Source of the DNA: Oscillospiraceae bacterium
GTDB lineage: Bacteria > Bacillota > Clostridia > Oscillospirales > CAG-272
NCBI GenBank assembly: GCA_015063695.1
Contig: SVTQ01000012.1
Location: forward strand, 1 to 53,894
DNA length: 53,894 bases
Reading direction: 5' to 3'
In this document: piece by piece, positions 1 through 53,894 of the stretch
Numbering within the stretch: the stretch's first letter is position 1
Layout: the number at the start of each line of letters is the position of its first letter
Made by a program: the position numbers and the translations under genes
The notes under the pieces: model-generated
Seen by the model: the letters and a program-made list of their open reading frames with translations, nothing else
What the model was told of the DNA's origin: nothing
The model's database searches: none

Positions 1-18
1 TATTTTGGTAGCCAACCA

Positions 19-94
<76 letters not shown>

Positions 95-108
95 ATATGA
101 AACTTAAA

Positions 109-197
109 TGGTGCCGGAGACCGGGCTTGAACCGGTACGTAACTCACGTTACACGGGATTTTAAGTCCCGGGCGTCTGCCAATTCCGCCACTCCGGC
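109..197 (-). tRNA. tRNA-Leu (TAA)
   Basis: This is an 89-nt class II tRNA on the minus strand with a long variable arm, an encoded CCA end and anticodon TAA, which reads UUA/UUG leucine codons. The acceptor arms GCCGGAG and CTCCGGC pair fully. It is the first gene of a two-tRNA unit followed by initiator tRNA-Met. Confidence 0.95.
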
Positions 198-227
198 GTG
201 CCTCTCCGTTACCTCTAAGGCCTAATT

Positions 228-256
228 AGTATATCACACTAATTCACAAAAGTCAA
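228..256 (-). promoter_or_regulatory. sigma-A-type promoter of the tRNA-Leu/tRNA-Met unit
   Basis: On the minus strand there is a -35 TTGACT (251-256), a 17-nt spacer and a -10 TATACT (228-233), about 30 nt upstream of the mature tRNA-Leu 5' end. Confidence 0.8.
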
Positions 257-357
257 GGCTTTTTATCATTTATATTGAATAAAGTCTTGACAAAAAACTC
301 CGTTTTTAAATGGCTTTTTTGGTCAAATATCTCAATTTTACATTATATTTCAAAAAG

Positions 358-399
358 AAAAGGGGCTGTAAAAAACGATGAGTTTTTACAGCCCCTTTT
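358..399 (-). terminator. hairpin terminator downstream of the dockerin gene
   Basis: Inverted repeat AAAAGGGGCTGTAAAAAAC / GTTTTTACAGCCCCTTTT with a short loop. On the minus strand the stem is followed by a T-rich run. It lies about 260 nt past the stop of the secreted dockerin gene and before the tRNA promoter, so it may insulate the tRNA unit. Confidence 0.6.
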
Positions 400-400
400 G

Positions 401-661
401 GGGGATAGGAAAAAATGCGCAGAATAGACAAACTGAGCCCAAACAACGCTTATGCGTTGTTCGGGGTTACCCGAAGGCGTACAAAGGTACGTCGAGCGGC
501 GAAGTTTGTTTATAGCATAAAACTCCGTTTTTTACACATATTTTGTTTTTTGGAGTTTTTTAAGCCTTTGCATCTCGCTTTTTCTTTCGTTTCCTTTGTT
601 TTTCTCGTTTTATGCGCTCTGCGCTTTTTTTACATCCCTATATTTTATCCGAGAGGGATTT
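401..661. other. hairpin-rich intergenic spacer
   Basis: There is no convincing gene here; the open frames are short and lack family resemblance. Three perfect hairpins lie in a row: AACAACGC/GCGTTGTT (442-461), CGGG/CCCG (462-473) and GTAC/GTAC (479-490). A looser stem AAAACTCC/GGAGTTTT follows (519-559). The spacing and order suggest a structured RNA or a mobile repeat rather than coding DNA. It would be the 3' region of the dockerin mRNA if that transcript runs on to the terminator at 358-399. Confidence 0.4.
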
Positions 662-3079
662 TTACTGTGGTATGGGAAGCTCCGTTATAATACCGCCGAG
701 GTATTTTCTCAAAGCGAGGACGTCCTTCATTGTAATTTTACCGTCGCCGTCGCAGTCAGCGGCAGCTTCTTCGTCTTCTGTAAGAGTGAGAATTCCGCCG
801 AGCTTTTTTCTCAAAGCGAGAACATCTTTCGTTGTGATCTTGCCGTCGCCGTCGATGTCGCCTATTAACGCATGGTCAACGGTGAAGTCGATATTACCGT
901 CTTCAAATTCGCCAAGAAGGGGAACTCCTTCTATGAGGATATAATATGTTTCACCCTTATAGAATTCCATACTGTAGGTTTCTTTTTCGGCATTGGTGAG
1001 AAGCTGTTCTTCATACAACACGGCATTTATAAGATTGCTGTATTCATCAAATATGCCGAGGATAGTGAGGGGTTTTCCTTTTACGCTGAAATTGTATTCT
1101 CCGTCGGTCCAGGGAGTAAAGGTATACACTTGAAGCTCGGGCTTATTCAGGTCAATACCGATGGTTGTATTTTGGCTTATAACGCCCTTTGAGTATTCGG
1201 ATATATCCTTATAAGCATCGGGATAGCAAGTATCCTCCATATCTCTGTAATTTACTGTTACGTAGTTTGAGCTTGCGCTTACGGTAATCACGCCGTCAAG
1301 GAAAACGTCATATCCGTCTTTGTCGGAATCGTTCCATTTCCATACGTGTTTTTTATTATCCGCAGTGGTCACCGTTACTTCAAGTCCCGAAAGGTCCATG
1401 TTGTATACGTCAAGACCGTAGCCGTTGACGTAAGTAAGACTTGCAGGGGGATTTGTTATTGAAAAGTCGAGGATCTTATCGGTTACTTTCTTGAAATAGA
1501 TGGGTGTAGACTCTATAAGTGTGCTGTAAGCATAGTAGTAATAGTTGTCCTTCGCTTCATCGTAGCCCCAGTCTACTGTTATGCCGGATCCAAGTACGGT
1601 ATAGGGAAGGGCTTCATAAGGAATTGTTTGTGTTGCTGTATTGATTCCGTCATCTGCAGATATGGTGAGTTCCAGTCCCGTAGGGTCAAATTCCATATCA
1701 CTATTTTCGGGATAATAGAAAGCGGCATTTGCGGGGGTTACTATTTCAATTTCGTGAACCGCCATGGCCCATACAGTAAAGTCATAGCTGCCTATATACA
1801 TGTTACCGTAAAATACCCGAACGGGGAATTCGCTGTAATCCCCGTTTATGCCGCCTATCCAGTGTTCTGTTTCCTGGTCTGTTACGGGGCGGAACTTAGT
1901 CAAAATGGTATAGGCATCATTTATCACGGTTTTCGTTCCGTCTTTCTTGTAAAGTGTTACTTCAAGTCCTTCGAGAGAAACGTCGTAATAGAAATACTCA
2001 TTATAATTTTCATCATATTCAACGTGGCCGGTTCCGAGAGCAACGCTTTCCATTAAGTAGGGAAACTGTGTTATTTCTGCTCTTGTATAAGGATTTTCAA
2101 CCACTTCAACCTCGAAGGTGTCGGAATAGCCCTTAAAAGACAACATTACGGTATGCTTTCCGATGCCCCAGGGGGAAGTGCGCTGGTCTTCAAGATCGTT
2201 TTCAAGAGACATGAAGAATTCCGGATTGTCGTCATAGTTTACTTCAGTGAAGCTTCCGTCTTCGTAGGTGATCTTCGCGGTCATGCCGAAATAATAGACG
2301 TTGTACATATTGAAGGTCTTGAGCTCGTAAGTTTCTTCATCAAAGTATGCAGTTTCAAGGCAGTCAATGTCTTTGTAAAGTGTTGTGCAGCTCGGAGGGG
2401 TCAGGATTTCAAAGCCTGTAACCTTCTTTGAGTTTGTCTCTACCTCAAAGCTTTCGGCATGGTCCATGTAGGTGATTTCAAGAGATACCTCGGTCTCGCT
2501 TTCGATTACGTATTCAGCAGAAACGAAAAAGTCTTCTGTTTCTGCAAAGGAACTGTTTTCGAATACTACGGTCTGGGCTTCTATTGAGGAATCTTTGTAA
2601 TGAATGGTGACCTCTATGCCGTTATACGAAAACTCGTAGTTTCCCATATAATCAGCGGTGAGAACGGGGATGTTTTTTACCTCATAGTGATCAACGGGGT
2701 CTTCCTCCAGTACAAGTGTGAATTCTCCGGGGGTTCCGTAATAATCGTTAATGAGGAAGGTATAGGTGTAGCCTGCCTCAAAGGTGGTGCCGTAGCAGAA
2801 ATTGAAGAGGATATCTTCGTCGTCGCGGTAGTCTATCAGATCGAACTGGTCATTTCTGTAAACTGCCAGATTTGTGTCCATTCCGTAGTCGGCATCCTTT
2901 GTATAAAGAACGGCATATACGTCTGTTTGGGGCGTAAAGGTATACTCAAGCTCTTCGCCTTTATACTGACATCTGATCTCACTTCCGAGAGTCAGCTCAT
3001 TTCCTGCGGCACTTGTAGAGACAACAATTCCCGAGAGGAGAAGGCACAGGGCGAGTACTACTGATAAGAATTTTTTCAT
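662..3079 (-). CDS. secreted dockerin protein with Ig-like repeats
   Basis: Predicted secreted protein of 805 aa. The ATG at 3079 is chosen because an AAAGGA site lies just upstream and the protein then opens with a classical signal peptide (MKK, a hydrophobic stretch, then STSAAG near residue 25); a longer frame to 3259 has neither. Two similar beta-rich modules resembling PPC-type domains flank the middle, near residues 28-110 and 640-735. Between them are several repeated Ig-like units carrying a GLEVTV-like motif. Residues 738-800 form a type I dockerin with two calcium loops (DIDGDGKITTKD and DCDGDGKITMKD). No catalytic domain is recognised, so it is probably a structural, adhesive or carbohydrate-binding component attached to cohesin-bearing partners. 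The domain calls are by eye and the ligand is unknown. Confidence 0.85.
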   Translation of the reverse strand: MKKFLSVVLALCLLLSGIVVSTSAAGNELTLGSEIRCQYKGEELEYTFTPQTDVYAVLYTKDADYGMDTNLAVYRNDQFDLIDYRDDEDILFNFCYGTTFEAGYTYTFLINDYYGTPGEFTLVLEEDPVDHYEVKNIPVLTADYMGNYEFSYNGIEVTIHYKDSSIEAQTVVFENSSFAETEDFFVSAEYVIESETEVSLEITYMDHAESFEVETNSKKVTGFEILTPPSCTTLYKDIDCLETAYFDEETYELKTFNMYNVYYFGMTAKITYEDGSFTEVNYDDNPEFFMSLENDLEDQRTSPWGIGKHTVMLSFKGYSDTFEVEVVENPYTRAEITQFPYLMESVALGTGHVEYDENYNEYFYYDVSLEGLEVTLYKKDGTKTVINDAYTILTKFRPVTDQETEHWIGGINGDYSEFPVRVFYGNMYIGSYDFTVWAMAVHEIEIVTPANAAFYYPENSDMEFDPTGLELTISADDGINTATQTIPYEALPYTVLGSGITVDWGYDEAKDNYYYYAYSTLIESTPIYFKKVTDKILDFSITNPPASLTYVNGYGLDVYNMDLSGLEVTVTTADNKKHVWKWNDSDKDGYDVFLDGVITVSASSNYVTVNYRDMEDTCYPDAYKDISEYSKGVISQNTTIGIDLNKPELQVYTFTPWTDGEYNFSVKGKPLTILGIFDEYSNLINAVLYEEQLLTNAEKETYSMEFYKGETYYILIEGVPLLGEFEDGNIDFTVDHALIGDIDGDGKITTKDVLALRKKLGGILTLTEDEEAAADCDGDGKITMKDVLALRKYLGGIITELPIPQ

Positions 3080-3180
3080 AACTTTTTCCTTTCTTAAGCT
3101 TTGGGTATTTCGATTTTGTAAAGTTTTGCGTTGTGCACAGTGTAACTCGCAAAGCTGTGTTTTTTCGCGTTCAAGTGGCA

Positions 3181-3207
3181 AAAAGAGGGAGCAATTACGC
3201 TCCCTCT
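3181..3207 (-). terminator. rho-independent terminator of fucI
   Basis: Perfect 9-bp stem AGAGGGAGC / GCTCCCTCT (3184-3192, 3199-3207) with a 6-nt loop, followed on the minus strand by a T run. It lies 13 nt after the fucI stop and separates it from the dockerin gene. Confidence 0.85.
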
Positions 3208-3219
3208 GATTTTGACAAC

Positions 3220-5022
3220 TTATCTGATGGTTCTGTAGAGAGGGCCGTAAGCGGCGCACGCTCTGAAGTCCTGTCCTTCCTTATCCATGCCGAAGGCATT
3301 GAAGGAAGCGGGACGGAAGATATCTTCTTCGGGAACGTTGTGGAGAGCAACGGGGATGCGGAGCATGGAGCAGAGCGTGATGAGGTCTGCGCCGATGTGG
3401 CCGTAGCTGATCGCGCCGTGGTTTGCGCCCCAGTTGTTCATAAGGTCATAAGCACTCTTGAATGCGCCCTTGCCTGTGAGACGGGGAGCAAACCATGTGC
3501 AGGGCCATGTGTAGTCAGTTCTCTTCCAGAGGACGTCTGTTACTTCGTCGGGAAGTGCAACTGTCCAGCCTTCTGCTATCTGGAGCATCGGACCGAGGCC
3601 TTTTACAAGGTTGAGTCTTATCATGGTAACGGGCATTTCTGCCTTTGTTACAAATCTTGAGGAGTATCCGCCGCCTCTGAAGTAACCAAGGTCGGCATAG
3701 TTCCAAGTGGTGGCGTTCATAATGTTCTTCTGGTCTTCGGGGGTTACTTCCCACCACTTCTTCATTGTGGGTGTGCCGTCAGCTTCGAGAGCTTCACCGC
3801 AAGCGTCGAGACAAGCAGCTCCCGAGTTGATAAGGTGGATGATACCGTCGCTTTCCATAGCCTTGCCTTCAAGGTCGTAGCCTGTTGCCTTCTTAACAGC
3901 TTCGGGGCTCCAGTACGTACGAACGTCAGCGAAGATCTGAGCTCTGTTGGTGAGCAGCTTCATAAAGAGCATGCCGAGACCGTTGAGAACGTCGTTTTCT
4001 GTTGCGAGGATGTAGGGCTCACGTGCGCCGTTCCAGTCAAAGGAAGTGTTGAGCATGGATTCGGGGAAGTCACAGTTGGGATAGAAGTCTGTCCACTGTC
4101 TCTGACCCTGGAAGCCTGCCGCGATAGCGTTATGGCCTACCATTTCTTCTTCACAGCCTTCGGGAAGATTCTTGTTGCCGTTCATGAGGTCCTTGATTAT
4201 GATCATCATCTTAACAACGAATTCCCAGTCTGCGTCCTTTCTTTCGCGGGACTTCTGGAGATTTTCGGGGTTCTTGTCGAAGCCTTCGATGCAGTTTTCC
4301 TTGACCCATGCCATTGCCTTTTCGTATTCAGCCTTGTCATAGATCTCTTCTGTCATTCGTCTGATGATCTCAACTTCGTCGACGGATTCAACTCTCATTC
4401 CGAGGTAATCTTCGATGAATTCGGGGTCGATGATGGAGCCGCCGATACCCATACAGATGGAGCCTATCTGGAGATAGCTCTTGCCTCTCATGGAAGCCGC
4501 TGCAACTGCTGCTCTTGCAAATCTGAGGAGCTTTGTCTTTACGTCTTCGGGGATAGAAGTGTCGTCAGCGTTCTGAACGTCGTGACCGTAGATGCCGAAT
4601 GCGGGAAGACCCTTCTGAGCGTGGGTTGCGAGAACGGATGCGAGGTAAACCGCGCCGGGACGTTCTGTGCCGTTGAAGCCCCAGACAGCCTTGATGGTTG
4701 TGGGGTCCATATCCATTGTTTCTGCACCGTAGCACCAGCAGGGGGTTACCGTAAGAGTGATTGCAACGCCTTCCTTCTTGAACTTTTCAGCACAAGCTGC
4801 AGCTTCGCCTACACGGCCGATAGTTGTGTCAGCAATAACAACGCGAACAGGTTCGCCGTTGGAGTAGCAAAGATTTTCCTCAAAGAGCTTTGCCGCGCTC
4901 TTTGCCATGTTCATTGTCTGTTCTTCAAGACTTTCGCGAACCTTGAGAACTCCTCTTCTTCCGTCGATGGTGGGACGGATACCGATTGCCGGATATTCTC
5001 CTACAAATCTGTTTTCTGCCAT
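3220..5022 (-). CDS. fucI: L-fucose isomerase
   Basis: Cytoplasmic aldose-ketose isomerase converting L-fucose to L-fuculose; the family also accepts D-arabinose. The 600-aa length matches the roughly 590-aa FucI family. The N-terminus ([18 protein letters not shown]), the central [11 protein letters not shown] and [10 protein letters not shown] segments with the expected metal-binding Glu and Asp, and the C-terminal [18 protein letters not shown] segment with the catalytic-site His are all present. An AAGGAG site precedes the ATG. It stands apart from fuculokinase, aldolase or a fucose transporter in this window, so the rest of the pathway must lie elsewhere. A hairpin repeat separates it from the upstream DUF362 gene, and it has its own strong terminator. 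Confidence 0.95.
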
Positions 5023-5095
5023 TTTTGTTTCTCCTTGTATGTAGATGTTTTTATATATTTATCTTAAATAAATTTTCGACCATCAGTGACCCAAA

Positions 5096-5141
5096 GGCTC
5101 CCTTGTGTAAAGGGAGCTGTCGCTGAAAGCGACAGAGGGAT
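5096..5141. repeat. paired-hairpin intergenic repeat
   Basis: Two adjacent hairpins, GGCTCCCTT/AAGGGAGCT-like (5096-5118) and CTGTCGCT/AGCGACAG (about 5117-5135), lie between fucI and the DUF362 gene. The form resembles the palindromic repeats scattered between genes in gut Clostridia; related but not identical elements lie at 21095-21209 and 33215-33327. Confidence 0.6.
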
Positions 5142-5147
5142 TGTTTC

Positions 5148-6311
5148 TCATTTACTTTTAGCGAGGATCCTTGCCACGATAGGTCTGTGTACCTTAAGTG
5201 CACCCTTGGGGCAGAATTCCTGACAGCAGAAGCATCGTATGCACTTCTCTCTGTCTATTTTCGGTTTGCCTTTTTTCATCGTGATGGCATTTGCCGGGCA
5301 GATCTTTTTGCACTTTTCGCATCCAATGCACCCCTTGTCAAGGACGGGACGTGTGGAGAGCGCCGCCTTTGCTATCTTATTGAAAAGTTTACCTTTTATT
5401 CCCACAAGTTCCGTGAAAAATTCGATCTCATTGGGTCTGTCAATGTTTTTGTAATCGGTTATCTTTACGTCTTTGCCGTCGCCCGTTACGATGATATTCT
5501 CGGGTGAGCTTCCGAGACCTCTCTCGATCGCCACCTGACAGGTTGGAACCTTATCGGGAGTGAGCCCGATAACTCCTGCACATACCGTGTCAAGGTCATA
5601 GACCGAAGGGGATGCGGCGAGAATTCCTATCTTTCTGGGAATACCCATCGTGGGTCCGTTGCCTTCCATTCCAACGATGCCGTCTATGATGCTGAGTACC
5701 GGTTTGAAATACTCGTCAATATCACAGAGCATGGATGCAAAATCCCGGCTTTTTGGAAAACGGTAGTGATACTCGGGTTTCTGCGTGCCCGGAATTGCTC
5801 CGAACATGTTTTTAACTGCCGCCGACATGCCCATCATTCCGTGGGTCTTGAGCTTTGCGAAGTTAATGATTACGTCAGCCTCGGCGAGCCACGAGGTATA
5901 ATTGAAGGAGTGCATAACGTCAGCCTCAGCGAAATTTTCACAGGTTGAAACGCTGAAGTTATCGTTGACATTTCCTCCGACTTCCGTTATTCTGTTCATT
6001 TCCGTTGCGGCGTAGACTCCCTTCATATAGAGGGGAGTGAAGGGACCTCCGGGAGAGTCCCCCACCGTAACGGCCGCTCCCTTTTCCGTAAGCCTTTTGC
6101 AGAGTTCAAGGATAAGGGCAGGGTGAGTAGTTGCCGCTTTGTCGGGTTTAATTGCGGTCACAAGGTTTGCTTTGATGGCAACTTTTGTGCCTTCTTTTAT
6201 AAAATCAAGGTTTCCGAGAGGGGCAAGCAGTTTGTCGAAGGCCTTTGAGACCTCTTCTTTTTCGTAGCTTTCGCACCTCACTATCGAAACCGTATGTTCT
6301 TTTTCTGACAT
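5148..6311 (-). CDS. DUF362 protein with 2[4Fe-4S] ferredoxin tail
   Basis: 387-aa predicted cytoplasmic iron-sulfur protein. Residues 1 to about 310 match the DUF362 family, with recognisable VAIKANL, GDSPGG and FAKLKTHGMMGMSAAVKN motifs. The tail carries two complete cluster motifs, CIGCEKCKKICP (from about residue 328) and CIRCFCCQEFCP (from about 357). The ATG at 6311 is preferred over a TTG ten codons upstream because an AAGGAAG site lies before it. The family is often annotated as a ferredoxin or iron-sulfur reductase, but its substrate is not settled. It has its own promoter and stands divergent to fba. Confidence 0.85.
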   Translation of the reverse strand: MSEKEHTVSIVRCESYEKEEVSKAFDKLLAPLGNLDFIKEGTKVAIKANLVTAIKPDKAATTHPALILELCKRLTEKGAAVTVGDSPGGPFTPLYMKGVYAATEMNRITEVGGNVNDNFSVSTCENFAEADVMHSFNYTSWLAEADVIINFAKLKTHGMMGMSAAVKNMFGAIPGTQKPEYHYRFPKSRDFASMLCDIDEYFKPVLSIIDGIVGMEGNGPTMGIPRKIGILAASPSVYDLDTVCAGVIGLTPDKVPTCQVAIERGLGSSPENIIVTGDGKDVKITDYKNIDRPNEIEFFTELVGIKGKLFNKIAKAALSTRPVLDKGCIGCEKCKKICPANAITMKKGKPKIDREKCIRCFCCQEFCPKGALKVHRPIVARILAKSK

Positions 6312-6365
6312 TGTCGGAGTGTACTTCCTTATATAACACAAATCAATATATTATAAGCTAATGTA

Positions 6366-6394
6366 ATTGTACCACACAATTCATACAATTTCAA
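6366..6394 (-). promoter_or_regulatory. promoter of the DUF362 gene
   Basis: On the minus strand: -35 TTGAAA (6389-6394), 17-nt spacer, -10 TACAAT (6366-6371), about 55 nt upstream of the chosen ATG. Confidence 0.7.
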
Positions 6395-6497
6395 CTGCTT
6401 GAAATGATATTTTAGTATAAAATAACCACATTTTTGAATTCCTTTTATTACCGTGAATTTTATTTTAAAAAAACATCGGGAAATTTGCCTTTTAATG

Positions 6498-6526
6498 TTG
6501 ATTTTTCTCTGTTTCGGAGTTACAAT
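6498..6526 (+). promoter_or_regulatory. promoter of fba
   Basis: -35 TTGATT (6498-6503), 17-nt spacer, -10 TACAAT (6521-6526), 43 nt upstream of the fba ATG. Confidence 0.75.
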
Positions 6527-6569
6527 ATATAGGATATGAAATAAATACACGTAGGCTACGGAGGATATT

Positions 6570-7490
6570 ATGGCACTCGTTACTACAACCGAAATGTTCA
6601 GAAAAGCTTATGAAGGCGGCTACGCTATCGGTGCTTTCAACATAAACAACATGGAGATCATCCAGGCAATCACCGAAGCTGCGGAAGAGGCAAAGAGCCC
6701 TGTTATTCTTCAGGTTTCCGCAGGTGCACGAAAGTACGCTAAGCACGCATATCTTATGGCTCTCGCAAAGGCTGCTGCTGAGGACTGCAACGTTGATTTT
6801 GCTCTTCACCTTGACCACGGTGCAGATTTCGAGATCTGCAAGAGCTGTATTGACGGCGGCTTCACTTCCGTTATGATCGACGGTTCAAAGTATTCCTTTG
6901 AAGAAAACATTGCCCTCACAAAGAAGGTCGTTGACTACGCTCACGAAAGAGGAGTAGTTGTTGAAGGCGAGCTTGGTAAGCTCGTAGGTATCGGCAGCGG
7001 TGTTTCCGATGACGATATGTATACAAATCCCGATGAGGTTGAAGAATTCGTTGCAAGAACAGGCGTTGATTCTCTTGCCATCGCTATCGGTACAAGCCAC
7101 GGCGCATTCAAGTTTGCAGGCGAGCCCCGTCTCCGTTTTGATATTCTTGAAGAGATCATGAAGAGAATTCCCGGTTTCCCCATCGTTCTTCACGGTGCAT
7201 CTTCCGTTATTCCCGAGCTTATCGATGAGATCAATGCAACAGGCGGTAATCTCTCCGGCGCGAAGGGTGTTCCCGAAGAGCTTCTCAGACAGGCGGCGCG
7301 TCTTGCAGTTTGCAAGATCAACATCGACTCCGATATCCGTCTGGCAATGACAGCAGGTGTTCGCCGCGTTATCGCAGGTCAGCCCGAGGCATTTGACCCC
7401 AGACAGTATCTTACAGTTGGCAGAGACGAAGTTAAGAAGATGGTTCTTCACAAGATTTATAACGTTCTCGGAAGCGCTAACACACTCTAA
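6570..7490 (+). CDS. fba: class II fructose-1,6-bisphosphate aldolase
   Basis: Zinc-dependent glycolytic aldolase cleaving fructose-1,6-bisphosphate to dihydroxyacetone phosphate and glyceraldehyde-3-phosphate; cytoplasmic. The 306-aa length fits the short class II family. Diagnostic segments are GAFNINNME near residue 21, ALHLDHGADFE around residue 77, FTSVMIDGSKYSFEEN, VEGELGKLVG, VLHGASSVIPE with a metal-ligand His, and KINIDSDIRLA near the end. GGAGG lies 6 nt before the ATG. It has its own promoter and terminator, as expected for a highly expressed glycolytic gene. A tagatose-bisphosphate aldolase specificity cannot be excluded from sequence alone, but the overall pattern favours Fba. 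Confidence 0.95.
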   Translation: MALVTTTEMFRKAYEGGYAIGAFNINNMEIIQAITEAAEEAKSPVILQVSAGARKYAKHAYLMALAKAAAEDCNVDFALHLDHGADFEICKSCIDGGFTSVMIDGSKYSFEENIALTKKVVDYAHERGVVVEGELGKLVGIGSGVSDDDMYTNPDEVEEFVARTGVDSLAIAIGTSHGAFKFAGEPRLRFDILEEIMKRIPGFPIVLHGASSVIPELIDEINATGGNLSGAKGVPEELLRQAARLAVCKINIDSDIRLAMTAGVRRVIAGQPEAFDPRQYLTVGRDEVKKMVLHKIYNVLGSANTL

Positions 7491-7504
7491 CTATAACAAA
7501 CAAA

Positions 7505-7533
7505 AGGGGCTTCTGCGGAAGCCCCTCAATTTT
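7505..7533 (+). terminator. terminator of fba
   Basis: Perfect 9-bp stem AGGGGCTTC / GAAGCCCCT (7505-7513, 7518-7526) with a TGCG loop, followed by CAATTTT. It sits 15 nt after the fba stop. Confidence 0.8.
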
Positions 7534-7543
7534 CAGGTGAATT

Positions 7544-8257
7544 ATGAAACATATTGAAACTTACAAAATCAACGTACACGATACCGATATGAACGGGTAT
7601 CTTTCCCCCACGGGGCATCTCAGATATATGCAAGACTGCTCCAACTGCCACATGGAAGCGGTAGGCCCCTCCTACGACGAGCTTCTTGAAAAACATCTTT
7701 CCTTTATCCTCAGCCGTCAGAAGCTTCAGGTGTACGAGCCTGTTTTTTCTCACGATGAAGTAACTGTTTCAACTTGGGCGACGGTGAGCCACGGTGTTAC
7801 CTTCGAAAGATGCTACAGAGTTGAGAAGGAGGGAAGAACAGTTGCGGAGGTCAATTCCGTGTGGGCGCTTCTCAATACCGAGACGGGAAGACTTTGCAAA
7901 GCGGCTGAGTCGGGCATCAGCTACGGTTCAGATGAAGCGATAAAAATGGAAATGCCCCGACGCCTTGCGGTGCCGGAAAATCTTGAAAAGCTCGGCGAGA
8001 GATACGTTTCCTATGCTGATGCCGACAAGAACATGCATATGAACAACACAAAGTATGCTGACCTTGTTTGGGGCTTTGTTCCCGAGTTTGTGAAAAAGCG
8101 CGTGAAGACACTTGACATTATTTACGTCAGCGAAGCTCCCCTCGGAGAAAAGCTTGAAGTTTTCGGCGGCATGTCGGGTGACGGTTACTACGTCAAGACC
8201 GTACGTGAAGACGGAAAAGTCAACGTTCAGGCTTATATCGAGTGGTATGAGCTTTGA
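7544..8257 (+). CDS. acyl-ACP thioesterase
   Basis: Predicted to hydrolyse acyl-acyl-carrier-protein and release free fatty acid, or to trim the acyl pool; cytoplasmic. The 237-aa protein matches the double-hotdog acyl-ACP thioesterase family (PF01643 type). The first hotdog opens with YKINVHDTDMNGYLSPTGHL. The second contains ADADKNMHMNNTKYADLVW (near residue 155), which carries the family Asn-His-Asn active-site pattern. The ATG is preceded by AGGTGAATT. It starts only 10 nt past the fba terminator, so it depends on readthrough or an unseen promoter. The following lipoprotein gene lies 12 nt away and is probably cotranscribed. Chain-length preference cannot be read. Confidence 0.88.
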   Translation: MKHIETYKINVHDTDMNGYLSPTGHLRYMQDCSNCHMEAVGPSYDELLEKHLSFILSRQKLQVYEPVFSHDEVTVSTWATVSHGVTFERCYRVEKEGRTVAEVNSVWALLNTETGRLCKAAESGISYGSDEAIKMEMPRRLAVPENLEKLGERYVSYADADKNMHMNNTKYADLVWGFVPEFVKKRVKTLDIIYVSEAPLGEKLEVFGGMSGDGYYVKTVREDGKVNVQAYIEWYEL

Positions 8258-8269
8258 TAGGTGGCATAT

Positions 8270-8599
8270 ATGAAAAGGATTATCTGTATAACCGTACCCC
8301 TTTTTATGCTTCTCTCCCTTTTCTCCTGCGGTGCAAAGACCGCAGATGTAACGGGAAGATGGGAGACTGCGGCCGTTTTTGGTGATGATACCGTTTCTCT
8401 GTCTTATGAGTTTTTTGAAGACGGTACGGGAAGATATGAAATGGAGGGTTTTTCTGCCGACAAGTTTACATATGAAGTGTCGGGAGATATAGTTATTCTC
8501 ACTGTGGGAAGCGAAATCCGCGAGATACCTTTCTCGGTTGAAAAGGATACTCTTATTCTTGAAATTGAAGGGCAGAGTATACGACTTGAAAAAAATTGA
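8270..8599 (+). CDS. small predicted lipoprotein
   Basis: 109-aa protein with a charged start (MKR), a hydrophobic core and a lipobox LFSC, so it is predicted to be exported, lipidated at the Cys near residue 20 and held on the outer face of the membrane. The rest (GRWETAAVFGDDTVSLSYEF onward) is beta-rich and resembles small lipocalin-like domains with a GxW motif, such as DUF5640-type proteins; this is a weak match. The ATG at 8270 is chosen over a GTG at 8261 because TAGGTGG sits just upstream of it. No function is assigned. Confidence 0.75.
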   Translation: MKRIICITVPLFMLLSLFSCGAKTADVTGRWETAAVFGDDTVSLSYEFFEDGTGRYEMEGFSADKFTYEVSGDIVILTVGSEIREIPFSVEKDTLILEIEGQSIRLEKN

Positions 8600-8627
8600 A
8601 AAACGGCGGGAATTTCCGCCGTTTTTT
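8600..8627. terminator. bidirectional terminator between the lipoprotein gene and miaA
   Basis: Perfect 10-bp stem AAAACGGCGG / CCGCCGTTTT with a 6-nt loop, flanked by A runs on one side and T runs on the other, so it works on both strands. It lies between two convergent genes and overlaps the miaA stop codon. Confidence 0.85.
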
Positions 8628-9585
8628 ACTGTATTACGTTATCCGCTTTAAGCTTTGCCATGATCTCATCGGCAAGAATTTTTGTTTCTACCATTTCTCC
8701 GTCTTCGGTATCCCCGAAAACTCTTATGGCATTTTCATATCTTCTGAGCCAAGTAAGCTGGCGCTTTGCGTAGTTGCGGCTTGACTGTTTAATTTGTGTC
8801 ACCACGAGGTCAAGGGAACATTCGCCTTTGAAGTAGGGGATGAATTCCTTGTAGCCGATTGCCTGAGCCGCGCAGTACCCTTTTTCGAGAAGGCCTCTGT
8901 CAAAGAGATCTTTTGCCTCGGCTTCAAGCCCTGCTTCCATCATTATTTCCACGCGGCGGTTTATTCTGTCATAGAGAATTTCTCTGTTATGGTAATCTAT
9001 AACGATTATGTGAGCCTTATAGGGGGGCTCTTTTTCTTTTGAGAGCGCGTCCCACTCGGTTTTGGTCTTTCCCGTCGTTCTGAATATCTCAATAGCACGG
9101 ATAACTCTTTTTACGTTGTTTGCGTGTATTGCATCGGCTGCCTCTGGATCGATTTCGCGAAGCATATTGTGAAGGGCTGTGTTTCCGTTTTCTGCCGCGA
9201 AGGCTTCAAGCTCTGCTCGTAGTTCTTCGTCCTTTGTGGCATCCGAAAGGGAAGATACGGTAGTCAGTGTGTCAAGATACAAAAAGGTACCGCCGCACAT
9301 GACGGGGATCTTTCCTTTTTCTATTATTCCGTCAATTATCTCTCCTGCCATCGTGGCATAGTCGCCTGCGGAAAATTCCGTGTCTGGAGAAATAACGTCA
9401 AGCATGTGGTGAGGTATACCCTTCATTTCTTCTTTGTCGGGCTTTGCGGTTCCAACGTCCATGCCCTTGTATATCTGCATGGAGTCGCAGGAAATTATCT
9501 CTGTATCAAGCCTTGCGGCAAGCTCTACCGAAAGGGAGGTCTTTCCCGAAGCGGTAGCGCCCGTAACGGCTATAAACTCATTCAT
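8626..9585 (-). CDS. miaA: tRNA dimethylallyltransferase
   Basis: Transfers a dimethylallyl group to N6 of A37 in tRNAs reading UNN codons, forming i6A. The 319-aa length is typical. The P-loop GATASGKT lies at residues 9-16, followed by the family segments ISCDSMQIYKGMDVGTAKP and PHHMLDVISP, and later a GGTFLYLD motif. The ATG at 9585 has a perfect AGGAGG site; a longer frame to 9684 lacks homology. It follows queA on the same strand with a 143-nt gap, so two anticodon-loop modification genes are neighbours and may share the proS-queA transcript. Confidence 0.96.
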   Translation of the reverse strand: MNEFIAVTGATASGKTSLSVELAARLDTEIISCDSMQIYKGMDVGTAKPDKEEMKGIPHHMLDVISPDTEFSAGDYATMAGEIIDGIIEKGKIPVMCGGTFLYLDTLTTVSSLSDATKDEELRAELEAFAAENGNTALHNMLREIDPEAADAIHANNVKRVIRAIEIFRTTGKTKTEWDALSKEKEPPYKAHIIVIDYHNREILYDRINRRVEIMMEAGLEAEAKDLFDRGLLEKGYCAAQAIGYKEFIPYFKGECSLDLVVTQIKQSSRNYAKRQLTWLRRYENAIRVFGDTEDGEMVETKILADEIMAKLKADNVIQ

Positions 9586-9728
9586 TCTGACCTCCTTGTA
9601 AGACGTTTTCTGCGAATGTATAACATTTTTATGCATTTGAAGAAAAAATCGAATTATGAAGCTTTTTACAGGGCAAAAAGCCACATTACCTCTTCACTAT
9701 TACCTCTTACTTCTTACTTGCTCATCCG

Positions 9729-10832
9729 CTATAGGATGAGCATTGCGTCTCCGAAGGAGAAAAATCTGTACTTTTCTTCTACAGCTGTCTTATATGCTTC
9801 CAGCATGCTTTCTCTGTTATAGAGTGCGCTTACAAGCATAAGGAGAGTGCTTTCGGGAAGATGGAAGTTTGTAATGAGCGCATCTGTCATTTTGAAGGTG
9901 TATCCGGGGTAGATAAAGATACCCGTGTCACCCTTGACGGGATGGAGAATACCTTCGCTGTCAGAAGCACTTTCGAGAGTTCGGCAGGAGGTCGTGCCGA
10001 CGGCGATAACTCTTCCGCCTGCTTTTTTTCTGCTGTTAATGATCTCTGCGGCTTCTTCGGTTACTTCAATATATTCTGCGTGCATCTCGTGGTCGGCTAT
10101 CTTTTCCTCCTTAACGGGACGGAAGGTGCCAAGTCCCACGTGAAGAAGAACGGGGACGACCGCAACGCCTTTTTCTTTTATCTTTTCAAGGAGCTCATTT
10201 GTAAAATGAAGTCCTGCAGTGGGCGCGGCGGAGGAGCCTTCGCATCTTGAATAGACCGTCTGATAGCGTTCTTGGTTCTGAAGCTTTTCCGTGATGTAAG
10301 GGGGAAGGGGCATTGAACCAAGCTCGTGAAGGGCACTGTAAACACTGTCAAAACGCGCGGGGTCAGCAGTAAACTGAACCTTTCTGATACCACCCTCGGG
10401 AAGAATTTCGAGAACCCTTGCGCTCAGTATCCCGTCACCGAAGGAGAGCACGTCCCCGAGCTTTGCTCTCTTGCCGGGACCTGCCAGTGCTTCCCACACG
10501 TCGTTTTCAAGTTGCTTTAAAAGAAGAAGCTCAACGGGTGCATCGCTTCCCGTTTCAACGAGGGTGCCGTTTTCATTTCTGTGGCTTCTGACACCGATTA
10601 TTCTCGCAGGGATGACTCTTGTGTCGTTGATAACAAGAACGTCGCCGGGGTTCAGATAATCGATTATATCCGAAAAGACTTTGTGTTCTATGTCTCCGCT
10701 CTTTCTGTCAATGACCATAAGACGGGATGAGTCTCTTTTTTCAAGGGGAGTCTGTGCAATTCTCTCCTGAGGAAGGTCATAGTAAAAATCTTTAAGTGTG
10801 AGGTCTGTTTTTGTTAGTTCATTTCTGATCAT
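9729..10832 (-). CDS. queA: S-adenosylmethionine:tRNA ribosyltransferase-isomerase
   Basis: Adds the ribosyl part of SAM to 7-aminomethyl-7-deazaguanine at tRNA position 34 to form epoxyqueuosine. The 367-aa length is slightly above the usual 340-350. Family segments are [50 protein letters not shown] and [18 protein letters not shown]. The ATG at 10832 is preferred over a TTG ten codons upstream; GGAG lies 13 nt before it, a little far. Other queuosine genes are not in the window. It follows proS after a terminator and two hairpin repeats. Confidence 0.95.
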
Positions 10833-10860
10833 AGTTTTATAATCACTCCGTGAAGCTTTC

Positions 10861-10888
10861 AAAAAACGGGCGGGAGAATTCCCCCGCC
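10861..10888 (-). terminator. terminator of proS
   Basis: On the minus strand a GC-rich stem GGCGGG / CCCGCC (10869-10874, 10883-10888) is followed by TTTTTT (10861-10866). It lies about 100 nt after the proS stop, beyond the two hairpin repeats, and just before queA. Confidence 0.7.
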
Positions 10889-10904
10889 TGAGTTTTTATT
10901 TTTT

Positions 10905-10987
10905 AAGGGGTCCTCAAGCTGTTGTAAGACGGCTTGGGGTTCTCGGTAAGGGGTCCTCAAGTTGCCGCAAGGCGACTTGGGGTTCTC
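10905..10987 (+). repeat. two tandem GNRA-hairpin repeats
   Basis: Two 43-nt units (10905-10947, 10948-10990) each contain a 28-nt hairpin from CCTCAAG to CTTGGGG. The loops are GTAA and GCAA. The second unit runs directly into the proS stop codon (10988-10990). The hairpin is better paired on the plus strand, where two U-G wobbles replace what would be A-C mismatches on the other strand. Three further copies lie at 21311-21444. Confidence 0.85.
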
Positions 10988-12712
10988 TTAGATGTCGTAT
11001 TCAGCGAGAAGCTTGTTAACGAGAGCCTTAATTTCCTCAGCCGCATTGTCTATTGCAAATTCGGTTCTGAGGCTCTTGTCTCTGAGGGAAACTTCAACAA
11101 CACCGGCATCGCAGGTCTTGGGGCTTACTACAACACGTACGGGAATACCGAAAAGGTCGGCATCTGCGAACATGGAGCCGGGACGGATGTCGCGGTCGTC
11201 GTAAAGAACTTCAACGCCTGCCTTCTTAAGGTCTTCGTAAAGCTTGACGGCTGTGGAGTTTACCGTTTCATCGGTGCATCTGAGGTTGCATACTTCAACC
11301 TGCCAGGGCGCGATGGAGATGGGCCAGATGGGGCCGTAGTTGTCGAAGCTTTCCTGACAGATGGATGCCATAAGTCTTCCGACACCGATACCGTAACAGC
11401 CCATGATGGGATGCTTTGCTTCGCCGTCCTTGTCAAGGTAAGTCATTTCCATGGACTTTGTATACTTTGTGCCAAGCTGGAAGATGTTACCTACCTCGAT
11501 ACCTCTCTTGATGGTGATGGCAGGCTTTCCGCAAACGGGGCAAACTGCGCCTTCGAATATCTTTGCAACGTCAACGTATTCAACGTCTCCGATGTCGCGT
11601 GCAATATTAAGGCCTGTGAAGTGGTAGTTTTCCTCATTTGCGCCGCAAACGAAAGAGTTTATTCCGTCAAGGGATTTGTCATATACAACTGTGCAGTTTT
11701 CTGTAAGACCCTTGGGGCCGATAAAGCCTGCAACGATACCGCTTTCTTCTGTGATAACTGCCGCGGGATGGATCTCTTCGCCGAGGTAGTTGCGAAGCTT
11801 TGTTTCGTTTACTTCAAGGTCGCCTCTTACGAAGATAACAACGTAGGAGTCATCCTTGTTTCTCTGGTAAACAACAGCCTTCATAAACTTCTTTGCATCG
11901 ATCTTGAAGAAGGCCTCAAGTGCTTCGATGGTCTTTGTATCGGGAGTGTGTACCTTTGTGAGCTCGGAAATTTCGCCTGCTTCGTTTACGATATCGCAAG
12001 CGGCAACCTCCATGTTTGCTCTGAAATCACAGTTGTCGCAGATAGCAAGTGTGTCTTCTCCGATCTCTGTGAGAAGCATGAATTCGTGAGAGATGCTGCC
12101 GCCCATCATACCAGAGTCGGACTTAACTGCAACAACGTTCTTAGCGCCTGCTCTCTTGTAAATTCTTTCATATGCTTCGTAGCATTTTTCGTAGTATGCT
12201 TCAAGGTCTTCCTGAGAGGTGTGGAAGGAGTAAGCGTCCTTCATTGTGAATTCGCGAACTCTGATAAGACCGCCTCTTGCACGGGGCTCATCGCGGAACT
12301 TTGTCTGGATCTGGTAGATCATGAAGGGGTACTGTGTGTAGGAGTTTGCGGTGTTTCTTGCAAGGTGAACGGCCGCTTCCTCGTGAGTCATGCCGAGAAC
12401 CATCTTGTTGCCGCTTCTGTCTGTGAAACGCGCCATTTCCGCGCCGATGGCGGTATATCTGCCTGACTCTTCCCAAAGGGTAGCAGGCATTACAACGGGG
12501 AACATTACTTCCTGACCGTCAATTCTGTCCATTTCTTCTCTGATGATGGCTTCGATCTTCTTTGCCATTCTCTTTGCGGGGGTGAACAGTGAATAAATAC
12601 CGTTGCTCATGTATTTCATGTAACCGCCGCGGGTCATCAGCTTGTGGCTCTCAATAGAGCAGGAGGAGGGAGCCTCCTTAAATCTTTCGCCTAAAAGTAC
12701 CGATACTTTCAT
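10988..12712 (-). CDS. proS: prolyl-tRNA synthetase, bacterial type with editing domain
   Basis: Charges tRNA-Pro with proline. The 574-aa length is that of the bacterial form, which carries a YbaK-like editing insertion, here roughly residues 225-395. Class II motifs are clear: GMTHEEAAV, then FRDEPRARGGLIRVREFTMK (motif 2) and GCYGIGVGRLMA (motif 3), followed by a C-terminal anticodon-binding domain with DDRDIRPGSMFADADL. The N-terminus is MKVSVLLGERFKEAP. AAGGAG lies upstream of the ATG. It has its own promoter and is followed by a hairpin repeat that abuts the stop codon, then by queA. No T-box is seen in its short leader. Confidence 0.96.
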   Translation of the reverse strand: MKVSVLLGERFKEAPSSCSIESHKLMTRGGYMKYMSNGIYSLFTPAKRMAKKIEAIIREEMDRIDGQEVMFPVVMPATLWEESGRYTAIGAEMARFTDRSGNKMVLGMTHEEAAVHLARNTANSYTQYPFMIYQIQTKFRDEPRARGGLIRVREFTMKDAYSFHTSQEDLEAYYEKCYEAYERIYKRAGAKNVVAVKSDSGMMGGSISHEFMLLTEIGEDTLAICDNCDFRANMEVAACDIVNEAGEISELTKVHTPDTKTIEALEAFFKIDAKKFMKAVVYQRNKDDSYVVIFVRGDLEVNETKLRNYLGEEIHPAAVITEESGIVAGFIGPKGLTENCTVVYDKSLDGINSFVCGANEENYHFTGLNIARDIGDVEYVDVAKIFEGAVCPVCGKPAITIKRGIEVGNIFQLGTKYTKSMEMTYLDKDGEAKHPIMGCYGIGVGRLMASICQESFDNYGPIWPISIAPWQVEVCNLRCTDETVNSTAVKLYEDLKKAGVEVLYDDRDIRPGSMFADADLFGIPVRVVVSPKTCDAGVVEVSLRDKSLRTEFAIDNAAEEIKALVNKLLAEYDI

Positions 12713-12766
12713 AACTTTATCTCCTTGTCTTCATGTAGACATAATTATACAATTTTACAAATAATT

Positions 12767-12795
12767 ATTATACATTATATTTTTTTAAAAGTCAA
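12767..12795 (-). promoter_or_regulatory. promoter of proS
   Basis: On the minus strand: -35 TTGACT (12790-12795), 17-nt spacer, -10 TATAAT (12767-12772), 54 nt before the ATG. Confidence 0.8.
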
Positions 12796-12798
12796 GAA

Positions 12799-12826
12799 AA
12801 AAGCGAAGCCCGAAGACTTCGCTTTT
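12799..12826 (-). terminator. terminator of the lipoprotein gene
   Basis: Perfect 10-bp stem AAAAGCGAAG / CTTCGCTTTT with an 8-nt loop, followed on the minus strand by T residues. It sits between the lipoprotein stop and the proS promoter. Confidence 0.85.
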
Positions 12827-12840
12827 AAATGTTTTTAGTT

Positions 12841-13560
12841 TTATTCAGCTTCGATAGCGGAGAACATACCTGTGATTGCGTCCATGCCTGCGCCGAAATC
12901 GGGAATCGTAGCAATGGCAATGCACATGATGTATCCGTCGATCTTCTTGAGATACGAATTCATTTCCATGGAAATACCGGAGATATCAGCTGTAATCGGA
13001 ACACAAGTGAATTCGGAACCGCCCACTGTAACGGTTTCATATTCACCTACTACGATATTTTCACCCAGAGAAGTCTTATAGCCTTCAATAAGAGATTCTG
13101 CATATTCATTTACGTCTGTGCTGAATGATCCGAGAGCTGCGAGATTCTGGAAGAATATCTGAGCGCTGTCGCCAGTTGTGGGATTAGATGCCATCATGGA
13201 ATAGATAGTTACCTGTTTAGCAAGCTCTGCCGCGAATTTGTTTTCGTCTTCGCCGTCCTCAAGGGAAACCTGCATTATTTCATTTAGCTCTGCATCACTT
13301 GCGAAAGTCCAGCCTTCGGGCGCGGTGAATTTGATATTTGCAAATACATTGGTGTAAACTCCGCCGTTTGCGTCGCCTGTGAGTTCAAGAATGTCGGTGG
13401 CATCTGTGGTTTCTTCTTCTTTTGTGTCGTTTTTTGTGTCGTTGGTTTCAACTTTATCGTTTGTGTCCACGGAACCTTTGATCTCTTCCTTGGAGGCACA
13501 GCCTGCAAGAGCAGTTGTGAGCATAGCAATGACGATAAGAAGTGATAAGAGTTTTTTCAT
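12841..13560 (-). CDS. predicted lipoprotein
   Basis: 239-aa exported protein. Signal peptide MKKLLSLLIVIAMLTTALAG with lipobox LAGC (Cys near residue 21), then a Thr/Asp/Lys-rich linker (about residues 24-58) and a globular domain. The globular part contains FTAPEGWTFASD, a pattern found in DUF4367- and PsbP-like stress or lipoprotein domains of Firmicutes, and ends with DISGISMEMNSYLKKIDGYI, but the family is not certain. AAGGAG precedes the ATG. It is a single gene with its own promoter and terminator. Function unknown. Confidence 0.8.
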   Translation of the reverse strand: MKKLLSLLIVIAMLTTALAGCASKEEIKGSVDTNDKVETNDTKNDTKEEETTDATDILELTGDANGGVYTNVFANIKFTAPEGWTFASDAELNEIMQVSLEDGEDENKFAAELAKQVTIYSMMASNPTTGDSAQIFFQNLAALGSFSTDVNEYAESLIEGYKTSLGENIVVGEYETVTVGGSEFTCVPITADISGISMEMNSYLKKIDGYIMCIAIATIPDFGAGMDAITGMFSAIEAE

Positions 13561-13594
13561 ACCTTTGTTCTCCTTAATTTGTTAAGTTAATTTA

Positions 13595-13623
13595 ATTATA
13601 CAGATTTTTTTAATTTTCGTCAA
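13595..13623 (-). promoter_or_regulatory. promoter of the lipoprotein gene
   Basis: On the minus strand: -35 TTGACG (13618-13623), 17-nt spacer, -10 TATAAT (13595-13600), 34 nt before the ATG. Confidence 0.8.
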
Positions 13624-13709
13624 GTAGTTATATTTTTCTTAGTTTACTAAGATATAATAATTTGGCAAAATTTCGGCTTTAAACAAAATCGGTTTTTCCG
13701 TTCAAATCA

Positions 13710-13738
13710 TTGACACGGTAGTTAAATTAATATATAAT
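13710..13738 (+). promoter_or_regulatory. perfect consensus promoter of trpS
   Basis: -35 TTGACA (13710-13715), 17-nt spacer, -10 TATAAT (13733-13738): an exact housekeeping consensus, about 100 nt before the trpS ATG. The leader between them has no recognisable T-box core. Confidence 0.85.
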
Positions 13739-13838
13739 AATATAATAGAATGCCGAAGTATGGTTTTCTTTACGATCTCATGCCGAGGCAGCGGAATTAT
13801 AAAAAGCTAAAATCCCTTTGAAAGGCAGATATAGAGTT

Positions 13839-14846
13839 ATGTTTAAAGACAAAAAAGTTGTGTTCTCGGGAGTTCAGCCCTCAGGTATGCTGACTCTCGG
13901 TAATTATCTCGGAGCGATAAAGAACTTCTCCGCTTTTTCCGATGAATACCACTGTTACTACTGCGTTGTTGATATGCACGCAATCACTGTAAGACAAAAT
14001 CCCGCGGAGCTTCGCCGCCGTACCTACGACACTCTCGCTCTTTATATGGCGTGCGGTCTTGACCCTGAAAAGAACGTTCTTTTCGTACAGAGCCACGTGC
14101 CTGCACACGCCGAGCTCGGTTGGATCCTTGACTGCTACACCATGTTCGGTGAGCTTTCCAGAATGACTCAGTTCAAGGACAAGAGTGCCAAGAACGCGGA
14201 CAACATCAATGCAGGTCTTTTTACATACCCCTCTCTTATGGCGGCGGATATCCTTCTGTACCAGACGGAAATGGTTCCCGTCGGTAACGACCAGAAGCAG
14301 CACCTTGAGCTTGCCCGCGACATCGCCAACCGCTTCAACGGCGTTTACGGCGACACCTTCGTTGTTCCCGATCCTTATATTGCAAAAACAAGCGCGCGTA
14401 TCATGTCTCTCGCAGAGCCTACGAAGAAGATGAGCAAGTCCGATGAGAATGAAAACGCGGTAATCAGAATTCTTGACGACAAGGATACCGTTATCCGTAA
14501 GTTCAAGAGAGCGGTTACAGACTCCGGATGCGAGGTTTGCCGCGGCGAGGGCAAAGAAGGAATTGAAAACCTTATGTCCATCTACAGTGCGGTGACAGGT
14601 AAGAGCTTCGAAGATATCGAAGCTGAATTTGCAGGCCGCGGATACGGTGACTTCAAGCTTGCGGTAGGCGAAACAGTTGCAGACTCCCTTGCAGGAGTCA
14701 GAAGCGAGTTCGCAAGACTTTCCGCAGATAAAAAGTATCTTGAAGATGTGATGGCAGAGGGCGCAGGAGAAGCTGCCCGTGCGGCACAGCGCACCATGTC
14801 CAAGGTAAGACGCAAGCTCGGTTTCATTGAACCGAAGCGCGGCTGA
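13839..14846 (+). CDS. trpS: tryptophanyl-tRNA synthetase
   Basis: Class I synthetase charging tRNA-Trp; 335 aa, the usual size. The nucleotide-binding signature is SGVQPSGMLTLGNYLGAIKN (T-x-G-N form near residue 20), and the second signature KKMSKSDEN is near residue 195. The segment VGNDQKQHLELARDIANRFN is also characteristic. The ATG at 13839 places the conserved N-terminus at its usual distance; a TTG seven codons earlier is possible, since the GAAAGG site is 13 nt upstream of the ATG. It is driven by a consensus promoter and may be the first gene of a run to 21026. Confidence 0.95.
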   Translation: MFKDKKVVFSGVQPSGMLTLGNYLGAIKNFSAFSDEYHCYYCVVDMHAITVRQNPAELRRRTYDTLALYMACGLDPEKNVLFVQSHVPAHAELGWILDCYTMFGELSRMTQFKDKSAKNADNINAGLFTYPSLMAADILLYQTEMVPVGNDQKQHLELARDIANRFNGVYGDTFVVPDPYIAKTSARIMSLAEPTKKMSKSDENENAVIRILDDKDTVIRKFKRAVTDSGCEVCRGEGKEGIENLMSIYSAVTGKSFEDIEAEFAGRGYGDFKLAVGETVADSLAGVRSEFARLSADKKYLEDVMAEGAGEAARAAQRTMSKVRRKLGFIEPKRG

Positions 14847-14902
14847 TAAACAAGCTGAATTAGTTTAAAGATAAATAACCTGAAAAAGACGAGGTCAGAA
14901 TT

Positions 14903-16171
14903 ATGAAAACAAGAGCAATGAGATTATACGGAAAGAACGATATCCGTACAGAAGAATTTGAGCTTCCCTCAATGAAGGACGATGAGATCCTTGCGAAAGT
15001 AGTTTGCGACAGTATCTGCATGTCCTCCCATAAGGCGGCTCTTCAGGGCGCAGACCACAAGAGAGTTCCCGACGACGTAGCGGAAAACCCTGTTATCCTC
15101 GGTCACGAATTCTGCGGCGAGATTATCGAAGTAGGCTCAAAGTGGGCAGATCAGTTCAAGGCAGGCGACCGTTTTGCAATTCAGCCTGCACTCAACTACA
15201 AGGGCTCCCTTGCGGCTCCCGGTTATTCCTATCAGAATATCGGCGGCGGCGCCACTTACGTTATTATCCCGAATGAAGTTATGGAATGCGGATGTCTTCT
15301 TCCCTACAACGGCGACGCTTTCTTCTGGGGAAGTCTTGCTGAACCCATGAGCTGTATCGTAGGCGGCTTCCACGCAAACTATCACATCAAGCCCGGCACC
15401 TACGTTCACGATATGGGCGTTGTTGACGGCGGTAACATGGCTATCCTCGCAGGTGCAGGCCCCATGGGTCTCGGTGCAGTTGACTACGCTATCCACGGCG
15501 GCCGTCCTCCGAAGCTCCTCGTTGTAACAGACCTTGACGATGCAAGACTTGAAAGAGCGGCATCCCTCATTACAGTTGAAGAAGCAGAGCGCTTTGGCAC
15601 AAAGCTCGTTTACCTCAATACGGGTAAGCTTGAAGATCCCGTTGCATACATCCGCGATATGACGGACGGCAAGGGTTTTGACGACGTATTCGTATATGCT
15701 CCCGTAAAGCCCGTTGTTGAAATGGCAGACGCGCTTCTCGGCCGTGACGGATGTCTCAACTTCTTTGCAGGCCCTACAAACCCTGCATTCAGCGCGCTCT
15801 TCAACTTCTATAACGTACACTACGGCGCAACTCACATCGTTGGTACGAGCGGCGGTAACACAGATGACCTTAAGGAATCTATCGCTCTTATGGAAAAGGG
15901 CGTTATCAATCCTGCAGGCATGATAACTCATATCGGCGGTCTTAACGCAGATGCGGATACAACTCTCCGCCTTCCCGAAATCCCCGGCGGTAAGAAGCTT
16001 ATCTATACTCATATCGACCTTCCTCTCACAGCTATTGCAGACTTCGGCGCAAAGGCTGCTGAGGGCGGCGAGCATGCAGAGCTCTTTGCTGACCTTGACG
16101 TTATCTGCAAGAATGCAAACGGTCTTTGGTGTAAGGAAGCAGAGGAACGTCTGCTTCGTGAAGTAAAGTAA
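14903..16171 (+). CDS. zinc-binding medium-chain dehydrogenase, sorbose-1-phosphate reductase-like
   Basis: 422-aa NAD(P)-dependent dehydrogenase of the alcohol dehydrogenase superfamily. Residues 65-80 hold the zinc motif GHEFCGEIIEVG, with a Cys at about 39 as a candidate metal ligand. A GAGPMGLGAVDYA nucleotide-binding motif lies in the middle. Overall pattern and length resemble L-sorbose-1-phosphate reductase (SorE) and related polyol-phosphate dehydrogenases, but no PTS or sugar genes adjoin it, so the substrate is unproven. GAGG lies 9 nt before the ATG. It sits between trpS and a GNAT gene, with only 4 nt to the latter. Confidence 0.75.
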   Translation: MKTRAMRLYGKNDIRTEEFELPSMKDDEILAKVVCDSICMSSHKAALQGADHKRVPDDVAENPVILGHEFCGEIIEVGSKWADQFKAGDRFAIQPALNYKGSLAAPGYSYQNIGGGATYVIIPNEVMECGCLLPYNGDAFFWGSLAEPMSCIVGGFHANYHIKPGTYVHDMGVVDGGNMAILAGAGPMGLGAVDYAIHGGRPPKLLVVTDLDDARLERAASLITVEEAERFGTKLVYLNTGKLEDPVAYIRDMTDGKGFDDVFVYAPVKPVVEMADALLGRDGCLNFFAGPTNPAFSALFNFYNVHYGATHIVGTSGGNTDDLKESIALMEKGVINPAGMITHIGGLNADADTTLRLPEIPGGKKLIYTHIDLPLTAIADFGAKAAEGGEHAELFADLDVICKNANGLWCKEAEERLLREVK

Positions 16172-16175
16172 CTAA

Positions 16176-16670
16176 ATGATTAAAATAAGAAAAGCGGCGG
16201 AAAGTGATATTTCCGCCATGCTTGATATTTATAATTTTGAAGTTGAGAACGGTACTGCGACCCTTGATCTTGAGCGTGTAAGCCTTGAGTCACGGCTTGA
16301 GTGGTTTGAGCTTCATAACAAAAATAATCATCCGCTGATAGTTGCGGAAAAAGATGGAGAAGTGGTGGGCTATGCCTGCCTTTCTCCTTTCAGGGTCAAG
16401 CCTGCCTATAATTCCACGGTGGAGCTTTCCGTTTACGTTTCCCATAAGCACAAGGGGCGCGGTATCGGAAAGGCCTTGATGGGTGAAATTCTTGAGCTTG
16501 CCCGTGAAGATGAAAAAACTCATCTTGTGGTGTCGGTCATAACCTCGGAAAACAAGGTGAGCTGTATTATGCACGAAAAATTCGGTTTTTCGCTTTGCGG
16601 CAGAATTCACGAGGCGGCTTTCAAATTCGGCAGAGCCATTGACGTGATCTTTTACGAGCTGAAGGTTTAA
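16176..16670 (+). CDS. GNAT-family N-acetyltransferase
   Basis: 164-aa acetyl-CoA-dependent acetyltransferase resembling the phosphinothricin/methionine-sulfoximine group (Pat/MnaT type). The start IRKAAESDISAMLDIYNFEV matches that subgroup. The acetyl-CoA loop HKGRGIGKALMGEIL lies near residues 91-105, preceded by a beta strand TVELSVYVS. It begins 4 nt after the dehydrogenase stop, so the two are translationally close. It could detoxify amino-acid analogues or modify a protein N-terminus; sequence does not decide. Confidence 0.85.
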   Translation: MIKIRKAAESDISAMLDIYNFEVENGTATLDLERVSLESRLEWFELHNKNNHPLIVAEKDGEVVGYACLSPFRVKPAYNSTVELSVYVSHKHKGRGIGKALMGEILELAREDEKTHLVVSVITSENKVSCIMHEKFGFSLCGRIHEAAFKFGRAIDVIFYELKV

Positions 16671-16715
16671 TTTCAGCTTTGAACATTTCTGAATTTTACA
16701 GAGGGGGATACACTT

Positions 16716-17198
16716 ATGTGTTGCAACCACAAAAAGAGCGACCTTGCACTTCTTGAGGACGTTCTTGATAAATATGCTTCCGTTGAAGGAAGTCTTATAA
16801 CAATACTCCAGAAAGCACAGGAGATATACGGATATCTTCCCACGGACGTGCTTTATCATATAGCTGAAAAAACGGGAAAAACTCCTGCCCGTGTTATGGG
16901 CGTTGCGACCTTCTATACGCAGTTCCGCTTCAAACCCGTGGGCAAGTATCTTATCCTGCTTTGCCAGGGAACCGCTTGTCACGTAAACGGCTCCGAGAGA
17001 ATTGCCGATGCAATTTACGAAGCTATCGGAATAAGAGACGGCGAAACAACGGAGGACGGTCTTTTTACACTTACTCATGTTGCGTGTCTCGGATGTTGCA
17101 GTCTTTCTCCCGTTATGATGATAAACGATGATACATACGGTTCTCTCACTCCGTCAAAAGTGAAGGAAATTCTCACTTCTTTGAAAGAAGAAGCGTGA
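16716..17198 (+). CDS. NuoE/HydC-type [2Fe-2S] subunit (candidate StnC)
   Basis: 160-aa thioredoxin-fold iron-sulfur protein that passes electrons to a NuoF-type flavoprotein. The helical N-terminus contains QEIYGYLPTDVLYHIAEKTG and VMGVATFYTQFRFKP, as in NuoE. The four cluster cysteines are in CQGTAC (C-x4-C) and CLGCC (C-x3-C). A GAGGGGG ribosome site precedes the ATG. It is the first of three consecutive redox genes, 18 nt before the NuoF-like gene. With those neighbours it fits the smallest subunit of a bifurcating flavoprotein rather than respiratory complex I, since no membrane Nuo subunits are present. Confidence 0.9.
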   Translation: MCCNHKKSDLALLEDVLDKYASVEGSLITILQKAQEIYGYLPTDVLYHIAEKTGKTPARVMGVATFYTQFRFKPVGKYLILLCQGTACHVNGSERIADAIYEAIGIRDGETTEDGLFTLTHVACLGCCSLSPVMMINDDTYGSLTPSKVKEILTSLKEEA

Positions 17199-17216
17199 CG
17201 GAAAGGAGAATTTGAA

Positions 17217-18968
17217 ATGATAAGAATTGCAGTAGGACAGGGCAGCTGCGGTATCGCCGCAGGAGCCGGCAAGGTCTACTCTGCCCTTAAGGAGCTCCTT
17301 ACAGACGTAAAAGAGGTTTCTCTCGGAGTTACGGGATGTATCGGTATGTGCTTCCTTGAGCCTATCGTTGATATCTACGAGGGGGAAAAGCTTCACAGAC
17401 TTGTGAGAGTAACCGCTTCCGATGCAGAAAAAATTGCAGAAGCGGTAAAGACGGGAGACTTTTCTCTCGTTTCCACTCTTGAAATTGAAAAAGAGGACGC
17501 GGCTTTTCTTGAAAAGCAGACGAGAATTGCTCTTCGCAACTGCGGTATAATTGACCCTACGGATATTAACTCCTACATAGAAAAGGGCGGTTACAGCGCA
17601 ATAAAGTCCGTCCTTGAGGGAAAAACTCCCGAGGACGTAATTGAGATAATAAAGACCTCAGGTCTTGCAGGCCGCGGCGGTGCAGGATTTCCTACGTGGT
17701 TCAAGTGGAACGCCGCAAGAAATTCGGGGGGTGAAAAGAAATACCTTATCTGTAACGCAGACGAGGGCGACCCCGGCGCGTTTATGGACAGAGCGGTAAT
17801 TGAAAGTGACCCTCACACTCTCCTTGAAGGTATGCTTATCGGCGCTTATGCTATAGGTGCCGACGAGGCGGTAATATACGTAAGAGCGGAATATCCTCTT
17901 GCCATAGTCCGTCTTGAAGAAGCTATAAGACAGGCAACGGAAAAGGGCTATGCAGGCGAGAACATTCTCGGCTCGGGCTTTACTTGTAACTTCCGCATCA
18001 AGGCGGGTGCAGGCGCATTCGTATGCGGCGAGGAAACGGCGCTTATCGAATCCCTTGAGGGCGAGCGCGGAATGCCCCGTCTCAAGCCTCCTTTCCCTGC
18101 ACAGGCAGGTTATTGGCTTAAGCCCTCCAATATCAACAACGTTGAGACCTTTGCAAACGTTGCGTGGATAATAAACAACGGCGGTGAGGCTTTTGCCGCT
18201 ATGGGCACCGAAGACAGCAAGGGCACGAAAGTGTTCGCTCTTACAGGTAAGATAAAAAGAGGCGGTCTTGTTGAAATTCCCATGGGAAAGACCCTTCGCG
18301 ACGTTATCTTTGATATCGGCGGCGGTATAAAGAACGATGCTGAATTCAAAGCGGTACAGATGGGAGGCCCCTCAGGCGGATGTATCCCGGCTGAAATTCT
18401 TGATACAGTTATCGACTATAAAAAACTCGGTGCAACGGGCGCAATTATGGGCTCGGGCGGTATGGTAGTAATGGACACTTCCACCTGCATGGTGGGAATG
18501 GCGAAATTTTTCCTTGACTTCACCGCAAAGGAATCCTGCGGAAAATGTGTTCACTGCAGAATAGGCACCAAGCGTATGCAGGAGATCCTCACCCGAATCG
18601 TTGGCGGAGAGGGAAGAGAGGGAGACATTGAGCTTCTCGAAGAGCTTTGCCTTGCGATAAAGGACGGAGCGCTCTGCGGTCTCGGTCAGACGGCTCCCAA
18701 TCCCGTTCTCACGACTATCCGTTATTTCAGACATGAGTACGAGGCGCATATAAACGAAAAGAAGTGCCCTGCCCACGAATGTACAGAGCTTCTCACTTTT
18801 GAGATCGACCCCGAAAAGTGCCGCGGATGTACTCTTTGCGCCAAGAAGTGCCCCGTTTCTGCTATTACGGGAGAAACAAAGAAGGCTCACGTTATAGACG
18901 GTGAAAAGTGTATAAAATGCGGTCAGTGCAAAACTCTCTGCAAATTCGGCGCAATAAAAGTAAATTAA
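17217..18968 (+). CDS. NuoF/HydB-type NADH flavoprotein with ferredoxin tail (candidate StnB)
   Basis: 583-aa FMN iron-sulfur protein. Order of parts: an N-terminal thioredoxin-like [2Fe-2S] region (GSCG near residue 11, GCIGMC near 40); the NuoF core with GLAGRGGAGFPTWFKW (about 150-165) and CNADEGDPGAFMDR for FMN and NADH; an SLBB-type segment; the [4Fe-4S] motif SCGKCVHCRIGTKRM (about 440); and a tail with two ferredoxin motifs, CRGCTLCAKKCP (about 535) and CIKCGQCKTLCK. This architecture is that of HydB and of the B subunit of Stn transhydrogenase. GGAG precedes the ATG. It is expected to take electrons from or give them to NADH and to exchange with ferredoxin through its partners. Confidence 0.92.
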   Translation: MIRIAVGQGSCGIAAGAGKVYSALKELLTDVKEVSLGVTGCIGMCFLEPIVDIYEGEKLHRLVRVTASDAEKIAEAVKTGDFSLVSTLEIEKEDAAFLEKQTRIALRNCGIIDPTDINSYIEKGGYSAIKSVLEGKTPEDVIEIIKTSGLAGRGGAGFPTWFKWNAARNSGGEKKYLICNADEGDPGAFMDRAVIESDPHTLLEGMLIGAYAIGADEAVIYVRAEYPLAIVRLEEAIRQATEKGYAGENILGSGFTCNFRIKAGAGAFVCGEETALIESLEGERGMPRLKPPFPAQAGYWLKPSNINNVETFANVAWIINNGGEAFAAMGTEDSKGTKVFALTGKIKRGGLVEIPMGKTLRDVIFDIGGGIKNDAEFKAVQMGGPSGGCIPAEILDTVIDYKKLGATGAIMGSGGMVVMDTSTCMVGMAKFFLDFTAKESCGKCVHCRIGTKRMQEILTRIVGGEGREGDIELLEELCLAIKDGALCGLGQTAPNPVLTTIRYFRHEYEAHINEKKCPAHECTELLTFEIDPEKCRGCTLCAKKCPVSAITGETKKAHVIDGEKCIKCGQCKTLCKFGAIKVN

Positions 18969-18983
18969 AGGGAGGTGCGGAAA

Positions 18984-21026
18984 ATGGATGAGATAAAACT
19001 TATTATAGACGGTAAAAGTGTTGTCGGCAAAAAAGGCGACACGGTCCTCAAAATAGCAAAAGAAAACGGCATCGAAATTCCCACTCTCTGCCACAGCGAG
19101 GCTGTAAAGGTTTACGGAGCCTGCGGTCTTTGCACCGTTGAGCTTGAGGGAAGCCCCAAGCTTCTCAGAGCTTGTGCAACCGTTGCAGCTGACGGTATGG
19201 TTATTCATACCAATACGGAAAGAGTCCGCCGCTCCCGTAAGATAGCTCTTGAGCTTCTTATGAGCGATCACCACGGTGACTGCAAGGGCCCCTGTACTCT
19301 TAATTGTCCTGCAGGAACAGACTGTCAGGGCTACGTAAAGCTTATTGCCGACGGTGACTACCACGGTGCAGTAAAGCTTATAAAAGAAAAGCTTCCGCTC
19401 CCCGCTTCCATCGGCAGAGTATGTCCTCACCCCTGTGAGACTGCCTGCAGACGTAAGATGGTTGAAGAGCCCATTTCAATAGCGCATCTTAAATTCTTTG
19501 CCGCTGACCGCGACCTTGAGGAGAACACCTTCGTTCCCGAGATTGCTCCCGAGAGCGGAAAGAAGGTCGCAATAATCGGCGGCGGCCCCGCAGGACTGAC
19601 TGCGGCTTACTTTCTCCGTGTTAAAGGTCACGCGGTAACTGTATTTGATGCTATGCCCAAAATGGGCGGTATGCTCAGATACGGTATCCCTTCCTACCGT
19701 CTTTCGAAGGACGTCCTTGACAGAGAAGTTAAGGAAATCCGTGATCTCGGCGTTGAAATGAAAAACGGCGTGAAGATCGGCCGTGATATTACTCTTGATG
19801 AAATTCGCGCAGAGTACGATGCTGTATTTATAGGCATCGGTGCGTGGAAGAGCAGCAGTATGCGCTGCAAGGGTGAAGACCTTGTCGGCGTATGGGGCGG
19901 TATAGATTTTCTTCGCGAGGTCTCCTTCTTTAATTCCGGTGACGGTGATGCGCCCGAGATAGGAAAGACTGTAGCGGTAGTCGGCGGCGGTAACACTGCC
20001 ATGGATGCCTGCCGCAGTGCGGTCCGTCTCGGTGCTGAGAAGGTTTACGTTATTTACAGACGTACAAGAAGCGAAATGCCTGCCGAGGATATTGAAATAG
20101 AAGAGGCAATGGAGGAAGGAGTAGAATTCAAGTTCCTTTGCAATCCTTCCGAAATTATCGGTGAAGACGGCAAGGTGAAGTCCGTAAAGCTTCAGATAAT
20201 GGAGCTTGGCGAGCCCGATGCAGGCGGAAGACGTTCTCCCGTACCCGTTGAAGGAAAGTTTGAATACCTTGACGTTGATACGGTTATCTGTGCCATCGGT
20301 CAGACTATTTCTGCCGAAGGCTTTGAGGCAGTTGAAAAAACACAGCGCGGCATGATATGCGCCGATGAAAATTCCTTCAGAACTTCTCTTGAAGGCGTTT
20401 TCGCAGGCGGTGATGCAACGAATCGCGGTGCTTCCATTGCCATTGCGGCAATAGGGGAGGCAAACAAGGCGGCATCAGTTATTGATGCTTACCTTTGCGG
20501 TATGGACGTACCCTACAGAAAGCCTTTCGTTTCCGAAACCGTGGTCACTCCCGATATGCTATCAGACAGAGAAAAAGCGCCCCGTGCAAAGATGCCCGTG
20601 CGCTCTGCTATTGATCGAAAGTGCGATTTTAATGAGATATATCTCGGTCTTTCCGAGGAAGAAGCGCGTCGCGAAGCGGCTCGTTGCCTCTCCTGCGGTT
20701 GTCACGATTACGGCGAGTGCAAGCTTATAAAGTATGCAGACGATTACCGTGTAGAGCCTGCGAGACTTGCAGGTGCAAAGAATATCGCAAAGAAGGAACA
20801 GTCTCTCGTTTCCATTGAACGTGACGGTTCAAAGTGTATTCTTTGCGGTCTTTGTGTTCGTGTTTGTGACGAGGTAGCAAAGAAGGGACTTTTGGGGCTT
20901 GTCGGCCGCGGCTTCTCGACAGTTGTTAAGGCTGAATTCAACACTCCCGACGCAATAAGCGGCTGTGCTTCCTGTCACCTCTGCGTTGACGAGTGCCCCA
21001 CAGGCGCACTTAAGTTCTTGAAGTAA
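18984..21026 (+). CDS. [2Fe-2S]/GltD-like/2[4Fe-4S] flavoprotein (candidate StnA)
   Basis: 680-aa multidomain oxidoreductase. Residues 1-80 form a [2Fe-2S] ferredoxin (C36, C47, C50, C64), followed by a NuoG-like His-Cys cluster region merging into the GltD-type cysteine domain (C100, C104, C108, C114, then C147, C151, C155). Two Rossmann motifs follow: FAD-binding GGGPAGL near 199 and NADPH-type GGGNTAMDACR near 333. The tail has CILCGLCVRVC (about 618) and CASCHLCVDEC (about 661). There is no hydrogenase H-cluster motif, so this is not HydA. A GltD/NfnB-like core on a HydA-like front end is the published arrangement of the StnA subunit. The ATG at 18984 has GGGAGG upstream; a GTG at 18975 is less likely. 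Confidence 0.88.
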   Translation: MDEIKLIIDGKSVVGKKGDTVLKIAKENGIEIPTLCHSEAVKVYGACGLCTVELEGSPKLLRACATVAADGMVIHTNTERVRRSRKIALELLMSDHHGDCKGPCTLNCPAGTDCQGYVKLIADGDYHGAVKLIKEKLPLPASIGRVCPHPCETACRRKMVEEPISIAHLKFFAADRDLEENTFVPEIAPESGKKVAIIGGGPAGLTAAYFLRVKGHAVTVFDAMPKMGGMLRYGIPSYRLSKDVLDREVKEIRDLGVEMKNGVKIGRDITLDEIRAEYDAVFIGIGAWKSSSMRCKGEDLVGVWGGIDFLREVSFFNSGDGDAPEIGKTVAVVGGGNTAMDACRSAVRLGAEKVYVIYRRTRSEMPAEDIEIEEAMEEGVEFKFLCNPSEIIGEDGKVKSVKLQIMELGEPDAGGRRSPVPVEGKFEYLDVDTVICAIGQTISAEGFEAVEKTQRGMICADENSFRTSLEGVFAGGDATNRGASIAIAAIGEANKAASVIDAYLCGMDVPYRKPFVSETVVTPDMLSDREKAPRAKMPVRSAIDRKCDFNEIYLGLSEEEARREAARCLSCGCHDYGECKLIKYADDYRVEPARLAGAKNIAKKEQSLVSIERDGSKCILCGLCVRVCDEVAKKGLLGLVGRGFSTVVKAEFNTPDAISGCASCHLCVDECPTGALKFLK

Positions 21027-21035
21027 GGATAATGA

Positions 21036-21062
21036 GGGGGACTTTTTGAAAAAAAGTCCCCC
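21036..21062 (+). terminator. hairpin after the redox operon
   Basis: Stem GGGGGACTTTT / AAAAGTCCCCC only 9 nt past the stop of the last redox gene. A T run lies inside the loop side and CTTCCCCC rather than T follows, so it is a less classical terminator. Confidence 0.5.
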
Positions 21063-21094
21063 TTCCCCCAAAAACTTTCAAACAGCACTATAAT

Positions 21095-21209
21095 AGCCTT
21101 CTCCTGAGGGAGAAGGTGTCACCGAAGGTGACGGATGAGGAGTTGTGTTGAAGCTTATGGACACCTCATCCACCACTGCGTGGTCCCCCTTCCCCCACTG
21201 GTGAAGGCT
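21095..21209. repeat. MITE-like palindromic intergenic repeat
   Basis: 115-bp element bounded by inverted ends AGCCTTC (21095-21101) and GAAGGCT (21203-21209), with internal hairpins such as GTGTCACC/GGTGAC and CCACCACTGCGTGG. No coding sense is visible. The ends match those of the element at 33215-33255, which points to a repeat family. Confidence 0.6.
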
Positions 21210-21264
21210 ATATGGGGAATGGGCGCGGTGGAAGGCTTTGCTACAGTGATACGATAAACAATAC

Positions 21265-21308
21265 GGCGGCAGATGTTTTCAAAATTCGGAAACATCTGCC
21301 GCCTTTTT
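21265..21308 (+). terminator. strong rho-independent terminator without an assigned gene
   Basis: Perfect 14-bp stem GGCGGCAGATGTTT / AAACATCTGCCGCC (21265-21278, 21290-21303) followed by TTTTT. It is the strongest terminator in the window and points in the plus direction, yet the nearest plus-strand gene ends 240 bp upstream. It may be the true end of the redox operon, or of a small RNA in 21065-21264. Confidence 0.8.
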
Positions 21309-21310
21309 GT

Positions 21311-21444
21311 CAAGGGGTCCTCAAGTTGTCGCAAGACGACTTGGGGTTCTCTTGTCAAGGGGTCCTCAAGTTGTCGCAAGACGACTTGGGGTTCTCTTGT
21401 CAAGGGGTCCTCAAGCTGTCGTAAGACGGCTTGGGGTTCTCTTA
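21311..21444 (+). repeat. three tandem GNRA-hairpin repeats
   Basis: Three units with a 45-nt period start at 21311, 21356 and 21401. Each holds a 28-nt hairpin from CCTCAAG to CTTGGGG with a 4-nt loop (GCAA, GCAA, GTAA). Units 1 and 2 are identical; unit 3 differs by a paired change in the stem (T-A to C-G) and a loop change. The array lies 33 bp from the stop of the leucine-rich-repeat gene. Confidence 0.9.
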
Positions 21445-21476
21445 GGAGGGTAACTTAGCGAAATTGTTTGAAGCCT

Positions 21477-24287
21477 TTACTTTGCAAGGCTTTTTTTGAG
21501 TACAAGCGAGTCTTTTGCATTGAATTCTCCGTCACCGTTTACGTCAAGGGTATGGAATGCAAGCGCGGAGGGATCAAGCGCATATACAAGGTATTTTTTC
21601 ATAAGAAGAGAGTCGCGGGCATTTATTTCCGTATCTCCGTTCAGGTCGCCTTCTATAGCGCCGATTATAGGATCAAGCAGTGAATCGGGGTTATTGGTTG
21701 AAACAACCACTTTGTCCCACTGTTCTTCCGTGCCGTAATAGTAGACTGCAACGTTTGTGTACGGATTGAGCGCTTCTTCGTTGATATATTTAACGCTGTC
21801 GGGGATGATAAGCTTTTTTAACTCGTTGCCGGAGTAGGAATATAAAGCGCCCTCCGCTATAAGATAGGTTCCTTCTTTGACAACGTAGGTGCTGTCTGAT
21901 AAGTAGAAATCACTTACCTTAATGAGATAATTATCAATATAAAGAGCACCGTCGACCCACTTATTGTTGTTGTTATCGCCGTATGGGGTAGAAGCAAAAG
22001 CATTCCATTCAATGTACTGTACGCCGTCTTCTATTGATATGTCGACAAGACTTATGCAATAATGGAAGGCGCTTTCGTCAATATATTTAACCGTTGAGGG
22101 AATATGTATGGAGCTAAGCGCTGTCATGCTGCTGAAACAATAGTTTGTAAGCTTTGTCAGACCTGCAGGAATGTTTATGGCTTCAAGAGAGGAAGTATGC
22201 GCAAATGCAGATCTGCCAAGAGTTGTGATGCTGTCGGGAAGAACTATGTTTTTGAGAGAAGTGCAATATTGGAATGCTCCGGCTCCGATGGTTTCAAGAC
22301 CTTCGTTTAATATAACGGTGTCAAGGTCGGTGCAATTTCTGAAGGCAGAGGCTCCAATGGACTTTATATATGCAGGGATCTCTATTTCATCAAGACCCGT
22401 GCAGTCTTTGAATGCATCCGTAGGAATTTCCGTCATGTTGGGGGAGAACGTTACAGATGCCAGTTTTTCGCAGCCTTCAAAAACATTTTTTCCAATAGAT
22501 TCAATGTGTTCGGGTATTTTAAATTCAACAAAAGAGATGCAGCCTTTGAATGTGCCAGCAGGAATTTCCGTCATGTGGGAGGGGAACGTTACGGATGTCA
22601 GTTTTTTGCAACCTTCAAAAACGTTTTCTCCAACAGATTTGATATGATCGGGTATTACGATTTTAGAGAGAGCTATGCAGTCTTTGAAGGCATATGCGGG
22701 GATTTCCGTCATGCTTTTTGAAAATATTATAACACGCAAACTTGTGCAATATGAAAACGCATATTCTCCGACAGTTCTGACAGTGTCTGGAAGCTTAATT
22801 GAAATAAGGCCTCTGACTCCATAGAACGCATACGCCGCAAGCTCTTCTATTTGGGAATTTTCGGAGAATTTTATTTCGGTAAGTCTTAAGCAGTTCTCGA
22901 AGGCATAGCCCTGTATCTCTTTTACTCCGGAAGATATAGTTACACTTGTCAGATAGATACAATCTTTGAAAGCTTTAGTGCCGATAGAAGTTATGTGTTC
23001 CGGAATCACGAATTTTCCAAGACTGTCGCAAGATTCAAAGGTACTCTCGGGGATAACCGCAACATTCTTTGAAAGCGTTACGGAAGCAAGAGCGTCGCAA
23101 TCGGCGAAAACACTGTTACCAAAAGAAGTAACCGAATCGGGGATGGTGATAGCGGTCAAACTGTCGCAATCGGCGAAAACACTGTTACCAAAAGAAGTAA
23201 CCGAATCGGGGATGGTGATAGCGGTCAAACTATCGCAATCGGCGAAAACATTGTTACCAAAAGAAGTAACCGAATCGGGGATGGTGATAGCGGTCAAACT
23301 ATCGCAATTGGCGAAAATACCGTCGCTAAGGGAAGTAACCGAATCGGAGATATTGATATCGGTCAAACTGTCGCAATTGGCGAAAACACTGTTACCAAAG
23401 GAAGTAACCGAATCGGGGATGGTGATAGCGGTCAAACTGTCGCAATCGGCGAAAACACCGTCGCTAAGGGAAGTAACCGAATCGGGTATGATAATTTCAG
23501 TTAAGCTGTCGCAATCAGCGAAAGCTTCAGCGCCTATGGATCGTAGCGTATCGGGAAAAACGATTTCTTTAAGGTTTGTGAATCCTTTGAACATCTCTGC
23601 TTCAATCGTGATAAGATTTTCGGGAAGAATTACCTTTTCCAGAGACGTACACCCTTCAAAAAAGGAAGAGAACAAGGTCGCCATATCGGAAGGAAGCACA
23701 ACCTCTTTAAGGCTCGTACAGTTGCGAAAGATCGGGGAGGAAAAAGAAACGTTGGTGGGCAGTTCTACGGTTTCAAGAGCCGAACATCCCGAAAAAGCGT
23801 ACATTTCGATATTCTTAAGCTCTTCGGGAAAAACAACGGTAGTAAGTGAGCTGCAGTTTTTAAAGGCCTGAGCTGAGATCTTGGTAACTCCTTCAGGGAT
23901 ATCGATTGATTTCAAAGAAACACAATCGAAAAATAACAGCGTAGGAATGCTTTCAAGGTTGGCGGAAAGAATAACTTCTTCAAGGGATGAACAACCGCTG
24001 AACCCGCGTGCATACAATCGGGTTACCGTATCGGGAATTATAACGGAAACAATGCTTGTATTACCGAAAAAAGCACCTCCTATTTCCTGAACGGTATGAC
24101 CGTCAATTTCGGAAGGGATGATCACGTTTGTGTCCGTTCCATTATACGCTGTTATCTTAATTGAATCTGTATTTTTGATAACTTCATATTCATATTCGCT
24201 GGTCTGTTCAACTGCAAGGGTATGAATTGCCCCTATGCATAAGACCATAGCTAATATGACGACCCAAATTTTCTTTAAATTCTTCAT
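21477..24287 (-). CDS. secreted BspA-type leucine-rich-repeat protein with dockerin
   Basis: 936-aa predicted secreted protein. The ATG at 24287 is preceded by AAAGGAG and followed by a signal peptide (MKNLKKIWVVILAMVLCIG, cleavage near HTLA). About 33 BspA/TpLRR-like repeats of 22-23 aa follow (pattern FxxCxSLxxIxIPDSVTSIG), a fold used by gut and oral bacteria for binding surfaces or host proteins. Residues about 261-398 are six nearly identical 23-aa units. The C-terminus (880-936) is a dockerin with two calcium loops, DLNGDTEINARD and DVNGDGEFNAKD. There is no catalytic domain. It is likely displayed through a cohesin-bearing scaffold. It stands divergent to the XRE gene, with which it shares a 168-bp regulatory region. 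Confidence 0.9.
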   Translation of the reverse strand: MKNLKKIWVVILAMVLCIGAIHTLAVEQTSEYEYEVIKNTDSIKITAYNGTDTNVIIPSEIDGHTVQEIGGAFFGNTSIVSVIIPDTVTRLYARGFSGCSSLEEVILSANLESIPTLLFFDCVSLKSIDIPEGVTKISAQAFKNCSSLTTVVFPEELKNIEMYAFSGCSALETVELPTNVSFSSPIFRNCTSLKEVVLPSDMATLFSSFFEGCTSLEKVILPENLITIEAEMFKGFTNLKEIVFPDTLRSIGAEAFADCDSLTEIIIPDSVTSLSDGVFADCDSLTAITIPDSVTSFGNSVFANCDSLTDINISDSVTSLSDGIFANCDSLTAITIPDSVTSFGNNVFADCDSLTAITIPDSVTSFGNSVFADCDSLTAITIPDSVTSFGNSVFADCDALASVTLSKNVAVIPESTFESCDSLGKFVIPEHITSIGTKAFKDCIYLTSVTISSGVKEIQGYAFENCLRLTEIKFSENSQIEELAAYAFYGVRGLISIKLPDTVRTVGEYAFSYCTSLRVIIFSKSMTEIPAYAFKDCIALSKIVIPDHIKSVGENVFEGCKKLTSVTFPSHMTEIPAGTFKGCISFVEFKIPEHIESIGKNVFEGCEKLASVTFSPNMTEIPTDAFKDCTGLDEIEIPAYIKSIGASAFRNCTDLDTVILNEGLETIGAGAFQYCTSLKNIVLPDSITTLGRSAFAHTSSLEAINIPAGLTKLTNYCFSSMTALSSIHIPSTVKYIDESAFHYCISLVDISIEDGVQYIEWNAFASTPYGDNNNNKWVDGALYIDNYLIKVSDFYLSDSTYVVKEGTYLIAEGALYSYSGNELKKLIIPDSVKYINEEALNPYTNVAVYYYGTEEQWDKVVVSTNNPDSLLDPIIGAIEGDLNGDTEINARDSLLMKKYLVYALDPSALAFHTLDVNGDGEFNAKDSLVLKKSLAK
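23094..23507 (-). repeat. six tandem 69-bp units inside the LRR gene
   Basis: Units start at 23094, 23163, 23232, 23301, 23370 and 23439, each exactly 69 bp and encoding 23 aa. Two unit types are mixed: one encoding SFGNS/NV and one encoding SLSDGV/I. Near-identity at DNA level contrasts with the diverged repeats on either side and indicates recent expansion. Confidence 0.95.
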
Positions 24288-24367
24288 CTTTTTTCTCCTT
24301 TCGATGTTCAAATGAATTTTGTTTATATACGTATCCCAACGAGGGAATAATAGGACTAATTCTTCGT

Positions 24368-24385
24368 TGCACCCATATCGGTGCA
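24368..24385. promoter_or_regulatory. inverted repeat at the LRR transcription start
   Basis: TGCACC / GGTGCA with a 6-nt spacer overlaps the predicted start point of the LRR gene (about 7 nt past its -10). It could be an operator, perhaps for the adjacent XRE protein, or a stem-loop at the 5' end of the mRNA. Confidence 0.5.
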
Positions 24386-24390
24386 TAATT

Positions 24391-24419
24391 ATTATATCAT
24401 CAACTTATAATAAAGTCAA
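24391..24419 (-). promoter_or_regulatory. promoter of the LRR dockerin gene
   Basis: On the minus strand: -35 TTGACT (24414-24419), 17-nt spacer, -10 TATAAT (24391-24396). The mRNA leader would be about 95 nt. Confidence 0.8.
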
Positions 24420-24455
24420 TGGATTGCTCCTAAATAAGTGCAAAAGGTGATATAT

Positions 24456-24686
24456 ATGAATGCTGAAATTGAAAAAAAGATCGGAAAAAATATCAGAGCT
24501 TTGCGGGAAGCCGCAAAAATGACACAGGATGCTTTGTCCGCAAAATTACAACTTTGCGGTTGTGATATAACCCGAAGTGCCGTCGCTAAAATCGAAGTCG
24601 GTCAACGCCATTTATATCCCGATGAGATCATTCTTATAAAAGAAATACTGAAAGTTTCGTATGAGGATATTTTTAATCTTGACTGA
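24456..24686 (+). CDS. small XRE-family DNA-binding regulator
   Basis: 76-aa protein that is almost entirely one helix-turn-helix domain: IGKNIRALREAAKMTQDALS is the usual first half and ITRSAVAKIEVGQRHLYPDE contains the recognition helix. There is no effector or dimer domain beyond it. The ATG at 24456 has AAAAGGTG upstream and is preferred over a GTG at 24438. It is divergent to the LRR gene and lies 164 nt ahead of the LytTR regulator, so it may control either. Base composition is more AT-rich than the surrounding core genes. Confidence 0.85.
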   Translation: MNAEIEKKIGKNIRALREAAKMTQDALSAKLQLCGCDITRSAVAKIEVGQRHLYPDEIILIKEILKVSYEDIFNLD

Positions 24687-24787
24687 TATTTTTACGTAAA
24701 ATAGTTTTTTCTATATCCATTATACTTATCTGAAATGATATGACAATAAGTCTTGCCTATTCGATAGACTTAACGGCCTAATTGCAA

Positions 24788-24816
24788 TTGAATTACTTTA
24801 TATTATGATGTATAAT
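24788..24816 (+). promoter_or_regulatory. promoter of the LytTR regulator/kinase pair
   Basis: -35 TTGAAT (24788-24793), 17-nt spacer, -10 TATAAT (24811-24816), 34 nt before the regulator ATG. Confidence 0.7.
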
Positions 24817-24850
24817 TTAACTGAGATAAGATTTGAAGGGAGGGGTCATT

Positions 24851-25555
24851 ATGAGAATTGCGATATGCGATGATTGCAAAACAGATGCTTTAACTTTGCG
24901 CGAATTGATTTTATCCCATCCCCAAATAAAAGAGGAAGAGGTTCGTCTTTTTTATACGGGAGAAAAAATAATAAGTAATCTTAAAAACGGAGAAGTATTT
25001 GATATTATCTTTCTCGACGTAGATATGCCGGGAATAAACGGCATTGAGCTGGGAATGAAGATAAGAGAAATAACCCATGATACAAACATTGTCTTTGCGA
25101 CAAATTATCCGGAGTATGCAATCGATGCTTATGATTGTGAAGCCTTTCACTACTTACTTAAACCTCTTGTTCCCGTGAAGGTAAAAAAGGTTTTGGACTC
25201 ACTTATCAAAGCATATCAAAAAAGTCATGCTGAATATCCTATAAAAACAAAATCCGGGTATATTAAAATTCCCCTTGGTGAACTGTATTACGTGGAATAC
25301 TGCAGGAAGCATCTTATTTTCCATCTGAAAGATAAAATAATAGAAGTCCCCGGAAAACTGTCAGATGCGTATGAATTTCTAATAGGTTATGACTTTTGTC
25401 AAGTTCATCAAGGATATATAGTCAGTCTTAGAAAGATCGTTAATATGGACAAACTGAATGTATATTTGGATAATGATGAAATTGTACCTATAAGTCAAAG
25501 AAAAAAGCCCGAGGTATTTGCTCGGTATGCTGAATTTTTAGGGGAGAATTATTGA
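24851..25555 (+). CDS. LytTR-family response regulator (AgrA/LytR type)
   Basis: 234-aa two-component regulator. The receiver domain has the acidic pair IAICDDC (Asp7, Asp8), the phosphoacceptor Asp56 in FLDVDMPG and the conserved Lys in YLLKPL. Residues about 130-234 are a LytTR DNA-binding domain (IKTKSGYIKIPLGELYYVEY ... VHQGYIVSLRKI), which typically binds pairs of direct repeats. GGGAGGGG precedes the ATG at 24851. Its stop overlaps the kinase start (TGATG), so the two are translationally coupled. Targets are unknown; LRR and ABC exporter genes are nearby candidates. Confidence 0.92.
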   Translation: MRIAICDDCKTDALTLRELILSHPQIKEEEVRLFYTGEKIISNLKNGEVFDIIFLDVDMPGINGIELGMKIREITHDTNIVFATNYPEYAIDAYDCEAFHYLLKPLVPVKVKKVLDSLIKAYQKSHAEYPIKTKSGYIKIPLGELYYVEYCRKHLIFHLKDKIIEVPGKLSDAYEFLIGYDFCQVHQGYIVSLRKIVNMDKLNVYLDNDEIVPISQRKKPEVFARYAEFLGENY

Positions 25556-26835
25556 TGAATATAATTACTCAATTTATAAATGCATTTTTGCACACATATT
25601 TAGTTTGCTTCTTCTTTTCAACCTTTTGGAAGATAAAGTATAATAAATTTATCACAAGTATTTCTGTTGGATTAATTACATTGTCCTTGACCTGCAGTTT
25701 GCTTTTTCTATCAGGAAGCATATTAAGATTTATCTTGGTATATGTGTTGACGTTGTTATTGTCAATGCTATATGAAATGAAACTATTTCATAAGTTTATA
25801 TATGTGTCCATGATTTATGCTATAAACTCGATTATTGAGGCTATAACGGCAATTAGTACCAGAGTTATTTTTGCTAACGATTTTATACTTACTAATTCAA
25901 AAGTGTTTATAGTTGCGATGATGATATCTAAACTAATTACATTTTTCTTATTATTGATAATCCGATTAAGAAAACATTCTTCTTTAGTTTCTAAATCAAA
26001 CAAAAGTTTTTGGAGTGTCCTTGCTTTTCCACTTGCAACGTTGATGCTTTCTGTCTTGATCGCTATGATATTTTCTTCAAATCCGGAGCAAAGTATTGTA
26101 GTTCAAATACTTGTGTTAGCAACATATACAGTATTAATTACTGCTAATATGATAATCTTTGATTTTATTGATTCGTTATACTTAAATACTGTAAACGAAG
26201 GCAGAATAATAACTGCAAACGAGATTATCAGTAATCAAAAAGAACAGTACAAAGCTCTGATAGATCACAATAGGGAAATAGCCCAAATACAGCACGACAA
26301 TAAACACCTATTCTTCGGGCTGATTTCTGAAATGAAAAAGGGCAATTATGAGGCTGTTATGACAGGTCTCTCGGGAGCTTATGAAATATGCGAAAAAGAA
26401 ATAGCAAATGACAGTATAATAGACTCAATTGTAAATGCAAAGGCAAAAGAAGCACGGGAAATGGGTATAAGTATTGACTATGAATACCGCCATTTGCGAG
26501 ATATGAAGATCTCTCCCATGGACATAGCAATCGTGCTTGGAAATGCTCTTGACAACGCTATAGAGGCATGCAAAGATATTGACTCTAAAGAAGATACAAC
26601 AATATACGTATATGTTGCGCTCAAAGGTGATTCACTTGTAATACTTATTAAGAATCCCGTAAATGATAACGTGGACGTTGCAAATCTTGTAAGCAAAAAA
26701 GATAATACAGAACTTCACGGTTTTGGAGTATTGAGTATGAAACAAATCGCAAAGAAATACGATGGCGAAGTTGTATTCAAGTGCGAGGAAAACGTATTCA
26801 GTACAACTATATTTATGTGTAATACTCAACTGTAA
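25555..26835 (+). CDS. GHKL sensor histidine kinase (AgrC/ComD type)
   Basis: 426-aa membrane kinase. About six hydrophobic segments fill residues 1-205, the arrangement of peptide-sensing AgrC-like kinases. The dimerisation region contains QIQHDNKHLFFGLISEM with the likely phosphoacceptor His near 247. The GHKL ATPase follows with an N-box NALDNAIEAC and a G-box LHGFGVLSM. The start overlaps the regulator stop. No agrB or agrD-like gene is found in the flanking 300 bp on either side, so the ligand gene, if it is a peptide, is elsewhere or absent. Confidence 0.9.
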   Translation: MNIITQFINAFLHTYLVCFFFSTFWKIKYNKFITSISVGLITLSLTCSLLFLSGSILRFILVYVLTLLLSMLYEMKLFHKFIYVSMIYAINSIIEAITAISTRVIFANDFILTNSKVFIVAMMISKLITFFLLLIIRLRKHSSLVSKSNKSFWSVLAFPLATLMLSVLIAMIFSSNPEQSIVVQILVLATYTVLITANMIIFDFIDSLYLNTVNEGRIITANEIISNQKEQYKALIDHNREIAQIQHDNKHLFFGLISEMKKGNYEAVMTGLSGAYEICEKEIANDSIIDSIVNAKAKEAREMGISIDYEYRHLRDMKISPMDIAIVLGNALDNAIEACKDIDSKEDTTIYVYVALKGDSLVILIKNPVNDNVDVANLVSKKDNTELHGFGVLSMKQIAKKYDGEVVFKCEENVFSTTIFMCNTQL

Positions 26836-27042
26836 AGAAAAAATGGCTCCCGCTGTGACCATTTCCAAGGCTCTCACCGCCCCCATTCCCCAAAAGCCTT
26901 GATAAATATGTGGTTTTACGGGGGCTCTCAAGAGACGGGAACTATCACCGAGTTGAGTGTGTCAGATTCTTTATGAAACAAGAACAATGTTGTCGTTTAA
27001 CGAGGGTGAAATAGGGGAATAATGAATTTACACCCCCTTAAC

Positions 27043-27071
27043 TTGACTTTAACGAAAAAACATGCTATAAT
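27043..27071 (+). promoter_or_regulatory. promoter of the ATPase gene
   Basis: -35 TTGACT (27043-27048), 17-nt spacer, -10 TATAAT (27066-27071), 30 nt before the ATG. The DNA from 26836 to 27042 holds no gene that I can support. Confidence 0.8.
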
Positions 27072-27101
27072 GACACTGTCTACAAGAAAGGAGTGCTGAC
27101 A

Positions 27102-28331
27102 ATGAATCAAAGAATCTACACAAGACAGTATTACATTGACAAAATTCGAGGTTTTTATCATAGTGACTTGATTAAAGTTGTGACAGGAATACGCCGTTCA
27201 GGAAAATCTTTCTTTTTGCTTTCAATTATGGAAGATCTGAAAAATTCAGGCGTAGCTGAGAAAGATATTATTTATCTGAATCTTGATAAGCGAGGATACA
27301 GAAAGATCAAAACTCCGGATACTTTAGAGGAAGCTATTGAAAAGCAAATTACAGATGACGATTTCAAATATCTGTTTATTGATGAGGTTCAAAATGTAGA
27401 GGGGTTTGAAGAAGTTGTCAACGGCTTCAGAGAGGACGGAAACTTTTCTATCTTCATCACAGGATCAAACTCTTATCTGTTAAGCGGTGAACTATCTACT
27501 AAACTTACAGGACGATATATTGAGATTGAAATGTTTACCCTTAATTTCCGTGAATATTTGGAAATGAAAGCCTTTTTAGGTAAGGAAATTAATGATAACA
27601 AAACGGAAGAATTTAACGAATATCTCCGTTTCGGAGGTTTTCCGAAAACACTTGAGTTTGACGATGCCGCTGATAAGGAAACTTATATTACAGATGTTAT
27701 TAAGCAGATACTTGAAAAGGATGTAACAAGGCATAAAAAAATCCGCAACCGTGCCGTGTTTGATAAGGTTATGACTTATATCATCAATAATTTCGGTGCA
27801 ACAGTCAGTCTTTCAAGCATCGCAGAATACTTTGATAAACAAGAGCATATCAAAATCCGCACTGAGACCCTTAATAACTACTTGAAGATACTTGAAAATG
27901 CGAAAATAATCTATAAATGTCCACGATTTGATGTAAAATCTAAAAGATCCCTTCGAGGTGAACAAAAATATTATCTTGCTGACCTCGGTATCTATTTCTC
28001 ACGTAATGTTGATGCAAGAATCAATTACGGTTCGGTGCTTGAAAACATTGTTTATACTTACCTTTCCGCAAAAAACTATAGAATCAGCGTAGGAAGAATC
28101 GGTAAATTGGAATGTGATTTCATCACACGTATTAACGATGAATATCGCTATGTTCAGGTTGCTATGACAATTATGAGCGAGGATACAGAGGAACGTGAAT
28201 ATAAACCGTTTACTATGATTAGGGACAATTATCCCAAATATCTTTTGACCGTTGATACGTTGTTACAAAAGCGTGACGGTGTAATACACAAAAATATTAT
28301 AGAATTTATTTCCGAAAACGAAGATCTCTAA
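27102..28331 (+). CDS. AAA-type ATPase with DUF4143-type C-terminus
   Basis: 409-aa ATP-binding protein of the large family that pairs an N-terminal P-loop ATPase with a C-terminal PD-(D/E)XK-like domain (DUF4143). The P-loop GIRRSGKSFF is near residue 30, the Walker B FIDEVQN near 90, followed by the sensor segment IFITGSNSYLLSGELSTKLT and the family motif FNEYLRFGGFPKTLEF. The tail includes GSVLENIVYTYL and KLECDFIT, typical of the nuclease-like part. The ATG at 27102 has AAAGGAG upstream. It is monocistronic with its own promoter and terminator. Such genes are abundant and often horizontally spread in gut bacteria; cellular role unknown. Confidence 0.88.
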   Translation: MNQRIYTRQYYIDKIRGFYHSDLIKVVTGIRRSGKSFFLLSIMEDLKNSGVAEKDIIYLNLDKRGYRKIKTPDTLEEAIEKQITDDDFKYLFIDEVQNVEGFEEVVNGFREDGNFSIFITGSNSYLLSGELSTKLTGRYIEIEMFTLNFREYLEMKAFLGKEINDNKTEEFNEYLRFGGFPKTLEFDDAADKETYITDVIKQILEKDVTRHKKIRNRAVFDKVMTYIINNFGATVSLSSIAEYFDKQEHIKIRTETLNNYLKILENAKIIYKCPRFDVKSKRSLRGEQKYYLADLGIYFSRNVDARINYGSVLENIVYTYLSAKNYRISVGRIGKLECDFITRINDEYRYVQVAMTIMSEDTEEREYKPFTMIRDNYPKYLLTVDTLLQKRDGVIHKNIIEFISENEDL

Positions 28332-28346
28332 CTGAAAATAAGACTT

Positions 28347-28376
28347 AAAAAAGCGGCATGATCCAGCCGCTTTTTT
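28347..28376. terminator. bidirectional terminator between the ATPase and Nudix genes
   Basis: Stem AAAAAAGCGGC / GCCGCTTTTTT with an 8-nt loop between two convergent genes, with A and T tracts on both sides. Confidence 0.85.
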
Positions 28377-28382
28377 GTTTTT

Positions 28383-29291
28383 TTAATTGTCAAGAATTAA
28401 ATCGATATAAGAGAAATCAATAAATTCTCCTGTAGCAATCATTTCTCGGATTTTACTGCTTGATGCATACATTTTGTCAACGGTTTCGTCGTCATTGAGG
28501 ATGACTTCACAGAGGTCATGGTCTTCCTCAAAGAGCCAGACGTCAACGAAGGAGTCGCGCCTTTTGTATGAGTGAACTATCCTGCCGTTTTCGGGAGAGA
28601 GGAGAAGTCCCGTTTCTTCTTCTACTTCTCGGAGCGCCGCAGTCAGACTGTCGTCGCACGCAAGAGCGGAGCCGCCTGTACATTCCCACATATTCGGAAA
28701 TCCTTTGTGGGCTGCTCTTTTTGTTATAAGAAATTCACCGCGGCTGTTTTTTACCCATATATGAACTACGAGATGGTAGTCTCCGTCGTTCAGCAGCTCT
28801 CCTCTGCGGTGAAGCCGTCCCGTTTTATTTCTTTCTCCGTCGTATATGTCCCATAGCTCGCCCTTGCTCGTCTGAGTACAAAGCCACCCGTTTACGGCTC
28901 TGAGCAGGTGGGGCTGAATTAACGGGTAAGTTATGTTTTCAGGAAGCTTTTCTTTATAGCATATTTCTGCTATCTCGCTTGCTTCGGGAATGTTACCGAG
29001 CTTTTTGATCTCGGCAAAGAAGAGCATACCGTATTCATCCACTCCGTAAACGCATACGGGTGTAAGCTCAAATTCCAGAGCTCCCGTTTCTTCAAAAAGC
29101 TCCCTTTTTGCAGTTTCTTCAATAGTCTCTCCTGCTTCTCTGTGCCCGCCGGGAATTTCCCACGTTGTGCGCTCCTTGTGACGGCAGAAAACAAATCCGC
29201 CGCAATAGCGGGATACAATAACGGCATATTTCAGCTTTTCGTCGGGTATTTCTTCGTGGTGATAGAATTTTACTTGTATTTTGTTTGTCAT
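28383..29291 (-). CDS. double Nudix hydrolase
   Basis: 302-aa protein with two Nudix domains in one chain. The first box is perfect: G49-x5-E55-x7-R63E64-x2-E67E68-x-G70. The second starts after the YfcD-like segment DIYDGERNKTGRLHRRGE and has G207-x5-D213-x7-R221E222-x2-E225E226-x-G228 (x2 includes E224), with Asp in place of the first Glu. Nudix enzymes hydrolyse nucleoside diphosphates linked to another group; the first half resembles 8-oxo-dGTPase/MutT-like members and the second the isopentenyl-diphosphate isomerase/YfcD group, but neither substrate can be fixed. GAGG precedes the ATG. Own promoter; convergent with the ATPase gene. Confidence 0.9.
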   Translation of the reverse strand: MTNKIQVKFYHHEEIPDEKLKYAVIVSRYCGGFVFCRHKERTTWEIPGGHREAGETIEETAKRELFEETGALEFELTPVCVYGVDEYGMLFFAEIKKLGNIPEASEIAEICYKEKLPENITYPLIQPHLLRAVNGWLCTQTSKGELWDIYDGERNKTGRLHRRGELLNDGDYHLVVHIWVKNSRGEFLITKRAAHKGFPNMWECTGGSALACDDSLTAALREVEEETGLLLSPENGRIVHSYKRRDSFVDVWLFEEDHDLCEVILNDDETVDKMYASSSKIREMIATGEFIDFSYIDLILDN

Positions 29292-29356
29292 ATAGTGCCT
29301 CTGTTCCGTTGCTTTCGTGTTGCCGTTCTTTTTCTTTAGGCTTGAAGTTTAGAAAC

Positions 29357-29385
29357 ATTGTAGCATAATCTGCTGAAAATGTCAA
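29357..29385 (-). promoter_or_regulatory. promoter of the double Nudix gene
   Basis: On the minus strand: -35 TTGACA (29380-29385), 17-nt spacer, -10 TACAAT (29357-29362). The -35 overlaps the stop codon of the upstream ABC gene. Confidence 0.8.
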
Positions 29386-31205
29386 AATACAATGTTATTC
29401 GTATAGTATTTAGCCTGCATTTCAAACATTTTCTTGTATATGCCGTTTTCGTTTCTCATAAGCTCTTTATGGTTCCCGTATTCGGCGAGCTTTCCTTCCG
29501 AGAATACGGCAATTTTGTCGGTGAAACGTGTGGAGGAAAGGCGGTGGGAGATGTAGACGGTGCTTTTTCCTTCGGTAAGCTTATGGAAACGGCTGTATAT
29601 CTCGTATTCCGCAATGGGGTCAAGGGCGCTTGTGGGCTCGTCAAGAATGATTAGAGGCGCGTCCTTGTAAAGAGTTCTTGCGATTGCAAGCTTCTGTCCT
29701 TCGCCGCCCGAGAATTCTACTCCGAAGTCGTCAAAGTCTTTGCTTACCGAGGTCTCAAGTCCTTTTTCAAGAGAAGATATTTTTCCCGAAAGACCGCTTT
29801 TCTCAACTGCGGTTTTCAGTTTGTCTTCGTCGGTTTCGGTACTTAAAGTCACGTTTTCTCTTGCCGTAAAGGAAAATAGCTTGAAGTCCTGAAAGACTAC
29901 GCCGAGGAGCTCATAGTATTTGTCAAGCGGAATTTTGTTTACGGGAAGTCCGTTTATAAGTATTTCTCCGCTTGTGGGTTCATACAGTCTGCAGAGAAGC
30001 TTTACAAAAGTGGTTTTTCCCGCACCGTTTATTCCTACGATGGACAGAGCTTCATCGGGGCATATTTTTAGCGACAGACCGTCAAGTATCAGTTTTTCCG
30101 TTCCCGGGTATCTGAAGGAAACGTTTATAAACTCAACGGTGATCTTTTTCCACTCCCCGTAGTTTTCCTTGCAGGTATCCGTTTCCTTTTTTATATTCTT
30201 TTCAAGCTCGATGCAGTAGCGGAATTCTCTTGCAAATCTGCTCATAATGATAAGTCGGAAATAGTTCCAGAAGGCTCCCGAAACGCTTTCGCTGAAGCTG
30301 TTTATACTCGTCATGTACATGGAAAAATTACCGATGCTCATTCCGTTGAAAATAACGCGGTATGCAAGGATAAGATAAACGATACACTCCTGAGCAATGC
30401 CCGTAACTAAAGTGAAAACGTTAAGCTTGACGTCTTCCGTTTCGCGGCTTTTGTAAAGGGGATAGACCTCATTTTCAAAATGCTCTTCGTGTTTTTTGCA
30501 GAGCCACTCCGTAAGGTCGTTTATCCTTACCTCTTTTGCAAATCGGGGCTCACGCATTATATCGAGAATATAATTTGTTTTTCTGTTAACGGGTGCCCAG
30601 ACGGAGCGGTAGAATTCAAGGCGCTGATGCTTCTTTTTGTCAATTATCATTTTGACGGTTACCACCGCCGCAATAAGGATTATGATAAGGGGCTCAAAGG
30701 ACAAAACGATAGCGGAAAGACCAATAAGCTTTATAACGGAGGAGAAAAAATTGCAGACGAGAACTAAAATATATATCATGGAGTCTTCCTGGGCAAGCCC
30801 TACAAAGCTTTTTGTGTCGGGATGCTCAAGGTCCTCGTATCTTATTTTGGAAACGGAGCGGCCAAGCTCCAGATTTGCAAGGTATCTTGTTTTTGCAATC
30901 TGCTTCTGGTCGAAGGTCCCGAAAAGATTACTCAGAATTCCTGCGGCAAAGACGGAAAGGGCAAGGGTAAGGACCCACAGCATTGCTTCCTTCATATCTC
31001 CCCTCTCTGTTATGGCGTTTAAAATATTCCTTGTGAAGACTATGGGGATAAAGGGTGTTGCCGTCTGTACCGCCATAATGAGAAAACGGGCAAGGTAAAG
31101 AGTTTTGTTGGTTTTGTAAAGATATTTCAAAACGAAAAACGTATTGGAGAAAAGCTTATCACGGGAGACCTCGTAGCTCTTTTTATCATATTTTTTCTTC
31201 TTCAT
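29382..31205 (-). CDS. ABC exporter half, permease fused to ATPase
   Basis: 607-aa half-transporter. A six-helix membrane domain occupies about residues 30-330 and an ATPase domain about 360-600. ATPase motifs are intact: Walker A GINGAGKTTF, signature FSGGEGQKLAIAR, Walker B LIILDEPTSALDP and switch His in ISHRLSS. The ATG at 31205 has AAGGAG at good spacing and overlaps the upstream exporter gene by 20 nt, indicating translational coupling. With the upstream gene it should form a heterodimer. Substrate unknown; peptides, lipids and drugs are all carried by this class. Confidence 0.9.
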   Translation of the reverse strand: MKKKKYDKKSYEVSRDKLFSNTFFVLKYLYKTNKTLYLARFLIMAVQTATPFIPIVFTRNILNAITERGDMKEAMLWVLTLALSVFAAGILSNLFGTFDQKQIAKTRYLANLELGRSVSKIRYEDLEHPDTKSFVGLAQEDSMIYILVLVCNFFSSVIKLIGLSAIVLSFEPLIIILIAAVVTVKMIIDKKKHQRLEFYRSVWAPVNRKTNYILDIMREPRFAKEVRINDLTEWLCKKHEEHFENEVYPLYKSRETEDVKLNVFTLVTGIAQECIVYLILAYRVIFNGMSIGNFSMYMTSINSFSESVSGAFWNYFRLIIMSRFAREFRYCIELEKNIKKETDTCKENYGEWKKITVEFINVSFRYPGTEKLILDGLSLKICPDEALSIVGINGAGKTTFVKLLCRLYEPTSGEILINGLPVNKIPLDKYYELLGVVFQDFKLFSFTARENVTLSTETDEDKLKTAVEKSGLSGKISSLEKGLETSVSKDFDDFGVEFSGGEGQKLAIARTLYKDAPLIILDEPTSALDPIAEYEIYSRFHKLTEGKSTVYISHRLSSTRFTDKIAVFSEGKLAEYGNHKELMRNENGIYKKMFEMQAKYYTNNIVF

Positions 31206-32982
31206 CGTTTTCTCCTTCCGCGTAAAATCCGGATTGCTTTTCAAACATATCTCTGTATATTCCGTTCTTTTCCATAAGAGTATCATGAGTTCCGTATTCG
31301 GCTATCTCACCGCCGACAAACACGGCGACCTTGTCGCAGAAACGTACTGAAGCCAGTCTGTGGGAAATATATACGGCGGTCTTGTTTTCTATTATGTTGT
31401 TGAACCGCTCGTAAAGTGCGCTCTCGGCAATGGGGTCAAGGGCGGCGGTGGGCTCGTCAAAAATAATGATCGGTGCATCTTTGTAATACGCCCTTGCGCA
31501 GGCGAGCTTTTGCCCCTCCCCTCCCGAAAATTCAATGCCTCGCGGGTCAAATTCTTTGGTGAGGGGCGTGTGCTCTCCAAGCTCAAGCTCCCCGAATTTT
31601 TCATGAAGTCCGCTTTTTTCAATGGCATCAAGGAATTTTTTGTCGTCGCCTTTGTCGAAAACAACGTTGTCGCGAAGAGTGAAATAAAAGAGTGAATAGT
31701 CTTGAAAAACTACGGATAAAAGCTTCATGTAGCTTTTTTTGTTTATCTTTGAAACATCAATGCCGTTGTAAAGAATTCGTCCTTCAGTCGGTTCGTAAAG
31801 TCGGCAGATAAGCTTTATAAACGTTGTCTTTCCTGCGCCGTTGTATCCTACAACGGAAAGCTTTTCTCCCGCTTTTACGGTAACGTTTATATTTTTCAGA
31901 ACGTAGTTTTCCGTGTTCGGATATTTAAAATAAACGTTTTCAAATGTTATCTCGTGGCTTTTTGAACCTCTCGGGTCAATGCAGATCCCGCCATCATCGG
32001 TGCTTGCCGCTTTTGAAGTCACTTTTTTGTAATCGTCAACATATTTTGAGAGAAGCCCGAGACCCATTATCTTTCCCGTAATATCCGTAAAACCGCCCGT
32101 AAATGCGGTTATTGCTCCGAGATATACGCTGAAGCTGCCAACGGTAACGGCGTTTATCAGTATTTTGTAAACCGCATATCCGTACATGATTACCGTCTGC
32201 AAAAATCCTATCACCGTATCGATAATATTCAGCTTTAAATTCTTTTTCAGGTTTTCCTTAAGGATCTCCAGATAGACGTCTATCTCGCCTTCAAACTTTT
32301 CGGAAAGCCACCATGATGCCTTGTTTATTCTGACCTCCTTGCCGAAATCAAAGGTTATCATGCAGTTCATCAGATACTTGAACTTGCGCTCGTATTTTGA
32401 GAATATGCTCTCATAATCGTAGCCTAATTTCTGCCGTCTTTTGTTTATCAGCGACGAGAGGAAAATAATAAATATTATGATAAGTATTATAACGGGATTT
32501 AAAGTGAAGATAATATAGGTGTATCCCGTAAGCTGAAAAAGAGTTGTCAGAAATCCCGAGAGAGTTCCGTCAATAAATCTCACGGGGTTGGTGTTGTTTA
32601 TCGCCTTGTTTATCTCGTCACGTGTGGAGCTGCTTTCAAGAGCGCTGTATTCCATATCGGCGCAAATAACACCGTAGTGCTTTTCAAATTCATGGTTGCA
32701 GCGGAGCTTTGAGGTCCCGCCGATAAAGCTTACCGCAGAGCGTATGACTCCGACAATCAGATTTATTCCCACAAGAAGGGCAATGTAGAACAGAACCTTG
32801 TCAAAATCCTTTCCGTAGGTCAGCTCGTCAATTATGTACTTTGGCATCATCAGAGTAAAAAGAGGCTGAAAGGTGTCAAGAAGAATTGAGACGGCGGCAA
32901 CGAAATACCTGCTTCTTGCATGCTTCCATGAATAGCGAAGCATAAACCCAATGTTTTTCAGTACGTGAAATATCTTTTTCAT
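31186..32982 (-). CDS. ABC exporter half, permease fused to ATPase
   Basis: 598-aa half-transporter, first gene of the exporter pair. Six membrane helices are followed by an ATPase with Walker A GYNGAGKTTF, signature FSGGEGQKLACAR, Walker B IIIFDEPTAALDP and ISHRLAS. The catalytic Glu after Walker B is present in both halves, so both ATP sites may be active, unlike many heterodimeric exporters in which one is degenerate. GGAAGG lies before the ATG. A perfect palindrome and a second inverted repeat lie about 75-110 nt upstream and could bind a dedicated regulator; no regulator gene adjoins. Confidence 0.9.
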   Translation of the reverse strand: MKKIFHVLKNIGFMLRYSWKHARSRYFVAAVSILLDTFQPLFTLMMPKYIIDELTYGKDFDKVLFYIALLVGINLIVGVIRSAVSFIGGTSKLRCNHEFEKHYGVICADMEYSALESSSTRDEINKAINNTNPVRFIDGTLSGFLTTLFQLTGYTYIIFTLNPVIILIIIFIIFLSSLINKRRQKLGYDYESIFSKYERKFKYLMNCMITFDFGKEVRINKASWWLSEKFEGEIDVYLEILKENLKKNLKLNIIDTVIGFLQTVIMYGYAVYKILINAVTVGSFSVYLGAITAFTGGFTDITGKIMGLGLLSKYVDDYKKVTSKAASTDDGGICIDPRGSKSHEITFENVYFKYPNTENYVLKNINVTVKAGEKLSVVGYNGAGKTTFIKLICRLYEPTEGRILYNGIDVSKINKKSYMKLLSVVFQDYSLFYFTLRDNVVFDKGDDKKFLDAIEKSGLHEKFGELELGEHTPLTKEFDPRGIEFSGGEGQKLACARAYYKDAPIIIFDEPTAALDPIAESALYERFNNIIENKTAVYISHRLASVRFCDKVAVFVGGEIAEYGTHDTLMEKNGIYRDMFEKQSGFYAEGENDEEEKI

Positions 32983-33057
32983 TTATCCTTCCTTTCGAGA
33001 TTAAACCATCATGTCTTTATAACTTTAAGGATACCATAACGAAAAAAACGATAAAAG

Positions 33058-33093
33058 CAACCGGTTGGCGAAATCTATTTAACCGTTGGTTGA
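33058..33093. promoter_or_regulatory. candidate operator pair upstream of the ABC exporter
   Basis: A perfect 10-bp palindrome CAACCGGTTG (33058-33067) is followed about 20 bp away by AACCGTTGGTT, an inverted repeat of the same half-site. Spacing of about two helical turns suits a dimeric repressor of the TetR or MarR class. A plausible but weak -35 TTGCTT on the minus strand begins at the palindrome edge. Confidence 0.5.
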
Positions 33094-33142
33094 ATTTTTA
33101 TTTTTTCTGTCGAAGAACTTTCCTTTCATCTAACTAATAAAG

Positions 33143-33196
33143 AAAAGGCGGCAATTTTGTAATGGTCGTTTGCCATAACAAAATTCCGCCTTTTTT
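33143..33196 (-). terminator. long-stem terminator, probably of gdhA
   Basis: Stem AAAAGGCGGCAATTTTGT / ACAAAATTCCGCCTTTTTT, nearly perfect, with a T run on either strand. It lies past a repeat element downstream of gdhA and upstream of the exporter promoter. Confidence 0.7.
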
Positions 33197-33214
33197 CTTT
33201 ATTAAAAAATAAAA

Positions 33215-33327
33215 AAGCCTTCTCCTGAGTGCCCTTCCCCCATTGGGGAAGGCTATCATACCCTTTTCAAAAGCCTTTGAAAGGGGTATGGGGAAAACTT
33301 TCCTCGGAAAGTTTTCCCCATATTTCC
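33215..33327. repeat. intergenic block of consecutive hairpins
   Basis: It begins with AGCCTTCTCCTGAG and GGGGAAGGCT (33215-33255), the same ends as the element at 21095-21209 but with the middle missing. It continues with ATACCCTTTTC/GAAAGGGGTAT (about 33258-33289) and a perfect 14-bp stem GGGGAAAACTTTCC/GGAAAGTTTTCCCC (33290-33319). No gene in 32983-33345. Confidence 0.65.
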
Positions 33328-33345
33328 TAACCATTTGTAACTATC

Positions 33346-34701
33346 TTAGTACGCAATACCCTGCCACTTCATAGCTTCAGCAACCTTAAGGAAGCCTGCG
33401 ATGTTAGCGCCTGCAACCAGATCGCCTTCCATGCCGTATGCTTTAGCTGCATCCCAGGATGCCTTATAAATGTTAGACATGATCTGCTTGAGCTTTGCGT
33501 CAACTTCTTCTTCTGTCCAGCTGTAGCGCATGGAGTTCTGGCTCATTTCGAGACCGGAAACGGAAACGCCGCCTGCGTTAACTGCCTTGGAAGGAGCAAC
33601 AACCGTGCCTGCTTCTCTGAGGAGCTTGAAGGCTTCTTCGGTTGTGGGCATGTTAGCAACTTCTATGTAGTACTTAACGCCGTTTGCGATAAGCTTCTTT
33701 GCGTCTTCTTCGCCGACTTCGTTCTGAGTTGCGCAAGGCATAGCAACGTCAACCTTAACACCCCAAGGTCTTTCGCCGGGATAGAAGGGAACGCCGAACT
33801 TGTCAGCATAGTCCTGAACCTTGTTACGGCCGGAAGCGCGCATTTCAAGGAGGTAATCGATCTTTTCGTCTGTGATGATACCGTCAGCATCGTAGATATA
33901 TCCGTCGGGGCCGGAGAGAGTAACAGCCTTACCGCCGAGCTCTGCGATCTTCTTTACAGTACCCCATGCAACGTTACCGAAGCCGGAAACTGCAAATGTC
34001 TTGCCTTCGATGCTTTCGCCGAAGCTCTTGAAAACTTCGAGAGCGTAGTAAACTGCGCCGTAGCCTGTAGCTTCGGGACGGATAAGGGAACCGCCGGAGT
34101 GGATGCTCTTACCTGTAAGAACGCCTGTGAATTCGTTGCGAATTCTCTTGTACTGACCGAACATGTAACCAACTTCACGTGCGCCGACGCCGATGTCACC
34201 TGCGGGAACGTCTGTGTCAGCACCGATGTGCTTTGCGAGCTCTGTCATAAAGCTCTGGCAGAAGCGCATGATCTCACCGTCGCTCTTGCCGTTGGGGTCA
34301 AAGTCGGAGCCGCCCTTGCCGCCGCCCATGGGGAGAGTTGTAAGGGAGTTCTTGAAGGTCTGTTCGAAACCGAGGAACTTCATGATGGAAGCGTTTACGT
34401 TGGGAGCAAATCTGAGACCGCCCTTGTAGGGACCGATTGCGGAGTTGAACTGAACGCGGTAACCGCGGTTGACCTGAACCTTGCCGTTATCGTCAACCCA
34501 GGATACTCTGAAGGAGATCATTCTTTCGGGCTCAACGATTCTGTCGAAAACGCCTGCTTCGATGAAGTCGGGGCGCTGGTCAGCAACAACGGAGAGAGAT
34601 TCGAAAACTTCTCTTACTGCCTGCAGAAATTCTTTTTCGTTTGAGTTTCTCTTTTCGGTATCAGCGTATACCTTCTGGAGATAAGCGTTTGTAATTGCCA
34701 T
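33346..34701 (-). CDS. gdhA: NADP-type glutamate dehydrogenase
   Basis: Interconverts 2-oxoglutarate plus ammonia and glutamate; the main ammonia-assimilating or glutamate-producing step in many anaerobes. The 451-aa length is that of the hexameric bacterial enzyme. Motifs include GPYKGGLRFAPNVN, the catalytic-Lys segment LPMGGGKGGSDFDP, DVPAGDIGVGAREVGYMFG, the Rossmann motif SGFGNVAWG and VAPSKAVNAGGVSVSGLEMS. NADP preference is inferred from the family. The ATG at 34701 has AAGGTGG upstream; a frame extending to 34755 lacks homology. Own promoter. Confidence 0.96.
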   Translation of the reverse strand: MAITNAYLQKVYADTEKRNSNEKEFLQAVREVFESLSVVADQRPDFIEAGVFDRIVEPERMISFRVSWVDDNGKVQVNRGYRVQFNSAIGPYKGGLRFAPNVNASIMKFLGFEQTFKNSLTTLPMGGGKGGSDFDPNGKSDGEIMRFCQSFMTELAKHIGADTDVPAGDIGVGAREVGYMFGQYKRIRNEFTGVLTGKSIHSGGSLIRPEATGYGAVYYALEVFKSFGESIEGKTFAVSGFGNVAWGTVKKIAELGGKAVTLSGPDGYIYDADGIITDEKIDYLLEMRASGRNKVQDYADKFGVPFYPGERPWGVKVDVAMPCATQNEVGEEDAKKLIANGVKYYIEVANMPTTEEAFKLLREAGTVVAPSKAVNAGGVSVSGLEMSQNSMRYSWTEEEVDAKLKQIMSNIYKASWDAAKAYGMEGDLVAGANIAGFLKVAEAMKWQGIAY

Positions 34702-34745
34702 AATATATACCACCTTAAATATAGATTTTTGATTAATATAAAAAT

Positions 34746-34774
34746 AGTTTATCACAAAAAACTTGCAAAATCAA
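34746..34774 (-). promoter_or_regulatory. promoter of gdhA
   Basis: On the minus strand: -35 TTGATT (34769-34774), 17-nt spacer, -10 TAAACT (34746-34751), 45 nt before the ATG. Confidence 0.7.
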
Positions 34775-34826
34775 GGGGAGTTTACAAGATTAATGCTGAA
34801 ATATGAAATTTTTGGGCGTTTTTGTG

Positions 34827-35405
34827 TCATTTTTGATATCTGAATTTTGAAATCACTTTTCCGAGAACTTTCGACAGGAGCTTGTAGATCAAAAATCCGA
34901 GCAAGGTTCCTGCAGTGTTCAGTATCAGATCGTCAACGTCGGTGCCTCTGGGGAGAAACAACTGAGTTATCTCTATGAAAAGAGATATAGAAAAGCCAAT
35001 GAGTGTTGCTTTTCTCGCCTTCATATCCCAAAGGAGAGAAAGAAAAAATCCAATAGGCGCAAACATAAGAATGTTGCCGAGAAAGTTTATAAGAAGAGCA
35101 TTGATATTTCCGTGCATTACCTCAATATAGGTCTCGCGGAAAACGTTGAAGGGTATAAGATTAGTTTTGTGTATGCCGTTGGTCACGATATTGAACCTTA
35201 CGTTTCCAAATTCGAGCTTGGGAATTACAGTCTGTGAGGCAAGACCCACAAGAAAGACCGCAAAAATGAAGGAGCCTGCTTCATGGAACCAATTTATCTT
35301 TGCACCCTTCTTTTTCACTATAATAATTCTTGCTATCAGATAAAGGGGCATTGACAAGACCATGTATGGTATCATGTTGTCAATAAATCTGAGAATAGCG
35401 TTCAT
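34827..35405 (-). CDS. VanZ-family membrane protein
   Basis: 192-aa integral membrane protein with about five hydrophobic helices. Diagnostic VanZ features are NLIPFNVFRE, NFLGNILMFAPIGFFLSLLW and the acidic motif RGTDVDDLILNTAGTLLGF. VanZ proteins are linked to low-level teicoplanin resistance in some enterococci, but most homologs have no tested role and this copy lies far from any van cluster. It starts 25 nt after the broken methyltransferase-like gene. The site before its ATG (GTGAGCG) is weak, so expression may depend on upstream translation, now interrupted. Confidence 0.85.
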   Translation of the reverse strand: MNAILRFIDNMIPYMVLSMPLYLIARIIIVKKKGAKINWFHEAGSFIFAVFLVGLASQTVIPKLEFGNVRFNIVTNGIHKTNLIPFNVFRETYIEVMHGNINALLINFLGNILMFAPIGFFLSLLWDMKARKATLIGFSISLFIEITQLFLPRGTDVDDLILNTAGTLLGFLIYKLLSKVLGKVISKFRYQK

Positions 35406-35430
35406 CGTTTTCGCTCACTTTCAAAATTCT

Positions 35431-36297
35431 TTACCAGATAAAAGGAATAAGCCTCCATTTTACCTTTTCTTTATATTCCTTGTAGCCTTCAAGCTCTTCT
35501 TCAAGGAGCTTTTCTTCTCCCTTTATTCTTGATGCAATAATAAAAGGATATGCAAGGAAAATTACAAATGCCACAATGGAGCCGAGAATAAGAGGAATGG
35601 TCAAAAAGAGAATAACGGTCGCCGTGTACATGGGATGGCGCACGATGCCGTAAAGCCCCGTGTCAATTATCTTTTGATTTTCTTCTACCTTTATAATGAT
35701 TGTAGTTTGTCGAAACGCTAAAAGCGTTTCGACAAGCCACTTAAAAGTGGCTTTGGCGAAATTAAATTTAAAATTTAATTTCGCACAACACTCATTTCAA
35801 TGGATATGGACAAATTTCAAAAGAAATTTGTTACAAAATCTTTGATTTTGTGTCGAAACAAAAATGTTTCGACTAATCATAACCATTATAGTTCGGGAGA
35901 GGTAAACGTTTTCTCGGAGCACCTCTGCATAGAGAAGATATGAAGAGAGAAAGAGTACCGCCGCAACCACGGAAACTGCGAAAGGCAGAGGGTAGAAGCA
36001 GAAGCGGCGGTCAAGGCCTGCTACAACAAAGCCGCAAATAAACATAAGTCCGCTGAGCTTTACCACAAGGCTCTGGTCCTTTTGCTTCTCTTTTCCTTCA
36101 AGTCGTTTTTTTAAAAGCTCGGGATTTTTGAGCATAAGTACAATTCCTAAAATCAGAATTGGCACAAACAGAACTCCCATAAGGAGCCAGCCGTTTATAA
36201 AATTCAGTGTTCCTGCAGGAAGGAATATGAGAAATCCCACAAGGAGAATTCCAAGGGCGAATTTAAGAATTGCCGATATAAAAAGTTTTGGGGTCAT
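35431..36297 (-). pseudogene. isoprenylcysteine-methyltransferase-like gene broken by a hairpin element
   Basis: The gene starts at 36297 after AAAGGAG and encodes 137 codons of a multi-helix membrane protein ending in LRENVYLSRTI. It then runs into a 191-bp inserted element and meets a stop at 35797. Beyond the element, the same frame resumes with KVEENQKIIDTGLYGIVRHP and MYTATVILFLTIPL, the signature C-terminal half of the ICMT/phospholipid-methyltransferase family (motif RHPMY), to a stop at 35431. Removing the element plus one TATA copy (195 bp) joins ATA to AAG in frame and gives a normal 223-aa protein. The C-terminal part alone also has an ATG at 35643, but without the first half it is unlikely to work. 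Confidence 0.9.
35696..35886. mobile_element. 191-bp non-coding element of six hairpins, MITE-like
   Basis: The element is flanked by TATA on both sides (35692-35695, 35887-35890). Its ends are imperfect inverted repeats, ATG at each tip and GTCGAAAC 14-21 nt inward. Inside lie six perfect hairpins: 35707-35735 (13 bp), 35736-35751 (7 bp), 35756-35784 (14 bp), 35811-35830 (8 bp), 35833-35851 (8 bp) and 35852-35873 (9 bp). It has no gene. A TA or TATA duplication suggests mobilisation by a Tc1/mariner-IS630-type transposase elsewhere; that is inference. Confidence 0.85.
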
Positions 36298-36336
36298 GAT
36301 ATCACTCCTTTTCAGAGCGCTTTGGTGCTTTACAAA

Positions 36337-37263
36337 TTATAAATGCTTTTTGAATGCCTTCTTCATTTTCATTGCTATATCCATCATCCAGTCAAATTGA
36401 TTAGGCCAATCAGCTTTGTCATCAAAATCAACTGTTCTATATGCTATGATGCGGCTTGCTTTTTTGCTTGGTAACTCGTTCCACTCAAGTTGAATTCCCA
36501 TATCGTTTTCAATAGCATTTTTGTTAGAAAGCAGCTTGTGATATAAGCTTTTATCATCTGATATATACCACTCAACAACAGAATGATTAAATTTTCTTAT
36601 TTGAGATAATGTAATGCCGCAAACAGATGAACCCACGCTGAGTGTCATCCAATGATCGGTGCTGGCCTTTCTTTTATTGAATGTTTTTGCAAAATTATTA
36701 TTCTTGAATGCGTATTCATTAAAAGCTACCCAATAGTCATATCTTGCTTGGAGAGTGGGGGAATTGCTTGTGTTGCGTTTGATTTCTTTTGTCCAGTCAT
36801 TGGGCTTTTCAACAACTTCGAATTTTACTGCAATATCGGAATTACCTATCTGATACAGTTTTATTTCGACTAAGAAAAAAGCGATATTCTCATCTGTATG
36901 ATTATTTAACCACTCAATTGCGGATCGGTGTTCTTCTCGTGCTCTTTTTACAACCCAGATGATAATATTGGCAGATTTGCCGGAAGCATATGTTATGAGT
37001 TTGCCGAGATGGTCGTGATTGGTGTCTTCAAGTTGATTCTCGATTATAATCTTTCTGTCTGTGCCTGTTTCAGTTGCATAAATATCTACATTAAAATCTC
37101 CAACTGACGATTCTGTTTCATCAAGAGTTATTTCGAGTCCTACTGCATCTGCAAGAAGAGCAAGGTTGTTTTCTTCTGCAAGCCACGGGGTAAAGTCCAA
37201 AGCCTCATGAGGCCATACTTTTCTCAGATCTTTGATTTCTGATAATTTTCCGAGATTTAACAT
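36337..37263 (-). CDS. DUF4268-type protein with nuclease-like N-terminus
   Basis: 308-aa protein. The N-terminal 150 residues resemble a PD-(D/E)XK nuclease fold: VGDFNVDIYATE then KIIIENQLEDTNHDHLGKLITYASG, where the usual E-x-K is E-N-Q as in this family. The C-terminal half (DYWVAFNEYAFKN ... STDHWMTLSVGSS ... WYISDDKSLYHKLL) matches the DUF4268 pattern. The ATG at 37263 has CGGAGG upstream and lies 1 nt after the rlmD stop, so it is translationally coupled to rlmD. DUF4268 proteins are scattered among bacteria and some sit in defence or mobile islands; activity is unproven. Confidence 0.8.
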   Translation of the reverse strand: MLNLGKLSEIKDLRKVWPHEALDFTPWLAEENNLALLADAVGLEITLDETESSVGDFNVDIYATETGTDRKIIIENQLEDTNHDHLGKLITYASGKSANIIIWVVKRAREEHRSAIEWLNNHTDENIAFFLVEIKLYQIGNSDIAVKFEVVEKPNDWTKEIKRNTSNSPTLQARYDYWVAFNEYAFKNNNFAKTFNKRKASTDHWMTLSVGSSVCGITLSQIRKFNHSVVEWYISDDKSLYHKLLSNKNAIENDMGIQLEWNELPSKKASRIIAYRTVDFDDKADWPNQFDWMMDIAMKMKKAFKKHL

Positions 37264-37264
37264 T

Positions 37265-38587
37265 TTAGTCCTCCGTATAATTTTTTCTTGTAAGCAAAAT
37301 TTCGCTTTCGATATGGGCGGTTTTGGGAAACAGATCAATTCCCGTAACTCTTTTGATTTTATATTTTTCGGTGAGAGCTTTAAGGTCTCTTGCCATAGTG
37401 TCGGGATTGCAGGAGATATAGACTATTTTTTCGGGGGCAAAGCGGAGAATTTCACTGACCGCTTTTTTAGAAAGTCCTGCTCTGGGTGGGTCAACTATGA
37501 TGGAGCTTATTTTTGAAACTCCCGTTTTTTCTGCGAAGTCCTTACTGTCTCCGCAGTAAAATTCGATATTTGAGATGCCGTTTGCGGCGGCATTTTCTTT
37601 TGCGTTCCTGACGGCGGCGGAATTTATCTCCACTCCGTAGATCTTTGCCTCGGGCGAGAGCTTTGCAACCGTCATGCCGATGGTGCCCGTTCCGCAGTAG
37701 AGGTCGAGGCAGACGTCACCAGCTTTAAGCTCAAGGAGCTCCGCGGCAAGAGTGCACATCTTTTCCGCATTCTCACTGTTGACCTGATAAAAGGCACGGG
37801 GAGATATTCTTATCTTCATGTCGCAGAAGACGTCCGATATGCTTTCCTCGCCGTAAAGAAGGGTAAGCTCTTCATTTCTCGCTTCGGGATTTTCTTCTTT
37901 CCCCTTCATTATACATTTGATATAGGGAAGGGAATTTGAGAGCTCTTTCGCAAAGTGTGATAGGGAAGTGTCTCCCGTGTAACCGATAACGACGGAGGCC
38001 TCGTCCGTTTTTTCCATATATCTTATATATAAATATGTAAGCTTTTCTCCGTCTATTCCGCTATCTGCCTTCAAAAGATTTTCGGAAACGTCTTTTATTT
38101 CCATGATCTTTTCATGGCAAAGATTACAGCTTTCAATCCTTAAAAGCTCCCTTGTGCCCTGTTTGTAGAAGCCTGCGTTCTTTTCGCTGTCAAAATGAAA
38201 GACCGCTTTGTTTCTGTAACCAAGCTCATTTCCGGTGATGACCTTTTCGGCTTCAACTGGAAAGCCTGCGGCTCTTCTGAAGGATGCGGGTATTCCTGTT
38301 TTTTTGACTTCGATTTCGTGTTCATAGGAGACGTGACCAAAGGTGCATCCGCCGCATTCTTTAAAGTGAGGGCAGAGGGGCTCTCTTCTGTGCTCCGAAG
38401 AGTAGACTACTTTCAGAGCCTTTGCCCTCGCGTAGTTCTTTTTCACTTCTTCGATAAAGGCTATAACTGTGTCGCCGCATACTGCGCCTTCGCAGAAGAT
38501 GACCATGTCTTCAACCTTGGCAACTCCGCAGCCTTTCATATTCGTTTCTTCGATGCAGAGCATCATCATATCTCCGTAGTGTATCAT
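37265..38587 (-). CDS. rlmD: 23S rRNA (uracil-C5)-methyltransferase, RlmD/TrmA family
   Basis: SAM-dependent RNA m5U methyltransferase with an iron-sulfur cluster. Residues C72, C78 and C81 (CPHFKECGGC) are cluster ligands, with a fourth expected near ESCNLC. The methyltransferase domain has DLYCGTGTIGM, IVDPPRAGLSKK and the catalytic Cys in YISCNPDTMARDL. An N-terminal TRAM-like domain is short. Firmicutes members (RlmCD type) can modify one or both of U747 and U1939, so the exact site is open. AAGGAAG precedes the ATG; own promoter. The DUF4268 gene follows directly. Confidence 0.92.
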   Translation of the reverse strand: MIHYGDMMMLCIEETNMKGCGVAKVEDMVIFCEGAVCGDTVIAFIEEVKKNYARAKALKVVYSSEHRREPLCPHFKECGGCTFGHVSYEHEIEVKKTGIPASFRRAAGFPVEAEKVITGNELGYRNKAVFHFDSEKNAGFYKQGTRELLRIESCNLCHEKIMEIKDVSENLLKADSGIDGEKLTYLYIRYMEKTDEASVVIGYTGDTSLSHFAKELSNSLPYIKCIMKGKEENPEARNEELTLLYGEESISDVFCDMKIRISPRAFYQVNSENAEKMCTLAAELLELKAGDVCLDLYCGTGTIGMTVAKLSPEAKIYGVEINSAAVRNAKENAAANGISNIEFYCGDSKDFAEKTGVSKISSIIVDPPRAGLSKKAVSEILRFAPEKIVYISCNPDTMARDLKALTEKYKIKRVTGIDLFPKTAHIESEILLTRKNYTED

Positions 38588-38629
38588 AATTCTTCCTTTG
38601 GCTTCTGTATAACGACAGACTTATACTTC

Positions 38630-38658
38630 ATTATACTATACAATATGCTATAATACAA
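38630..38658 (-). promoter_or_regulatory. promoter of rlmD
   Basis: On the minus strand: -35 TTGTAT (38653-38658), 17-nt spacer, -10 TATAAT (38630-38635), 43 nt before the ATG. Confidence 0.7.
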
Positions 38659-38679
38659 GATTTTTGCTTTTTTTGCGCA

Positions 38680-38711
38680 AAAAAAGACAGTTTCCGAAGA
38701 AACTGTCTTTT
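38680..38711 (-). terminator. terminator of the rpmG-rplA operon
   Basis: Stem AAAAGACAGTTTC / GAAACTGTCTTTT with a CGAA-type loop, followed on the minus strand by a run of T. It lies 17 nt after the rplA stop and ends the ribosomal operon there. Confidence 0.9.
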
Positions 38712-38727
38712 ATGTGAACTAATTAAA

Positions 38728-39420
38728 TTAGCCGAGCTTGGAACCGTTTACTCTGATACCGGGGCCCATTGTGGATGCGATAACGCAGCTCTTAATGTAC
38801 TGACCCTTAGCTGCAGCAGGCTTAGCCTTGATAACTGCGCCAACGAGAGTGTTGAAGTTTTCCATAAGCTTTTCGGGGCCGAAGGAAGCCTTACCGATGG
38901 GGCAGTGGATGATGTTTGTCTTGTCAAGACGGTATTCAATCTTACCTGCCTTAGCTTCTGTAACTGCACGAGCAACGTCCATTGTTACTGTACCTGCCTT
39001 GGGGTTAGGCATAAGGCCCTTAGGACCGAGAACTCTACCGAGACGACCGATTGTACCCATCATGTCGGGAGTTGCGATAACAACGTCGAATTCGAACCAG
39101 TTTTCCTTCTGGATCTTTTCTACGAGATCCATATCGCCAACGTAGTCAGCGCCTGCTTCACGAGCAGCGTCTGCCTTGTCGCCCTTGGCGAAAACGAGTG
39201 TACGAACAGTCTTACCTGTACCGTTGGGAAGAACAACAGCACCACGAACCTGCTGGTCAGCGTGACGGGAGTCAACACCCAGACGGAGATGGATTTCTAT
39301 TGTTTCATCAAACTTTGCCTTGGATGTCTGGCAAACGAGATCAATTGCTTCTGTGGGATCGTAAAGCTTTGCCTTTTCGATGAGCTTTACACTGTCCTTA
39401 TATTTTTTTCCTTTAAACAT
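38728..39420 (-). CDS. rplA: 50S ribosomal protein L1
   Basis: 230-aa ribosomal protein that binds 23S rRNA at the mobile L1 stalk; in many bacteria it also represses its own operon by binding the leader. Family segments are [35 protein letters not shown] and [19 protein letters not shown] precedes the ATG. It follows rplK by 13 nt and is the last gene before a strong terminator, so rplJ and rplL, which usually follow, are not here. Confidence 0.98.
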
Positions 39421-39433
39421 TGTCGGCTCCTCC

Positions 39434-39859
39434 TTACTCTTCTACTACTACGCCCATGGAACGAGCTGTACCTGCGATCATGCTCATAGCTGCTTCAACG
39501 GAACCTGCGTTGAGGTCCTTCATCTTTGTTTCAGCGATAGTTCTTACCTGATCCATTTTGATCGTAGCAACCTTAGTCTTGTTAGGTACTGCAGAAGCTG
39601 TTTCGATACCGCAAGCCTTCTTGATGAGAACTGCTGCGGGGGGAGTCTTTGTGATGAATGAGAAGGAACGGTCAGCGTAAACTGTGATAACAACAGGGAT
39701 AATGAGACCGATGTCGTTCTTTGTTCTTTCGTTGAATTCCTTTGTGAAGTTAGGAATTGCAAGGCCGTACTGACCGAGAGCAGGACCTACGGGAGGCTGA
39801 GGAGTAGCCTTACCTGCAGGAAGCTGAAGTTTAATATAGCCGATTATTTTCTTTGCCAT
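39434..39859 (-). CDS. rplK: 50S ribosomal protein L11
   Basis: 141-aa ribosomal protein of the GTPase-associated centre. The proline-rich N-terminus ([20 protein letters not shown]) and the RNA-binding C-terminal domain ([20 protein letters not shown], then [15 protein letters not shown]) are typical. TGGAGG precedes the ATG. A structured leader in the 116-nt gap after nusG is a candidate L1 binding site. Confidence 0.98.
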
Positions 39860-39881
39860 AGTTGTTTATAACCTCCATTTT

Positions 39882-39925
39882 GTGGTTTATGACGGAAGAA
39901 CTCAAAAAATTTTTCTTCCTCCCAC
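39882..39925 (-). promoter_or_regulatory. candidate L1-binding leader of rplKA
   Basis: On the minus strand, GTGG pairs with CCAC and GGAAGAA pairs with TTCTTCC, giving two helices separated by an asymmetric internal loop (GA on one side, GTCATAAA on the other). Two helices around an asymmetric loop, with GTGGGAG on the 5' side, is the general form of the L1 site in rRNA and in known L1-regulated leaders. It lies 22 nt upstream of the rplK ATG. Confidence 0.5.
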
Positions 39926-39975
39926 GTTGCGGCCTTTGAGGGAGCCATCCCCGAAGAACTTTTTAAGAGTTTTTC

Positions 39976-40614
39976 TTACTGTTCTTCGCTTTTTCTGATA
40001 TCCGAAATTCTTGTCTTAACAGGCATATCACGGCCTGCAGTGGGAACAACAACGGTAACGTCTGTTCCGTTTTCGGATATTTCTGTGAGAGTACCCTTGT
40101 AGTTGAAGGGAGCAAACATACCGCCGATGATATCGACCTTGTCGCCGACCTTGAGGGACTCTGCAGCTACAGGCTCGATGGAAATGAGCGCTGCAACCTC
40201 TTCCTCGGAAAGAGGAACGGGTTTACTTCCGGGGCCGACAAATCCCGTAACACCTGTAATGTTTCTTACAACGTGCCACGTTTCGTCGGACATGATCATT
40301 TTGATCAGTACATAGGAAGGGAAAAGCTTGCTTTCAACAGTTTCTTCAATTTCCTCGTATTCATCGGGCTTTGCGGAACTGTAATCAAACTCTTCCTTGG
40401 AAACCTTCTTGGTTTTCCCTTTGCTGTTTTTCGTAACAACTTTTTTCTCTACGACCTTCTCAACGGGAACGATTATCTCGTAGATGCGGTCTTCAAGGTG
40501 TCTGTTCTCAATAATTTTTTCAAGGCTTGTTTTAACCTTATTCTCGTAGCCGCTGTAAGTATGTGCTACATACCACTGCGCGCCACGGTCCGTCAGCTTG
40601 TCAAAATCACTCAT
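39976..40614 (-). CDS. nusG: transcription elongation/antitermination factor NusG
   Basis: 212-aa factor that binds RNA polymerase and tunes pausing and termination. The NGN domain starts with QWYVAHTYSGYENKVK and continues to KLFPSYVLIKMIM and FVGPGSKPVPLS; the C-terminal KOW domain carries GDKVDIIGGMFAPFNYKG. A charged insertion of about 30 residues (Lys/Glu-rich, between VPVEKVVEKK and ESKLFPSYV) makes it longer than the E. coli protein. It follows secE by 20 nt in the usual order. Confidence 0.96.
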   Translation of the reverse strand: MSDFDKLTDRGAQWYVAHTYSGYENKVKTSLEKIIENRHLEDRIYEIIVPVEKVVEKKVVTKNSKGKTKKVSKEEFDYSSAKPDEYEEIEETVESKLFPSYVLIKMIMSDETWHVVRNITGVTGFVGPGSKPVPLSEEEVAALISIEPVAAESLKVGDKVDIIGGMFAPFNYKGTLTEISENGTDVTVVVPTAGRDMPVKTRISDIRKSEEQ

Positions 40615-40634
40615 AGCTGTTACCGCCTTTGTGA

Positions 40635-40895
40635 TTACTTAACAAGGATACTGAGAATTACGATACCCTGTGAGAAGAGCAGGTCAACGATACCAATAGC
40701 AGCGCTGATAACGATGATGGAAACGAGTACCATCAGGGTATTGCTTCTTACTGTTGTCCAGCTTGACCATACAATTTTCTTCATTTCTGCCTTACAGCTC
40801 TTGAAGAAAGCTGCAAGTCTGGAGAAAAGGGAAGGCTTATCGGACTTAACCTTCTTGGGAGCCTGTTTTACTTCCTTGATTTCTTTTTCAGCCAT
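40635..40895 (-). CDS. secE: preprotein translocase subunit SecE
   Basis: 86-aa membrane protein of the SecYEG channel. A charged N-terminus is followed by the conserved FKSCKAEMKKIVWSSWTTVR amphipathic segment and one membrane helix (TLMVLVSIIVISAAIGIVDL). The ATG at 40895 is chosen because AAAGGAG lies just upstream; an earlier in-frame ATG at 40913 has no good site. It lies 18 nt after rpmG. Confidence 0.95.
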   Translation of the reverse strand: MAEKEIKEVKQAPKKVKSDKPSLFSRLAAFFKSCKAEMKKIVWSSWTTVRSNTLMVLVSIIVISAAIGIVDLLFSQGIVILSILVK

Positions 40896-40913
40896 TTCGT
40901 TTTCTCCTTTCAT

Positions 40914-41063
40914 TTACTTTGTTTCTCTGTGCAGTGTGTGCTTACGGCAGAAGCGGCAGAATTTGTTCATTTCAAGTCTGTCGGGATCATTCTTCTTGTT
41001 CTTCTTCGTGTCGTAATTTCTCTGCTTACATTCACTGCATGCGAGAGTGATCTTTACTCTCAT
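40914..41063 (-). CDS. rpmG: 50S ribosomal protein L33, zinc type
   Basis: 49-aa ribosomal protein with sequence [20 protein letters not shown] and a later CRFC, giving the two CxxC pairs of the zinc-binding form. AGGAGG lies 6 nt before the ATG at 41063. It is the first gene of rpmG-secE-nusG-rplK-rplA. Confidence 0.95.
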
Positions 41064-41086
41064 ATCGGCACCTCCTGATAAATTCA

Positions 41087-41121
41087 GAGCTTTGCTCTGT
41101 GAAATTGACGCATAGGGCGTC
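41087..41121 (-). other. two hairpins in the rpmG leader
   Basis: CAGAGC/GCTCTG (about 41086-41100) and GACGC/GCGTC (41107-41121) lie just upstream of rpmG. A weaker CCTC/GAGG stem followed by TTTTTTT is seen at about 41171-41195, near the transcription start. The 130-nt leader is long for a ribosomal gene and may be regulatory; nothing identifies the ligand. From 41228 to 41348 I see only AT-rich DNA. Confidence 0.45.
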
Positions 41122-41198
41122 TGTACCTCCCTCAAGAAGGACTTGATCAATGCCTGAAAATGGGCACAAAAAAAGAGCCCTCCAAACGAGGTGCGTTT

Positions 41199-41227
41199 AT
41201 TATAACATAATAAAAGAGCGTTGTCAA
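41199..41227 (-). promoter_or_regulatory. consensus promoter of the rpmG-rplA operon
   Basis: On the minus strand: -35 TTGACA (41222-41227), 17-nt spacer, -10 TATAAT (41199-41204). Exact consensus, as expected for ribosomal genes. Confidence 0.9.
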
Positions 41228-41348
41228 TGATTTTTTTGCGGTTTCGGAAGTTTATATATAATTAGCGATATTTGTTTTGCTGTATTGTGGATTTTTTATA
41301 AAATAAGGTTTTTTTATTTCACATACCTGTAATATTGTTTAAACTAAA

Positions 41349-41398
41349 AACGGAAGCAAAACTATTCCGATATGCTGAAAAATAGTATTGCTTCCGTT
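41349..41398 (-). terminator. terminator of the PTS operon
   Basis: Long stem AACGGAAGCAAAACTATT / AATAGTATTGCTTCCGTT with one mismatch and an A/T-rich tail, 16 nt after the ptsG stop. Confidence 0.85.
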
Positions 41399-41414
41399 AA
41401 AAACAACAAATATA

Positions 41415-43028
41415 TTACTTTGAGGTATCTTCTTTATCAGCAAGGTATTCATCGACCTCGCTTTTGATGACTGTTACGCGGGGCCCGTAGACCACCTGAA
41501 TGCCGACGCCTTTGGCTATAACTCCCGAAGCGCCCGTCGCTTTGAGTGCCTCTGTATTGACAAGCTCGGGGTTAACGACTGTAACTCTGAGCCTTGTGGC
41601 ACAGGAATCCACGTTTCGGATGTTTTCTCTTCCTCCGAGGGCGGTGACGATCCGCTCGCTTATGCTTTCCTTTTCGGACTGCTTTTTATTATAGTCTGCA
41701 CGGGTATAAAGCTTTGTGTCTCCGTCCTCCTCTCTTCCGGGGGTCATGAAATTAAACCTTCTTATAAGGAAGCGGAACAGGAAATAGTAAACTATAAAAT
41801 AACCGATGCCGACCCAGATGACGTTGAGCCAGTTGGTCTTTGCATTTCCCTGAAGGATCCCGAAAAGGGTAAGGTCGATGATGCCGCCCGAGAAGGTCAT
41901 GCCGACACCAACGTTCAGAAGGTGCATCAGCATATAGGCAAGTCCTGCAAATATACAGTGTATGATATAGAGTACGGGGGCGACAAAGAGGAATGTGAAT
42001 TCAATGGGCTCGGTAATACCTGTAAGCATAGCGGTGAGGGCTGCTGATAGGAGAAGACCGCCCGCAACTTTTTTCTTTCGGGGAAGCGCAGAGGTATACA
42101 TGGCGAGAGCGGCTCCGGGAAGACCGAAGATCATGAGAGGGAATTTACCGCTCATAAATCTTGTTGCCGACACACTGAAAACTTCCGTTGAGGAAGATGC
42201 AAGCTCGGCAAAGAAAATATTCTGTGCACCTGCCACAAGCCTTCCGTCTATCATCAGCGAGCCGCCGAGACCCGTCTGCCAGAAGGGAAGATAGAATACG
42301 TGGTGAAGTCCGAAAGGTATGAGCGCCCTTTCTATGACACCGTAAATGAAGGTTCCGAAGTAGCCCGAGCGCAGGACGAATTCTCCCAGTGAAAAAATAG
42401 CGTTCTGAATAATGGGCCATACAAAGAACATGACGGCTCCCACGACGATATATGCGAGAGTAGATATGATGGGAACAAAACGTACTCCTCCGAAGAAGGA
42501 AAGCACTGCGGGCAACTGTATTTTGTAAAATCTGTTGTGAAGCCATGCTACACCGATACCTGTGATGATGCCGCCGAAAACGCCCATTTCAAGTGAGGTG
42601 ATACCGACTACGTTTGCGATGGTACCCTCGTGGATATCCCCCTCAAGTCTGCCTGTCAGACGGAGCAGAGTGGAGATCGTCTGATGCATTACGAAGAAGG
42701 CTATCGCCGCGGAAAGGCAGGCGGTTGCTTTCTCATTTTCGGCCATTCCGAGAGCAACGCCCAGGGCAAAGATAAGGGGCAGATTTGCGAAAATGATGTT
42801 ACCCGTTTCGCTCATTACGGTCAGTATGAAATTGAGGACCGTTCCTTCGCCTAAAATGTTTCCCAGATTGTAGGCTTCAATGGTAGTGGGGTTGGTAAAG
42901 GAAGCTCCGATGCCCAGAAGAAGACCTGCAATAGGAAGAAGTGCTATGGGGAGCATGAAGGAGCGTCCTACTCTTTGGAGGACCCCGAAAAGGGCTCCGC
43001 TTTTCTTTTGCTTTTCAGCTTTTTCCAT
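41415..43028 (-). CDS. ptsG: PTS glucose-family transporter, IIBC
   Basis: 537-aa membrane permease that takes up a hexose while phosphorylating it. The IIC domain (about residues 10-410) has ten or so helices, including LPIALLPIAGLLLGIGA and the loop GITEPIEFTFLFVAP with the sugar-binding Glu. After a linker the IIB domain carries the phosphorylated Cys in NVDSCATRLRVTV. Glucose/maltose/GlcNAc members share this pattern; glucose is most likely given the adjacent IIA-Glc, but not proven. It lies 33 nt after crr and is the last gene of ptsH-ptsI-crr-ptsG. Confidence 0.9.
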   Translation of the reverse strand: MEKAEKQKKSGALFGVLQRVGRSFMLPIALLPIAGLLLGIGASFTNPTTIEAYNLGNILGEGTVLNFILTVMSETGNIIFANLPLIFALGVALGMAENEKATACLSAAIAFFVMHQTISTLLRLTGRLEGDIHEGTIANVVGITSLEMGVFGGIITGIGVAWLHNRFYKIQLPAVLSFFGGVRFVPIISTLAYIVVGAVMFFVWPIIQNAIFSLGEFVLRSGYFGTFIYGVIERALIPFGLHHVFYLPFWQTGLGGSLMIDGRLVAGAQNIFFAELASSSTEVFSVSATRFMSGKFPLMIFGLPGAALAMYTSALPRKKKVAGGLLLSAALTAMLTGITEPIEFTFLFVAPVLYIIHCIFAGLAYMLMHLLNVGVGMTFSGGIIDLTLFGILQGNAKTNWLNVIWVGIGYFIVYYFLFRFLIRRFNFMTPGREEDGDTKLYTRADYNKKQSEKESISERIVTALGGRENIRNVDSCATRLRVTVVNPELVNTEALKATGASGVIAKGVGIQVVYGPRVTVIKSEVDEYLADKEDTSK

Positions 43029-43061
43029 GTTTTTACTCCTTGGTTTATTTTGTTTTTGCTG

Positions 43062-43532
43062 TCAGATAATGTAGCTGATAAGGCTGTCGCCTCTTTTTAC
43101 GATGCCTTGCTGTCTGTCAAAAAAAGAAATGTCGGAAATATTTGAAATGATAACGGGAGTAACTGCGCTAAATCCTTTTTCGCGGATAAAATCAACGTTT
43201 GCGGTGCACAGAACGTCCCCTCTTTTTACTTTGTCTCCTGCCTGTACTTTGGGTGAAAATCCTTCGCCGCGAAGCTCCACCGTATCTATTCCGATGTGAA
43301 TTAGAACGTCAAGTCCGTCGTCGGAATGAATATTATAGGCGTGTGCCGTTTTTGACACCGATTCCACGGTGCCGTCGCAGGGGGAAGTGAAGGTGCTCTC
43401 AAAGGGGTCGACGGCGATGCCGTCTCCAAGCAGCTTTCCTGCGAAAACTTCGTCGCCCGTGTTCTCCAGTAAAACGGTCTCACCGCCCACGGGACATGAA
43501 AGAAATGAAGGCTTCTTTTTTTCTCTGAACAT
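43062..43532 (-). CDS. crr: PTS IIA component, glucose family
   Basis: 156-aa soluble phosphocarrier of the IIA-Glc family. The active His is H79 in VLIHIGIDTVEL, with partner H64 in TAHAYNI. The segments FAGKLLGDGIAV and SPCDGTVESV are typical. It takes phosphate from HPr and gives it to the IIB Cys. A 106-nt gap separates it from ptsI; a hairpin GCAAAT/ATTTGC and a possible weak promoter lie in that gap. Whether it has the regulatory role of the enteric protein is unknown. Confidence 0.92.
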   Translation of the reverse strand: MFREKKKPSFLSCPVGGETVLLENTGDEVFAGKLLGDGIAVDPFESTFTSPCDGTVESVSKTAHAYNIHSDDGLDVLIHIGIDTVELRGEGFSPKVQAGDKVKRGDVLCTANVDFIREKGFSAVTPVIISNISDISFFDRQQGIVKRGDSLISYII

Positions 43533-43638
43533 ATATTCTCCTTAAATATTTAGAGGTATTATAATAAAGTGTATCTCGACTTATGCAAATGTCTAATATT
43601 TGCGATATAAGGGCGTTTTTTAATTTGTTATGCAAGCG

Positions 43639-45312
43639 TCAAACATCTTCTTTTTTCTGTAATTTGTGTGGATAATACTTCTTTATGGCTTCCCGACTGT
43701 CAGTTTTCATAACTGCTTCTCTTATCTCAAGTACTTTTGAAGGGGGCACCGAAAGCTCGGTTATATCATTTGCAATAAAGAATTCGGTAAGGGAGGGGTC
43801 AGCCGCAAGCTCACCGCAAACTCCTGCCCGTATACCCGCCGCACCTGCACATCTTCCAACGTGGGAAATAAGTCTCATGACCGCTTCTATTCTTCCTTCG
43901 GTAAGGTATGTTACGCTCGGATTTTCGCGGTCTGCCGCAACGGTGTACTGTATGAGGTCATTGGTGCCTATACTGAAAAAATCCACGTAAGGGGCAAGTA
44001 GGTCAGCGCATACGGCGGCGGCAGGTGTCTCTACCATTATTCCTATTTTCGTGTGCTCCGAGAAGGGAACTCCTTCAGCCCGAAGCTGTTCCATTGCAAG
44101 ACGACAAAGCTTTTTGGATTCGATTATTTCCTCTTTGTTTACTATCATCGGGAACATTATCGATATTTTGACGTAAGCTGATGCACGGTACAGAGCGCGA
44201 AGCTGAGTGAGAAAGAGCTCCTGCCTTGAAAGACAGAGACGGATCGCACGGAGGCCGAGAGCGGGATTAGCCTCGTTTCCTGCATTAAGGTAGCCTATCT
44301 GCTTGTCGGCTCCCGCATCGAGGGTACGCACGATTATTTCTCTTCCGCCCATTTTTTCGCCTACTGTTTTATATGCGTTGAACTGCTCCTCTTCGCCGGG
44401 AAGGGCTCCGTTTTTCATGTAGAGAAATTCGCTTCTGAAAAGCCCTATTCCTTCGGCATCTCCTTCATAGGCATATTTTGCATCGTTAATGTCTCCTATG
44501 TTGGCATAGACCTTTATCCGTTTGCCGTCTTTGGTTACCGAGAGATGGTTCCTCAGAGCTTCAAGGGAGGCGGCTCTTTTCTCGCTTTCTTCTTTGCGCT
44601 TTAAAAGAAGTCTTCTTGTCATGGGGTCGGGATCGACGTAAAGCTTTCCCTCGGTTCCGTCGATAATACATCTTTTTCCGTGAAACGAGGGGTCTATCCT
44701 TCCTGCGGCAACAACTGCGGGAATGCCCATTGTCCTTGCGAGAATTGCGCTGTGAGAGTTGTCGCTTCCAAGCTCCGTTATAAAACCAAGGGCAAGGTCT
44801 TTGTCAAAGTTGACTGTTTCGCCGGGAGTCAGATCCTCTGCCGCAATAATAACGGGAGCGGTCAGACGGAAGGTTTCATCCTTGCCTTCAAGGGCTTCCG
44901 TAAGCCGTTTTGCAACGTCGTGGATATCGGCGGCGCGAGCTTTCATGTAGTCTCCCGACATCTCGGTGAATATACGTGCCAGATTGTCTGCCGTTGCGGA
45001 AACTGCGTATTCTGCATTTACCGCCTGCCACCTTATCATGGAGACTATGGACTGATCGAAATCCTCGTCCCAGAGCATCATTTTGTGTATCTCGAATATC
45101 TGAGCTTCGTCCTCACCCACGGTCTCGCGTGTCCGCTTTATCAGCTCCGAAAGCTCGCTTGAGACCTTTGTTCTCGCACGTCTGTATTTTTCTGTTTCGG
45201 CGGCAGGGTCGTCAACTTTTGTTCTTGTTACCTTGCCTCTTTCTTTTCGGGCAACGTAAAGCTCGCCCTCTGCAATACCGCTGCTTGCTTTTTTGCCGCA
45301 AATGATCTCCAT
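43639..45312 (-). CDS. ptsI: PTS enzyme I (PEP-protein phosphotransferase)
   Basis: 557-aa cytoplasmic enzyme moving phosphate from PEP to HPr; slightly shorter than the usual 570. The phosphorylated His is H187 in SDNSHSAILAR, the swivelling domain holds GTEGKLYVDPD, and the PEP-binding barrel has LFRSEFLYM, VRTLDAGADKQIGYL, IGIMVETPAAAV, SIGTNDLIQYT and the catalytic Cys in AGVCGELAAD. It follows ptsH by 30 nt. Confidence 0.96.
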   Translation of the reverse strand: MEIICGKKASSGIAEGELYVARKERGKVTRTKVDDPAAETEKYRRARTKVSSELSELIKRTRETVGEDEAQIFEIHKMMLWDEDFDQSIVSMIRWQAVNAEYAVSATADNLARIFTEMSGDYMKARAADIHDVAKRLTEALEGKDETFRLTAPVIIAAEDLTPGETVNFDKDLALGFITELGSDNSHSAILARTMGIPAVVAAGRIDPSFHGKRCIIDGTEGKLYVDPDPMTRRLLLKRKEESEKRAASLEALRNHLSVTKDGKRIKVYANIGDINDAKYAYEGDAEGIGLFRSEFLYMKNGALPGEEEQFNAYKTVGEKMGGREIIVRTLDAGADKQIGYLNAGNEANPALGLRAIRLCLSRQELFLTQLRALYRASAYVKISIMFPMIVNKEEIIESKKLCRLAMEQLRAEGVPFSEHTKIGIMVETPAAAVCADLLAPYVDFFSIGTNDLIQYTVAADRENPSVTYLTEGRIEAVMRLISHVGRCAGAAGIRAGVCGELAADPSLTEFFIANDITELSVPPSKVLEIREAVMKTDSREAIKKYYPHKLQKKEDV

Positions 45313-45342
45313 GGTATCACGTCCTTTGCTTTTTTTGAATTT

Positions 45343-45603
45343 TTACAGGCCTGCCTTGTTCATCGTGTCAAGAATACCTTTTGCAGCGTCTTTTTCGTCC
45401 CGTCCCTCTATCATGATATCCAGAATGTCTCCCCGCATGGCGCCGAGGCTCATCACGGAAAAAAGTCTTTTGCAGTCGGCACTCTTGTCTTTGCAGATTA
45501 CGGTGATGTTGGAATCATATTTCTTTGCTTCGTTTACTATAAGACCCGCGGGTCTTGCATGTATTCCGTTTTCATCTTTTACGGTGTAGCTGAATTTTTC
45601 CAT
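45343..45603 (-). CDS. ptsH: phosphocarrier protein HPr lacking Ser46
   Basis: 86-aa phosphocarrier. His15 in GIHARPAG is the catalytic residue and Arg17 is kept. In most HPr proteins, Ser46 begins the segment S-I-M-G-V-M-S-L-G and is the target of HPr kinase in Firmicutes; here the aligned residues 45-54 are KRLFSVMSLG, so position 46 is Arg (codon AGA). The protein should still carry sugar phosphate but should not form the seryl-phosphate that activates CcpA. GGAGG precedes the ATG. First gene of the PTS operon, divergent to pheST. Confidence 0.92.
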   Translation of the reverse strand: MEKFSYTVKDENGIHARPAGLIVNEAKKYDSNITVICKDKSADCKRLFSVMSLGAMRGDILDIMIEGRDEKDAAKGILDTMNKAGL

Positions 45604-45718
45604 TGTATTCCTCCGAACAGTTTGGAGTTATTTTATCCATGTTTTCAGAAAATATGTGTAAAGTGGAAAGTGACAAGAATTCTTTTGCAGATTTGTCTAT
45701 TTTTTTGTAAAATCGGTG

Positions 45719-45747
45719 TTGCCTTTTTTATATTTTTATGATATTAT
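45719..45747 (+). promoter_or_regulatory. promoter of the pheST T-box leader
   Basis: -35 TTGCCT (45719-45724), 17-nt spacer, -10 TATTAT (45742-45747). Transcription would begin near 45754, at the base of the T-box stem I. Confidence 0.6.
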
Positions 45748-45754
45748 ATTATAC

Positions 45755-46003
45755 CATGAGGCTATGATGAAGACAGACGGACGGGAAGCGGCGGTACAGA
45801 GAGCTGTTGTTTGCTGAGAAACAGTGCGCGGTGTGTTCGGTATTCACTTCGGAGCCGGTCGGGTGATAACGTAGTCCGACCCGGTGCGGAACCGTTATCT
45901 TCCGGAAATGAGTGCTGACGTTTTATTTTCGACGTTGGAATTCGGGTGGTACCACGGAGCTATGCCTCGTCCCGTATAGGACGGGGGATTTTTGTTTTTC
46001 GGA
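45755..46003 (+). ncRNA. T-box riboswitch of pheST
   Basis: Class I T-box leader. The antiterminator core AATTCGGGTGGTACCACGG is at 45939-45957. It is followed by an intrinsic terminator, stem CCTCGTCC / GGACGGGG (45965-45972, 45979-45986) with ATTTTTGTTTTT. Upstream stems begin at GATGAAGACAGACGG. A TTC triplet (45843-45845 or 45848-45850) is a candidate specifier for phenylalanine, in keeping with the downstream genes. The 200 nt between the terminator and pheS hold a further hairpin (TGTTTTTCGG/CCGAAAAACA, about 45993-46020) and A/T-rich DNA. Confidence 0.92.
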
Positions 46004-46198
46004 GCTTTGCCCGAAAAACAGTGAAAAGAGAAAAGTGAAGAATGGAAGGAAGATTTCCGCTTCGTCGGAAAGCAACAGTATCTTTTATCTTTTCTCTCTT
46101 ATCTCTTTTCTCAAAACAAAAAACGTTTTTTTGTTTGTTTTTTTCGTCCGTCAAAAGTACACTTTATATAAATCTTCAGATTTTTAAGGAGAACAAGA

Positions 46199-47212
46199 AT
46201 GAAAGAACTCTTGCAGAAGATCAAGGCAGAGGCTCTGGAAGCGATAGCTGCTCCCGAGGCTGACCTTGAAGAGATCAGGGTTAAATACCTTGGCAAAAAG
46301 GGTGAGCTTACACAGGTCCTCAGAGGCATGGGCAAGCTTACTCCCGAAGAAAGACCCGTAGTGGGTGCTCTTGCAAACACAGTAAGAGCTGAGATTGAAA
46401 GTGCCATCGAAGAAAGATCGGCAGAAGTTAAAGCGGCGGCAAGAGCGGCTGCTCTCAAGGCTGAAAAGCTTGACGTTACCGTTCCCGGAGAAGAATTCCC
46501 CGTAGGACATTTCCATCCTCTGGATTCCGTTCAGAAGCAGATGGAAGAGATCTTCATCGGTATGGGCTTCCAGATCGCGGAAGGTCCCGAGGTTGAAAAG
46601 AGCTATTATAACTTTGAGGCTCTCAACACTCCCGCTGACCATCCTGCACGTGATATTCAGGACACCTTCTATATCACAGAGGATATCCTTCTTCGTTCCC
46701 AGACCTCTCCCGTTCAGATCCATGTAATGGAAGAAAAACAGCCCCCCATCCGCGTTATCTCTCCCGGTCGCGTTTACCGCGCAGATGAGGTTGACGCAAC
46801 TCACTCCCCTCTGTTCCATCAGTGCGAGGGTATCGTAGTTGACAAGGGCATCACAATGGGAGACCTCAAGGGAACTCTCGAAGCATTTGCAAAGCAGATG
46901 TTCGGTTCGAAGACAAGACTCAGATTCCGTCCTCACCACTTCCCCTTCACCGAGCCCTCTGCAGAGGTTGATATCTCCTGCTTCGTATGCGGCGGCGAAG
47001 GTTGCCGTGTATGTAAGGGCGAGGGATGGATCGAGATCCTCGGCGCAGGCATGGTTCACCCCAACGTGCTCCGCAACTGCGGTATTGACCCCGAGGTATA
47101 TTCCGGTTTTGCTTTCGGTATGGGTATTGAACGTATCGTTATGGCGAAATACAATATTACCGACATGAGACTTCTCTATGAAAACGACGTGCGTTTTCTT
47201 AAGCAGTTCTGA
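46199..47212 (+). CDS. pheS: phenylalanyl-tRNA synthetase alpha subunit
   Basis: 337-aa catalytic subunit of the alpha2-beta2 synthetase for tRNA-Phe. The N-terminal coiled coil (residues 1-85) binds tRNA. Class II motifs follow: [40 protein letters not shown] (motif 2) and [13 protein letters not shown] (motif 3), with [16 protein letters not shown] between. AAGGAG precedes the ATG. Controlled by the upstream T-box; pheT starts 18 nt later. Confidence 0.97.
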
Positions 47213-47230
47213 TAAGGGAGGTAGTGACAG

Positions 47231-49645
47231 ATGAATCTTTCAATGAAATGGCTGGCGGATTTCACAGACGTCAGCGACGTAAACGTAAAAGACTATTGCG
47301 ACAGAATGACCGACACCGGCTCCAAGGTGGAGGGCTTCGAAATAATGGGCGATGCTTTTTCGGGCATCGTATGCGGTAAGATACTGAAGATAGAACGCCA
47401 TCCCGAGGCTGACCGCCTTGTGGTCTGCAGTGTTGACGTGGGTGCGGAAGCGCCCCTTCAGGTAGTAACTGCCGCAACAAACGTATTCGAGGGCGCTTTC
47501 GTTCCCGTTTGTACAGACGGCGCAAAGCTTCCCGACGGAACAAAGATAAAGAAGGGTAAGCTCCGCGGTGTAGTTTCCGAAGGCATGTTCTGCTCCATCG
47601 AGGAGCTTGAGCTTACAACTCACGATATGCCCGGTGCCATTGAAGACGGTATCCTTATCCTTCAGCACTGCGGTATAGATAACCCCACTCTCGGCGCTGA
47701 CATCAAGGACGTGCTCGAAATGAGAGACACAGTTGTTGAGTTTGAAATTACTCCCAACCGTCCCGACTGTCTTTCCGTTATCGGTCTCGCACGCGAGAGC
47801 GCAGTTTCCTTTGACAGAGAGCTCAGTCTTCACGAGCCCGTTGTTAAGGAAGCAGGCGACGGCGACAGCATTGCAAACTACCTTAAGGTTGACATCGCAA
47901 ACGCTGAGCTTTGCCCCAGATACACGGCTAAGGTCGTTAAGAACGTAAAGATCGCTCCCTCTCCCCTTTGGCTGAGAATGAGACTCCGCGCGGCAGGTGT
48001 AAGACCTATCAACAACATCGTTGACATTACAAACTACGTAATGCTTGAATACGGTCAGCCCATGCACGCATTCGACTATTCATGCCTCGACGGAAGCCAC
48101 ATCATCGTAAGAAATGCGGCTGACGGTGAAAACTTCAAGAGTCTTGATGATAAGGATCATACACTTGATTCCACAATGCTCGTTATTGCCGACGAAAAGA
48201 AGGCAGTTGCTCTTGCAGGCGTTATGGGCGGTGCAAACAGTGAAATTCTTGATACAACTAAGACGGTTGTATTCGAAAGTGCAAACTTCAAAGGCTCCAA
48301 CGTCCGTATCTCCGGTAAAAAGCTTGGTATGAGAACAGAAAGCTCTGCGCGTTTTGAAAAGGGGCTTGATGCTGAAAATACTTACGGCGCGCTTCTCCGT
48401 GCCTGCGAGCTCGTTCAGATGCTCGGCGCAGGTGACGTTGTTGACGGCATCATTGACGAATATCCCGGTAAGCTCGAGGTGAAGAAAATTCCTCTCGAGG
48501 TTGAAAGAATAAACGCTTTCCTCGGTGTTGAGCTCTCCCGTGAATTCATGGTTGACACTCTCACAAAGCTTGATTTTAAGATCGACGGCGACATTATATC
48601 CGTTCCTTCCTACCGTGCAGACGTTATGGAAATGGCCGATATCGCAGAAGAGGTTGTACGTATCTACGGCTACAACAAGATCCCTTCAACTGCATTCAAG
48701 GCGGCGGCTGACCAGGGCGGCAGAAAGCCTCACCAGCAGTATGAGCTTGATATGAAGTATGCTCTTTGCGGTATGGGAATGTTTGAAATTGAAACGTTCT
48801 CCTTTATCAGCCCCAAGTTCTACGATAAGCTTGGCTGGGCAGAGGATCATCCCATGCGCCGCAGTATCGTTATCTCCAATCCTCTCGGTGAAGACACTTC
48901 CGTTATGAGAACAACTGCTGTTCCTTCCATGCTTGAAGTTCTTTCTTACAACAACAGCGTAAAGAACAAGAACGTTCGTCTTTACGAGATGGCAACTGTT
49001 TACCTCCCGAAGGCTGAAGGCGAGCTTCCTGCAGAACCTAAGAGACTTGTTATCGGTATGTACGATGACGATTTCAAGGGCGGCAAGTGTTTCTATAAGA
49101 TGAAGGGCTATATTGAAGCTCTTATGGCAACCTCCGGCATTTGCGGCGTTGAATACGAAGCTTATTCCGAAGACGTTACCTATCATCCCGGCAGATGCGC
49201 TAAGATCACAAAGGATGGCGAAATACTCGGCGTGTTCGGTGAAATTCACCCCGCAGTTTGCGAGACCTACGGCTTCTCCTTCCCCGTATACGTTGCAGAC
49301 CTTAACTTCGACGTTATGACTGCTCTCAGAAGTGTTGAAAAGCAGTTCGTTCCCCTTCCCAAGTATCCTGCTCTTGAAAGAGACTTCGCGTTCGTATGCG
49401 ATGAAGACCTTGAAGCAGGCAAGATCGCTTCCGTAATGAAGAAGGCAGGCGGAAAGGCTGTTGAAAGCGTTCGTCTCTTCGATATTTACAGAGGTCCCCA
49501 GATAGGCGAAAACAAGAAGAGCGTTGCTTTCTCCGTAATGCTCCGCGCCGCTGACAGAACAATGACAGACGAAGAAGCCGACACAGCCGCAAAGAAGATC
49601 ATGAAGGCTCTCGGCGAAGAATTCGGTATCGTTCTCCGTAGCTAA
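47231..49645 (+). CDS. pheT: phenylalanyl-tRNA synthetase beta subunit
   Basis: 804-aa non-catalytic partner of PheS with recognition and editing roles. Order of parts: an N-terminal EMAP/OB tRNA-binding domain (ILKIERHPEADRLVVCSVDV), the B3/B4 editing region, a B5 DNA-binding-like domain, the catalytic-like core (PSYRADVMEMADIAEEVVRI) and a C-terminal FDX-ACB anticodon domain (FVPLPKYPALERDFAFV). GGGAGG precedes the ATG. Full length; nothing unusual. Confidence 0.97.
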   Translation: MNLSMKWLADFTDVSDVNVKDYCDRMTDTGSKVEGFEIMGDAFSGIVCGKILKIERHPEADRLVVCSVDVGAEAPLQVVTAATNVFEGAFVPVCTDGAKLPDGTKIKKGKLRGVVSEGMFCSIEELELTTHDMPGAIEDGILILQHCGIDNPTLGADIKDVLEMRDTVVEFEITPNRPDCLSVIGLARESAVSFDRELSLHEPVVKEAGDGDSIANYLKVDIANAELCPRYTAKVVKNVKIAPSPLWLRMRLRAAGVRPINNIVDITNYVMLEYGQPMHAFDYSCLDGSHIIVRNAADGENFKSLDDKDHTLDSTMLVIADEKKAVALAGVMGGANSEILDTTKTVVFESANFKGSNVRISGKKLGMRTESSARFEKGLDAENTYGALLRACELVQMLGAGDVVDGIIDEYPGKLEVKKIPLEVERINAFLGVELSREFMVDTLTKLDFKIDGDIISVPSYRADVMEMADIAEEVVRIYGYNKIPSTAFKAAADQGGRKPHQQYELDMKYALCGMGMFEIETFSFISPKFYDKLGWAEDHPMRRSIVISNPLGEDTSVMRTTAVPSMLEVLSYNNSVKNKNVRLYEMATVYLPKAEGELPAEPKRLVIGMYDDDFKGGKCFYKMKGYIEALMATSGICGVEYEAYSEDVTYHPGRCAKITKDGEILGVFGEIHPAVCETYGFSFPVYVADLNFDVMTALRSVEKQFVPLPKYPALERDFAFVCDEDLEAGKIASVMKKAGGKAVESVRLFDIYRGPQIGENKKSVAFSVMLRAADRTMTDEEADTAAKKIMKALGEEFGIVLRS

Positions 49646-49666
49646 AGAGAATTTAGTGTAAAAATT

Positions 49667-49701
49667 CGTTTTACCGTCCGTTATTTGGGGGCGGTAAAAC
49701 G
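49667..49701 (+). other. hairpin upstream of the phosphoribosyltransferase gene
   Basis: Perfect 10-bp stem CGTTTTACCG / CGGTAAAACG with a 15-nt loop, 21 nt after the pheT stop. No T run follows, so it is a weak terminator candidate; it may instead stabilise the pheT 3' end or act on the next gene. Confidence 0.55.
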
Positions 49702-49732
49702 AGAAAATATAAAGACGAAAGGAAAGATTGTT

Positions 49733-50287
49733 ATGGAATATAAAATGAATATTGCAGGTCTTGACCGTGCGCTTCCTCTTTGTCCTCTTAACGAAAATCT
49801 TTATATCGGTGCGTTTGTAATTTTCGGTGACCCCGAGCTTACAACAGCCTGCGCAGAAAAGCTTCTGGGAAAGGCTCCCGAGTATGATTACATGATAACT
49901 GCCGAGTCCAAGGGTATTCCCCTTGTGCACGAAATGGCACGTCTTGCGGGAAATCAGAAGTATTTTCTGGCAAGAAAGAAGCCCAAGCTCTATATGAACG
50001 GAGTTTTTGAGGTTGACGTTCGCTCCATCACCACGGAGGGTGAACAGAAGCTTTATCTTGACGGTGCAGATGCAGCTCTTATGAAGGGAAAGCGAATACT
50101 TGTAATAGACGACGTTATCTCCACAGGCGCATCTCTCGTTGCTCTTGAAAAGCTTGTTGAAGAAGCAGGCGGTATCGTCTGCGGAAGAATGACTATCCTT
50201 GCAGAGGGCGAGGCTAAGGACAGAGACGATATTATCTATCTCGAACCCCTGCCTCTGTTCGACAAGGACGGAAATCCTATTGACTGA
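49733..50287 (+). CDS. adenine-phosphoribosyltransferase-like protein
   Basis: 184-aa type I phosphoribosyltransferase. The PRPP loop is ILVIDDVISTGASL (about residues 123-136), and the segment DYMITAESKGIPLVHEMARL resembles the hood region of adenine phosphoribosyltransferases. It would make a nucleotide from a base and PRPP. Adenine is the best guess, but xanthine/guanine-type members cannot be excluded. The ATG at 49733 has AAAGGAAAG upstream. It lies between pheT and trkA with no other purine gene nearby. Confidence 0.8.
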   Translation: MEYKMNIAGLDRALPLCPLNENLYIGAFVIFGDPELTTACAEKLLGKAPEYDYMITAESKGIPLVHEMARLAGNQKYFLARKKPKLYMNGVFEVDVRSITTEGEQKLYLDGADAALMKGKRILVIDDVISTGASLVALEKLVEEAGGIVCGRMTILAEGEAKDRDDIIYLEPLPLFDKDGNPID

Positions 50288-50312
50288 TCATAGGTAATGA
50301 TATCTTGTTTCT

Positions 50313-50340
50313 GCACTCCGTAAACTCTTGGCGGAGTGCG
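50313..50340 (+). other. hairpin after the phosphoribosyltransferase gene
   Basis: Stem GCACTCCG / CGGAGTGC with an 11-nt loop, 28 nt past the stop. It is followed by an A/G-rich rather than T-rich stretch, so terminator function is uncertain. Confidence 0.5.
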
Positions 50341-50438
50341 GAAAAGAAAAACTTGTTTTTGAAATCAGCTTTGGTATACCGACAGAAAGAATTGATAATA
50401 GTAAAACGACAGGTAGTTTATCGGAATTTTTATAATTC

Positions 50439-50470
50439 GGAGGTAAGCCGAAGGGCTTAATAGAACAAAA
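50439..50470 (+). promoter_or_regulatory. trkA ribosome site separated from the start by a hairpin
   Basis: GGAGG (50439-50443) is 27 nt from the trkA ATG, too far for normal use. A perfect 6-bp hairpin TAAGCC/GGCTTA (50444-50459) starts directly after it; folding it out leaves 11 nt to the ATG. The in-frame codons above the ATG soon meet TAA (50444-50446), so no earlier start exists. Confidence 0.7.
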
Positions 50471-51832
50471 ATGAAGATTATAATTGTAGGCTGCGGTAAG
50501 GTGGGCGAGGCAATAGCCGATGCTCTTTGCACCGAAGGCCACGATATTTCAGTTATAGATACGGCGAAGAACGTAATCGACAGAGTTTCCTATGAATACG
50601 ACCTCAGAGGCGTATGTGGAAGCGGTACCGTTCCTGCAACACTTAAGGAGGCAGGAGCGGCAAATGCCGATCTTCTTATTGCCACAGCAGGGCTTGATGA
50701 GACGAACCTTCTTGCCTGCATAATCGCGAAGGATATGGGTACAAAGCGTTGTATCGCCCGTGTCCGCGATCCAAAGCAGAATTCACAGTCTGCTTATCTC
50801 AGCCAGAGACTCGGTATTTCGATGATATTCAATCCCGAGCTTATTGCATCCCGTTCCATTGCAACGCTCCTTCTTACACCTTCCGCCCTTGACGTGGATA
50901 CCTTCGCAAGAGGAAGAATAGACATGGTGCAGATAAAGCTCACCGAGGAGTCCAAGGTTTGCGGCAAGGCTCTTATAGACCTTCCGAAAACTCTCAAATC
51001 ACGTATCCTGGTGTGTGCTGTAAGACGTCCGGGGATGGAGGAGGCAATAATTCCTACAGGTAGCTTTGTGCTTCAGCCCGGTGATAAAGTTTATATTACA
51101 GCGCCCCATAAGGAAATGAGCTCGTTCTTCCGTGAAATGGGAATTCTTTCCTCAAAGATCAGAAAAGTAATGATAATCGGCGGAGGCAGAATTGCTTATT
51201 ATCTTGCCACGGCTCTTCAGGGGACGGGTATTGATGTCAAAATAATTGAAAAGGATCGCGCAAGAGCTGTTGAGCTTGCCGAGCTTCTTCCTAAGGTTTC
51301 TGTTATACATGCTGACGGTACAGACCAGAAAATTCTTATTGACGAAGGACTTAAAGAATGCAGCAGTGTTGTTGCTCTCACGGGAATTGATGAAGATAAC
51401 ACGATTCTTTCCATGTATGCAAAGCTCCAGGGTGTGCCTAAGGTTATAACAAAGATAAATAAGCAGGAGCTTGCTGAAATGGGCGAAAGCGTCGGTCTTG
51501 AAAGTGTAATTTCACCCAAACAGCTTACCACTGAGGTAATGCTGACCTACGTCCGCTCTCTCAAGCATACGAAGAGCAGTACGGTAAGAACTGTTTACCG
51601 TGTTGCAAATGAAAAGGTGGAGGCCCTTGAGTTCCTTGCTGAATCTGGTTGTCGCGCTCTCGGAGTGCCCCTTATGAAGATGAAGCTTAAGAAAAATCTT
51701 CTTATTGCAGGCATTATCCGTCAGGGTAAGGTTATATTCCCCGGCGGTAACGATATGCTCCAGCAGGGCGATGTTGTAATAGTTGTTACAACCAATAAGT
51801 ATATTGCTGCTCTTGATGAAATTCTTGAGTAA
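50471..51832 (+). CDS. trkA: Trk potassium uptake system NAD-binding regulator
   Basis: 453-aa cytoplasmic gating subunit of the Trk/Ktr potassium transporter. Two RCK modules in tandem each have a Rossmann N-domain and a C-domain: the first starts with KIIIVGCGKVGEAIADAL (residues 2-19) and the second with VMIIGGGRIAYYLATAL near residue 233. An acidic residue after each beta-2 strand (VIDT, IIEKD) suits NAD binding. It lies directly before trkH with a 155-nt gap. Translation initiation seems to depend on a hairpin-bridged ribosome site. Confidence 0.95.
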   Translation: MKIIIVGCGKVGEAIADALCTEGHDISVIDTAKNVIDRVSYEYDLRGVCGSGTVPATLKEAGAANADLLIATAGLDETNLLACIIAKDMGTKRCIARVRDPKQNSQSAYLSQRLGISMIFNPELIASRSIATLLLTPSALDVDTFARGRIDMVQIKLTEESKVCGKALIDLPKTLKSRILVCAVRRPGMEEAIIPTGSFVLQPGDKVYITAPHKEMSSFFREMGILSSKIRKVMIIGGGRIAYYLATALQGTGIDVKIIEKDRARAVELAELLPKVSVIHADGTDQKILIDEGLKECSSVVALTGIDEDNTILSMYAKLQGVPKVITKINKQELAEMGESVGLESVISPKQLTTEVMLTYVRSLKHTKSSTVRTVYRVANEKVEALEFLAESGCRALGVPLMKMKLKKNLLIAGIIRQGKVIFPGGNDMLQQGDVVIVVTTNKYIAALDEILE

Positions 51833-51918
51833 TTTATCTGCAACGTAGTATATAGTTGCAATGCAGGAGATGTCGGGCATTCCTTTCGGATACTTGAGAT
51901 CACCTTCTAAAAATAAAA

Positions 51919-51975
51919 AGACGGACCTTCTTTTTCGGAAGCTTCGGGGAGTTGTTCCGCGCCGTCTGAGTTTTT
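51919..51975 (+). terminator. terminator or attenuator between trkA and trkH
   Basis: Outer stem AGACGG / CCGTCT (51919-51924, 51962-51967) encloses an inner CGGAA / TTCCG stem and is followed by GAGTTTTT. The trkH ribosome site begins right after, so this could limit trkH expression relative to trkA. Confidence 0.5.
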
Positions 51976-51987
51976 CGGGAGTATATT

Positions 51988-53451
51988 TTGAGGATATTCA
52001 GAATATTACATTTTACAGGTCGCATAATGCTGACGGCGGCAGGACTTATTCTGCTTCCGCTCATTGTTGCTTTGATATACGGCGAGAAGACCTTTGCGGC
52101 TTTTCTTATTCCCTCGGCAATTTTTCTTTTGCTGGGCGTGTTGTTTATGATAAAAAAGCCCAAGGGAAGGGCATACAGAGCAAGCGAGGGCTTTGTTATC
52201 ACCGCGCTTTCGTGGTTGCTCATATCTCTTGTGGGTGCGCTTCCGTTTGTGATAAGCGGCGAGATACCGTCATATATTGATGCATTTTTCGAAACTGTTT
52301 CGGGATTTACTACCACCGGTGCGAGTATCGTGCCCAATGTGGAGACAATGTCCTACGCCATCCTTTTTTGGCGTTCCTTCACTCATTGGGTAGGAGGAAT
52401 GGGTGTTCTTGCCTTTGGTATCGCGCTTTTCCCTTCTGCAAAGAACAAGAAGCACGATGGAGACGGAACTGAGGCTCATATTCTTCGCGCCGAGTCCCCC
52501 GGTCCCACCTACGGAAAGCTTGTTTCCAAGCTTCGTTTCAATACGAGAATTCTTTACGGTATTTATTTTGTTATCACCGTAATTGAGATCATCCTGCTTA
52601 TCGCAGGAGGGATGCCCGTTTTTGACAGTATAGTTAATTCACTTGCAACAGCAGGTACCGGTGGTTTCGGAATCAAAGCGGCAAGTATTGCGGCTTATGA
52701 CAGTGTGTATGCCGAAATGGTAATATCGGTGTTTATGATTCTCTTTGGTATCAACTTCAACGTATATTATTTCATGCTTATCGGAAAGTTCAAGTCTGTT
52801 CTGAAGCACGAAGAGACCCGTTGGTACCTTGGAATTATCGCTTTTTCCGTAGTTGCGATAGCAATCAATATATCAAGCATGTATGAATCTCTTGCCCAGG
52901 CATTCAGATATTCCTTCTTCCAGGTTTCGTCGATTATAACCACAACGGGCTTTGCCACGGCTGACTTTGACCTTTGGCCGTCATTCTCTAAGATAATACT
53001 CGTTCTTCTCATGTTTATCGGAGCTTCGGCAGGTTCAACAGGCGGCGGTCTTAAGGTCTCGCGAGTTCTCATTCTTATAAAGACCACTTTCAGGGAAATT
53101 CGCTATTCCATAAATCCCAGAGGTGTCCGCTCAATTCGTTGTGACGGTGAATGTGTTGACCAGGCCGTAATTATAAACACAAGCTCGTATTTTGCAGTTT
53201 ATATGATACTTTTTGCACTTTCCGTGCTTCTTGTTTCTATTGACGGATTTGACCTTACCACAGAGTTTACGGCTGTTGCCGCATGCTTCAATAATATAGG
53301 ACCCGGTCTTTCTCTGGTAGGCCCTACGGGTAACTACGCAGAGCTTTCTGCATTTTCAAAGATAGTTCTTTCGGTCGATATGCTCCTCGGCAGACTTGAA
53401 ATATTCCCTCTGCTTATAGCATTTGCACCTCACGCATGGAAGAATAAGTGA
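51988..53451 (+). CDS. trkH: Trk/Ktr potassium channel-like transporter subunit
   Basis: 487-aa membrane protein forming the potassium pathway. Four pore loops carry the expected filter glycines: SGFTTTGAS, ATAGTGGFG, ITTTGFA and NNIGPG. About ten hydrophobic segments surround them. The start is TTG at 51988, supported by GGGAG 7 nt upstream and by homology beginning at RIFRILHFTGRIML; the next in-frame ATG lies 13 codons on and has no site. It pairs with trkA upstream. Confidence 0.93.
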   Translation: MRIFRILHFTGRIMLTAAGLILLPLIVALIYGEKTFAAFLIPSAIFLLLGVLFMIKKPKGRAYRASEGFVITALSWLLISLVGALPFVISGEIPSYIDAFFETVSGFTTTGASIVPNVETMSYAILFWRSFTHWVGGMGVLAFGIALFPSAKNKKHDGDGTEAHILRAESPGPTYGKLVSKLRFNTRILYGIYFVITVIEIILLIAGGMPVFDSIVNSLATAGTGGFGIKAASIAAYDSVYAEMVISVFMILFGINFNVYYFMLIGKFKSVLKHEETRWYLGIIAFSVVAIAINISSMYESLAQAFRYSFFQVSSIITTTGFATADFDLWPSFSKIILVLLMFIGASAGSTGGGLKVSRVLILIKTTFREIRYSINPRGVRSIRCDGECVDQAVIINTSSYFAVYMILFALSVLLVSIDGFDLTTEFTAVAACFNNIGPGLSLVGPTGNYAELSAFSKIVLSVDMLLGRLEIFPLLIAFAPHAWKNK

Positions 53452-53463
53452 TATACGCTCATT

Positions 53464-53502
53464 AATCCTCCAAATCATGTGATTGATTTGGGGGATTTTT
53501 TT
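53464..53502 (+). terminator. terminator of trkH
   Basis: 14-bp stem AATCCTCCAAATCA / TGATTTGGGGGATT with one wobble pair, followed by TTTTT, 12 nt after the trkH stop. Confidence 0.9.
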
Positions 53503-53512
53503 GAAAAAACTA

Positions 53513-53541
53513 TTGCATTTTTATTTTTTGTGTGCTATAAT
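53513..53541 (+). promoter_or_regulatory. promoter of tRNA-Glu
   Basis: -35 TTGCAT (53513-53518), 17-nt spacer, -10 TATAAT (53536-53541), 16 nt before the mature tRNA 5' end. Confidence 0.8.
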
Positions 53542-53557
53542 ACATAGGCTAAAAGAT

Positions 53558-53632
53558 GGCCCGTTGGTCAAGCGGCTAAGACATCGCCCTCTCACGGCGA
53601 AAACGGGGGTTCGATTCCCCCACGGGTCACCA
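53558..53632 (+). tRNA. tRNA-Glu (CTC)
   Basis: 75-nt cloverleaf with encoded CCA. The anticodon loop CTCTCAC between stems TCGCC and GGCGA gives anticodon CTC (53591-53593), reading GAG. The acceptor GGCCCGT pairs with ACGGGTC with one G-U pair. Confidence 0.93.
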
Positions 53633-53642
53633 AAAAATAAAG

Positions 53643-53667
53643 CGCCTCGTTTGAGGTGCTTTATTTT
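53643..53667 (+). terminator. terminator of tRNA-Glu
   Basis: Stem GCGCCTC / GAGGTGC with a GTTT loop and a TTTATTTTT tail, 10 nt past the tRNA. One stem pair is a G-U wobble here but a full A-T pair in the copy at 53867-53894. Confidence 0.85.
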
Positions 53668-53843
53668 TGTCGACCCGTATTTGACGGGGAATCGAAAGGA
53701 CGGTCACATGCCGTAGGCGTGACAAAAACAATCCGGGGGATTGTTTTTAAGTCCGTTGTGCTAAGCTGCACTTGCAATACATGAACCGAAAGGACCGTGA
53801 GCGCCGAAATGCATTTCGGCACGACCTTCAAGTTTTTTGTGAA

Positions 53844-53894
53844 CCCCCACGGGTCACCAAAGAATAGAGCACCTCGTTTGAGGTGCTTTATTTT
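53844..53894 (+). repeat. copy of the tRNA-Glu 3' end and its terminator
   Basis: 51 bp matching 53617-53667 at 48 of 51 positions: the T-arm 3' half, acceptor 3' strand, CCA and the terminator. Only the 3' part of the tRNA is present. The 176 bp between the copies hold hairpins (AAAACAATCC/GGATTGTTTT near 53728-53750 and GCCGAAAT/ATTTCGGC near 53805-53822) but no convincing gene. Confidence 0.85.

Follow-up and report, generated by a model that had tools for sequence, protein, structure and literature searches.

We describe here a DNA hairpin of about 40 nt whose copy number in the genome of an Oscillospiraceae bacterium is about 90. The hairpin has a fixed foot, exchanges its inner stem with pairing retained, folds far better on one strand than on the other, and resides in repeats that also occur without it. 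We explain it best, with a probability of roughly 0.7, as a REP-like non-autonomous mobile DNA hairpin that is probably mobilized as a single folded strand by a trans-acting enzyme. Copies lie after terminators and in the loops of unrelated repeats and recur in identical form on six contigs, and these observations point to a mobile DNA hairpin.

The hairpin and its two tandem arrays

The window, by which we mean the whole 53,894-nt stretch of DNA analyzed, is one contig of a 1.85-Mb genome that is 91% complete. It contains five copies with an exact foot, at 10912-10939, 10955-10982, 21319-21346, 21364-21391 and 21409-21436, organized as a main array with periods of 45 and 45 nt and a second array with a period of 43 nt (Table 1). 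When up to three mismatches are allowed, the two strands of the window hold 15 matches, against 3.46 (sd 1.86, max 9) in 100 shuffles.

A preliminary description of this DNA had reported five copies of a shared hairpin in arrays of these periods, T-A/C-G exchanges at two stem pairs (three copies against two at one, four against one at the other), GCAA or GTAA loops, and two U-G wobbles confined to the plus strand, all of which our analysis bears out. The length of 28 nt that it assigned was too short, as the hairpin spans 40 nt once a lower GGGG/UCUC helix is included. The unit is laid out as AAGGGG, a U opposite a U, CCTCAA, the variable stem and loop, TTGGGG and TTCTC, so that in the plus-strand fold the lower helix is followed by the U-U mismatch and then by the upper helix. 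Folded as RNA, the 40 nt give -22 kcal/mol (z -5.5) for the plus strand and -10.8 kcal/mol (z -2.4) for the minus strand. The foot (GGGGTCCTCAA...TTGGGGTTCTC) is constant across copies, and the inner stem is swapped between subfamilies. This fixed foot keeps G-U wobbles that are one change away from Watson-Crick pairs, which argues for recognition of that strand.

The TTGTC that stands ahead of the first copy of the main array occurs again at 21352-21356 and 21397-21401. Because TTGTC precedes each copy and is not found after the last, the sequence of the main array fits duplication better than repeated insertion. Arrays of the form GTCGG-[ ]-GTCGG-[ ]-GTCGG, where the brackets stand for a copy, suggest either that insertion recurred or that short flanking repeats served for duplication, and tandem arrays in general may arise by either route. 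The arrays of the window would be neutral, occupying a harmless place with a terminator on one side and a stop codon on the other.

Three other features of the window are recorded here for completeness. A hairpin-free GATGAGG-type palindromic MITE lies at 21093-21211, between the upstream gene and the main array; the LRR_5/dockerin gene contains 138-nt and 69-nt tandem repeats (22400-22713 and 23094-23523); and a T-box leader is present at 45755-45977.

Table 1. Positions in the window of the hairpin copies and of the features around them
Feature	Position	Strand	Remarks
queA-like gene	9729..10862	-	Queuosine_synth; far side of second array
Hairpin GGGCGGGAGAATTCCCCCGCC with T-rich tract	10867..10904		between queA and second array; limits by eye
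Second array, hairpin copy 1	10905..10944	+	
Second array, hairpin copy 2	10948..10987	+	right end abuts proS stop codon
proS-like prolyl-tRNA synthetase gene	10988..12712	-	class II core, editing and anticodon domains; ends at second array
Gene upstream of main array	18975..21026	+	flavin/iron-sulfur oxidoreductase domains
Terminator-like inverted repeat and T-run	21258..21310	+	immediately ahead of main array; 26-nt arms, 85% complementary
TTGTC ahead of copy 1	21307..21311	+	45-nt unit TTGTCAAGGGG...
Main array, hairpin copy 1	21312..21351	+	AAGGGG...TTCTC
Main array, hairpin copy 2	21357..21396	+	identical to copy 1
Main array, hairpin copy 3	21402..21441	+	C-G/G-C stem variant, GTAA loop
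Converging gene	21477..24386	-	LRR_5 repeats and dockerin domain; stop 35 nt past main array

Copy number and covariation

Pattern scans of the genome with up to three mismatches found the hairpin at 36 places (none for a reversed-pattern control), and scans with a free inner stretch found it at 59 (one for the control). Genome searches used a covariance model, R1. At E<=0.01 it gave 90 matches and at E<=0.1 it gave 96; these totals include a few places matched on both strands. The hairpin, first noticed in the two arrays, is thus not limited to them. Nine copies that are identical across 41 nt are spread over six contigs.

Stem changes were evaluated in an alignment of 32 chosen copies, 30 of them distinct. 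The covariation is real: 94.5% of cells are paired against 81.9% after shuffling, 66 cells carry double changes against 19.8 (sd 3.8), and the covariation score is 0.372 against 0.122, with values of 0.039 to 0.093 for slid structures. Two other measures show no excess over shuffles in the same alignment: doubly changed pairs number 6 (5.8 shuffled) and further pair types 18 (17.6 shuffled). Stem changes therefore stay paired and the folded strand is kept. The preliminary description had held that random, unpaired stem changes in copies across the genome would refute a selected structure and had proposed a covariance-model search of the genome and its relatives; that search has now been made, and the stems proved to be paired. 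Its reading of the hairpin as an RNA structure survives insofar as a folded strand is conserved, and finds no support insofar as it implies an RNA gene or regulator, given the copies after terminators and in the loops of unrelated repeats.

The copies fall into subfamilies with a common foot and different stems (GTTGTC, AAAAATCC, AAAAGTCC, AAACAGAC, AAACATTC, AATTAGC, GCTATC and others), and the bases ahead of GGGG likewise vary (AA, GA, CT, GC, CA, CC and others). Among the matches listed from other genomes, 60 of 62 distinct inner sequences form at least nine base pairs, the two exceptions being the matches in other phyla (see Distribution), and the sense strand has the better fold in 86 of 87 copies. 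The GNRA loop that had been described is correct for the main local subfamily and fails as a family trait, occurring in 4 of the 62 distinct inner sequences elsewhere among the matches listed. The external stems of this list also have G-A at the fourth variable pair (27/62) and A-G at the fifth (25/62), a pattern of tandem G-A pairs just below the loop that is seen, for example, in loci L200, L209 and L239.

Genomic sites

By a crude ORF test, 79 of 86 copies in the genome lie outside ORFs of at least 100 aa. Of 31 main-type sites without a preceding copy, 18 are bordered on the GGGG side by a terminator-like hairpin and T-run, and one is so bordered on the other side; at the 40 other-type sites the figures are five and six. 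Of 43 main-type copies, 16 (and doubtfully a seventeenth) have their right end no more than 12 nt from the stop of a converging ORF; among 43 others there is none. A crude ORF finder places 11 of these 16 within 1 nt of the stop, and one of the ORFs, on contig C29, continues across a further degenerate copy.

This positioning by stop codons is what would be expected if the hairpin acted in transcripts as a structured regulatory RNA, for instance by stabilizing 3' ends or by blocking ribosomes or exonucleases, and the strong covariation, the far greater stability of the sense strand and the sense orientation of all eight copies found in the RNase P RNAs of four genomes agree with such a role. 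However, the stable strand begins after a terminator-like hairpin at the majority of main-type sites, and a converging mRNA would bear the weaker complement. The hairpin is moreover found in the loops of unrelated repeats and is missing from most relatives. We therefore regard a regulatory RNA as unlikely.

The repeats that host the hairpin are also found empty. A REP-type palindrome measures 20-22 nt when empty (three places in the genome) and 66-67 nt with its loop filled (seven places), and a GATGAGG-type MITE, of the same family as the hairpin-free repeat in the window, measures 44-45 nt when empty (two places) and 86-88 nt when filled (three places, two positions). Several copies of this genome sit within REP-type palindromes with a CTAC/GTAG end, and such a palindrome also precedes one RAYT-like gene (see below), as though the hairpin were part of GTAG-type REP loops and traveled with REPs only. 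Such a passenger role is made highly improbable by the copies found in RNase P RNA, next to terminators and in repeats of the MITE type.

The flanks of 86 non-redundant single sites contain inverted matches of at least 5 nt within 30 nt at 59 sites, against 38.3 (sd 4.5) after shuffling. Flank pairing exceeds shuffles for the other types of this genome (19 sites) and for external sites (46), and is no better than shuffled for the main type (-6.07 against -6.75 kcal/mol, 21 sites). Direct matches of at least 5 nt within 10 nt are present at 13 of the 86 sites, where shuffling yields 3.8 (sd 1.8), with a slight excess also within 30 nt (47 against 40.1). The short direct repeats beside some copies include GTCGG, GCGTG, AGAAGG and TTGTGTCAA, and would suit a classical DDE miniature transposon with terminal inverted repeats and target duplication. 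Yet flanking duplications are variable or absent at many sites; they are of unequal length and are missing from most single sites, which disfavors a target duplication of fixed length, and the terminal repeats stay imperfect in one strand-specific manner. A DDE transposon is accordingly a distinctly unlikely source of these copies.

Three congeners have no hairpin at the site of the second array, which follows the TAA stop codon of proS. Their proS orthologues (G001, G002 and G003) are 78-81% identical to that of the present genome, whose proS ends at the same position as those of G001 and G002. The 260 nt past the proS alignment are free of the hairpin in all three, and the next gene is queA-like by eye; the syntenic proS-queA site is thus shown to be an empty site. 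In G028 no hairpin follows proS either, and the queA-like neighbor is missing.

Insertion into RNase P RNA

RNase P RNA genes were found by cmscan in four of the element-bearing loci, L115 (from contig C38 of the present genome), L210, L179 and L167, and in the two cmscan alignments printed (L115 and L210) the insert is located in the P12 loop. Counted by eye, the gene of the present genome carries one hairpin copy, RUG12346 two, RGIG3597 three and RUG12975 two. In 43 insert-free relatives the P12 stretch is 26-54 nt long in 42 and 81 nt in one. In a tree of the RNase P RNA minus P12, the gene of the present genome clusters with that of G002 (support 0.79), in which P12 is free of the hairpin, and the other three insert-bearing genes fall in a clade with G013 (0.97), whose P12 has a sister-type hairpin (GGGGTTCCCCGAA...TTCGGGGGTTC). 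Since the first gene stands with a copy-free relative and the others stand apart with G013, the tree makes it probable that P12 received the hairpin on two or more occasions.

Entry into RNase P RNA is not a rule. Fourteen further positive genomes gave 12 RNase P matches, of which ten have a normal span of 345-371 nt, one is 625 nt long with another repeat and one is broken. An Rfam scan of 100 element-bearing loci found only the four RNase P genes overlapping the hairpin. G001 and G003 each have a contig end inside P12, at which the contig starts; this is compatible with a repeat-induced break and is no proof of a copy. Some of the assembly breaks in gut Clostridia may be due to the element.

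Related structures were seen at several of these loci. The RNase P RNAs of L273 (G041) and L333 (G083) have a P12 of 303 nt. In L273 it contains a different repeat, about 130 nt long and present twice, and both copies start with a GGGGTCCC-type hairpin. The sister hairpin type GGGGTTCCCCGAA...GGGGGTTC occurs in L276 (G013), L220 and L203. At L219 180-270 a stretch resembling a tRNA T-arm (GGTTCAAGTCC) comes after the hairpin, and a complete tRNA-Pro lies upstream; a tRNA host was rejected here, the tRNA-Pro stopping before the hairpin.

It is tempting to see in these observations a distinct class of mobile DNA hairpin of about 40 nt that targets existing hairpins, nests in them and adds outer arms to functional RNAs such as that of RNase P, an idea that we hold tentatively and at less than even odds. 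If true, it would let the gain of expansion segments by structured RNAs be observed directly. That structured RNAs grow when hairpins are inserted is generally deduced from old alignments; in the present case the P12 insertions are seen beside insert-free relatives, and the unit can be traced through several further targets.

Distribution

The distribution of the hairpin is patchy. Searches with R1 found it in 8 of 59 genomes including the present one; among congeners G001 has 17 copies, G003 has 20 and G002 has none. An order-wide draw was positive in 17 of 394 genomes at E<=1e-4, these falling in 11 of 169 genera and four families (f1, f7, f13 and f20), and in a class-wide draw of 391 genomes holding part of the order the present genome was the sole positive. 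In G001 and G003 many model matches are found no more than about 200 nt from the end of a contig, which would suit an assembly broken by the repeat.

A pattern scan of the GTDB species genomes matched at least 88 stretches. The 80 matches listed come from 28 assemblies, all but two of which are Clostridia, Oscillospiraceae or Ruminococcus MAGs, and many of the listed assemblies are titled as deer, goat or buffalo gut. The two matches in other phyla (L214 and L221) are without the full stem and were set aside as chance. Phage and plasmid records gave no match by Blast, and viral contigs none in an exact pattern scan; with no match in the three collections, spread by phages, plasmids or viruses was rejected.

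RAYT-like genes and a possible mode of movement

Homology identifies five loci for RAYT-like HUH proteins in the present genome. The Pfam Y1_Tnp domain is found at three of these five and in one IS200-like gene. At L062 a REP-type palindrome (1239-1260) lies 12 nt upstream of a 174-aa RAYT-like gene. The presence of RAYT-like genes, one of them just behind a REP-type palindrome, thus indicates that this class of machinery is present in the genome.

The co-occurrence of RAYT-like genes with the hairpin is weak (5 of 8 element-positive against 16 of 51 element-negative genomes), and G003, G041 and G054 have the element with RAYT undetected. Because the presence of RAYT does not track that of the element, we do not regard RAYT as a proven mobilizer. 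No hairpin lies within 1 kb of any of the five RAYT-like loci in the present genome, and among the matches listed one of 88 external loci of 8 kb or shorter has a RAYT. Nor was a transposase-like ORF seen by eye between neighboring copies at five places, and the 547 ORFs of the 88 external loci listed contain no recurrent transposase-like gene and no linked autonomous element; the most recurrent protein cluster among them, from 11 loci, resembles by eye a surface repeat protein.

In the explanation that we favor, the hairpin would move as single-stranded DNA, with the fixed foot as its putative recognition site and a HUH/Y1 (RAYT-like) protein as the candidate enzyme supplied in trans. Insertion would take place at or into other hairpins. 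The weak association with RAYT-like genes, the irregular flanking duplications and the main-type flanks that pair no better than shuffled ones count against this explanation. With its fixed foot, free stem and strand asymmetry, the hairpin offers a clean system in which to find an enzyme that reads one folded DNA strand.

Comparison with known systems

A literature search without most subscription journals found no published description of the hairpin. No family of Rfam 15 reaches its gathering score over the arrays. A relaxed search of 21250-21470 returned 33 matches, all below the gathering score and mostly to microRNA models that fit the palindrome, and a known RNA family was rejected.

The closest likeness is to the REP/BIME elements linked to TnpA-REP/RAYT, which, in the passages of PMC3733652 and PMC6006769 that treat them, are comparable in size, copy number, mostly intergenic sites and possession of a hairpin with a conserved foot. 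PMC3733652 also records REPs inside palindromes in some families. An effect of REPs on mRNA is reported in a section of PMC6006769, and by analogy a secondary effect of our hairpin on converging mRNA is possible. Unlike REPs, the hairpin does not have a GT[AG]G tetranucleotide at its 5' foot; its stem is exchanged wholesale, and it occurs inside RNase P RNA. Because it is without the GTAG foot and has no RAYT gene within 1 kb, we have not filed it as a REP.

For the insertions in RNase P RNA the nearest precedent is the STRRs, which are short oligonucleotide repeats in tandem. STRR repeats are found in cyanobacterial RNase P RNA genes (Vioque 1997, by its title as given in PMC2858038), and P12 is sometimes dispensable according to a portion of PMC2858038. 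The present hairpin differs from STRRs in being a covarying 40-nt unit with a fixed foot that is also found in other palindromes.

The strand asymmetry of the hairpin recalls IS200/IS605 elements and their derivatives; the strand-specific subterminal hairpins of this family are recognized by a Y1 transposase (PMC6006769). In contrast to that family, the five places and 88 external loci covered showed neither a transposase gene near copies of the hairpin nor a left and right pair around one. Rickettsia palindromic elements, which are longer than the 40-nt hairpin, provide a final parallel. They too are palindromic repeats dispersed into functional sequence (mentioned in PMC3733652). They are known in protein-coding frames, whereas the present hairpin has an RNA gene as its functional host.
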